From IMG/VR virus record IMGVR_UViG_3300025594_000026, positions 1 through 36,553 of that record: 36,553 nt of DNA, one strand, 5' to 3'. Under the pieces are notes generated by a model. It was not told the DNA's origin. It saw only the letters and a list, made by a program, of their open reading frames with translations, and ran no database searches. The DNA is from a virus. Of the stretch, positions 1 through 36,553 are shown piece after piece (within the stretch, counting starts at the first letter, position 1; the number at the start of each line of letters is the position of its first letter). The translations under genes were made by a program, and so were the position numbers.

Positions 1-587
1 GGGCGAGCAAAGAAGATCAAGCCGAAAGCATGGAAGCTGATGTGCGAATGGGTAAAGAGTGGTTGTTAAAGTTTAAGCCGACAACCTACCTTAGAGGCAA
101 TCACTGTGAAAGGCTTTGGGATGCCTCGGAACACCACGCGAACGGAATGGTTCAGGACGTAGCCCAGCGCGGAGTTCGAGACATTACCAAGATCATTGAT
201 GGCCTCGGTTGCGAAATGATTCGCTATGATTTCAAACAATGCAAAAGGATAGGCCGCGCCAAGTTCGCTCACTCGTTATTCTGCCCTATGCACACGGCAA
301 AGAAGGGTGCGGAATACTACGGGGCAGGGACAACGTTTCTCGGTCACACGCATTCGATTGACTACTACCAAGCGCAGGGCATCGACTTCGCAGAATGCTT
401 TGTTGCTGGCTGTCTATCACGCCTCGATCCAAAGTACGCAGAACGCAGGGCGAATACCTCACGATGGCAGAACGGCTTTTGTTACGGGATGATTCACAAG
501 ATCAGCGGTCACGTTATGGGCTTCCAGGCGCGGGGGATGCAAAACGATGAATGGGTATTCCCATCTGAAATGATGGTGAAGTCGTGA
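1..587 (+). CDS. Calcineurin-like metallophosphoesterase, 5'-truncated copy
   Basis: This is the 3' part of a metallophosphoesterase gene cut by the left edge; the frame is already open at base 3. Seen: GNHCE and GHTHS metal-binding motifs of the calcineurin-like phosphoesterase fold. The upstream DPHGD and GGDVFDF motifs are missing here but present in the full-length homologue at 34199-34945. Over the 185 residues from the ATG at base 30 the two proteins differ at 6 positions, while many codons differ silently, so both are under protein-level constraint. That ATG is internal in the full-length gene and should not be taken as the true start. The likely role is hydrolysis of a phosphodiester or phosphomonoester; the substrate cannot be read from sequence. 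The 3' end overlaps the next gene by 4 bp (GTGA). Confidence 0.85.
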   Translation, partial: ASKEDQAESMEADVRMGKEWLLKFKPTTYLRGNHCERLWDASEHHANGMVQDVAQRGVRDITKIIDGLGCEMIRYDFKQCKRIGRAKFAHSLFCPMHTAKKGAEYYGAGTTFLGHTHSIDYYQAQGIDFAECFVAGCLSRLDPKYAERRANTSRWQNGFCYGMIHKISGHVMGFQARGMQNDEWVFPSEMMVKS

Positions 588-778
588 GCTGGGCCGATGA
601 TTTAGTCGAGTCGTTAAAGGTTCAGGAGCGTCCAGAGGATTCTATCAGCTCGTATGAGCTTGCAGAAAAGACGGGCAAATCACACACGCATTGCAACAGC
701 CTTTTACTGAAGGGCTACAAAGAGGGCGAGCTTGATCGCGTTAAGGTCGGGCGCATAAATTACTACTTTAAGAAGTAG
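584..778 (+). CDS. Small winged-helix-like protein (copy 1)
   Basis: A 64-residue protein starting at a GTG that overlaps the phosphoesterase stop (GTGA), so it is probably translationally coupled. The segment ISSYELAEKTGKSHTHCN resembles a helix-turn-helix, and the following GELDRVKVGRINYYF resembles the beta-wing of a winged-helix domain; a DNA-binding regulator is therefore inferred. The homologue at 34942-35136 differs at 8 of 64 residues, clustered around the putative recognition helix (HTH versus QSH) and the wing. It sits immediately before a palindrome-rich non-coding region that could be its target. The family is not recognised by name. Confidence 0.65.
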   Translation: MSWADDLVESLKVQERPEDSISSYELAEKTGKSHTHCNSLLLKGYKEGELDRVKVGRINYYFKK

Positions 779-1036
779 CAAGCCCTTGAACTTGCGCTTA
801 ACTCGCAACGCAATGCGAATTATCTACCAACTCCACTTTGTCCGCCATTCTGGACTTGATAGATAAATACACCCGATCTACTGCAAACCGCGCACAATCG
901 GGTCATATCTTGTGGTATCGGGTATATTCTTGAAAACCGCGCCAGATCACCGCGCAAATATTCACTTCCCTGCATATTCCGCACGCATTACCGTGTAAAT
1001 CCCCGTATATTAAGCGGATATTCACGATAATGAAAA

Positions 1037-1054
1037 GTTCACGTATATGTGAAC
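1037..1054. repeat. 18-bp near-palindrome, operator candidate
   Basis: GTTCAC and GTGAAC arms around a 6-bp centre, with a single non-pairing position pair. The equivalent site in the second copy is 35427-35444, where only the outer 5 bp (GTTCA/TGAAC) still pair. The flanking bases on both sides are conserved between copies. A dimeric DNA-binding protein site is the simplest reading. Confidence 0.45.
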
Positions 1055-1103
1055 ACTGACTTGTCCTAAATCGCCCCCCTAAACGCTATCTTTTCCCGTT
1101 ACA

Positions 1104-1118
1104 TTCGCAATTAGCGAA
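1104..1118. repeat. TTCGC/GCGAA inverted repeat
   Basis: Perfect 5-bp arms around a 5-nt centre. The homologous position in the second copy (35493-35509) has perfect 7-bp arms, ATTCGCG and CGCGAAT, around ATT. Inverted symmetry at the same place in two diverged copies, with different bases, suggests that symmetry is being kept. Confidence 0.4.
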
Positions 1119-1211
1119 ACGCAAACGCATTTATTTTTCTCTAAAAACAGCGTTATTCTCTAGGAAATACGCACGTTTTTAAAATAAACAGCGTTTGAGT
1201 GAAAATATATC

Positions 1212-1241
1212 TTGCCCAAACGAGGCTAGGCGTAGTAATCT
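1212..1241 (+). promoter_or_regulatory. Early promoter candidate, copy 1
   Basis: TTGCCC (1212-1217), an 18-nt spacer, then TAATCT (1236-1241). Equivalent elements with the same 18-nt spacer occur at 35586-35615 (TTGTTT/TTATGT) and 19548-19577 (TGTACG/TAATGT). In each case a GGCGT-containing spacer precedes the -10-like box, and a conserved leader of the type ATGARAGCAAC...CGAAAGGGAATACRATG follows. The recurrence, more than the match to a sigma-70 consensus, supports the call. Confidence 0.55.
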
Positions 1242-1281
1242 ATTCTCGATGAAAGCAACGCAACCAACGAAAGGGAATACG

Positions 1282-1446
1282 ATGACTGAAAGCGAACGCA
1301 CGACAGAGAGAACAATCAAGCACGAACAAATATCAAACCTTGCAGAAAGCTATCTTGACGAAGCTATGGCAAGTGGCGATGCATTTTCAGAAGCTTTATG
1401 CAACTGGGCAATAGATAAAGCCGAGCAGGAACTGGGGTCAGCATAA
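1282..1446 (+). CDS. Small acidic early protein, first gene of the early operon (copy 1)
   Basis: A 54-residue, mainly helical, acidic protein with no recognised family. I chose the ATG at 1282 because it follows GAAAGGG at normal spacing and because the same leader precedes the starts at 19617 and 35661. A longer reading from TTG at 1195 or ATG at 1249 would translate that leader and the promoter. In the second copy of this region the first gene is a completely different 114-residue protein, so this slot is variable cargo. Confidence 0.6.
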   Translation: MTESERTTERTIKHEQISNLAESYLDEAMASGDAFSEALCNWAIDKAEQELGSA

Positions 1447-1454
1447 CAATCAAC

Positions 1455-1470
1455 GCCCCTCCGGGGGCTT
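1455..1470 (+). terminator. Small GC hairpin after the first early gene
   Basis: GCCCC (1455-1459), loop TCCG, GGGGC (1464-1468), then TTCTCT. It is short and lacks a solid T run, so it is more likely an attenuator or mRNA-stabilising hairpin than a full terminator. Confidence 0.35.
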
Positions 1471-1489
1471 CTCTACGAAAGGAAACACA

Positions 1490-1633
1490 ATGACCGAAGA
1501 CGAATCAATCCGAGTACACTACCGCACCAATATCCTGCTTGGCCTAAAGCCCTGCATGGCGATCTACGAAACGGCCAAGGCAACAGGCTTCAGCAAATTT
1601 CGCGTAAGATGCGCGACTAAGGGGATGCGATGA
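1490..1633 (+). CDS. 47-residue conserved early protein (copy 1)
   Basis: The ATG at 1490 follows GAAAGGAAACACA, a good ribosome site. The 47-residue product ends in ...FSKFRVRCATKGMR and resembles a small helix-turn-helix (AIYETAKATGFSKFRVRC), so a DNA-binding role is possible. The stop overlaps the next ATG (ATGA). The second copy at 36230-36373 differs at 5 of 47 residues, all in the last 14, which confirms a real coding gene. Confidence 0.65.
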   Translation: MTEDESIRVHYRTNILLGLKPCMAIYETAKATGFSKFRVRCATKGMR

Positions 1634-1848
1634 AACAGGACGCTAAAGTTAAGATAGCCGTGCGAGCCGAAACCTTTGTTAACGGCCTGGCAATCGGGTG
1701 CAAGATGAACGTGATGCACTTTGTAGATTGGATACAACGTGACGATTCAGAAACGCACGCACAGTTTGCGGGACGGCTGTTTCAGGTGATCTTCCCCGAA
1801 GGCTGCGAACACATAACGGGCCAAGAATGGCTAAAGGAGCTAACATGA
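1630..1848 (+). CDS. 72-residue early protein of unknown function (copy 1)
   Basis: Overlaps its neighbours by ATGA at both ends, so it is translationally coupled. No recognised domain. Its partial second copy (36370-36553) differs at the N-terminus but becomes identical in DNA from 1687 onward, to the last base of the window. Confidence 0.65.
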   Translation: MKQDAKVKIAVRAETFVNGLAIGCKMNVMHFVDWIQRDDSETHAQFAGRLFQVIFPEGCEHITGQEWLKELT

Positions 1849-1931
1849 TTGGATGGATGATATACGCAATCGCAATATTCGTTTTCGGCCTATGCGTTAT
1901 TGCAGGAATGATTGACGGGGGCAAGCGATGA
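1845..1931 (+). CDS. 28-residue single-membrane-span peptide
   Basis: The ATG lies within the previous stop (ATGA) and its own stop overlaps the next ATG (ATGA), so it is coupled on both sides. The peptide is one hydrophobic helix (WMIYAIAIFVFGLCVIAGM) followed by the basic tail DGGKR. Such small membrane peptides occur in early phage operons; the function is unknown. An analogous but unrelated 22-residue hydrophobic peptide lies at 36165-36233. Confidence 0.55.
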   Translation: MIGWMIYAIAIFVFGLCVIAGMIDGGKR

Positions 1932-2269
1932 ACATACGTCACGATTCAATCTTGATCTGGTCGCTCGTTCAAGAGCTTTGCAACGAGGCCGAATGCACAA
2001 CTGCCCACGCCTTTTTTGGAGGTAATATGCATCACTCGTGCATGGAGATCGAACTTGCGCCATTTAGGGGTGATGGTCAGATGAGCGTGGAAATCAGCGT
2101 TGTGCCGAGGCGGTTCAACCCCGATATGGATGGCGACCCCGCCACGAGAAATGATGTTTATTTACTTGAGGTACATCGCGGAAAAGGCAAGAGTATGACT
2201 CACGAAAGTTTATGTTTCAGCCGAGAGGACGCGAAGGCGTTTTTGCTGGCTGAGATCAACAAGAAATAG
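1928..2269 (+). CDS. Hypothetical early protein, 113 aa
   Basis: A 113-residue soluble protein in the early operon, coupled to the preceding membrane peptide by ATGA and 10 bp before the ERF gene. No domain recognised. Its position next to erf suggests a role in, or co-expression with, recombination and replication, but nothing in the sequence shows it directly. Confidence 0.65.
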   Translation: MNIRHDSILIWSLVQELCNEAECTTAHAFFGGNMHHSCMEIELAPFRGDGQMSVEISVVPRRFNPDMDGDPATRNDVYLLEVHRGKGKSMTHESLCFSREDAKAFLLAEINKK

Positions 2270-2279
2270 AAAGGATAAC

Positions 2280-2903
2280 ATGAAAGAATTATCACTAATA
2301 CAAACACAGCTAAAAGCACCGAAGGGACAAACCAACACCTTCGGCAAGTACAAGTACCGCTCGTGCGAGGACATTCTGGAAGCTCTAAAGCCGTTGCTTG
2401 CAGAGCATAAATGTGCATTGACGCTATCGGATACGATCACGGCAATCGAGGGGCGTGTATACGTCCAGGCTACGGCAACTCTAGCCAATAGCGAAGGTGT
2501 AACCAATCAGGTTACAGCATTTGCACGAGAAGCCGAAAGCAAGAAAGGCATGGATGAGGCACAGATTACGGGTAGCGCAAGCTCATACGCTCGCAAGTAT
2601 GCCCTAAACGGCCTGTTCGCTATTGATGACACAAAGGACGCAGACGCGACCAACGACCACGGCAAGGGGCAACCAGAGGCTAAAAAGCCTGTGCCTGACA
2701 AAGAGCGTTGCGAGAAGTTCAACAAGGCCATGTGGGGCGTTGCAGATGCGTATGACGAAGCGGGGAAAGCTGACCTATTCGCAAAGCTGTTGAAAGATCA
2801 CGGCTATGAAATCATTGAGGATATAAAAGACGTTGAAGAACAGAAGACGCTTTACAGCCTCGCAACAAGCAAGTTTAAGCTTATTAAGGATGCTACAGCG
2901 TGA
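2280..2903 (+). CDS. erf: ERF-family single-strand annealing recombinase
   Basis: A 207-residue protein with the hallmarks of the ERF superfamily: an N-terminal helical segment ending FGKYKYRSCEDILEALKPLL, a central beta region, and the signature GMDEAQITGSASSYARKYAL followed by NGLFAIDDTKDAD at about residues 80-120. ERF proteins form rings and anneal complementary single strands in phage recombination and end joining or circularisation. The basic, Lys/Glu-rich C-terminus is variable, as is usual. The ribosome site is GAAAGGATAAC. It is followed directly (GTGA) by an HTH protein and then by the SSB-like gene, a common recombination module. Confidence 0.88.
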   Translation: MKELSLIQTQLKAPKGQTNTFGKYKYRSCEDILEALKPLLAEHKCALTLSDTITAIEGRVYVQATATLANSEGVTNQVTAFAREAESKKGMDEAQITGSASSYARKYALNGLFAIDDTKDADATNDHGKGQPEAKKPVPDKERCEKFNKAMWGVADAYDEAGKADLFAKLLKDHGYEIIEDIKDVEEQKTLYSLATSKFKLIKDATA

Positions 2904-3109
2904 CCCAAATCGACCGAATCATAATGTGGATAGATCGTCACGGCTCGATCACCGCGCTTGATGCAATGCGCGAGTTTGGAGTCATGCGCCTGGCATCACG
3001 GATCAACGACATGCGGGCGGACGGAATGGAAATAGAATCGACACTTGAAACGGGGCTTAACTCGTTCGGTGAAAAAGTAAAATACTCGCGCTACAAATGG
3101 GCGCAATAA
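2900..3109 (+). CDS. Helix-turn-helix protein, HTH_39-like
   Basis: A 69-residue protein started by GTG within the erf stop (GTGA). The segment GSITALDAMREFGVMRLASRINDMRADG fits the phage winged-helix family in which ALDAMRE..GVMRLASRI is the core, with a beta-wing near the C-terminus (KVKYSRYKW). Probably a small DNA-binding protein acting in replication or regulation. Confidence 0.7.
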   Translation: MTQIDRIIMWIDRHGSITALDAMREFGVMRLASRINDMRADGMEIESTLETGLNSFGEKVKYSRYKWAQ

Positions 3110-3123
3110 CGAAAGGAAATGCA

Positions 3124-3246
3124 GTGGACAAATATCTAGGACTAAAACTAAGACGCAAAAAGACGGGGAAGGTTCCCACGTTCAAATGCACAAACTGTAA
3201 TTGTATGCGGTACTCTCCGTGTACCTGTCAAAGAAAGGTGAAATAA
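3124..3246 (+). CDS. 40-residue zinc-knuckle-like protein
   Basis: A GTG start after GAAAGGAAATGCA. The product is basic and has five cysteines in a tight pattern, CTNCNC then CTC, which suggests a metal-binding knuckle. It has a good ribosome site and is followed 1 bp later by the next gene, so it is likely real although very short. Confidence 0.5.
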   Translation: MDKYLGLKLRRKKTGKVPTFKCTNCNCMRYSPCTCQRKVK

Positions 3247-3247
3247 T

Positions 3248-3526
3248 ATGAGTGACTTCGTATCAGGACTATACATCAACAAGCCTAATGAAAAGGCACC
3301 GGATTTCGTCAAAGGCGGGATATCGATCAACGTTGAGCAATTCAACGCAGGCTTGCAGGATATGACACCGGATGAAAAGGGCTATGTGCGCCTTCAGATT
3401 CTGGAAAGCAAGGACGGCTCGAAGTGGTACGCCACTATCGACAACTGGAAGCCCGATGCAGAGCGGGCGCAAAAGAGTGCGCCTCCTCCCGCAGCTGATG
3501 AGGCTGTCGATGACTTGCCGTTTTGA
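3248..3526 (+). CDS. SSB-like single-stranded-DNA-binding protein candidate
   Basis: A 92-residue protein. The body reads like a compact beta-barrel (FVKGGISINVEQF, VRLQILESKDGSKWYATIDNW). It is followed by a Pro/Ala-rich linker and an acidic tail ending exactly in DDLPF. An acidic tip ending in Pro-Phe is the protein-interaction hook of bacterial and phage SSBs. Together with the neighbouring ERF and helicase genes this supports an SSB function, although the barrel itself is not clearly recognised. Confidence 0.6.
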   Translation: MSDFVSGLYINKPNEKAPDFVKGGISINVEQFNAGLQDMTPDEKGYVRLQILESKDGSKWYATIDNWKPDAERAQKSAPPPAADEAVDDLPF

Positions 3527-3532
3527 GCAAAC

Positions 3533-3552
3533 GCCCCTCGTAAAAAAGGGGC
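3533..3552 (+). terminator. GCCCCT/AGGGGC hairpin after the SSB-like gene
   Basis: A perfect 6-bp stem with an A-rich 8-nt loop, 7 bp after the stop codon, followed by TTAACTTT. It is a weak intrinsic terminator or an mRNA-end hairpin. Confidence 0.45.
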
Positions 3553-3599
3553 TTAACTTTGTCCTTGTCTTGCCATTGAAAATCGGCTAAGAACTTACA

Positions 3600-3680
3600 G
3601 CGGTGTAGAGACCGCCACAATTAAAAACTTTCGGCCCCGCATCCCAACTGCTCTACCAGTTCGGATAACGGGCCTTTTTT
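3600..3680 (+). terminator. Multi-hairpin structure ending in T6 before the DUF1376 gene
   Basis: GCGGT/ACCGC (3600-3615) is one hairpin. GGCCCCG (3633-3639) pairs with CGGGCC (3669-3674) with one bulged C and encloses a second perfect hairpin, AACTG/CAGTT (3646-3661); T6 follows immediately (3675-3680). This is a branched intrinsic terminator, possibly the 3' end of a small RNA or a control element between the recombination and replication genes. Confidence 0.5.
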
Positions 3681-3692
3681 GTAGAGAAAATT

Positions 3693-4397
3693 ATGAGTAA
3701 AAAAGAACTATTCACAGGCCCATATATGCCCTTCTTCTGGGACGACTTCTTCGCTGGAGTTACAGACCTATTAGACGATGAAATCATAGCCTATCAAAAG
3801 CTGATTTGGTATCAGTGGCGTAAGGGCCGAATCCCCATATCTGAACACGCTAGACTTAAGAAAATCATAGGAAAAGACGGTGACGAATTTTCTCGGATTT
3901 GGGGTGAAATTAAGGGTAAATTTCCCCACGGAAAAAACGCAAAAGTTGAGAAGGTTAGAACATACACTAACTCGCGCAACGTCAACAAGTTAGGCCAAGG
4001 GTGTACGCAGGAACATACGCAGGTTCTTACGCCAGAACATACGCCAAAAGTTACGCCTCTCAAAATCTCAAAGTCTCAAAGTACTAAAAACCCAGATTCT
4101 TATAACCCAAAACCACCAACAATCGAAGAAGTAACAGAGCATTGCAAAGTCCACGCAAAGCACGTAAACCCTCGAGAGTTCTTTCTGCACTACGATTCAC
4201 TCGGCTGGAAATCATCTACGGGGAAGGACGCGCTCAAGGTCTGGACACGCAATGCCGAGCAATGGAACCAAAACGCTGTAAGAAAAGGCGAGCCTATTTT
4301 TAGCGATGCGCCTAACGTTCATGGAAAGAAGCGCATGAACGTAGCCAGCAGGCATGTAGACAAGCCGGACGGGTTTCCGAAGAAAGTCGCGAAATAG
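3693..4397 (+). CDS. DUF1376 (YdaU-like) replication-region protein
   Basis: A 234-residue protein. The N-terminal ~90 residues (FTGPYMPFFWDDFFAGVTDL...EIIAYQKLIWYQW...PISEHARLKKIIG) match the DUF1376/YdaU pattern found in phage and prophage replication proteins. A low-complexity Thr/Pro/Lys linker follows, then a C-terminal helical segment (EVTEHCKVHAKHVNPREFFLHYDSLGWKSS...) of the type seen in replication-initiator or helicase-loader C-termini. It directly precedes a DnaB-like helicase, so an initiator or loader role is inferred. Confidence 0.72.
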   Translation: MSKKELFTGPYMPFFWDDFFAGVTDLLDDEIIAYQKLIWYQWRKGRIPISEHARLKKIIGKDGDEFSRIWGEIKGKFPHGKNAKVEKVRTYTNSRNVNKLGQGCTQEHTQVLTPEHTPKVTPLKISKSQSTKNPDSYNPKPPTIEEVTEHCKVHAKHVNPREFFLHYDSLGWKSSTGKDALKVWTRNAEQWNQNAVRKGEPIFSDAPNVHGKKRMNVASRHVDKPDGFPKKVAK

Positions 4398-4434
4398 TCT
4401 TGTAGCATTAAAAGAAATGATTTAAGGACAATCT

Positions 4435-5751
4435 ATGAATAAAACAACGCAGACCGCATTCCTCGGACACATTCTGAACGATCACAACCTTTCCAAAGGC
4501 TACTTAGTCGAATCAATAGAGGCTGAAATCTCGCCAGAGGTAAACGCCTTCCCTGAGCTTTATCAGATCCTAGTCGATCTTTACAACTCAGGCAAGAAGC
4601 CGAAGCGATTGGATATTATAGAGCAGGCGGAAAAGATAAGCGCATTTTCAAAGATAGACGTTAATCAACTGATTACGAAATGCCGTGATGCAGCGCACTC
4701 GATATCTTGGCCTTCTGCGCTACAGTCAGCACGAGCTAGCCAGGTTCGATTGAATATGCATCGCTTCATTCTGGATATGGGGCAAGCAATAGATCGAATA
4801 GACCTTGCCGATGTGGTTGGCGAGTTCGGTGAGCGATTCGCTAAAGAAATCACATTCACGCCACACGTTGAAGACTTGAGCAATGCCGTGTTAATTCAGC
4901 GGGTGCAAGACCAGATCAAGCACGTTGCAGAGAATCCCGTTAAGAATACGTTTAACTTCCCCATCGAAAGCTTGCGTAAAGCCTACGGGAACATGGAAGC
5001 GGGGATGCACCTTCTCGGAGCCAGGCCGAAGCAGGGTAAGTCATCGCTTGCGTTATTTGTAGCAACCGCAATGTGTCAAAACTCCTCACCCGTTGGGATC
5101 ATCGGACTCGAAATGACAAGCCAGCAAATGATTATGAGAATGCTCTCAAGCGTTATGAAAGCGGGAACGGCTGACTTATTGCAGGGTGAGGCTCACGATA
5201 GCAAATACGATGCAGCACAGAGCAGGCTTGAGGAAATGAAAGATTATCCGATCCACTGGTCTCCAACAGTGATGACCATATCTGAGATTAAAACATGGGT
5301 GAGGATGAAGCGCGACCATGACGGGGTGAGGTACTTTATTCTCGATCACATTCGCAGGGTGAAAGTTGACCGACAATGCAAAGACGAATTTGAGCGTAAC
5401 AATATTATCTCGCTTGAGGTGTCACAAATGGCGAAGGACTTAGGCGTTGCAATTTGTGCGATCTGCCATATTAGACGGGGATCTGGTGACGGTAGCAAGT
5501 GGCCTTCAATGAGCGAGATCAAGGGGACGGGCAACTTTGAGGAAGATGCACAGACGATCACTGTTCTCGGAGAACCTACGCCAGAAATGATTACAGAGTA
5601 TCAATCCGTAATAGGCAGGCAAGTGGCCCCCGCGATGAATGGCGATGAGCTTATGGGTATCGAGGTTATAGAAAACCGATCAGGGCCAAGCAACCAGCTT
5701 GCACTATGCTACTATGACGGGCAGTGCAATACATGGGATGAAGTCCGGTGA
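4435..5751 (+). CDS. Replicative DNA helicase, DnaB-like
   Basis: A 438-residue RecA-fold helicase. Seen: an N-terminal helical domain starting AFLGHILND, Walker A GARPKQGKSS at 195-204, catalytic GLEM (Glu at about 226), Walker B FILDH at about 301-305, and the DnaB-type loop before GTGNFEEDAQTITVL, with an Arg-rich HIRRGSG at about 345-350. It is expected to unwind the replication fork, recruiting host polymerase since no phage polymerase is visible. The N-terminal domain is more divergent than in bacterial DnaB. The stop overlaps the next gene (GTGA). Confidence 0.85.
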   Translation: MNKTTQTAFLGHILNDHNLSKGYLVESIEAEISPEVNAFPELYQILVDLYNSGKKPKRLDIIEQAEKISAFSKIDVNQLITKCRDAAHSISWPSALQSARASQVRLNMHRFILDMGQAIDRIDLADVVGEFGERFAKEITFTPHVEDLSNAVLIQRVQDQIKHVAENPVKNTFNFPIESLRKAYGNMEAGMHLLGARPKQGKSSLALFVATAMCQNSSPVGIIGLEMTSQQMIMRMLSSVMKAGTADLLQGEAHDSKYDAAQSRLEEMKDYPIHWSPTVMTISEIKTWVRMKRDHDGVRYFILDHIRRVKVDRQCKDEFERNNIISLEVSQMAKDLGVAICAICHIRRGSGDGSKWPSMSEIKGTGNFEEDAQTITVLGEPTPEMITEYQSVIGRQVAPAMNGDELMGIEVIENRSGPSNQLALCYYDGQCNTWDEVR

Positions 5752-6047
5752 TCGAAAATCTTATACAGAGAATCAACAAAAGCGGGAACGATCTCGCACC
5801 GTTTTTGATCTTCTACATAGACGGTGCAAAGACTTTGCGATCCGTACAGGGCGCGTATGATTGGTCGCATAGGGACATGGCATCTTATCAGCGGTGGATA
5901 GAATCTCCCACGGAATATCTTGAGAGCTTCGATGAGTGCCACACGCTCCCGCTCGACTTTAAGGAACTGGAGCGCAAGGTTAAGGCTTTGAAATGGTTGC
6001 GCGCTGAGTTGAGAGAAATTATTCAGGAAATGAAAGATGCGGTATAG
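5748..6047 (+). CDS. Hypothetical protein, 99 aa
   Basis: A GTG start coupled to the helicase stop. The protein is helical and charged, with a predicted helical C-terminal segment (LERKVKALKWLRAELREIIQEM). No domain recognised. It may be co-translated with the helicase. Confidence 0.6.
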   Translation: MIENLIQRINKSGNDLAPFLIFYIDGAKTLRSVQGAYDWSHRDMASYQRWIESPTEYLESFDECHTLPLDFKELERKVKALKWLRAELREIIQEMKDAV

Positions 6048-6138
6048 CCATAAATATCCGCATATACCCAAAATAATTGCAAATAAGTCTTTTTACGCAG
6101 TGAAATATCTGTAGAATACGCGAAACGAAAGGAATAAT
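6048..6138 (+). promoter_or_regulatory. AT-rich gap with possible promoter
   Basis: The gap contains TTTTTA, 16 nt, then TAGAAT (6112-6117) about 20 nt before the ribosome site of the next gene. It is AT-rich compared with its surroundings. This could start a separate transcript for the accessory block; the call is weak. Confidence 0.3.
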
Positions 6139-6414
6139 ATGAGCAATAAATTAAGCGTAACGATTGAAAGATACGTTGAAACATTTTTCGGAGAGGTCGA
6201 GGTTGAAATAGAAATCGAAGCCAGCATATCAGGAGGCATGAAAGGCTCGCGTGATTCACTGGGCGTACCGATGGCGCCAGATGATGATGTTGAAATAGAA
6301 ATCGAGTCTGCAACCTTTGACGGGCGCGAAGTAGAATTGACCGATAAAGAAGAAGAGTCCGCCAAAGAAAAAGCATGGCAAGCCGTATGCGATGGCGCGC
6401 TAAGCGAATACTAA
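6139..6414 (+). CDS. Acidic hypothetical protein, 91 aa
   Basis: Strongly acidic, with alternating Val/Glu/Ile stretches (VEVEIEIEASI and DDDVEIEIESATF), suggesting beta strands in a duplicated arrangement. High negative charge would be compatible with DNA mimicry, but that is only an inference. Ribosome site GAAAGGAATAAT. Confidence 0.6.
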   Translation: MSNKLSVTIERYVETFFGEVEVEIEIEASISGGMKGSRDSLGVPMAPDDDVEIEIESATFDGREVELTDKEEESAKEKAWQAVCDGALSEY

Positions 6415-6426
6415 GAAAGGAATAAT

Positions 6427-7053
6427 ATGAACGCTGACGAACTAAAAGAAAAATTAAAACTACATGATATGTGGCTGAAGGGTTTTCGTGATGGGGTAAG
6501 GCTAGACCTACGCTCTGCCGACCTAAGCTCTGCCGACCTACGCTCTGCCGACCTACGCTATGCAGACCTAAGCTCTGCCGACCTACGCTATGCCAACCTA
6601 CGCTCTGCCGACCTACGCTATGCCAACCTACGCTATGCCAACCTACGCTCTGCCGACCTACGCTATGCAGACCTAAGCTCTGCCGACCTACGCTCTGCCG
6701 ACCTACGCTCTGCGAAAGAAATAAGCCAATACGTTAAAGACATTACAATGGCCTGCCCAGAGTCAGGGTCTTTTGTTGGCTGGAAAAAAGTTAACGGTGT
6801 AATTGTAAAGCTGTTAATTCCAGAGGGTGCAAAGCGATCAAGCTCAACGTCAAGAAAATGCAGGGCTGAGTTTGCAGAGGTTCTTGAGGTCGATGGAGCG
6901 GTGAATAAGGTTGTCAATAAATCTTATAATCACGAAACCATTTATGAAGTCGGAAAAAGAGTCACACCAAATAGCTTTGACGAAGATCGTTGGAACGAAT
7001 GTAGCAACGGCATTCACTTCTTCATCACTCGCGGAGAGGCGGAAAGATACTAA
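6427..7053 (+). CDS. Pentapeptide-repeat protein with DUF5758-like C-terminal domain
   Basis: A 208-residue protein: a short helical N-terminus, about 14 tandem pentapeptides of the A(D/N)L(R/S)(S/Y) type at residues ~27-96 forming a right-handed quadrilateral beta-helix, then a C-terminal domain (GSFVGWKKV...VIVKLLIPEGAKRSS...NGIHFFITRGEAERY) typical of phage and mimivirus pentapeptide proteins. Some pentapeptide proteins (Qnr, MfpA) mimic DNA and bind gyrase; whether this one does is unknown. The stop overlaps the next gene by one base (TAATG). Confidence 0.85.
   Translation: MNADELKEKLKLHDMWLKGFRDGVRLDLRSADLSSADLRSADLRYADLSSADLRYANLRSADLRYANLRYANLRSADLRYADLSSADLRSADLRSAKEISQYVKDITMACPESGSFVGWKKVNGVIVKLLIPEGAKRSSSTSRKCRAEFAEVLEVDGAVNKVVNKSYNHETIYEVGKRVTPNSFDEDRWNECSNGIHFFITRGEAERY
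6505..6714 (+). repeat. 15-bp tandem repeats encoding the pentapeptides
   Basis: Fourteen 15-bp units of the form GACCTACGCTCTGCC, differing at only a few positions (C/A before GCT, TCT/TAT, GAC/AAC, GCC/GCA). The near-identity at DNA level, including third positions, points to recent expansion by slippage or unequal recombination. Confidence 0.9.
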
Positions 7054-7382
7054 TGGGTAAATATTGCGATGTATGCCAAGGCAAGCCAGACTGCCCCTGC
7101 TGTGAGGAAGATCCGACATGGGAGGCGCACGGCTTTAGACTCGACGAGGACGGATTCAGCGTTATTGATAATGCAACAGCGGAGGACGCAATGTGCAACG
7201 CTGACGAATTGCCGTATAAAGAATACTGCTTTGATCTCGGAGTAAAGAGCGTTCAGATCGACCACGCCTCACAAGATGAATACGCAGACAAAACAAACGA
7301 GCTTGGATGCGCTCACGCCTTCGCTGACTGGATGACGGAAACGGGCGCGGACTGGATATGCAGAGGGGAGAACGTGGTATGA
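7053..7382 (+). CDS. Cys-rich N-terminus hypothetical protein, 109 aa
   Basis: Begins MGKYCDVCQGKPDCPCCEED, a cysteine cluster (CxxC ... CxCC) suggesting metal binding, followed by an acidic soluble region. Coupled to the pentapeptide gene (TAATG) and to the next gene (ATGA). No family recognised. Confidence 0.6.
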   Translation: MGKYCDVCQGKPDCPCCEEDPTWEAHGFRLDEDGFSVIDNATAEDAMCNADELPYKEYCFDLGVKSVQIDHASQDEYADKTNELGCAHAFADWMTETGADWICRGENVV

Positions 7383-7819
7383 AGTTCACCAAGCACAACA
7401 ACACACTAGCCCCAGGCGATAGAGCAACCGAGCTATGGTTAGACAAGCAACCCGACACGATCCACCTAAAAGAGATCAGCAAAAAGGATGTGAGGACGCT
7501 ATCGCAAAACAGGCTGGCATGGATGTGGTATGGTCAAATCGGTTACGAACTAGGGATATCCCCGCAGGAAGCTCATTGTTACTGCAAACTCACCTATGGA
7601 GTCCCGATCCTATGCGCTGCGTCTGATAAATTCGCGGAAATGTGGGGTCGCGTATCGAAAGCGACCAGCCACGAGGATCAGCTTCGATTGATCGAGGCCG
7701 TAGACGTAACTAGCGCGTTTAACGTGAAGCAAGCCAAGGAGTATCTTGACACCGTTTTCCGAAGCATGGCGCAAAAGGGCATCATGCTAACCGATCCAAA
7801 CGCGAGGTTTTACGAATGA
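7379..7819 (+). CDS. NinB/Orf-like recombination protein candidate
   Basis: The ATG at 7379 is chosen because it overlaps the upstream stop (ATGA); an in-frame ATG 21 nt earlier lies inside that gene. The 146-residue product contains RTLSQNRLAWMWYGQIGYELGI followed by HCYCKLTYGVPIL, and near the end FRSMAQKGIMLTDP. This layout is reminiscent of the NinB/YbcN family of single-strand DNA-binding recombination mediators. The match is a pattern impression and not a firm family assignment. Confidence 0.45.
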   Translation: MKFTKHNNTLAPGDRATELWLDKQPDTIHLKEISKKDVRTLSQNRLAWMWYGQIGYELGISPQEAHCYCKLTYGVPILCAASDKFAEMWGRVSKATSHEDQLRLIEAVDVTSAFNVKQAKEYLDTVFRSMAQKGIMLTDPNARFYE

Positions 7820-8325
7820 CCGACTACTTAAAAGAATCAGACTGGATGCGCTTCGAAAACTGGGCAAGCCAAGATTGGGACGGGCCTTTCGGTCGAGTGC
7901 TAACCAGCGGGAAGACGGACGCAAGGTCAGCAGTTCAGAAAATGCTAAGAGGCATTTACCATCGCCAAACATTCCACGAGCTTTTGCTTATTCAGCGGGG
8001 TCGAGCCGTAAAAAGCTTTGGTAGTAAGGATTTGCTTAATGCAGGAAAATATGCTAGAAATCTGTACTACGAGACGCTAATCCCCGTTGAGTGCCGATGG
8101 GTTAAATATTCGGAAGCGACCAAAATTGAGGATGAGTGGATATACTTTTTCGAGGGTCAGTCACAGTCGGTTGGTGAGTTTATAATATGCTTTCTTGAGC
8201 AGGGGATAAACACAACATTCATAGCGGGTCTATGGGATATGAGTCCGGTTAACGTTGACCACATGAGCAGATCAGGAAGAAAGATCGCAGATAATCAGGA
8301 GCGCACAAGCAATGGGGCTTCCTGA
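7816..8325 (+). CDS. Hypothetical protein with C-terminal HTH-like segment
   Basis: 169 residues, coupled by ATGA to the preceding gene. The C-terminal stretch FLEQGINTTFIAGLWDMSPVNVDHMSRSGRK looks like a helix-turn-helix of the sigma-4 or antiterminator type, so a late-gene regulator is possible. No family is recognised with confidence. Confidence 0.55.
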   Translation: MTDYLKESDWMRFENWASQDWDGPFGRVLTSGKTDARSAVQKMLRGIYHRQTFHELLLIQRGRAVKSFGSKDLLNAGKYARNLYYETLIPVECRWVKYSEATKIEDEWIYFFEGQSQSVGEFIICFLEQGINTTFIAGLWDMSPVNVDHMSRSGRKIADNQERTSNGAS

Positions 8326-8392
8326 GCAAGTAGGCGGTAGCCGAGCAAGATTTACAGCAAATACAGAGGATGGACAACGTAAAGGAATGAAT

Positions 8393-8623
8393 ATGGCATA
8401 TGTTTTATCTGAAAGTCTAATTGCAAGCCTCGGAGAAGGAATCGAGGATCTACTCAATCAGCACGGCCTAGTCGGGACGATAAGCTTTGACATTGAGGCA
8501 AGCAAGGGCAACACGTTCCTTAACAGCTTTGAGGTCCAGGTAGACAGCGACTTTATCAAGATCGACCCGCAGGAGGCGCAACGGGCTATCGAGCGTAGAG
8601 CTTTGGAAAAGGTAGGCACATAA
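8393..8623 (+). CDS. Hypothetical protein, 76 aa
   Basis: The start is placed at ATG 8393 because AAAGGA lies 6 nt upstream. An in-frame ATG at 8312 (102 aa) overlapping the previous gene and another at 8387 are alternatives. The small soluble protein contains ASKGNTFLNSFEVQVDSDFIKIDP. It overlaps the next start by one base (TAATG). Confidence 0.55.
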   Translation: MAYVLSESLIASLGEGIEDLLNQHGLVGTISFDIEASKGNTFLNSFEVQVDSDFIKIDPQEAQRAIERRALEKVGT

Positions 8624-9264
8624 TGCCGACTTGTGACAAGTGCCCACATAGTGGCTATACTAGCTGGATGGATGAAGGAAAGCCCGTCCCGGCATGGAAT
8701 CGTCACCGCCTAGACGCAAAAGGTCAACCTATGTACACCATCGAGACCACTGAGCATGGCGGTAAATTTAAGATGCCAATCATTGACCGGATCGAGGGGG
8801 GCAAGCCAGCAAGTGAAACAGAATGGCTAGACCTTCCGTGCTCCGTATGCTCGTACAATCCCGAAAGCCCCAACAACGGGGGGCAATCATTCATTTCACT
8901 GGAGGCAACTATGCAAGAAACAGGCGAGGACTTTGAGAGCGCGGAGGTTTTAGAGAACGATCCCGACAATTACAACGATGCGATAAACGATAGCCTTGAG
9001 CTATTCGGCTTCCTGATGGACTTACCGAGAATACAGCAACGGGCCGTAAGATGGAAAATCAAAGACTGGTCGCAACCGTTCGAGCCGTTAGCCGATGAGC
9101 TTGGGGTAAGCGTTCAGTTTGTCAATCAGGAGTATTTGAAAGCGTGTGCAAGTCACCCGATATTGGCGGCTGCGATGCACAACCGATCCGCGAAGGTAAT
9201 CAAGCCTGGCATGGAGCATGCGAAAGACGCGCAAGGATTTTCGGACGTGCTAAAGCGTCTGTAA
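8623..9264 (+). CDS. Zinc-binding/HTH-like hypothetical protein, 213 aa
   Basis: Two CxxC pairs (CDKC at residues 4-7, CSVC at about 73-76) suggest a zinc-bound N-terminal module. After an acidic linker, the C-terminal part has RIQQRAVRWKIKDWSQPFEPLADELGVSVQFVNQEYLKACA in two adjoining stretches, resembling a sigma-region-4-type HTH. A transcription regulator is a reasonable guess; the family is not recognised. Confidence 0.55.
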   Translation: MPTCDKCPHSGYTSWMDEGKPVPAWNRHRLDAKGQPMYTIETTEHGGKFKMPIIDRIEGGKPASETEWLDLPCSVCSYNPESPNNGGQSFISLEATMQETGEDFESAEVLENDPDNYNDAINDSLELFGFLMDLPRIQQRAVRWKIKDWSQPFEPLADELGVSVQFVNQEYLKACASHPILAAAMHNRSAKVIKPGMEHAKDAQGFSDVLKRL

Positions 9265-9283
9265 CATAAGCGAAAGGAAAGAT

Positions 9284-9481
9284 ATGAACTATAGAAAGGC
9301 TAAAAAGAAGTGGTTCAAGCAGACAGTCTATTCATGGTCTGTAGATACATTGATGGCTGACAATCAACTGCTTAATCAATTAAAAATCATGGATACTGAG
9401 AGAGGTTTCTGGCTTGCTCGAAAGATAAATATTAAAGATTACATTGGGTTTAGATTCACCAGAAGGAAGTTTTACACATGA
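9284..9481 (+). CDS. Basic hypothetical protein, 65 aa
   Basis: A small, basic, aromatic-rich protein with a clear ribosome site (GAAAGGAAAGAT). Its stop overlaps the next ATG (ATGA). No known domain. Confidence 0.5.
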   Translation: MNYRKAKKKWFKQTVYSWSVDTLMADNQLLNQLKIMDTERGFWLARKINIKDYIGFRFTRRKFYT

Positions 9482-10026
9482 TTAACTACGAACAAGACCA
9501 CCTAGCCTTAACGGGCGAAGAAACCTTTGACGAACTGATGGGATCGCTCGACAAGACCGCGAACATGCGAAACTCATCTGGCTGGTGGATAGCCGATGCA
9601 ATGAAGGCCATAGTTGACCGCTTCCCCGAAAAGTCAACGGGGCAACTCGACGCGAAATCACAAGCCCACCTGCAAATGGCCGAGGTCTACCCGATAAGCG
9701 AGCGCGTCAAGGGCGTTACCTACGAGATCCACAAGGCGTTAATGGCAAGCGATGAACGGCATAAGCTGTTACTACTCGCTAAAATGAATAGCTGGACGCT
9801 ACACCAGGCAAAGCAAGCCGTATCGCCACAAATCGAAATGCCGATCAAGGCCGAGGGGAAAGCGTTACAACCGAAGCACAGAAAGCTGATTGATGAGCTA
9901 CCGATTCTTGAAAGAAAGTGTTTGACCATAGGCGAGCATTCGTATAGCTTCAAGTCAGATACGGAAGCCATGAAAGCTCAAAACGCGGTAAAGGACGCTA
10001 TAGAGCAGGCTTTGAAACTGAGATAA
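9478..10026 (+). CDS. LmbU/ParB-like regulator candidate, 182 aa
   Basis: The pattern SGWWIADAMKAIVDRFP ... HLQMAEVYPISERV ... TYEIHKALMA ... LLLLAKMNSWTLHQAKQAV is the layout seen in LmbU-like and related plasmid regulators: a WWI(G/A)D opening, then a helix pair, then a final HTH-like W(S/T)..Q/LR..V element. DNA binding is inferred. The assignment rests on my reading of the motif order only. Confidence 0.45.
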   Translation: MINYEQDHLALTGEETFDELMGSLDKTANMRNSSGWWIADAMKAIVDRFPEKSTGQLDAKSQAHLQMAEVYPISERVKGVTYEIHKALMASDERHKLLLLAKMNSWTLHQAKQAVSPQIEMPIKAEGKALQPKHRKLIDELPILERKCLTIGEHSYSFKSDTEAMKAQNAVKDAIEQALKLR

Positions 10027-10039
10027 CGAAAGGGGTGAT

Positions 10040-10456
10040 ATGAAAGCGAGTAGATTTAACTTTAGGGTGTGGCATCCTAAGAGTAAGAAAATGGTTACGT
10101 TTTACTTTGAGGATTTACACGATGATGCGAATTGTATGAGGCATTTCGGACTATTGGCCAGCGATAAGCACCCTGCGGGAAAGGGTCTGCTAATGCAATC
10201 CACAGGCTTAACCGACAAGAACGGGGTCGAGATATTTGAGTCTGATGTGGTAACTCTAGGGCATGGCAAGCTTATAGCGTCAATAGAGTATGACCACGCA
10301 GGGCTAATTCTTCGGCACATTAAAGGATCGCCCCTTATTCAGTTCTCAGAATGGGGTGACACCGAACCGATATACAGAAACTGCGATATATCAACTGAGG
10401 TCATCGGCAACATCTACGAGAACCCTGGGCTTTTGAAAGGAGCAGACGATGAATAG
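10040..10456 (+). CDS. YopX family protein
   Basis: 138 residues with the YopX signature: N-terminal FRVWHPKSKKMV, central MQSTGLTDKNGVEIFESDVV (usual form Q.TGLKDKNGKEIYEGDIV) and C-terminal EVIGNIYENPGLL. YopX proteins are common phage and prophage accessory proteins built of a small beta-barrel; their biochemical role is unknown. Ribosome site GAAAGGGGTGAT. Confidence 0.88.
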   Translation: MKASRFNFRVWHPKSKKMVTFYFEDLHDDANCMRHFGLLASDKHPAGKGLLMQSTGLTDKNGVEIFESDVVTLGHGKLIASIEYDHAGLILRHIKGSPLIQFSEWGDTEPIYRNCDISTEVIGNIYENPGLLKGADDE

Positions 10457-10613
10457 ACGCTTTAAGAACGAGATAGTTGAGGACTTTGGAGATTATGTTT
10501 CCCTTGATATTTCAACAGGCTTATACCCCGATGCAATTATGCTGATTGATAAGGAGGGGTTATCCTGCTTAAAGATAAGATGGAAGGTGGGTAGAGTTGG
10601 GATCGTTCGCTAA
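10449..10613 (+). CDS. Small hypothetical protein, 54 aa
   Basis: The ATG lies inside the end of the YopX gene (8-bp overlap) and follows AAAGGAGCAG, a strong ribosome site. The soluble protein contains two likely beta strands (YVSLDISTG and LSCLKIRWKVGRVGIV). First of a run of tiny overlapping genes. Confidence 0.5.
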   Translation: MNRRFKNEIVEDFGDYVSLDISTGLYPDAIMLIDKEGLSCLKIRWKVGRVGIVR

Positions 10614-10698
10614 AAAAGAAGACGCTATAAAAGCCCGTAAGGATGCGGAGCTTAAGTATCAAGGCGAATTTGCATACACCGACAAGGGGGAGTCGTGA
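10597..10698 (+). CDS. Micro-protein, 33 aa, TTG start
   Basis: A TTG start after GGAAGGTGG, overlapping the previous gene by 17 bp in another frame. The product is Lys/Asp/Glu-rich (FAKKEDAIKARKDAELKYQ) and its stop overlaps the next GTG (GTGA). Supported only by the start context and the coupling. Confidence 0.35.
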   Translation: MGSFAKKEDAIKARKDAELKYQGEFAYTDKGES

Positions 10699-10814
10699 AA
10701 ACAGACCCGCGAGCCAACCGAGGCACAGGGCGCGACCCGAAAGCGTACAGGGCTAACAAGCAGTTTTGGGCTAATCTCAAGAAGGAGCGAAAGGAAAGGA
10801 AATGTCAGAAATAG
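10695..10814 (+). CDS. Basic micro-protein, 39 aa
   Basis: A GTG start after AAGGGGGAGTC, coupled by GTGA. Highly basic (RANRGTGRDPKAYRANKQ then KKERKERKCQK), suggesting nucleic-acid contact. Overlaps the next gene by 13 bp. Confidence 0.4.
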   Translation: MKTDPRANRGTGRDPKAYRANKQFWANLKKERKERKCQK

Positions 10815-10969
10815 AAAAGCACGAGTATATGGATACCGACATAACAAAAGTAGAGTTTGGTGAAGGGTACGCTCAGATTCACGAAAACTCAGGAATGGGC
10901 ATGATAGGCCTCAATAGTGACGATGTAAGGTATATAGCTGAACGACTTGGGTTTAAGGTGTCGCCATGA
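10802..10969 (+). CDS. Small hypothetical protein, 55 aa
   Basis: The ATG is preceded by GAAAGGAAAGGAA. The soluble acidic protein ends in DDVRYIAERLGFKVSP and is coupled to the next gene by ATGA. No domain recognised. Confidence 0.5.
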   Translation: MSEIEKHEYMDTDITKVEFGEGYAQIHENSGMGMIGLNSDDVRYIAERLGFKVSP

Positions 10970-11094
10970 AAGATCGAAGTGAGGCAGAGTTTACCGCATA
11001 CGAATGCGAGGACGGGTCAGAGTGGCTAAAGCGCAGACTGACGCTATGGCAGCGAATCAAGGCATGGCTAAAGGAGTGGCGTGATGAGTGGTAA
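10966..11094 (+). CDS. Trp-rich micro-protein, 42 aa
   Basis: Coupled by ATGA to the gene before. The C-terminal half (EWLKRRLTLWQRIKAWLKEW) is an amphipathic, Trp- and Arg-rich helix that could bind membranes. Overlaps the next gene by 11 bp. Confidence 0.45.
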   Translation: MKDRSEAEFTAYECEDGSEWLKRRLTLWQRIKAWLKEWRDEW

Positions 11095-11266
11095 GAAAAC
11101 CCCAATCGAATACTTTGCCGAAGACATGGACGCAATGCTCGCAAGATACGATAAGGAATGCACCAATGCCGAAATATACTGGGTGATGCAGATCACGGCA
11201 AAGAGCATAATCCACGATGCGATGGGGCTTAACGGTTTTGAGATCGAGATTGAGGAGGGGGACTGA
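11084..11266 (+). CDS. Hypothetical protein, 60 aa
   Basis: ATG 11084 is preferred over GTG 11081 because AAAGGAG lies at better spacing. An acidic, helical small protein; its stop overlaps the next start (TGATG). No domain recognised. Confidence 0.5.
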   Translation: MSGKKTPIEYFAEDMDAMLARYDKECTNAEIYWVMQITAKSIIHDAMGLNGFEIEIEEGD

Positions 11267-11604
11267 TGAAAACGACTAAGGCGCAGTTCAACACGTTCAA
11301 GGCGGAGATTCACAGGCTAAAGGATAAGTGGGGAATGTCAGATACAAACATACAGATTTACCATAAAGACCTTTGCGGATCTGCGGCGCAGATGGAACAC
11401 TTTTCAAACGGTCGGGTTTCTATTTCTCTAGCCACAAAAATAGGCGAGGGTTTTGAGCATGACCCGATAAGGCTTGCTAGACATGAGTTCATGCACGCAC
11501 TTTTAAGTCAGTACGCACACCTTGCCGAATCAAGGTATGTAACGCAAGATCAACTTATAGGGGCTGAAGAGGCTGTATGCCGAATGGCAGAGGTTGGGCT
11601 ATAA
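11266..11604 (+). CDS. Zincin-like metallopeptidase candidate (HExxH)
   Basis: 112 residues with HEFMH at about 73-77 in a hydrophobic helix (RLARHEFMHALLSQY) and an EEA motif about 25 residues later (GAEEAVCRMAEV) that could give the third zinc ligand. This is the layout of small zincin-type peptidases. Phage proteins of this kind are poorly characterised; substrates are unknown. It could also be an inactive relative. Confidence 0.6.
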   Translation: MKTTKAQFNTFKAEIHRLKDKWGMSDTNIQIYHKDLCGSAAQMEHFSNGRVSISLATKIGEGFEHDPIRLARHEFMHALLSQYAHLAESRYVTQDQLIGAEEAVCRMAEVGL

Positions 11605-11675
11605 TGATGGACTCATTTCACTTAGCCGTTTTCATATGCCTAGCGGTTTTGATGGTGTGCCTTGCCTTTGCGTGA
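11604..11675 (+). CDS. 23-residue membrane peptide
   Basis: The start overlaps the previous stop (TAATG). Almost all of it is one hydrophobic helix (LAVFICLAVLMVCLAFA). Supported by coupling and composition only. It closes the block of small genes; 40 bp of non-coding sequence with AGGAAGGA follows. Confidence 0.4.
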   Translation: MMDSFHLAVFICLAVLMVCLAFA

Positions 11676-11715
11676 TGAATAACGGGCTAAACCTCATAAT
11701 CAGGAAGGAATCAGG

Positions 11716-12897
11716 ATGGAAATAGTCCCACGCAACATAAACGATTTAATACCCGCAGAGTATAACCCCCGCCAGCTAACCGACAATCAGGCGGAGCAGA
11801 TCAAGGGAAGCTTGCAACGATTCGGATTTGTCGATCCGGTCATAGTGAACAAGCATCCAGACAGAGACAACATCATTGTCGGTGGGCATATGCGTATCCG
11901 ATGCGCCAGGGAGTTAGGCATTGAAGAAGTGCCGACCGTAGAGGTCAGTCTCGATGCAGATAAAGAGCGAGAGTTAAACGTCCGCCTCAATAAAAACAGC
12001 GGGTCATGGGACTTTGACGTACTCGCAAATGAGTTTGACGTAGAGGACTTGGTCGAATGGGGCTTTGATGAGGGCGATTTAACGGGCTTTGACGTAGACA
12101 CAGGCGAGGCCGAAGAAGTAGAAGCCGCGGAGCCTCCCGAAGATCCGAAGACCGAGCTAGGGCGAATCTATCAGCTTGGCAGGCATCGGCTTATGTGCGG
12201 GGATAGCACGAGCGAGGAAGATGTGGGCAGGCTTATGGATGGGGAGAAGGCCGATATGGTGTTTACCGATCCGCCTTATGGCATGTTTTTGGATGCTGAC
12301 TTCTCAGACATGGACAGCAAGTTCAAAGGTTCTGATGGTGGTAATAAGTACGAAAAGGTGATAGGTGATAATGAAGATTTTAAGCCGGAATTAATACAGA
12401 CTGTTTTTGATAACTTCGGGTACTGCAAAGAGGTTTTTTTATGGGGTGCCGATTACTACGCAGAAATACTTCAGTCTAAAAATGAAGGGTCATGGGTGGT
12501 TTGGGATAAGCGGGGCGGTGAGTCGGCAGACAAAATGTACGGATCATGTTTTGAATTGTGCTGGAGTAAGGCGAGACACAAGCGCGACATAGCAAGGGTG
12601 AAGTGGGCTGGTATTTTCGGAATGGAAAAGGAGCATGACAAGAAAAGAGTACATCCCACGCAAAAGCCTGCACTTCTCGCCACTTGGTTCTTTAATAGGT
12701 GGGGAGCTGTAGGCGATATAGTGGCAGACCTTTTCGGAGGCTCTGGATCAACCCTAATAGCCTGCGAACAACTCAACCGATCATGCAGGATGATGGAGCT
12801 AGACCCGAGCTATTGCGATGTGATAGTAAAGCGCTATGCAGAGTGCGTTGGCACAGACGCTGACGAGATATTTAAAACAGGATTCCACGATGCCTAA
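11716..12897 (+). CDS. ParB-like/DNA adenine or N4-cytosine methyltransferase fusion
   Basis: 393 residues. Residues 1-80 are a ParB/sulfiredoxin-like domain (LIPAEYNPRQL, QRFGFVDPVIVN, IIVGGHMRIRCARELG). A linker follows, then a class-beta amino-methyltransferase domain with DPPY (185-188, motif IV) before DLFGGSGST (338-346, AdoMet motif I), plus HPTQKP (313-318). It should methylate DNA bases (N6-adenine or N4-cytosine). No partner restriction gene is present, so protection against host restriction or a packaging or replication mark is likely. It lies directly upstream of the terminase genes. Confidence 0.88.
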   Translation: MEIVPRNINDLIPAEYNPRQLTDNQAEQIKGSLQRFGFVDPVIVNKHPDRDNIIVGGHMRIRCARELGIEEVPTVEVSLDADKERELNVRLNKNSGSWDFDVLANEFDVEDLVEWGFDEGDLTGFDVDTGEAEEVEAAEPPEDPKTELGRIYQLGRHRLMCGDSTSEEDVGRLMDGEKADMVFTDPPYGMFLDADFSDMDSKFKGSDGGNKYEKVIGDNEDFKPELIQTVFDNFGYCKEVFLWGADYYAEILQSKNEGSWVVWDKRGGESADKMYGSCFELCWSKARHKRDIARVKWAGIFGMEKEHDKKRVHPTQKPALLATWFFNRWGAVGDIVADLFGGSGSTLIACEQLNRSCRMMELDPSYCDVIVKRYAECVGTDADEIFKTGFHDA

Positions 12898-13180
12898 AGA
12901 AGACACCCAATGGAAAAAAGGCCAGAGCGGAAACCCCGCAGGCCGTCCGAAGAAAGCCGTTTGCATTCCCGACTTGCTGAAAAAGATTTCAGACGAGGAA
13001 AGCGGTTCGGATATGAACAAGCTCGAAGTCGTGCTTCGGGTGATATACAAGAAGGCCGTATCTGGTGACTTGCAATGCGCTCAATTCATAGCTGACCGCA
13101 TGGAGGGCAAGCCAAGGCAGGCAATGGATATCACATCGGCCAAGGAAACCATGATCGTGCAAATGGATAGCGATGAATAA
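12890..13180 (+). CDS. DUF5681-type protein, putative small terminase
   Basis: The 96-residue start is at ATG 12890, inside the end of the methyltransferase gene. The N-terminus carries the DUF5681 signature WKKGQSGNPAGRPKK, followed by helical segments. Such proteins often sit next to large terminases, and the position here (1-bp overlap with terL, TAATG) suggests a TerS or packaging-linked DNA-binding role; that is inference from context. Confidence 0.6.
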   Translation: MPKEDTQWKKGQSGNPAGRPKKAVCIPDLLKKISDEESGSDMNKLEVVLRVIYKKAVSGDLQCAQFIADRMEGKPRQAMDITSAKETMIVQMDSDE

Positions 13181-14433
13181 TGCATCTAAAGCTCACGAAA
13201 AAGCAGACCAAGGCGTGGAAGCTATTAGATAACCCCGAATTTACGCGATACTGCTTTGACGGGGGATCTCGCTGCGGTAAGACATTCTTTATCGCGGTAA
13301 AGCTTCTGCAAATCCTAGACCGCTTTCCCAATGCTCGCATCCTCGTTTGTCGCAAGAACTACAACCACGCCAGCACTACCGTATGGGGTCAGACGCTAAA
13401 GCCCCTAGTCGATAGCCTGCCGAATCTCTCTTACCAGCTATCCCCGACAATAGAGGTCACGCATAGCAACGGGGCAACGCTTATTGTCTCCGGCCTGGAC
13501 AACAAAGAGCGCATTGATAAGATCCTAGGTGATGAGTTTACCCATATATTTGTAAACGAGGCCACGCAATGCACATGGGATCAAATGCAGACGCTGGTGA
13601 CGCGCCTAGCCCGTAACGCATGGGACATTGACGGGAACGAGTGCAAGCGGATGATTATTCTTGACTGTAACCCGAAAGGCCCGCGCCATTGGTTGCACCG
13701 TGTAGGCGTAGAGCATGTTGACCCTGAGACCTTGGAACCGCTGACCGATGCCGGCAAGTGGAGCCGATTACACTGGACGCCATACGATAACCCGCATTTA
13801 CCCGCTGATTACTTGGACGCATTGCGAGCATTGCCCGAAGTAATGCGCCTACGCATGCTAGAAGGGCGTTGGACGGATTACGAGGGCATAGTATACCCTG
13901 AGTTCAAAACGGACGTACACACGTTCTCAGAGCTTCCTGCAACGGCTCAGAGTGGCAAGCGCGTCGCAGCGATTGACTTCGGCTTCACAAATCCGTTTGT
14001 ACACCTATCCGCAATGATCGACCATGACGGGGTGATTTGGGTATATCGTAGCTATTACAAGCGCAAGGTTATCTGCGAGGATCACGCCAAGGTAATCAAA
14101 GCCTGGGGCGAGCAGTTCACATGGACAACAGCCGACCATGACGCAGAAGACCGCGCAACGATGCAAAAGCATGGCGTGTTTACTCGGAGGGCTAAGAAGG
14201 AAGTCAAGACGGGCATCGAGGCTGTAAAGAAGCGATTTGTCGAGGGCAGATTGATGATACACGAATCATGCACGCCTGTATTGAACGAGCTTTCAGAGTA
14301 CCGCTGGCAGGATGACGTTGACGGCAAGAACTCGAAAGAGGAGCCGGTCAAGGATAACGATCACGCAATGGACGCGCTAAGATATTTGGTTATGGAGCTT
14401 GACGGGGCAGGCGGATCGCGTATGATAATGTGA
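13180..14433 (+). CDS. terL: Terminase large subunit
   Basis: 417 residues, ATPase plus nuclease. Walker A GGSRCGKT at 28-35, Walker B HIFVNEA at about 122-128, LDCNP coupling motif at 161-165. The RNase-H-like nuclease has AIDFGFTNP (Asp at about 266), the acidic ADHDAEDR (318-325) and DHAMDALRY (394-402). It powers genome packaging into the prohead and cuts concatemers. The overall pattern is PBSX/phage terminase-like. Confidence 0.93.
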   Translation: MHLKLTKKQTKAWKLLDNPEFTRYCFDGGSRCGKTFFIAVKLLQILDRFPNARILVCRKNYNHASTTVWGQTLKPLVDSLPNLSYQLSPTIEVTHSNGATLIVSGLDNKERIDKILGDEFTHIFVNEATQCTWDQMQTLVTRLARNAWDIDGNECKRMIILDCNPKGPRHWLHRVGVEHVDPETLEPLTDAGKWSRLHWTPYDNPHLPADYLDALRALPEVMRLRMLEGRWTDYEGIVYPEFKTDVHTFSELPATAQSGKRVAAIDFGFTNPFVHLSAMIDHDGVIWVYRSYYKRKVICEDHAKVIKAWGEQFTWTTADHDAEDRATMQKHGVFTRRAKKEVKTGIEAVKKRFVEGRLMIHESCTPVLNELSEYRWQDDVDGKNSKEEPVKDNDHAMDALRYLVMELDGAGGSRMIM

Positions 14434-14452
14434 AATCAAAGAAAGGATTGGT

Positions 14453-14653
14453 ATGAATAAGACAGACAAGATAAGCCTTGTAGAAATCAAGCAGGAGCCG
14501 ACATTCTACGATGATTTGAAGGAGCTGATGAAAAAGCACGAGGCCAGAGTCACGAGCGACCCGCACGCAAACCTGCATTTTACGTACATCGACCAGAACA
14601 TAGGCGCGGACATAAACGTATACATGAATGATCTGATTGAGGGGGCCGAGTGA
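14453..14653 (+). CDS. Hypothetical protein, 66 aa
   Basis: A small acidic protein with a good ribosome site (GAAAGGATTGGT). Its stop overlaps the next start (GTGA). No domain seen. Confidence 0.5.
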   Translation: MNKTDKISLVEIKQEPTFYDDLKELMKKHEARVTSDPHANLHFTYIDQNIGADINVYMNDLIEGAE

Positions 14654-14847
14654 AATATCTAATCCACGACGATCACCACCTTGTACCCGCAAAGGAGGGC
14701 ATGGACTTCCCCACGGCAAAGGGCAAGCTACTCCGCGCAAAGATGGCGATACTGCACGACCTTGAGTGGCAATGCGGGATAGCTCGCAAGGCGTTTGAGC
14801 GAGTTGTATTTTTGAATGAAAGCGATGTTAAGAAGGGGGCGCAATGA
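14650..14847 (+). CDS. Hypothetical protein, 65 aa
   Basis: A GTG start coupled to the upstream stop. A small basic helical protein, coupled by ATGA to the next gene. No domain seen. Confidence 0.5.
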   Translation: MKYLIHDDHHLVPAKEGMDFPTAKGKLLRAKMAILHDLEWQCGIARKAFERVVFLNESDVKKGAQ

Positions 14848-15047
14848 GCAGAATAAGCAATGATGCACCTTTAGTTTGTATTTGGAAAAGCACTGAAGAC
14901 CCATATATGCCCAACTGTCACGAGACATTTTGCAATCAGATCAACTACTTGAGCGAAGGGACATTGAAGGAGAATAAATACAAATACTGCCCTTATTGTG
15001 GTGGCAAAATAATAGAGGTTAATCCCAATGGCAAAGACACCGCGTAA
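14844..15047 (+). CDS. Zinc-ribbon protein, 67 aa
   Basis: C-terminal CPYCGGKI forms one half of a zinc ribbon. An upstream pair, CHETFCNQ, could give the other ligands. Resembles small phage zinc-ribbon proteins. It overlaps the HNH gene by 20 bp. Confidence 0.55.
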   Translation: MSRISNDAPLVCIWKSTEDPYMPNCHETFCNQINYLSEGTLKENKYKYCPYCGGKIIEVNPNGKDTA

Positions 15048-15417
15048 ACGCTGCGAGGATCGAATCTGGAAGCTCCTGCGAGAAATCGTAATGCTCCGCG
15101 ATAACTACACCTGCCAGCGTTGCGGGAAGTATCAGGAAACAGGCTTGCACGGCTCGCACGTCTACGGACGGGGCGCACAGCGCGACCCTTACATGAAGTG
15201 GGACGTACAGAACGTAAAGGCGATGTGCTACCCCTGTCATCAATGGTTTGCGGAATGCCCCGTTGAATCGGGCGCGTGGTTCAAGGCGAAGTTTCCCGAA
15301 CGAGTCGAGTATCTTGAGAAACTAATGCTTGACCGAAAAGGGACGGGCACGGTACACTTGATAGAGCTTGAGGATATCGAGCAGAAACTAAAAGAAACGT
15401 TGAAAGGAATGAAGTGA
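15028..15417 (+). CDS. HNH endonuclease
   Basis: 129 residues. Two Cys pairs (CQRC at about 29-32 and CYPC at 67-70) frame HGSHVYGRG (41-49) and NVKAMCYPCHQWF, the zinc-stabilised HNH (beta-beta-alpha) layout. HNH nucleases next to terminase genes often assist packaging in HK97-type phages; a NinG-like recombination role is the alternative. The basic N-terminus fits DNA binding. Confidence 0.75.
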   Translation: MAKTPRKRCEDRIWKLLREIVMLRDNYTCQRCGKYQETGLHGSHVYGRGAQRDPYMKWDVQNVKAMCYPCHQWFAECPVESGAWFKAKFPERVEYLEKLMLDRKGTGTVHLIELEDIEQKLKETLKGMK

Positions 15418-15827
15418 AGCCAGAATACACCGATGATTATGTTGAGGCTGTTTTTAAAGTTTTTCCTGATGCAAACTTCGTTGCTGTGGATAGTGACGGG
15501 GTAGCCTTTGCTCACCACATGACCCCCTTCATACATAATGACGAGGCTATGAATCATTATTTTGAAAGCGGAACATACAAATACGAGCTTGTTAAGGTAA
15601 GGCTTAAAAGTGGAGAGTTATGGAAGGATTCAGTTCGAGAGAGAGACAGAAGTCTTGCCGAACGATTTGAAAAGGGTACAGTTGTTTGGGCTAGAGATCG
15701 AGAAGACCAGAAATGGAATATTGCAGTTTCAACAGGTTCAGAAACTTGGGATAAAAGGCTTCGTGTTTGCGATGACCCCGCAGAAACCAACATAATGTAT
15801 GCGCGATTCGTTAAAGCCTATCAATAG
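15414..15827 (+). CDS. Hypothetical protein, 137 aa
   Basis: A GTG start coupled to the HNH stop. A soluble mixed alpha/beta protein with no recognised domain. It is the last gene before a strong terminator, so it ends the packaging transcript. Confidence 0.6.
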   Translation: MKPEYTDDYVEAVFKVFPDANFVAVDSDGVAFAHHMTPFIHNDEAMNHYFESGTYKYELVKVRLKSGELWKDSVRERDRSLAERFEKGTVVWARDREDQKWNIAVSTGSETWDKRLRVCDDPAETNIMYARFVKAYQ

Positions 15828-15850
15828 ATTTTAATATCTAGTCACACGCC

Positions 15851-15878
15851 AGCCCTTCCTCGGAGGGGCTTTTTTTTT
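15851..15878 (+). terminator. Intrinsic terminator before the portal gene
   Basis: A 9-bp stem (AGCCCTTCC with GGAGGGGCT, one G-T pair), a 2-nt loop and T8. It separates the packaging block from the structural block. Confidence 0.85.
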
Positions 15879-15990
15879 GGCCTAACGCGTACACCCTAAC
15901 GCCTCTTATTGCAATGCGAACCGGAGACCTGATTAAACAGGTATCGCCCTTGGGACGCCTTGGGAGTGGGTTTCTTTATCGGCCTAACGC
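15879..15990 (+). promoter_or_regulatory. Structured leader of the portal gene with GGCCTAACGC motifs
   Basis: Begins and ends with GGCCTAACGC (15879-15888 and 15981-15990), with a further CCTAACGC between them. It also holds a perfect ACCTG/CAGGT hairpin (15927-15942) and a direct repeat CGCC(C)TTGGGA. The second GGCCTAACGC ends exactly at the portal ATG, where no AGGAGG-type ribosome site is visible. The function is unknown; it could be a 5' UTR, regulator site or recombination joint. Confidence 0.45.
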
Positions 15991-17439
15991 ATGGACAAGA
16001 AAACCCCTTTAGAGATTCTCGCTACCCGCAAGCACGAAGTATTTAACGAACGCGAAGAGCAACAAGCTTTAAACATACTCTGCTTAAGAGGCGGACGGCC
16101 TTACATTGACGCACGTTTGCAACCGTTCCAGGGCGAACACGCGATTCATTTCGAGGGCAAGAAAGGCAAATCAGGCCGTAAAGCTGGTGCATTCCTGCAA
16201 AACCACTTCGCCAAGGCGATAGAGAAGGTAGTGCAATATCTATTTGAAGATCGTCCCGTCCGTGATGACATTGACGAAAACTTTGCCGAGGACGTATCCC
16301 GCTCGCATGATAGATTGAGCATAAACGACTTTATGACCGAGGCAACGAAAGTCCGCCTTGCTGGTGGATGGTGTTGGGGTAAGGTAGACCGTCCAGCACC
16401 GCTGCTTGATGACGAAGGACAGCCCCGCGCACAGTCGATGCTAGAGAAAGAGGAAAGAGCAGACCGCGTTTATTGGACGCTTTACAGCCCTGAGAAGGTG
16501 GTTGACTGGAAGTTTGACGATGCTGGCAATCTTGAATGGCTAATCACCGAGGATTACAACCTCACCGACAACGGGCCGATGGATGAGCGGTACTTTCAGC
16601 TAAGACGCATTGTGTGGGGGCCGTCAATGGCGCAGGTCTTCCATATCAACAACGAAAACGGCAAGATTGAGGTGCTAGAGCAAGAGCCACTATTTTACGA
16701 CTTCGGGCGTGTACCGTTTGAATTGTACGGCATGGTTAGCACAAGGCCGAACAAGCTGGACGATGCCGAAATGATGCAGAGCGCGATTCTGAACCTTGAC
16801 AGCGCGGACTACTACAGCACCTTGCAATCCTGCTATGCTCAAGCCGTTTACCCTGCTTCGATGATTAAAGAGCTTGCTCAATCTGTTGGTGACGAAAACA
16901 TGAGCGACATTCTTGTGGGAGAAAATCACCCCATCTCTGAAGAGGCCGAGGAAAAAGGCATTTCCCGCTTCATCGTGCCGCCATTCTCTGACCTAATGCG
17001 GAACCCCGCCAAGGTCGCAACGCTTATCCGCTCGCTATACGAAGTGCTTTCAATGTCGATCCGTAAGGATACGAAGGATGCCGAGAGCGCAGAGAGCAAG
17101 AACATCGACTTCAAAGACGTTGCAAGCTTCTTAGCGTGCGAGGCGCAATTAGCGCAGGACTTCGAAAACCGCATGGTTGGCTTATCAGAACGAGTTGACA
17201 GCAACTTCAAGAGCTACGTTGCGAGCTATAACACCGACTTCATGGTGATGGACATAGCGAAACGCCTTGAGGCATGGATGCAGTTAGCGCAATCCGTAAT
17301 GCCCGCCCGCTACCTCATGGAGCATCAAAAGCTTGGGTTAGAGTTGCACGAGGAGATCGCAGGCAAAGACTTTGACACCGAAACCAAGCTTCAACTTTTA
17401 GAGGCGATCAACAGCGAAACCGCAGGCGATTTAATTTAG
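15991..17439 (+). CDS. Portal protein
   Basis: 482 residues, right length and position for a portal. The N-terminus (LQPFQGEHAIHFEGKKGKSG) is followed by an alpha/beta core including VVQYLFEDRPV, YSPEKVVDW and FGRVPFELYGM, and a long helical region (ATLIRSLYEVLSMSIRK, ENRMVGLSERVDSNFKSY), as in DUF4055-like portals. Portals form the dodecameric vertex ring for packaging and tail attachment. Confidence 0.75.
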   Translation: MDKKTPLEILATRKHEVFNEREEQQALNILCLRGGRPYIDARLQPFQGEHAIHFEGKKGKSGRKAGAFLQNHFAKAIEKVVQYLFEDRPVRDDIDENFAEDVSRSHDRLSINDFMTEATKVRLAGGWCWGKVDRPAPLLDDEGQPRAQSMLEKEERADRVYWTLYSPEKVVDWKFDDAGNLEWLITEDYNLTDNGPMDERYFQLRRIVWGPSMAQVFHINNENGKIEVLEQEPLFYDFGRVPFELYGMVSTRPNKLDDAEMMQSAILNLDSADYYSTLQSCYAQAVYPASMIKELAQSVGDENMSDILVGENHPISEEAEEKGISRFIVPPFSDLMRNPAKVATLIRSLYEVLSMSIRKDTKDAESAESKNIDFKDVASFLACEAQLAQDFENRMVGLSERVDSNFKSYVASYNTDFMVMDIAKRLEAWMQLAQSVMPARYLMEHQKLGLELHEEIAGKDFDTETKLQLLEAINSETAGDLI

Positions 17440-17507
17440 GGCAACCTAATAAGGTACGTGACCTTTTTCACGGGTGTTTATTCCGCACAAGAAAAGGAAG
17501 GCAAGAC

Positions 17508-18152
17508 ATGGCAGTAATTGAGTTATCAGATGACCAGATCGAGAAGCTAAAAGCTGACGGCGTTGAAATTAAAGAGGTCGATTTAGACGGCCAATTTGCA
17601 CAGATACGCAAGAAGTCCGACAGCAAGGCGAGCAAGGCCATCGCAGAAGCACAGGCAAAAGCCGAGGCAGATATTGAAACGTTACGCGAAGAGCTTGAAG
17701 AAGCTAAGACCGCAACCGGAAACAACACCGAAGCCGAGAAGGTGCAGAAGCAGTTAGAGAAGATGCAGACAAAGCTTGCAGAAATTGAGCAGGCCAAGGC
17801 AGACGCAGAGAGCAAGCTATCCAGCATGAGCAGGAAGCAGGCTTTAGCCGAGATTAGACGTAACAGCGGTGTAAAATTCGCTGACGGGTTTAACCAGGCG
17901 ATTGCAGAACGAGCCTTTGAAGAAAAGTTTGCGGATCTCGACAATGACGACTTGAGCGATCCAGAAAGCTATAAAAGTTTGATCGAAGCGTTTCGGAGTG
18001 AAAACCCCGCGATGGTGAGAGCAGATTCGAATGGCGGTACGGGCGTGAAGACTGGCGAAAAATCAAAAGCAGGTAAGCTTACTATGGAAGCATGGAAGGC
18101 ATTGCCATTTACAGAACAGCAAGCACGCAGAAAAGAAGTGCTTGAATCATAA
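17508..18152 (+). CDS. Capsid scaffolding protein
   Basis: 214 residues, between portal and capsid. Residues ~40-120 are a long Ala/Glu/Lys coiled coil (EEAKTATGNNTEAEKVQKQL and following), with acidic and basic ends (C-terminal EQQARRKEVLES), as in phage scaffolds that bind the coat protein. No protease gene is seen, so the scaffold would exit without cleavage or use an unrecognised protease. Confidence 0.75.
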   Translation: MAVIELSDDQIEKLKADGVEIKEVDLDGQFAQIRKKSDSKASKAIAEAQAKAEADIETLREELEEAKTATGNNTEAEKVQKQLEKMQTKLAEIEQAKADAESKLSSMSRKQALAEIRRNSGVKFADGFNQAIAERAFEEKFADLDNDDLSDPESYKSLIEAFRSENPAMVRADSNGGTGVKTGEKSKAGKLTMEAWKALPFTEQQARRKEVLES

Positions 18153-18165
18153 GGAATAAACAGAC

Positions 18166-19014
18166 ATGAGTTTTACTACATTTAACAAGGAAGTTTGGGC
18201 AACCAACATCCAAGGCTTGCTGAAGAACGCTTCAGTAGCCAACACCATTGCAAACCGTAATGTTGTACCTTCAGACGCAGGCGACAAATTCCACATTCTA
18301 GGAATTTCCGATGTGTCCGTTGCCGATTATACGCAGGGATCAGGCTTGACCTATGCTGACCCAACCGGAACAGATACCGAGTTCACCTTCAACGTGGATA
18401 AAGTTGTTCCCCTCATCGCATACGACAAAGACGTTAAGCAAGCTTCTGCCGATTGGCAAATGATCTATGCTGACCGCGCTGGCTACAAATTGCGCGATGC
18501 GTTTGACTCTGCCGTGTTCGGTGATCACGCAAGCTGGACTGCCAACAACTACGAAACCGGAACAACTGAGTGGACTGTAGGCGCAACAGGCGCGCAAGTT
18601 CCTGAGTTCTTCGCTTCCGTTGTTGAAGCAATGGACACGCTGAACCTGCCACAAGACGGACGCTATATCGTGCTTCCGCCTAAAATGCGCCAGGCAATTA
18701 ACCTTTGGTTAGCTGGCAAGGGTTCGAACTTCGGTGATTCGGTTTCCGCTAACGGATTCGCTGGTAGCTTGTTCGGTCTGGACGTGTTCATTACGAACAA
18801 CCTGACCACAGCAACGAACGTTACTCACTGCCCCGCTGGTGTTAAGGCTCACGGTCTAGCGACTGCCGACCTCATCAGTCCAGAGGACGTGGAAGTGTTG
18901 CGCGATCCTGCTGAGTACGCCAACTACATCCGCACCCGCCTCGTTGCTGGTTACAAGGTGTACAAAGGCGCAGAGATCATTGACGTAAACGTTTCTGACG
19001 CACCACTTGCCTAA
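18166..19014 (+). CDS. Major capsid protein
   Basis: 282 residues, directly after the scaffold and followed by a very strong terminator, the standard arrangement for an abundant capsid gene. Sequence features fit an HK97-fold coat: N-terminal helix (NIQGLLKNASVANTIANRNVV), central YDKDVKQASADWQMIYADRAG and a late domain with a GSLFGLDVFITNNL strand and RLVAGYKVYKGAEIIDV near the end. Confidence 0.8.
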   Translation: MSFTTFNKEVWATNIQGLLKNASVANTIANRNVVPSDAGDKFHILGISDVSVADYTQGSGLTYADPTGTDTEFTFNVDKVVPLIAYDKDVKQASADWQMIYADRAGYKLRDAFDSAVFGDHASWTANNYETGTTEWTVGATGAQVPEFFASVVEAMDTLNLPQDGRYIVLPPKMRQAINLWLAGKGSNFGDSVSANGFAGSLFGLDVFITNNLTTATNVTHCPAGVKAHGLATADLISPEDVEVLRDPAEYANYIRTRLVAGYKVYKGAEIIDVNVSDAPLA

Positions 19015-19033
19015 ACAAAGCGAGTGAAGAAAG

Positions 19034-19068
19034 AGGCCCCCTTCCTTACGGATGGGGGCTTTTTTTTT
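19034..19068 (+). terminator. Strong terminator after the major capsid gene
   Basis: GCCCCC-T-TCC / GGA-T-GGGGGC stem with one mismatch, TTAC loop, T9. The T run leads directly into GGCCTAAACT and the ATG at 19079, mirroring the terminator and motif arrangement at 15851-15888. Confidence 0.88.
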
Positions 19069-19078
19069 GGCCTAAACT

Positions 19079-19480
19079 ATGACAAACTACGCCTCAATCT
19101 ACACGCTCGACAACGCTGACGACTACTTTGCAAACAAGCACCTTATGCGCTCCCGATGGGAAGCATTCGACATTGAGGTTAGAGAAAGCGCAGTATATCA
19201 GGCCGAGCGGGTGATCTGGCTGTTCCTCGATAGTGGAGAGTTGACCGAGATTGCGGATTATGACGGGACAGAGACTTACCGCGAAGACTTTGCCGTGTTT
19301 GAACAGGCTCTTTGGATGGCATCGAAGCACCTCGGAACAAACGCATCGCACAGCGGGCCTCAATTCATGCAGTCCAGCGAGGACTTTGCCGAAGACATGG
19401 AGAGCGAGAACATCGCGCCAGAGGCAATGAAGTGGCTACGTATCAACAGAGGGAATATCACAATCGTACGGGGATCGTAG
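19079..19480 (+). CDS. Head-tail connector-like protein (DnaT-like annotated family)
   Basis: 133 residues, mostly helical: TLDNADDYFANK, the aromatic RVIWLFLDSGE and VFEQALWMASKHLG. This matches the small connector/adaptor family (often labelled DnaT-like ssDNA-binding in databases) found just after capsid genes. It joins the portal to the tail. The start has no AGGA site; GGCCTAAACT lies exactly 10 nt before the ATG. Confidence 0.6.
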   Translation: MTNYASIYTLDNADDYFANKHLMRSRWEAFDIEVRESAVYQAERVIWLFLDSGELTEIADYDGTETYREDFAVFEQALWMASKHLGTNASHSGPQFMQSSEDFAEDMESENIAPEAMKWLRINRGNITIVRGS

Positions 19481-19507
19481 AAAACAGCCTAATTCCTTAG
19501 TAAAAAG

Positions 19508-19536
19508 CGTGATTATTAAAATAGTCGCGTTTTTTT
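19508..19536 (+). terminator. Terminator before the methyltransferase cassette
   Basis: CGTGATTATT / AATAGTCGCG, a 10-bp stem with two G-T pairs, AA loop and T7. It isolates the cassette that follows from upstream transcription. Confidence 0.75.
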
Positions 19537-19547
19537 GCATTATTATC

Positions 19548-19577
19548 TGTACGCTAGAGCGTGAGGCGTGGTAATGT
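19548..19577 (+). promoter_or_regulatory. Promoter of the methyltransferase cassette
   Basis: TGTACG (19548-19553), an 18-nt spacer containing GGCGTGG, TAATGT (19572-19577), then a leader ATGAGAGCAACC...CGAAAGGGAATACAATG. It is the third copy of the early-promoter-plus-leader element also seen at 1212 and 35586. Confidence 0.55.
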
Positions 19578-19616
19578 CTAGTTATGAGAGCAACCAACAC
19601 ATCGAAAGGGAATACA

Positions 19617-19790
19617 ATGACAATGAAAGATTTTTTAACGTTAGCATCGAATAAGACAAACCAGCCTAAGGAAAACATAGAGGCGTGTATGGAGATTGTT
19701 CTTGAGGAAATGGACGAGCAGACAGCCTTTAAAGCCTATGCTAACACCTGCGGTTTTGGCGATGATTATCGCCGGGAATTATCTGCATGA
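19617..19790 (+). CDS. 57-residue protein leading the methyltransferase cassette
   Basis: ATG 19617 follows GAAAGGG with the same leader as the early genes; the in-frame ATG at 19584 lies in the leader. A helical acidic protein (FLTLASNKTNQPKENIEACM) with a PKENIEACMEIVLEEM core. Coupled to the methyltransferase by ATGA. Function unknown; an accessory or regulatory partner is possible. Confidence 0.6.
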   Translation: MTMKDFLTLASNKTNQPKENIEACMEIVLEEMDEQTAFKAYANTCGFGDDYRRELSA

Positions 19791-20749
19791 TAGTTCTCTC
19801 CTGCTTCGATGGTATGTCGTGCGGTCAGCAAGCCATTGAAAGGCTTGGAGTCCCCGTTGCAAAATATTTTGCCTATGAAATCGACAAGTATGCAGTCCAG
19901 ATTACATCTAAGAACTATCCTGAGACTATCCATCTGGGAAATATCTGTGATTGGCCTCTGCATAACCTGCCCAAGATTGATCTAATCTTAGCGGGGTCAC
20001 CCTGCCAGGGGTTCAGCTTTGCAGGTAAACAGCTAAATTTTGACGATCCCCGTTCAAAGCTATTTTTTGAATTTGTAAAGCTGTGGAAAGCCTTGAAAGC
20101 TGTAAATCCAGATATAAAATTCCTGCTCGAAAATGTTAAGATGAAACAGGAAAGTCTCGATGTAATAACTCAACATATGGGAGTCGAGCCGATCCTTATA
20201 AACTCTGCATTGGTTTCCGCTCAGAATAGACAGCGCTGGTATTGGACTGACCTGCCCAGCGCAGGGCAACCCGATGATAAATGCATATTTTTAAAGGATG
20301 TCATGCACGAATACAGAGACGCGGGGATAGATGCCGAACACCTTAAGGTTTGCCGCAAAGGGAGGTACAAGAAACACCAGAACAAAGCCAGTTGCTTAAC
20401 AGGTGGGCATAGAGGCGATGGCAACCACTCCGACATGGATGTTATTGCTTTCCTTAAATGCTCTGAAGTCGGTCATGCTTTAGATATAAACGGCCATGAT
20501 TTCCTTAAGCGTATCTACTCAAAATATGGGAAAGCCCCAACCCTTACGGCTATATGTGGAGGTAACCAGCACCGCAAGGTTGCCATAGATGACTATGTCT
20601 ATCGCAGGTTATCCGTGGTTGAGTGGGAGAGGTTGCAAACTGTTAAGGATGGATATACTGATGGTGTAAGTCAAACCCAAGCGTTTAAGATGCTGGGCAA
20701 CGGCTGGACTGTGGATGTTATAGCTCACATATTAAAATCACTAAAGTAG
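19787..20749 (+). CDS. DNA cytosine-5 methyltransferase
   Basis: 320 residues with the C5-methyltransferase motifs in canonical order: I (LSCFDGMSCGQQA), IV (GSPCQGFSFAG, catalytic Cys in PCQ at 72-74), VI (ENV at 115-117), VIII (QNRQRWYW at 146-153) and X (LGNGWTVDVI near the C-terminus). The compact target-recognition region lies at about 190-260. It methylates cytosine at C5 to evade host restriction; there is no restriction partner. It is inserted between capsid and minor head genes with its own terminator and promoter, so it looks like a moron. Confidence 0.92.
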   Translation: MIVLSCFDGMSCGQQAIERLGVPVAKYFAYEIDKYAVQITSKNYPETIHLGNICDWPLHNLPKIDLILAGSPCQGFSFAGKQLNFDDPRSKLFFEFVKLWKALKAVNPDIKFLLENVKMKQESLDVITQHMGVEPILINSALVSAQNRQRWYWTDLPSAGQPDDKCIFLKDVMHEYRDAGIDAEHLKVCRKGRYKKHQNKASCLTGGHRGDGNHSDMDVIAFLKCSEVGHALDINGHDFLKRIYSKYGKAPTLTAICGGNQHRKVAIDDYVYRRLSVVEWERLQTVKDGYTDGVSQTQAFKMLGNGWTVDVIAHILKSLK

Positions 20750-20774
20750 CGTATACTAATTTTAGGCAAAACCC

Positions 20775-21824
20775 ATGCCTGAAGAACCACTCCCAAGAAT
20801 GAAAGCCCACCTATTAACGGGCCAACAACTACTACAAGAGATCCTGCTTGACGTAAAAGAGGACGTTCAATCCGTAATCCGCAGAATGGCGAAGGATAAG
20901 AAATCGCTTACCCGCAACGGGCGCAAAGCCTACTACAAAGAACTGCGCGATATTTACGAAGGCACCTTTCCCGCTGAACTTGACGCATACGCAAGGGAAA
21001 TGGCATTAGCCGTTGCAGAGGATACAGCCGAAGCAACACTATTAGCTCAAGGCGTGAAAACAGGCGCGCATTTTGCCGTATCAAAGCAATGGATTGATGA
21101 CGTATACACAAAGACCTTTGGCGATAACATAAAGCGATATGTAGCTGTAAAGACTAGGCAAATGGAGATAAGCGATATACGCACTCTAGAATCGGCTGTA
21201 AGCGATGTTCTTAGAACGCAGGCAAAGACAGGCACACCCGCTCGAAAGGTCGCTACAGCGATGCAGGAGGCCGTTAATCGCTATGCTGACAATCCTAGCA
21301 CATGGGCGTTTATCGACAAGGCTGGCAAGAAGTGGGACAGTGGGTCGTACTTTGGAATGCTTAACCGAACGCTTGCAACATCATTCACTGATGAATCATT
21401 GCGCGATGTAGCCGTAGAGAATAAACCTGACGAGGACAAAGACGTTTACTATACCATCCAAACGGCTGGCGATCCATGCCCTATTTGCTCTGCATGGGCG
21501 GGCGTGGTTGTCACAGAGAGTGGAGCGGACAAGCGTTTCCCCACTTTAGACGAGGCTGTATCGGGCGGTTTCAGGCATCCAAACTGCACTTGCTCGATTA
21601 TTCAGGTGTTCCCAAACACAGATGAAGTGATCGAGCGACAAGCACCGATTAAAAAGCCTCCTCCCAAGCCTACGAAAGAGCAGTGGAGAGACTACCGAAA
21701 AGAAGTTCTGTCAAAGATTCCAGAAAAAGTAAGCTTCAACAGGCATAATCCAGCATTGTCAGAGCCTACGAAAACACAGCAACGGGCAAGGGCTGGCGCA
21801 GCGACTAGGAAGCGCAAGGAATAA
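20775..21824 (+). CDS. Minor head protein (Mu F / SPP1 gp7-like)
   Basis: 349 residues. Long helical N-terminal half, then the signature of the phage head-morphogenesis family: GDPCPICSAWAG (Cys pair at 235-238) and FRHPNCTC (268-273), with a Pro/Lys-rich basic tail. Such proteins bind the portal and are packaged in small number. The gene usually lies between portal and scaffold; here it is downstream of the capsid. The ATG is preceded by GGCAAAACCC at the 10-nt spacing shared with other late genes. Confidence 0.8.
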   Translation: MPEEPLPRMKAHLLTGQQLLQEILLDVKEDVQSVIRRMAKDKKSLTRNGRKAYYKELRDIYEGTFPAELDAYAREMALAVAEDTAEATLLAQGVKTGAHFAVSKQWIDDVYTKTFGDNIKRYVAVKTRQMEISDIRTLESAVSDVLRTQAKTGTPARKVATAMQEAVNRYADNPSTWAFIDKAGKKWDSGSYFGMLNRTLATSFTDESLRDVAVENKPDEDKDVYYTIQTAGDPCPICSAWAGVVVTESGADKRFPTLDEAVSGGFRHPNCTCSIIQVFPNTDEVIERQAPIKKPPPKPTKEQWRDYRKEVLSKIPEKVSFNRHNPALSEPTKTQQRARAGAATRKRKE

Positions 21825-21846
21825 TCTTTCATTCTCGGCCTAACGC

Positions 21847-21951
21847 ATGGCCGAACCAATCCAGATAGTAAGAAGCGGTGTAGCAGTCGAAGCCGAATAC
21901 AAAGACGGCAAGCTCACGATCAAAGTCCTGCAAGTGAACGAGGCCGAATAA
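21847..21951 (+). CDS. 34-residue small late protein
   Basis: The start is immediately after GGCCTAACGC (21837-21846). The product is a short beta-like peptide (IQIVRSGVAVEAEYKDGKLT). Its stop overlaps the next ATG (TAATG), supporting a real gene. Confidence 0.5.
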   Translation: MAEPIQIVRSGVAVEAEYKDGKLTIKVLQVNEAE

Positions 21952-22439
21952 TGCAATACGATGCTGATTTTTCAGATTTCGACGACCTCGGCAAGGAAAT
22001 GAAGAAGTGGCCCGCTAAGTGGGAAAAGCGCGAGAAGCAGGCATTACACGAAGTCGGTGCGCTAGTAGTCCGAGGCGCAAAGAAGCGATCACCCATAAGC
22101 CCTACTAAGTCGCAGTACGTTTCCACGCTCAAGGGTGGCAAGACTAAGCGAAGCGCGGGAAGCTTTACTCCTAACACGCTGACCAACTCAATCATGCACA
22201 AGGTCGGCAGGGGCTATGTTCGGATCTTCGTTGCGCTCAATAAAGGCGCGGGGGAATACGCAGAGCGGATGCATAATGGCAACTACGGTCTAGGCGTTGG
22301 AAGTAAGGCTAAAAGAAAGAAGCTAGGCGCGAGGGTAGGAAAAGAGTTCATCCCGCGAGGCTTCAATGCCGAGAAAAAGAACGTTATCAAAGTTATTGAA
22401 CTAGCCATCGACCGATTTAGGAAAGACATAAGCAAATGA
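21951..22439 (+). CDS. HK97 gp10-like head-tail/tail completion protein
   Basis: 162 residues. N-terminal helix with FDDLGKEMKKWPAKWEKREKQALHEVGALVV, then GAKKRSPISPTK and a long basic region with MHNGNYGLG and GKEFIPRGF, the pattern of the HK97 gp10 family (putative tail or neck completion). Coupled by overlap with both neighbours. Confidence 0.65.
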   Translation: MQYDADFSDFDDLGKEMKKWPAKWEKREKQALHEVGALVVRGAKKRSPISPTKSQYVSTLKGGKTKRSAGSFTPNTLTNSIMHKVGRGYVRIFVALNKGAGEYAERMHNGNYGLGVGSKAKRKKLGARVGKEFIPRGFNAEKKNVIKVIELAIDRFRKDISK

Positions 22440-22882
22440 GCGCAACTAATCAATGGACAGTAGCAGAGCGGGCGGTATTCGGAACACTCGCAGCACGAAC
22501 AGGCGCGGTAGAGGGTTCAAGCGCGTTTCTCGATTCACCACCAGCGGACGCGATCAACCCAAGCACGAAGGAACTGCAACCGCTTGTTAATTACTGGAGC
22601 CTGGACACTGGACTAGGCGGGGGCGATGGTGAGCTTTACGAGGCAGGATGCTTTGCAAGTCATACCGCGCCTTCGGAGATATTCGGCATCTATAAAGAGC
22701 GTTCGCAATGCCAAGCACTATGGGGCGAGGTCGCTGGAATGTTGGCCGATAACGACAACTTTAACAGCCACACAGATTTACAATCATTTCGCGTTACCGC
22801 CTCACCCGTATTGATTCGGGACGATCAGCGCGGGGGCTATTATACGATCACGATTCAGTGCGAATTGAATTATGGCCTTTAA
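22436..22882 (+). CDS. Tail terminator/minor tail candidate
   Basis: 148 residues, ATGA overlap with the gp10-like gene. Pattern: an N-terminal helix, then PLVNYWSLDTGLGGGDGELYEAG and a late DQRGGYYTITIQCELNY strand. Assignment as tail terminator is by gene order (gp10-like, terminator, tail tube) and size. Confidence 0.45.
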   Translation: MSATNQWTVAERAVFGTLAARTGAVEGSSAFLDSPPADAINPSTKELQPLVNYWSLDTGLGGGDGELYEAGCFASHTAPSEIFGIYKERSQCQALWGEVAGMLADNDNFNSHTDLQSFRVTASPVLIRDDQRGGYYTITIQCELNYGL

Positions 22883-22912
22883 CTTTCGGCACATTTAAAC
22901 GGAGCAATTACT

Positions 22913-23614
22913 ATGGCAAAACAAGCAACAGACGACCTAGATTTAGCATCACTCAGCGCGAATTGGAAACCTCAAGACGGGTCTATTGACTACAGCGAAA
23001 ACTATCAATACGACAAAGCCCTTGACGCTAACGGGGATGTTTCCTGCGTATCAAGCGCGTTCGGTGATAAGATCAGCGCATCACGCCCTTACAAATATTG
23101 CGGTTCCGACCTTGGCACAGCATTGGCCGCCATTCAGCTTGGAAGCGTTCAAAACAACTGGCACATTGATTCGATTGCCGTTGATACAGGCTTGCAAGTT
23201 CCCGTTATTACTTTCAGCTACCACAAGCATACAGCGAATAACCACGCTGACGGTTCGGAGATCGAATATACATTGCCTGCCGATATGGTAACGATTCTGG
23301 ACGCTATTTCTGGCAAAAAAGGTTCTGCCGACTTCTTCAAAAACGCTTCATCTACTATCGGCCTTTCAAGCTCAAACTTTACGTTTAGCTGTGAACATGA
23401 GGACGTTGTAGACGGTGACGGGGATCAGCTTGCAGGAGCTAACAGCACAGGATTGATTGAAGCCACAGAAACTTATGTAAACGGACAGCCGATTACACTA
23501 GGCGGAACCGCAAACGCCGCATGGTACATTACCAGCCCTTCAACGTCTGATGGCAACACTCAGCACGATGGCTCTAGCATCACCGCTCAACGCGATGTAG
23601 TACAGGACGCTTAA
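22913..23614 (+). CDS. Major tail tube protein candidate
   Basis: 233 residues, beta-rich, directly upstream of the chaperone-like genes and tape measure, the usual tube position. Composition is Ser/Thr/Asp-rich with many short strands (VITFSYHKHT, SEIEYTLPADMV, NFTFSCEHED). No family signature is clear, so the call rests on position. Confidence 0.55.
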   Translation: MAKQATDDLDLASLSANWKPQDGSIDYSENYQYDKALDANGDVSCVSSAFGDKISASRPYKYCGSDLGTALAAIQLGSVQNNWHIDSIAVDTGLQVPVITFSYHKHTANNHADGSEIEYTLPADMVTILDAISGKKGSADFFKNASSTIGLSSSNFTFSCEHEDVVDGDGDQLAGANSTGLIEATETYVNGQPITLGGTANAAWYITSPSTSDGNTQHDGSSITAQRDVVQDA

Positions 23615-23616
23615 TC

Positions 23617-23808
23617 ATGGCCGACAAATCAGATCACAAAGTCAATCAGATCCTAATGCTCTTAGACCGCATTAACGGCCTGACCGATTCGCAACACGCA
23701 ACGCTCTTGAAAGGGGTAGACAATGCTAGAGATCAAAGAATTGCCGAGCGAGACAAAGCGACTTTTGACGATAGCGCAGAGCCAGTACAAGACGACTCTG
23801 ACGGCTGA
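23617..23808 (+). CDS. Small tail-region protein, 63 aa, overlapping the next gene
   Basis: A short acidic protein (DRINGLTDSQHATLLKGVDN) whose last 86 bp overlap the next gene in another frame. By position it could be the short tail-assembly chaperone of a G/GT-like pair. I see no slippery heptamer. The next gene has its own ribosome site, so no frameshift is needed. Confidence 0.5.
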   Translation: MADKSDHKVNQILMLLDRINGLTDSQHATLLKGVDNARDQRIAERDKATFDDSAEPVQDDSDG

Positions 23809-24415
23809 AGAAATCTGTACGTTATACGAGCTAGGCAAGCTCACCGAGAATCCCCCGAAGCGTTACCACAACACGGAGGGGTTTACCCATTCGATCAAGG
23901 GGCGGACTTTTCACCCGATTACCCCGCGCATTAGATATTGGCTTTCCGAGATAGCAAGTCCAGTGCTTGCAGATACCCCGCTTGAAACATTCTTTTGCCT
24001 GTATGCCTCAGAGTTCCCTGATAAGCTCAAGACCTTAACTGACCCTATGCGGATTGCCGAGGTTGTGCAGGGATACGCCTTATCACTCAATCTCACGCAG
24101 TCGGAAACGCTTGACGCGATAGAGTTTCTATTCCCTCCCGACCCGCTAGATGTCGAGCCGAGAAAGCAGTTAGAGGAACACGAAAAAGCCACGATCACAC
24201 AATACATAGCCAAGGCTACGGAGCATTTCAACGGGTCATTTGATGATTGGCTAAATTCACCCGAATCGCGCTTGTATAACTGCGTAGACGAAGCAATCAG
24301 GATCGAGAGTCAGAGCGGTAGCGAGTACAAAGAGCAGGCGGTCAGAGCGATGAAAGCCCACTTGATAGCGTTCGGAGTGATAATGAAGAAACACGGAATT
24401 GATTTAGATGGCTAA
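23723..24415 (+). CDS. Tail assembly chaperone-like protein, 230 aa
   Basis: The ATG follows AAAGGGGTAGACA inside the preceding gene. The protein is helical with a C-terminal domain ending in MKKHGIDLDG. Location between tube and tape measure is the position of tail assembly chaperones. No known motif; position-based call. Overlaps the tape-measure start by 8 bp. Confidence 0.5.
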   Translation: MLEIKELPSETKRLLTIAQSQYKTTLTAEEICTLYELGKLTENPPKRYHNTEGFTHSIKGRTFHPITPRIRYWLSEIASPVLADTPLETFFCLYASEFPDKLKTLTDPMRIAEVVQGYALSLNLTQSETLDAIEFLFPPDPLDVEPRKQLEEHEKATITQYIAKATEHFNGSFDDWLNSPESRLYNCVDEAIRIESQSGSEYKEQAVRAMKAHLIAFGVIMKKHGIDLDG

Positions 24416-25964
24416 AGACGTAAGCATTATAATAAGGCTACAGGACAAGACCAAGGCTGGAATTGCGTCTGCTCGCAGTGGTTTCTCTAAATTTACGAGC
24501 GAGACAAAGAGCAAGCTTAAATCCTTAAACGATAGCCTTGGAGGTCTTGGAACAACCATTGCTGGAGCTTTTAGCGTTCGGGCTGTAATGGGCTTTGGTC
24601 GTGAGCTTTTAACAACTGCCGCGAACCTTCAAGCCGTTTCGGATCGTGCGGGAATCACTGCCGTTGAAATGCAGACATTCCTTGCGTCAACAAAGCGCGG
24701 GGGCGGTACTATCTCCGAGCTAAACATCGGCCTTGTTACGCTTCGCAAACAGCAACAAAACGCAATCAATGGAATGCCCGAAGCTGTAAAGGCTTTTAAC
24801 GCTCTAGGATTATCCATAGAAGACGTTGCGAACATGACAAACTCTCAACTGCTGGAAGCGGTAGCAAAGGGCATCAAGCGCACTGGAGACTTTGGAAACG
24901 GCTTTAAGCTTATGGGCGAGAGTACAGCGCGACTCCACCAGCTTATAAGCGACCTTGCTGATAATGGCGTGGACGGGCTTACAGACAAAATGCAGAGCCT
25001 GGGCCAAGTAATGTCAAACGAAACAGTCAAGGGTCTTGAGCAGGCAAACAACTCACTTGTTGAGTTTAATAACAGTCTGACCGTAATCGCTGGAAGCACA
25101 GCGGGATTTTTTCAGAGAAACATTGAAAAGACGCTTGCCGTATTGATGACGTTGCCAAGCGGAATAAAAGCCACAAAAGAGCTTCTTGACCAATACGACA
25201 GAGAAGGTGAGGGAGGCGAGAAGGCTGATACAGGCGCACAAGATCGAATAGCAGAGCAGGCAAAGGTTGAAGCTGACCTACGCGCCTCGGCAAAGGCTGA
25301 AGCAGACAAAAAAGCTCAGGAAAAGTACGATCAAGAAACTGAGCAAATAATGAAGGCCGCAGAGAAGCGAAGCAAAGAGCTTGCGGGGGCTTTGACCGAT
25401 GAAAAGATCAAGGCCATTGAGGATGACACAGCGCGGGAGATTGCTGAAATAGGTCGAGCGTTACAGGAAAAGCTTGGGGCTTTGCAAGGTGGATCTGATG
25501 AAGAAAACGCCTTGCGCTTGCAACTGGCCGCGAATGCAAAAGCCGAGATTGAAAAGGTCTTGCAAGACAAGCACGATGCCGAGCAGGAAAAGGCAGACGC
25601 TTTAGCTGATGAAGCCAAAGAACAAGAGCAGGATCGTCAATCAAAGCTCGCAGACGCGCAAAAGACAGCTTTGCAATCACGCCTCGGCAAAGTAAATGAA
25701 GCCCTTGCCGACCTAGACAAATCCCCAGAGCAACGCAAAGCCGAAGACCGCGAAGCCAATGCCCTACGCAGAGTTAGAGAGAAGCTTTCATCGGGCCGTC
25801 AACGCTTTAAGGATTTATCTGAAAAGGATAAAGACACGTTTAACAGGGGCAAGCTTAACGCGATCAAAGCCAAGACCGAGGCCGATCTTGCAAAAACAGA
25901 AAAAGACGGCTTTGAGGCGATGGTCCGCGTTGCCAACGTCATCGCACCCGCAGGAGGTAACTAA
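24408..25964 (+). CDS. Tape measure protein (short)
   Basis: 518 residues. N-terminal tape-measure pattern (IIIRLQDKTKAGIASARSGF, then a Gly/Ala-rich region with a hydrophobic GLGTTIAGAFSVRAV) followed from about residue 270 by a long Ala/Lys/Glu/Asp coiled coil (KVEADLRASAKAEADKKAQE and similar). At about 0.15 nm per residue the tail would be near 80 nm, short for a siphovirus. No lytic transglycosylase or peptidase domain is visible, unlike many tape measures. Confidence 0.8.
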   Translation: MAKDVSIIIRLQDKTKAGIASARSGFSKFTSETKSKLKSLNDSLGGLGTTIAGAFSVRAVMGFGRELLTTAANLQAVSDRAGITAVEMQTFLASTKRGGGTISELNIGLVTLRKQQQNAINGMPEAVKAFNALGLSIEDVANMTNSQLLEAVAKGIKRTGDFGNGFKLMGESTARLHQLISDLADNGVDGLTDKMQSLGQVMSNETVKGLEQANNSLVEFNNSLTVIAGSTAGFFQRNIEKTLAVLMTLPSGIKATKELLDQYDREGEGGEKADTGAQDRIAEQAKVEADLRASAKAEADKKAQEKYDQETEQIMKAAEKRSKELAGALTDEKIKAIEDDTAREIAEIGRALQEKLGALQGGSDEENALRLQLAANAKAEIEKVLQDKHDAEQEKADALADEAKEQEQDRQSKLADAQKTALQSRLGKVNEALADLDKSPEQRKAEDREANALRRVREKLSSGRQRFKDLSEKDKDTFNRGKLNAIKAKTEADLAKTEKDGFEAMVRVANVIAPAGGN

Positions 25965-26242
25965 TGTCATTTAGCGGAAGCACACCAACACACGGAACTG
26001 ACGCAATCGAAGTCGGGCAGACCAAAGAGAACCGCGTTTTATACACGAGCGGGGGCACAACCGTAACCGCTGACTTCATTATAACTCAATGGGAGATCCG
26101 AGGCTTTACCTATGCAGCGTGTTCGGCATTCCTCGCTGCCAATGATAACAGCGTTTACAAATCCATGAGCGCACAGAAGCTTCGAAGCAGTGGCGGTCTA
26201 CTCTCGTACATCACTGAAGCAATCGACCTCATGCCAGCGTAA
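25964..26242 (+). CDS. Tail-tip region protein, 92 aa
   Basis: Coupled by TAATG to the tape measure. Beta-rich small protein (DFIITQWEIRGFTYAACSAFL). Position suggests a distal tail or tip component, but no family is recognised. Confidence 0.5.
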   Translation: MSFSGSTPTHGTDAIEVGQTKENRVLYTSGGTTVTADFIITQWEIRGFTYAACSAFLAANDNSVYKSMSAQKLRSSGGLLSYITEAIDLMPA

Positions 26243-26745
26243 TGAGCAACAAGTTCAAAGCTTTCCCGTTCAGCGGTGCGCCTATCAAGAACATAGGCGA
26301 GGCTCTACGCAACCTTCCAGACTTTATGAACTGGATGTATAACTTTTTCACCGAGCTTTCCGCAAGTTCTGAAGTGGATCGCGTTGTGATTAACGCATCG
26401 GGACGGGGAAGCCTTATCCCCCTGGGCGGGAGTAGTTCAAGCGATATGTTCCACAGCACATCGAGCGAAGACAATCTGATCAGCGTGACCGCAGGCGTTT
26501 GCGTGGTGGGCTTAACGTCCCATAGCATAGCAGCCTTGGAAGATGAAGCGGTTTCAGATGACAAGTGGCTTGTGCTTCGTGCGGATCTTCGCAACCCTGC
26601 AACCGTGCCGACTTATCAGGTGGTAGATAATCCTTATCCAGCATCTGACGAAAGCTATTATAAATACTGGAAAATTGCCCGCTTCGATGGCAGTGATTTC
26701 CAACGTGCGCATGGTGGAGGTTTGCTTGAAGTCGATTTTACTTAG
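26242..26745 (+). CDS. Tail-tip region protein, 167 aa
   Basis: Coupled by TAATG. N-terminal helix (IGEALRNLPDFMNWMYNFFTEL) followed by a beta-rich half (SVTAGVCVVGLTSHSIAAL and following), which could be an attachment helix plus a beta domain as in small fibre-associated proteins. No family recognised. The 3' end overlaps the next gene by 20 bp with the TTG start chosen there. Confidence 0.5.
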   Translation: MSNKFKAFPFSGAPIKNIGEALRNLPDFMNWMYNFFTELSASSEVDRVVINASGRGSLIPLGGSSSSDMFHSTSSEDNLISVTAGVCVVGLTSHSIAALEDEAVSDDKWLVLRADLRNPATVPTYQVVDNPYPASDESYYKYWKIARFDGSDFQRAHGGGLLEVDFT

Positions 26746-28108
26746 CCTGTTTATTTGCTCTGTTGCGCTTGCTGATTGGAACACCGAGGCGTGGAGCGGT
26801 GACTATTGGCGATATACAACCGACGGTCAACCTACTTCCTATTTGATAAAATCGAACGCACTGGAAGCTTTAGCCGAACGACAGTTAGCGGTGGGCTTTG
26901 GTATGTCAACAAACGATGTCACCACATTTTACCGAGACGTGCCGTTCACTGACAACATGGCATTGTCTGAAATGAAGTTCTTTCTAAAACAGATCATTGA
27001 TGACTTTATAGATATCGACCTGACATCCACCACAAACATCGTCTACCACACGATCACAGGGCTATGTGAAAAGGTGGGCATAGAAACGAATTACTTTGAT
27101 TACACGCCACCCCGCTTTCTTTATGTCCCGACAAACAGCGCAAGCTTTTATCCGACCAACTCAAGCACGGTCGGCTCGTCAACAATGGCGAATTACGGCT
27201 GGTATTATATAAAACCAATCATGGAGGAATTAGTTGCAACGGACGGTACAGGTGGAGGTGCAACGTACAAGGGCAATAGCTACAGCTACACTATAGGGGG
27301 AAGCATTGGGTCGTACTCTTACTACACATGGGATGGCGATTGCTTGTGCGGGCGACCCAGTGTCATGAATAACTTTGGCACATCGATATCAACGAACACC
27401 ACCGCGGTGCTTACCACGGACGCAACAGGGGTCAATCTTTCAAACATTTTTGATTCCAGCCAAGACAATTTAGCTTATTGGAAGCATAACCAGTTTGATG
27501 CTTCGGGAACGGATTGTACGTGGACTTATGGCGGGAACAGTGGAAGCGGTAATGATCTATCTTATTCGGTAGCAACGAACATCACGACCACAGCTTCAGC
27601 GAGAAACACCAACGTTAATTCTAGTGCTGTTATTTATTGGAAATTCCAGCAGCCGAACGCATCGCAGGATTCATTTATAAAGGATTTAGTAGCGGGAACG
27701 GTAGGTGCAGACTATCCAAGCTTGGATGATGGGGCGAACTGCGAAGAGGGTGACGAATGGCCTTTGAGCTTTGCGCTGGGTGGCAACTCAAACTTGGTCG
27801 GATCAGCAACCAATCTGCCTTCCTATTCAGTATGGGGAGGCGTGACCAATCTTACAGCAATGGTTGATGCACAATCGGGAAGCGAGACTAATGCGACCAC
27901 AGACGGTAGCTTTGACTTCTCGCTTGCCTTGTCGCCTACGGTAAAGATATTTGAGGTTGAGGATTCGGTAACAGATTCAGATGCTCAAGGGACAGACACG
28001 CAAATCCAGAAGCTACACAGCTATACCTTGCCTCCTTTCGATATCAAGCAAAACGGTGCGCAAGTCATCATCTATTACAACGTGACAGACGGTTTTGATT
28101 ACCAATAA
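26726..28108 (+). CDS. Secreted-type late protein with signal peptide (460 aa)
   Basis: The start is TTG 26726, which lies 5 nt after GGAGG (26716-26720) and gives a clean signal peptide MKSILLSLFICSVALA before DWNTEAWSGDYW. Longer in-frame readings run into the previous gene. The mature region is Ser/Thr/Asn/Tyr/Gly-rich with many TN and SS pairs, beta-rich by impression, like a fibre or surface protein. No enzyme motif seen. A Sec signal on a virion-region gene is unexpected; it may be a host-derived surface protein or a fibre with periplasmic exposure. Confidence 0.62.
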   Translation: MKSILLSLFICSVALADWNTEAWSGDYWRYTTDGQPTSYLIKSNALEALAERQLAVGFGMSTNDVTTFYRDVPFTDNMALSEMKFFLKQIIDDFIDIDLTSTTNIVYHTITGLCEKVGIETNYFDYTPPRFLYVPTNSASFYPTNSSTVGSSTMANYGWYYIKPIMEELVATDGTGGGATYKGNSYSYTIGGSIGSYSYYTWDGDCLCGRPSVMNNFGTSISTNTTAVLTTDATGVNLSNIFDSSQDNLAYWKHNQFDASGTDCTWTYGGNSGSGNDLSYSVATNITTTASARNTNVNSSAVIYWKFQQPNASQDSFIKDLVAGTVGADYPSLDDGANCEEGDEWPLSFALGGNSNLVGSATNLPSYSVWGGVTNLTAMVDAQSGSETNATTDGSFDFSLALSPTVKIFEVEDSVTDSDAQGTDTQIQKLHSYTLPPFDIKQNGAQVIIYYNVTDGFDYQ

Positions 28109-28112
28109 TTAA

Positions 28113-31058
28113 ATGTCGGCAAAAGGCATGAAGAAACTAATCCTCTGCCTGCTTTTCCCTATCCTGACATACGCAGCTCCCCCTGCGATGCAATTCTCTC
28201 TGGACGTACAAGATCCTACGGACTGGCCGAGGGGCTTTGTCATCCGACAAGCTACCACGCCACGCATTGACTTTCGCTTAGTCGAACAAGGTTCAGCGTA
28301 TACGAACATAGTCGGTGCAACCGCAGTCTTTCATTATTATAAGGATCGAGACGACGGCACAATCCAAGTCACAAGTTCAGACGTGACAGCAGAGGACGGC
28401 ATTCTACATCTTGATTTTACAGCTATCGAATCGAACACCAACGGAGCTTTCAAAGCTGAATTAATCGTAACGCTTGCAGACGGTTCGCTGATTCAGTGGG
28501 GCAGAGGTCGCATCGAGATTGAGAAGAGCGTGGCTACAGGGGTAACACCAGCCAGCACCGATTCAACGCGCACCTATGCGAATATCGACACCTTCGTTGG
28601 TGTCGAGGCTTACGGGCCTTATCGCGCAGGAACGAACGTGACCTTTTCGACCAACGCTGACGGGTCTGTAGACATAAATGGGGGCGCAGGCGGTGGAGGA
28701 TCAGGCGATCTTACCGAGGTTCAAGTATCTGGTGGGCTTCTCACAGTCGCCACTGGTACAGGCCCGATTCCAGTTGTCGGCTTAACCGCTGCATCGGTGA
28801 ATAGCGCGGAGACAGATCCGAACGCGGTGCTTTTGACCACAGCACAAACCATCGCAGGATCAAAAACTTTCAATTCGCCTATCATTGGATCGGGTGCAAA
28901 CCTCACTAGTCTAAACGCTACCGAGCTAGACAGCGGAACAATCCCCCTCGCTCGCATCGTAGACCTTACATCAAATGAAGTCGCAGCAGCGACGGACACG
29001 GCTTATCGTAACGTGGCCGAGACAGACCCTCTGGCGGGAACTGAGTACGTTGGCACAGCATTGGTTGCCAAAGGCCAGACGGGAGATGCTAGAGGAACAA
29101 CAGCGGTAGACTTACAGCTCTCAAGGGCTGCGTCAACGCAGGTAGCATCTGGAACTTATGCTTCACTGACAGGCGGGGAAGACAACACAGCGAGCGGTAA
29201 CTGGTCAACGGTTGTGGGCGGTTCAGGCAACACCGCATCAGGCACACAATCCACGGTTATTTCTGGTGCTGACAACGTGGCATCTGGTACGCTTTCAACA
29301 ATTCTTGGTGGTGCTAACAACGAGGCAACAGCATTATATGCCATGGCATCGGGCCGAAAAAGTAAGGCCGTCCATGTAGGGGCAAGGGTTTTTTCTGACC
29401 AAGAAAATGCAGATTTCACAAGCACAGCCCAAGACCAATTCCTAATCCGAGCTGCGGGAAATGTCGGCATCAACACAAACGCACCCTCGACAGCCTTGGA
29501 GGTTTTTGGAACAGCTACAGCAACAGCGTTCAGTGGGGACGGTGCAAACCTAACCGACCTCAACGCTACCCAACTAACGAGCGGTACAGTTGCCAACACA
29601 AGACTGGGCGACATCAAGATTGCAAACTCAACAGGTGTCTTGACAGGTGGAGTTTTATCCATCGGTGCAGGAACAAACACTTACAGCATCTCAGACGGGA
29701 CAGGTGTTATTGTCGATGAAAATGGATTACTGACATCTGTTTCATGGACTGGTAAATCAAATATCGTGCCGACCAACTTAGGCTCTGCCTTGTTGACATG
29801 GGTGAGCATAGATTCTGGAGGTAATGTTTCAGAACACATCATCCCATGCGATGCCAACATGAAGCGTTCGCAAGTCTGCCTTGGAGTCGTCGTCCATGTG
29901 AACCTGTCAACGGTAGATGCCGTGAACAACGAGCAGGTCATCGCCTACAATCCCATGTCATCTCTTTACGATCTAGCATCTGCAATTGGATTTATGAATA
30001 TCTCAGGCAACGTTTTTTCTCCCAATGGAGCTAACCTTAATTTTGACAAGACAATCGGTGACATCTTCGCTACTGGATCAAACTATCCAAACGATGCGAA
30101 TGACCCCCATGTAAAGTCGCTTCCAGCTTTAACTGCTTTAACCTTTCAATATAGATTTTCTGACGGAAGCAATGGAACTACGGGAGCGCCTATCGATCCA
30201 GATAACCTTGATGATGGGGCTGGAGGATTGAACGCAGTGGCAAACAATAAATGGTCAGTACAGCGAATCTATTCCTTCATCTCAAACAATGTTAAACTCC
30301 AACGAGGCGTTTCTGATTACAGCGATAAAGCGTCTGCGATTGCAGGAATATCGAGTGAGCCGTTTATCACCGAGCCAAGTATTGAAGCAAACGGTCTTTT
30401 AAGAGGCTGGCTAGTGGTTAAGAAAGGTGCGACGGACCTTAGCGACTCAGGAGTAGCCGAGTTCATTCCCGCAGGTAAATTCGGTGGCGGTAGCGGGGGC
30501 ACAGGTGGAGGCGGTGGATCTCCACCCGCTACGAATACGACTACGCTGACCATGACCAACCTAGTCGCCTTTCCTGCGGGTTTGAGCATTGGCGGGGTAG
30601 CGGTAACGAATATCGTTACAAACTGGCACGGATTCTTCGCCTACAAAACCACTAGCACATCGGTTGCTGGCAACGGCAACTACACAACCGTCATTTACGA
30701 CGCAGAAAGGTCAGACAACTACGGCTTGTATGACACAACCACAGGATATTTTAGACCCGATCAAACGGGGCTTTGGCAGGTCAATACGTTTGGCTTTTCG
30801 GCAACAGCAGCGGGCGGGACTGGCAACTGGCTGGCCTCAGCTTTACGCAGGGTTTCAGACAATAATAACATGGGGATGCCTATATCTCTTTTCACAGTCG
30901 GAACCTCTGAGCCGTCCATAAATGCGGGGGTTATTACTGTATACCTTGTAAGCGGGGTTGATTATTATATGCGCTGGTACAATGCGGACACCGCATCCTT
31001 CAGCATGCAATCGGGCGAAGAGAGGCAGTTCTTTAGCGCGGAGTTTTTAAGTCCGTGA
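28113..31058 (+). CDS. Tail fibre with YadA-like repeats and C1q-like C-terminal domain, with signal peptide
   Basis: 981 residues. N-terminal hydrophobic segment GMKKLILCLLFPILTYA before APPAMQF is a signal-peptide-like region (alternative ATG at 28128). A beta-domain with ...DVQDPTDWPRGFVIRQA... resembles the BppU/baseplate N-terminal type. GANLTSLNATELDSGT (about 261-277) and GANLTDLNATQLTSGT (about 475-491) are repeated. YadA-like GG.NTASG.WSTVVGG units lie at about 348-405 (trimeric stalk/head type). A Gly-rich linker at about 790-806 and a C-terminal C1q-like jelly roll (FFAYKTT ... VIYDAERSDNYGLYDTTTGYF) close the protein at 840-981. Likely the receptor-binding fibre. The stop overlaps the next GTG. 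Confidence 0.8.
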   Translation: MSAKGMKKLILCLLFPILTYAAPPAMQFSLDVQDPTDWPRGFVIRQATTPRIDFRLVEQGSAYTNIVGATAVFHYYKDRDDGTIQVTSSDVTAEDGILHLDFTAIESNTNGAFKAELIVTLADGSLIQWGRGRIEIEKSVATGVTPASTDSTRTYANIDTFVGVEAYGPYRAGTNVTFSTNADGSVDINGGAGGGGSGDLTEVQVSGGLLTVATGTGPIPVVGLTAASVNSAETDPNAVLLTTAQTIAGSKTFNSPIIGSGANLTSLNATELDSGTIPLARIVDLTSNEVAAATDTAYRNVAETDPLAGTEYVGTALVAKGQTGDARGTTAVDLQLSRAASTQVASGTYASLTGGEDNTASGNWSTVVGGSGNTASGTQSTVISGADNVASGTLSTILGGANNEATALYAMASGRKSKAVHVGARVFSDQENADFTSTAQDQFLIRAAGNVGINTNAPSTALEVFGTATATAFSGDGANLTDLNATQLTSGTVANTRLGDIKIANSTGVLTGGVLSIGAGTNTYSISDGTGVIVDENGLLTSVSWTGKSNIVPTNLGSALLTWVSIDSGGNVSEHIIPCDANMKRSQVCLGVVVHVNLSTVDAVNNEQVIAYNPMSSLYDLASAIGFMNISGNVFSPNGANLNFDKTIGDIFATGSNYPNDANDPHVKSLPALTALTFQYRFSDGSNGTTGAPIDPDNLDDGAGGLNAVANNKWSVQRIYSFISNNVKLQRGVSDYSDKASAIAGISSEPFITEPSIEANGLLRGWLVVKKGATDLSDSGVAEFIPAGKFGGGSGGTGGGGGSPPATNTTTLTMTNLVAFPAGLSIGGVAVTNIVTNWHGFFAYKTTSTSVAGNGNYTTVIYDAERSDNYGLYDTTTGYFRPDQTGLWQVNTFGFSATAAGGTGNWLASALRRVSDNNNMGMPISLFTVGTSEPSINAGVITVYLVSGVDYYMRWYNADTASFSMQSGEERQFFSAEFLSP

Positions 31059-32101
31059 TTAGATATATCCCATTTCTTTTAAGCTCGCTTTGTTTTGGCG
31101 GGTCGCTACGCGCCATTGATAACGGGCTGGTCTTGACTACGGCCAGTAATTTAATCTCTACGCCCTCGGTGTCATTTGCGCCTTTTGAAAGCTGGCGGGT
31201 TTCAAGTTCTGCGGATTATGATGCATTCCCCAAAGCTTGCCAGGTGTCGAATAGTGAATTTTATATCGTGTACAAAGCCGGAGTAAGTCATGCCGGCGCG
31301 GGGGATGCTATTGTATTGAAGTCTAGTAACCTTGTGGATTGGGCGGAAGTGGCAACGCTAACCCCTACAGCGGGGCGTACCCGCGTACAGGAACCCGATA
31401 TAGCTTTGGCCTATGATGGGCGTTTACAGGTCGCTGCAAGACAGGCTGGTGGCGCGGGGTATCTAAACTGCATAAAATATTCTAGCGATGGGGGAACCAA
31501 CTGGACTTCATGGATCACGAACGCGATCCCCTCAAATGAACTATTTTACAGAACGGAATGGGTAGGATCTACAAACTTTTTAATTGCCTACAGCATAGCG
31601 CAATCAAATGTTGTGCTCTATTCCAGCACGGACGGGACAAACTACAGCGAGTACGCCACGGTAATGGAGGGCACTACAGAGGGCGAATGCGCCATTTCGT
31701 TTGATGGAGATTTAGCACTTGGGACAGTACGCAAAACAAGCACAGACGCAGGGTGGGCCGTGTGGTCTACTGCGCCCTATACGAATTGGAATAGTTCGGC
31801 CTTGTCGGTTTCAGTCGGTGGGCAGGGGGCTATCCGTTTTAATGGCAAGGAGTATGTGTTCGCTCGCTGGTTCACCGAGCATGGCGATACAGATTTGTCT
31901 GCCAATGGCGTATGCCTTGTAACGACAAATAGCTTTAGTCCTATATCATTCCCTACGCCCTCGGCCATTTCGGGCGAGTATTACGATGGGGGCTACGGTG
32001 ATTTCTTAACGAAGGACGGGCAACTTTATGCGGTGTTTTATGCGCCTGATGACGAGGGAACGGCCATTTATGTTGCGCGGTTGGATATATGGGAGGACTG
32101 A
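31055..32101 (+). CDS. Sialidase-like beta-propeller protein with signal peptide
   Basis: 348 residues from GTG within the fibre stop (GTGA). Signal-peptide-like start MIRYIPFLLSSLCFGGSLRA. Asp-box motifs SSDGGTNW (143-150) and a weaker one SSTDGTNY (190-197) mark a six-bladed sialidase/BNR propeller. The catalytic Arg triad and Tyr/Glu pair cannot be assigned, so it may be a glycan-binding or glycan-cleaving fibre-linked enzyme. It could act on host surface glycans together with the fibre. Confidence 0.65.
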   Translation: MIRYIPFLLSSLCFGGSLRAIDNGLVLTTASNLISTPSVSFAPFESWRVSSSADYDAFPKACQVSNSEFYIVYKAGVSHAGAGDAIVLKSSNLVDWAEVATLTPTAGRTRVQEPDIALAYDGRLQVAARQAGGAGYLNCIKYSSDGGTNWTSWITNAIPSNELFYRTEWVGSTNFLIAYSIAQSNVVLYSSTDGTNYSEYATVMEGTTEGECAISFDGDLALGTVRKTSTDAGWAVWSTAPYTNWNSSALSVSVGGQGAIRFNGKEYVFARWFTEHGDTDLSANGVCLVTTNSFSPISFPTPSAISGEYYDGGYGDFLTKDGQLYAVFYAPDDEGTAIYVARLDIWED

Positions 32102-32107
32102 AAACTT

Positions 32108-32416
32108 ATGAATGTAATTTTAATAGCTCAGATAGCAACGCTTATTCTGGGACTCTGCACCACAGCCTTCAGCTTCTATTCAGCCGTTGAGTTCTCACAG
32201 GTCAGCGGTAGACTTTCCAAAGCCATCGCGGGTACGCTAATGGGCGAGTGCTTCATGGGGGCTATGACAACTTCCTTCGCACTTATGGAAATGTGTGGCT
32301 ATATTCGGCATCTTCCCCTTGAGGTGTCTACAGGGATGCGGGTCGTTATGTTCTCTCTAGCGTCTGGAACAACTATGGTGCTAGTCAAAGAGCTTAAGAG
32401 GGTGCATCGTGCTTGA
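32108..32416 (+). CDS. Holin-like membrane protein, 102 aa
   Basis: About three hydrophobic segments (VILIAQIATLILGLCTTAFSF, a Gly/Met/Ala segment including GECFMGAMTTSFALM, and a third in VVMFSLASGTTMVLV) and a basic C-terminus (KELKRVHRA), as in class I holins. It sits at the start of a row of small membrane proteins downstream of the fibre genes, the usual lysis position. Family not recognised. Confidence 0.5.
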   Translation: MNVILIAQIATLILGLCTTAFSFYSAVEFSQVSGRLSKAIAGTLMGECFMGAMTTSFALMEMCGYIRHLPLEVSTGMRVVMFSLASGTTMVLVKELKRVHRA

Positions 32417-32729
32417 TCTAATCGCACAAACCGCAATGCCGTCAATGGACGTTATGCGCGAATGGGGATCGTTCGGATTAATCGTTTATCTTTTCATCCA
32501 GCTTTGTCGCGGGGCTAAGTGGATAGCGAGCGAGGCTAAGACTGGCATTGTATCGGCCTTTGAGAAGATCGTTGCGGAGCAAGCCTCATGGCGTGTGGTG
32601 TTACACGATAACACAGAATTTCTCAAGAAAATGCACGCTGACCACAAAGCACTGGAGATCGAGAGAAGTAAAAAGACGCAAAACTTAACCGATGCTGTTG
32701 GTAGAATCAGCGACCAAATGAAAGGCTAA
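32409..32729 (+). CDS. Holin/spanin-like protein, 106 aa
   Basis: A GTG start inside the end of the previous gene. One hydrophobic segment near the N-terminus (FGLIVYLFIQL) followed by a charged coiled-coil C-terminus (EFLKKMHADHKALEIERSKK). One span plus coiled coil is the design of BhlA-type holins and of spanins. Lysis role inferred from position and architecture. Confidence 0.5.
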   Translation: MLDLIAQTAMPSMDVMREWGSFGLIVYLFIQLCRGAKWIASEAKTGIVSAFEKIVAEQASWRVVLHDNTEFLKKMHADHKALEIERSKKTQNLTDAVGRISDQMKG

Positions 32730-32731
32730 AT

Positions 32732-33400
32732 ATGAAATACTTACTATTACTTTTAATACCCTGCATAGCATTCGCAGAATACCGCGAAGGGACTATGATG
32801 CTTGATGAGGGCTACAACCTTGTCCCGTATCAAGACTATTCCAAGAAAGCAGACCGCTTTGATGAGCGCAAAGCCGAGCCGTTCGGATCGTTTCTAATAA
32901 CCGAGTCAGAGCAGCGGGCAACCGCTGGCGTTCGGTTCTGGATGGGTAAAAGCTTCTCGAAACAGATCAAAGAATATCACGCTGATTTAGTACGGACTGG
33001 CTACAATCCCGACTACTCCGAGAGCGTTGCCGAGGTCGAGAGCGTTTCTGATAGCGAATATCGCAACAGAACAGCGTCAGAGGACATTCTAGGCATACTT
33101 GCAGATACAAAGCCAAAGGGAACTGTCGAAGCCGTCAGCGACAAGGTAACGGCCAAGGGTGCGCTAATCACAATTTTGAGCGCGGGGGCTTCATACTTCG
33201 TTTACGATCAATATATCCAGCGGGACAGATCCAGCGCGGACGAACCGAAAGAGGGCATTCGTCTTAAGTCGGGCGATGTGTTTATATCTGACGCAATAGC
33301 CGAGGGCCGAGAGATCAGCGCAAGCCTGGGCGAATCGGGAAGCTCAAGCGTCTCAATCGGAACTTTCGAGCCGAGGGAGGAAACCAGTGAAGCTGAATAG
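32732..33400 (+). CDS. Signal-peptide protein with internal membrane span, 222 aa
   Basis: Signal-peptide-like N-terminus MKYLLLLLIPCIAFA before EYREGTMML. The central region is charged; a second hydrophobic segment (ALITILSAGASYFVYDQYI) lies at about 145-165, and the C-terminus is Ser/Glu-rich. No enzymatic motif. It could be an envelope-spanning lysis or exclusion protein. Confidence 0.55.
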   Translation: MKYLLLLLIPCIAFAEYREGTMMLDEGYNLVPYQDYSKKADRFDERKAEPFGSFLITESEQRATAGVRFWMGKSFSKQIKEYHADLVRTGYNPDYSESVAEVESVSDSEYRNRTASEDILGILADTKPKGTVEAVSDKVTAKGALITILSAGASYFVYDQYIQRDRSSADEPKEGIRLKSGDVFISDAIAEGREISASLGESGSSSVSIGTFEPREETSEAE

Positions 33401-33680
33401 CCCTTTAATCAAATACGGCTTATCATTCTTGGCAGGCGCTTCAATCTCTGCCGGAACTATTGGAGCGATTACAAAGCGTGTGTCTAACGTCAAGATAGCG
33501 ATTGAGAAGCGCGACATTACTTTGATACCGAAAATATGGGAAGCTCGGGATCGTGTAATAGTCGATCATGGCGAGTTGCTTGAAACGCTAGCTAAAGAGC
33601 AAGGAAAGGTATCTCTTGACACGATAAGGGATTACGCCCTACACTATCAGACCTTGAACCAACTTGAAAACATCGAATAG
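33387..33680 (+). CDS. Small membrane-anchored protein, 97 aa
   Basis: A GTG start after GAGGGAGGAAACCA, overlapping the previous gene by 14 bp. One N-terminal hydrophobic segment (IKYGLSFLAGASISAGTIGAI) followed by a charged helical region; spanin-like or holin-like architecture. Function unknown. Confidence 0.5.
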   Translation: MKLNSPLIKYGLSFLAGASISAGTIGAITKRVSNVKIAIEKRDITLIPKIWEARDRVIVDHGELLETLAKEQGKVSLDTIRDYALHYQTLNQLENIE

Positions 33681-33765
33681 ATTTCGCTGGTGAGTCGCTT
33701 TCATCCTTTCAGACTCCTGCCTTCGGGTAGCCTAGCCCCTTTCACTAGGGCCAGCACCTTTTAAA
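33681..33765 (+). terminator. Two adjacent hairpins in the lysis-region gap
   Basis: CTGCC/GGTAG with a TTCG tetraloop (33717-33730, one G-T pair) and CCTAG/CTAGG with a 9-nt loop (33731-33749). No T run follows the second hairpin apart from CCTTTT, so termination would be weak; it may instead be a regulatory or mRNA-stabilising structure. The next gene starts without a visible ribosome site. Confidence 0.4.
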
Positions 33766-34197
33766 ATGAAGTATGAACCACACCATGTAGAAGCCTATCC
33801 CGAATTTGAGCCTGTGAATATTCGCACGGTTCCAGAGGATCAGATATACAGCTTCAAAGGTTGCGCGGTATGGATACACGCTGGTGACTTCTTATTCTGG
33901 ATTGATGGCGAAGAGTTCACCATGCCCGATGGCTTTTACTCTGACCTCAATTCAGACCCCGCAATCATTCAGCTATTTCTTGAGAAGGACAACTATCACA
34001 ACATCGCTGCGGGAGGCATTCACGATTGGGGCTACCGCACCGGAATCTTTGGAAGTCGCAAGCGCACCGATCAAGTTTACAGAACGGTTTTAGAATATTA
34101 CGGATCACCCGAAGCAAGGTTGCGCTATTGGGGCGTAAGGCTTGGTGGCTGGCTCGTATGGAGAAAGCATAGAAAGCAAAACCCACTGAAAGGATAG
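33766..34197 (+). CDS. DUF1353 family phage protein
   Basis: 143 residues with the DUF1353 pattern: DGFYSDLNSDP (usual DG.tSDlaSvP), AAGGIHDWGYRTG (usual AaviHDwLYr), RKRTDQVYRTVLEYYG and a C-terminal YWGVRLGGWLVW. DUF1353 proteins are common in phages near lysis genes; their function is not established. The conserved His-Asp pair suggests a metal or catalytic site. Confidence 0.75.
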   Translation: MKYEPHHVEAYPEFEPVNIRTVPEDQIYSFKGCAVWIHAGDFLFWIDGEEFTMPDGFYSDLNSDPAIIQLFLEKDNYHNIAAGGIHDWGYRTGIFGSRKRTDQVYRTVLEYYGSPEARLRYWGVRLGGWLVWRKHRKQNPLKG

Positions 34198-34198
34198 C

Positions 34199-34945
34199 AT
34201 GAAAGACAACTATGAAAGATTTGTATATTTACCCGATCCGCATGGAGACCAGCAATGCGAGAAGTCAAACCGCATAGCCCATGAGTTCATGCAGGATTTC
34301 AAACCGGAACACATCATTGCAGGCGGTGACGTTTTCGACTTTCGCAACCTTCGAAACGGGGCGAGCAAAGAAGATCAAGCCGAAAGCATGGAAGCTGATG
34401 TGCGAATGGGTAAAGAGTGGTTGTTAAAGTTTAAGCCGACAACCTACCTTAGAGGCAATCACTGTGAAAGACTATGGGATGCTTCAGAACACCACGCAAA
34501 CGGAATGGTTCAGGACGTAGCACAGCGCGGAGTCAGGGACATCACCAATATCATTGACGGCCTCGGTTGCGAAATGATTAAGTACGACTTCAAACAGTGC
34601 AAGCGCATAGGTCGCGCTAAGTTCGCTCACTCGTTATTCTGCCCGATGCACACGGCAAAGAAGGGCGCGGAATACTACGGGGCCGGAACTACTTTTTTAG
34701 GTCACACGCATTCGATAGACTACTACCAAGCGCAAGGTATCGACTTCGCAGAATGCTTTGTTGCTGGTTGCCTATCACGGCTCGATCCGAAGTATGCAGA
34801 GCGAAGGGCTAATACCTCACGATGGCAGAACGGCTTTTGCTACGGTATGATTCATAAGATCAGCGGTCACGTTATGGGTTTCCAGGCGCGGGGCTTGCAG
34901 AACGGTGAATGGGTATTCCCTTCAGAAATGGTGGTGATGTCGTGA
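34199..34945 (+). CDS. Calcineurin-like metallophosphoesterase, full-length copy
   Basis: 248 residues with all motifs of the fold: DPHGD (13-17), GGDVFDF (42-48), GNHCE (86-90) and GHTHS (168-172), giving the two-metal active site. Acts on phosphate esters; the substrate is not readable. The start is an ATG 1 bp after the DUF1353 stop. From residue 64 on it differs from the truncated copy at 1-587 at 6 positions. Overlaps the next gene by GTGA. Confidence 0.88.
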   Translation: MKDNYERFVYLPDPHGDQQCEKSNRIAHEFMQDFKPEHIIAGGDVFDFRNLRNGASKEDQAESMEADVRMGKEWLLKFKPTTYLRGNHCERLWDASEHHANGMVQDVAQRGVRDITNIIDGLGCEMIKYDFKQCKRIGRAKFAHSLFCPMHTAKKGAEYYGAGTTFLGHTHSIDYYQAQGIDFAECFVAGCLSRLDPKYAERRANTSRWQNGFCYGMIHKISGHVMGFQARGLQNGEWVFPSEMVVMS

Positions 34946-35136
34946 GTTGGGCCGATGAGCTAGTCGAGTCGTTAAAGGTACAGGAACGTCCAGAGGATTC
35001 TATCAGCTCTTATGAGCTTGCAGAAAAGACGGGCAAGTCACAATCTCATTGCAACAGCCTTTTACTGAAAAAGTATGGCGATGGCGAGCTTGATCGCTTA
35101 AAGGTCGGGCGCATACATTATTATTTTAAGAAGTAG
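34942..35136 (+). CDS. Small winged-helix-like protein (copy 2)
   Basis: GTG start as in copy 1. The 64-residue protein differs from the 584-778 version at 8 positions, mostly in the putative recognition helix and wing. It precedes the second control region, whose palindromes also differ from copy 1, which fits regulator-operator co-variation. Confidence 0.65.
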   Translation: MSWADELVESLKVQERPEDSISSYELAEKTGKSQSHCNSLLLKKYGDGELDRLKVGRIHYYFKK

Positions 35137-35199
35137 CAAATTTGCAGGCAGTCACAGCGATGTGATTGAGAAGGTCGTGAGAACCTATCCGTTCCTGCT

Positions 35200-35220
35200 T
35201 ATCTATCAAATTGATAGATA
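35200..35220. repeat. Perfect 21-bp palindrome, operator candidate
   Basis: Two 10-bp arms, TATCTATCAA and TTGATAGATA, around a single central A. The same half-sites are split 35 bp apart (centre to centre) in copy 1 (821-830 and 856-865, one mismatch). Strong candidate for a dimeric repressor site. Confidence 0.6.
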
Positions 35221-35492
35221 CTGATAGCTGATTGATACACGATCTAAGCATCTTTTTTACACCCGATCTACTGCAAACTATGCCCGCTCTCACATAATGT
35301 TATGGAATCGGGTATAGTCGTGAAAACCGCGCCAGATCACCGCGCAGATATTCACTTCTCTGCATATTTCGCGGACATTACCGTGCTAATCCCCGTATAT
35401 TAAGCGCATATTCACGATAATGAAAAGTTCACTGATATTTGAACACTGACTTGTTCTAAGTCGAGCGCATAAACGTAGTTTTTTGCCGTTAC

Positions 35493-35509
35493 ATTCGCGA
35501 TTCGCGAAT
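35493..35509. repeat. ATTCGCG/CGCGAAT inverted repeat
   Basis: Perfect 7-bp arms around ATT, at the position equivalent to 1104-1118. Confidence 0.45.
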
Positions 35510-35585
35510 AGCGAACGCATTTATTTTCCGCTAAAAACAGCGTTATTCCCTAGGAAATACGCTCGTTTTGAAAATACTTTACGAA

Positions 35586-35615
35586 TTGTTTTGATAAACA
35601 GGCGTGTGGTTATGT
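35586..35615 (+). promoter_or_regulatory. Early promoter candidate, copy 2
   Basis: TTGTTT (35586-35591), an 18-nt spacer, TTATGT (35610-35615), then a leader starting ATGAAAGCAACGCAATT and ending CGAAAGGGAATACAATG. It is equivalent to the element at 1212-1241. Confidence 0.55.
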
Positions 35616-35660
35616 AGTCTCTTAATTATGAAAGCAACGCAATTAACGAAAGGGAATACA

Positions 35661-36005
35661 ATGAATAGAGAACTTAGCAATAAACCTTGGGGCGGAACAT
35701 TCCTTCATTTTCAAGACGCTGTATGCAAAGAGCTGACCTTAAGGGGGGAGTTTTCCAGTGATTGGTTTGCCTCTAAAGAGGGCCAGAAAAGAATGGATCA
35801 ATCTTTCCATGAAGGGCTTCCCTTTAATCTTGCTGTGAGCGAGCTTTCTTTATGGTGCAAGGGGTGGGTTGCAAAAACGCATCGTGAAGAGTCCAGCCCC
35901 CTAAAGCTCGCAAAGTCAGTCACGGTCATTCCAGAAACCCACACATTTAACTTTACCCATACTGCTGGCGAGGACGAGATGATGATGGGCGGACTAAATG
36001 TTTAA
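35661..36005 (+). CDS. 114-residue early protein, first gene of the early operon (copy 2)
   Basis: ATG 35661 follows the shared leader; an upstream in-frame start would translate it. The protein is Trp/Phe-rich (NKPWGGTFLHFQDAVC and SELSLWCKGWVAKTH) with a Met/Gly C-terminus. It is unrelated to the 54-residue protein in the same slot of copy 1. Function unknown. Confidence 0.6.
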   Translation: MNRELSNKPWGGTFLHFQDAVCKELTLRGEFSSDWFASKEGQKRMDQSFHEGLPFNLAVSELSLWCKGWVAKTHREESSPLKLAKSVTVIPETHTFNFTHTAGEDEMMMGGLNV

Positions 36006-36174
36006 TCCTTTCAAGAGAAAGCATAAGCACCTTTGGCAACCGACCAAGGCAAACGGATTCGGACACATAGTCGAGGAAATGTGCTGGGGGTGTGGGAAGT
36101 ATAGGAAAACGGAGTTAGACAAGAAAATAAGCCCCACATTAAATGAAAAAACGAAAGGAAACACATGGAACTAA
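35998..36174 (+). CDS. 58-residue Cys-containing early protein
   Basis: The ATG overlaps the upstream gene by 8 bp. Basic, with CWGCGKYRK that could be half of a zinc site. No counterpart at this position in copy 1, so it is part of the swapped cargo. Confidence 0.5.
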   Translation: MFNPFKRKHKHLWQPTKANGFGHIVEEMCWGCGKYRKTELDKKISPTLNEKTKGNTWN

Positions 36175-36233
36175 TCATAATACTACTAATCCAATTCACC
36201 GCCCTAGCATGGGCAATGCGGGGTACGCTATGA
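36165..36233 (+). CDS. 22-residue membrane peptide
   Basis: The ATG follows GAAAGGAAACAC, the stop overlaps the next ATG (ATGA), and almost the whole peptide is hydrophobic (LIIILLIQFTALAWAM). It is a small membrane-peptide candidate, unrelated in sequence to the one at 1845-1931. Confidence 0.4.
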   Translation: MELIIILLIQFTALAWAMRGTL

Positions 36234-36373
36234 CCGAAGACGAATCAATCCGAGTCCACTACCGCACCAATATCCTGCTTGGCCTAAAGCCCTGCATGGC
36301 GATATACGAAACTGCCAAGGCAACAGGCTACAGCAAATTTCGCGTTAAGTGCGCGATCAAGGGGAAGGCATGA
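36230..36373 (+). CDS. 47-residue conserved early protein (copy 2)
   Basis: Coupled by ATGA to the previous peptide and to the next gene. It differs from the 1490-1633 protein at 5 of 47 residues, all near the C-terminus, and has the same HTH-like helix pair. In copy 1 its ribosome site GAAAGGAAACACA is intergenic; here the start is inside the neighbour. Confidence 0.65.
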   Translation: MTEDESIRVHYRTNILLGLKPCMAIYETAKATGYSKFRVKCAIKGKA

Positions 36374-36553
36374 AGCAGGCCGACAAGATCAAGATAGCAG
36401 TACGAGCAGAAACCTTTGTAAACGGTCTGGCAATCGGGTGCAAGATGAACGTGATGCACTTTGTAGATTGGATACAACGTGACGATTCAGAAACGCACGC
36501 ACAGTTTGCGGGACGGCTGTTTCAGGTGATCTTCCCCGAAGGCTGCGAACACA
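36370..36553 (+). CDS. 72-residue-family early protein, 3'-truncated (copy 2)
   Basis: Partial copy of 1630-1848, cut by the right edge. The N-terminus differs (QADKIKIAV versus QDAKVKIAV), but from 36427 the DNA is identical to 1687-1813. Confidence 0.65.
   Translation, partial: MKQADKIKIAVRAETFVNGLAIGCKMNVMHFVDWIQRDDSETHAQFAGRLFQVIFPEGCEH

Follow-up and report, generated by a model that had tools for sequence, protein, structure and literature searches.

The late region of the genome analyzed here raises the question of why genes in the tail-fiber slot of a tailed phage should begin with Sec-type signal peptides when, to our knowledge, tailed-phage textbooks place all tail and fiber assembly in the cytoplasm. 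The window, i.e., the whole stretch of DNA analyzed, is the IMG/VR virus record IMGVR_UViG_3300025594_000026 of 36,553 bases, whose gene set is that of a tailed phage (Table 1). Its two ends (positions 1 to 1813 and 34359 to 36553) are diverged direct copies, 90% identical over 781 bases and 85 to 93% over the rest; the record thus probably covers an entire genome that is circularly permuted and was closed on a strain variant. The window terminase falls in a fully supported 18-row clade made up otherwise mainly of Lentisphaerota genomes, along with a single viral contig and a single Hydrogenedentes bin, which points to a host probably in or near the Lentisphaerota/Verrucomicrobiota group.

The terminase relatives in Lentisphaerota were used for phage placement only, as they are mostly host DNA with few intact tail modules. 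In many of these genomes (L071, L073, L077, L078, L082, L084, and L085), terminase genes 42 to 47% identical to that of the window sit among host-like genes rather than in obvious complete prophages. Elsewhere in the window, positions 6427 to 7053 encode a protein with a pentapeptide-repeat-like run (ADLRSADLRYADLSS...) in internally repetitive DNA, and there are two DNA methyltransferase-like genes (11716 to 12897 and 19787 to 20749), one of them with a ParB-like N terminus; the second interrupts the head genes.

Table 1. Structural genes and the block downstream of the tape measure in the window; proteins are named in the text by their start positions
Position	Strand	Product	Match or remark
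13180		Terminase	
15991		Portal	phrog_145, 2e-27
18166		Major capsid	phrog_267, 1.9e-30
20775		Minor head protein	
24408..25964	+	Tape measure protein	Homologous to P8625 gp19 (24%, E 1e-10)
26726..28108	+	460-aa protein, TTG start, predicted signal	No recognizable family
28113..31058	+	981-aa tail fiber, predicted signal peptide	phrog_16641, BppU_N-like, YadA-head repeats
31055..32101	+	348-aa protein, GTG start, weaker signal	Weak BNR/sialidase-like match
32108..32416	+	102-aa multi-TM protein	Holin-like by size and position; no family match
32409..32729	+	106-aa protein, one N-terminal TM, charged tail	Lysis-region candidate; no family match
32732..33400	+	222-aa protein, predicted signal peptide	Second hydrophobic stretch near aa 143-163
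33387..33680	+	97-aa protein, N-terminal TM	Lysis-region candidate
33766..34197	+	DUF1353 protein	PF07087

Signal peptides and start codons of the four window proteins

The initial annotation had assigned Sec-type signal peptides to 26726, 28113, 31055, and 32732, and all four open reading frames were recovered at these starts. N termini were scored with a home-made function that combines the n-, h-, and c-regions with the (-3,-1) rule and is not SignalP; nine classical E. coli-type signal peptides used for calibration gave scores of 8.2 to 12.6. An n-h-c signal peptide with small residues at -3 and -1 was found in each of the four proteins. It is strong in 26726 (score 11.2; predicted cut between MKSILLSLFICSVALA and DWN, giving a signal peptide of 16 aa), 28113 (10.8; between MSAKGMKKLILCLLFPILTYA and APP, alternatively read from the ATG at 28128), and 32732 (11.4; between MKYLLLLLIPCIAFA and EYR), all with small-x-Ala cleavage sites, and weaker in 31055 (6.9; between MIRYIPFLLSSLCFGGSLRA and IDN), so that the earlier observation is confirmed, with 31055 as its weak case. 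When the proteins' own residues were shuffled in 20,000 trials, the observed score was never reached for 26726 or 32732 and was reached 5 times for 28113 and 466 times for 31055; the 31055 signal by itself is therefore not compelling. The only other gene starts in the window that scored above 6.8 were those of the short membrane proteins 32108 and 33387. Signal enrichment in the block gave a Fisher p of about 7e-4 for a contrast that was picked after the data were seen. No lipobox Cys follows the signal in any of the four proteins. Altogether, the results support that the proteins of this block are predicted Sec exports.

The annotated starts of 26726 and 31055 are reasonable: the former is preceded by GGAGG at 5 nt and has no further in-frame ATG until codon 60, and the latter has no in-frame ATG before codon 204. 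Those of 28113 and 32732 are less certain. The 28113 start lies 4 nt past the upstream stop, to which it may be coupled, and no Shine-Dalgarno sequence precedes either this start or the in-frame ATG at codon 26. For 32732, AAAGG lies 6 nt ahead of the start, and further in-frame ATGs at codons 22 and 23 are preceded by GAAGGG.

Identities of the proteins in the fiber block

By its domain content, 28113 is clearly a tail fiber and the only clear fiber among the four proteins. It lies in the tail-tip region, of which the tape measure gene forms the upstream boundary. Its residues 479 to 798 make up a tail-fiber domain (phrog_16641, 7.5e-23) that matches fibers of Stenotrophomonas, Flavobacterium, and Streptomyces phages; the protein also matches phrog_5668 (8.4e-18) and the DLP_6 tail fiber (38% over 286 aa), and it ends in a distinct C-terminal region. 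Residues 324 to 446, approximately, are YadA-head/beta-roll repeats common to the P8625 tail fiber and UspA1, and residues 49 to 140 match BppU_N weakly, at 17.4 bits against a Pfam cutoff of 23.1.

Three known systems resemble 28113 in part. The Verrucomicrobia siphophage P8625 (KP792622) has a related tape measure and the same general gene order as the window, and its fiber gp22 has the YadA-head/beta-roll region in common with 28113 (41% over 130 aa); unlike in the window, gp22 and the neighboring tail genes carry no signal peptide. To the lactococcal receptor-binding baseplate proteins BppU/BppL (PF10651 and PF18338), 28113 has the weak BppU_N match, which is below the curated cutoff and lies at the position expected for a docking domain, with fiber-style repeats behind it. 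The BppU proteins known to us are part of a baseplate assembled in the cytoplasm and carry no signal peptide. Trimeric autotransporter adhesins of the YadA/UspA type combine a signal with YadA-head-like repeats as 28113 does (UspA1 structure, E 1.2e-11), whereas the phage late operon and the tail-fiber domain set 28113 apart from them; a Pfam search of 28113 for the C-terminal YadA_anchor beta-barrel gave no match.

The neighbors of 28113 are less easily placed. Two small tail genes lie between the tape measure and 26726, the first gene here to bear a signal. Protein 31055 resembles a sialidase propeller weakly (BNR_2, 18.2 bits against a cutoff of 31.4; sialidase chain, E 0.011). Given its signal, its second hydrophobic stretch, and its place among small membrane proteins, 32732 is probably not a fiber but an envelope or lysis protein. 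Hence, where the initial annotation had considered fiber or glycan-active proteins, only 31055 looks glycan-active, and weakly so, while 32732 goes with the lysis/membrane block; of the four proteins, one is certainly a fiber, two beside it are candidates, and one belongs to the membrane region. A search of the phage collection found no relatives of 26726, 31055, or 32732, and in IMG/VR the close relatives of 26726, 28113, and 31055 were either pieces of the same phage or absent. AlphaFold2 models built without an alignment were unusable (pLDDT 45 and 32, that of 26726 included); Foldseek with the first model (pLDDT 45) returned no match at E <= 0.001, and a profile of three N-terminal domains had no relevant match in the PDB. 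Among the proteins scanned between 32108 and 34197 there was no recognizable endolysin, a role that the DUF1353 protein at 33766 or an unrecognized neighbor may fill.

Recurrence and patchiness in related prophages

Genomes of the phylum to which the nearest terminases belong were searched for BppU_N and for DUF1353, an anchor gene found downstream of the fiber block in most related prophages. Fiber-type proteins with signal peptides were found in ten further phage-like loci, which carry several unrelated virion modules, one of them podophage-like. In G296 (L160/L161), an independent prophage, a 420-aa protein (G296_14053) repeats the order seen in 28113, a signal followed by a BppU_N-like domain (22.1 bits, and 23.6 bits in the genome search, against a cutoff of 23.1), and the next gene (245 aa) is signal-bearing too. 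The L168 locus, with a phrog_1005 major capsid gene, encodes at position 12629 a 655-aa protein composed of a signal-like start (score 8.2), a beta-rich domain, a collagen stem, and a tail-fiber C terminus (phrog_5073, 1.4e-22), followed by a 492-aa protein with fiber-like repeats and a clear signal. Related fibers of 472 to 489 aa with clear signals occur in L172 and L224, both with the podophage-like adaptor phrog_332, and in L222, which has a weak tape-measure match. L193, whose phage has a portal, a protease-major capsid protein, and a tape measure, encodes a 487-aa fiber with classical fiber repeats and a 362-aa neighbor, both signal-bearing. Further cases are a 284-aa fiber-like protein in a Lentisphaerae genome (L237, with a phrog_1357 major capsid gene), L166 (with a tape measure), and L223 and L228, two loci outside the PHROGs check of virion genes. 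Nearly all examples have a short n-region containing Lys or Arg and, at the distance expected for signal peptidase, a small-x-Ala motif. Between the tail genes and DUF1353, the window, L172, and L193 have no other fiber-like open reading frame, which leaves the signal-bearing proteins as the only receptor-binding candidates.

The signals are kept in homologs that have diverged. The L172 and L224 fibers are 72% identical overall and 76% in the mature part, with 10 of 17 signal residues the same; 22 of the 54 signal nucleotides have changed, yet L224 retains a score of 12.0. When the same number of changes was introduced at random, 13% of the mutants scored 9 or more and 0.06% reached 12.0. A second pair, L193b and L223b, is 33% identical, and both members have kept a signal. 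Such upkeep is what selection for export would be expected to give, in what is a small sample of two homologous pairs.

For the frequency of the trait, we relied on the hand-checked loci above rather than on a crude count in PVC genomes (21 of 110 genes of at least 250 aa), since some of the genes counted are host genes or tape measure segments. Among terminase-related IMG/VR contigs, 2 of 203 genes encoding 250 aa or more scored as signal-bearing; the comparison between PVC and control genes, p about 1e-8, is based on uncurated counts and is not to be leaned on. Nine same-strand DUF1353 blocks of Pseudomonadota contained no fiber-like signal-bearing case, the three long Pseudomonadota genes that did score as signal-bearing having no fiber-like appearance. 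The cultured verrucomicrobial phage P8625 has an unsignaled fiber, and the Lentisphaeria prophages L250, L252, L254, and L255 have ordinary ones, so the trait is recurrent and patchy and is not required. Most often it was observed in one order of the phylum, apparently that of G277, G296, G367, G459, G483, G505, and G319. That unrelated prophages of a single phylum show it repeatedly speaks against host genes captured only once, one of the origins that had been proposed for the window proteins; of that set of proposals, predicted export and a fiber identity for 28113 stand. DUF1353 loci of Bacteroidota with secreted proteins were set aside as prophage cases because they look like host DNA; two of them (L239 and L241) have a peptidoglycan-binding protein adjoining DUF1353, secreted proteins, and no capsid genes.

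Proposed export of fibers and competing explanations

From the signal-like N termini, the fiber domains of 28113, the location of the proteins in the tail-fiber slot, and the recurrence in unrelated prophages, all of which are direct observations, we infer export, cleavage, presence in the virion, and late joining. The reading we put forward, at somewhat less than an even chance, is that receptor-binding fibers leave the cytoplasm via Sec and are added to virions when these are released or later. Protein 28113, probably with 26726 and 31055, would form the receptor-binding fiber set of a siphophage; the fibers would be made as Sec preproteins, translocated through the inner membrane, and cleaved by signal peptidase I. 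Export would separate them from the capsids and tails assembling in the cytoplasm, and they would reach the tail tip only as virions exit or once lysis has let the periplasm mix with the cytoplasm; the BppU_N-like domain would be the docking end. The signal-bearing proteins are the only fiber candidates in the window, L172, and L193 and must be the fibers if these phages possess any, which favors virion fibers that travel via Sec and reach the particle late. P22 tailspikes are able to attach to completed particles extracellularly, and by this analogy late joining appears physically reasonable. Counting against it are the podophage-like fibers, which have no known virion-docking domain although one would be expected if they joined virions; counting against the proposed fiber set, 26726 has no family match at all and the BppU_N matches lie below or near the cutoff.

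With a little more reserve, we suggest that several unrelated tailed phages of Verrucomicrobiota-Lentisphaerota may finish their virions extracytoplasmically, with Sec-secreted fibers attaching during or after release. No description of such an assembly route for Caudoviricetes was found in the literature searched, and the full-text literature, in which few subscription journals were covered, yielded no report of tail fibers of tailed phages with Sec signals. The nearest parallel is pIII of filamentous phages, a receptor-binding virion protein that has a Sec signal and meets the particle at the membrane. Inoviruses are extruded without lysis, whereas the window belongs to a tailed phage with a terminase, portal, and tape measure. 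Chronic phage release has been described in Lentisphaerae (PMC11361711), with extrusion observed for filamentous phages only, and thus lends late joining no direct support. Prior export of the fibers, if it occurs, would create a new connection between virion completion, receptor masking, and the timing of lysis, and signal peptides could then serve to find the host-range proteins of PVC phages, which are poorly cultured.

A close rival, unlikely in our estimate, is that the proteins are exported and never join the virion, acting instead at the surface or in the periplasm as fiber-derived proteins that mask receptors or modify them (superinfection exclusion) or that alter the lysogen surface; lysogens of this phylum would then carry fiber-derived surface adhesins or exclusion factors. 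The signal peptides, real by sequence, fit this equally, as do the missing docking domains of the L172 and L224 fibers and their relative L222, the weak sialidase-like match of 31055, and the L197 homolog, in which a membrane-anchor-like segment comes after a cytoplasmic tail. There is also a parallel in lysogenic-conversion surface proteins encoded among tail-fiber genes, such as that of lambda, in which lom encodes an outer-membrane protein with an export signal; this too is an exported product from the fiber region of a tailed phage, but lom is no fiber, while in the window the fiber itself is signal-bearing. Against a non-virion role, several phages would be left without any other virion fiber candidate, 28113 and G296_14053 keep a baseplate-binding-type domain behind the signal, and the genes lie within the late structural run. 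Both of the earlier proposals at issue here, an unusual assembly route and a surface function, fit the recurrence, and the sequence data do not separate them.

It is improbable that the N terminus stays uncleaved, either anchoring the fiber in the inner membrane or contacting a membrane or plugging the tail as part of the particle. The 28113 segment does lie directly ahead of the putative docking domain, and L197, an 868-aa homolog that is the second fiber in the genome of L172, has a hydrophobic, anchor-like segment of the Ala-x-Ala type about 55 residues in; the signal-peptidase motif and Lys/Arg n-region of nearly all examples speak for cleavage. We consider it quite improbable that the proteins are secreted host proteins carried as cargo and unrelated to phage fibers. 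Proteins 26726 and 32732 do lack phage relatives, and secreted fiber-like proteins exist outside phages in Bacteroidota (L241), but 28113 and the L168, L172, and L193 proteins match tail-fiber families, and homologous signal-bearing fibers recur within the phage modules of several genomes; for 28113 this origin is already disfavored. Least probable of all is that the signals are prediction artifacts, arising from downstream starts or chance hydrophobic stretches: the start-codon ambiguities of 28113 and 32732 and the modest score of 31055 would allow it, but 26726 and 31055 have no nearby alternative ATG, signals are conserved in kind among diverged homologs of other phages, and shuffles almost never reach the score for three of the four proteins.

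Two further classes of small, putatively exported proteins were seen in the related prophages. At L174, L229, L230, L181, L183, and L223, small lipoproteins adjoin DUF1353, in the position of an outer-membrane spanin. In L160 (10655 to 11035) and L168 (9004 to 9393), proteins of 126 to 129 aa with strong signal peptides are encoded directly 3' of the major capsid gene, the slot expected for a head decoration protein.
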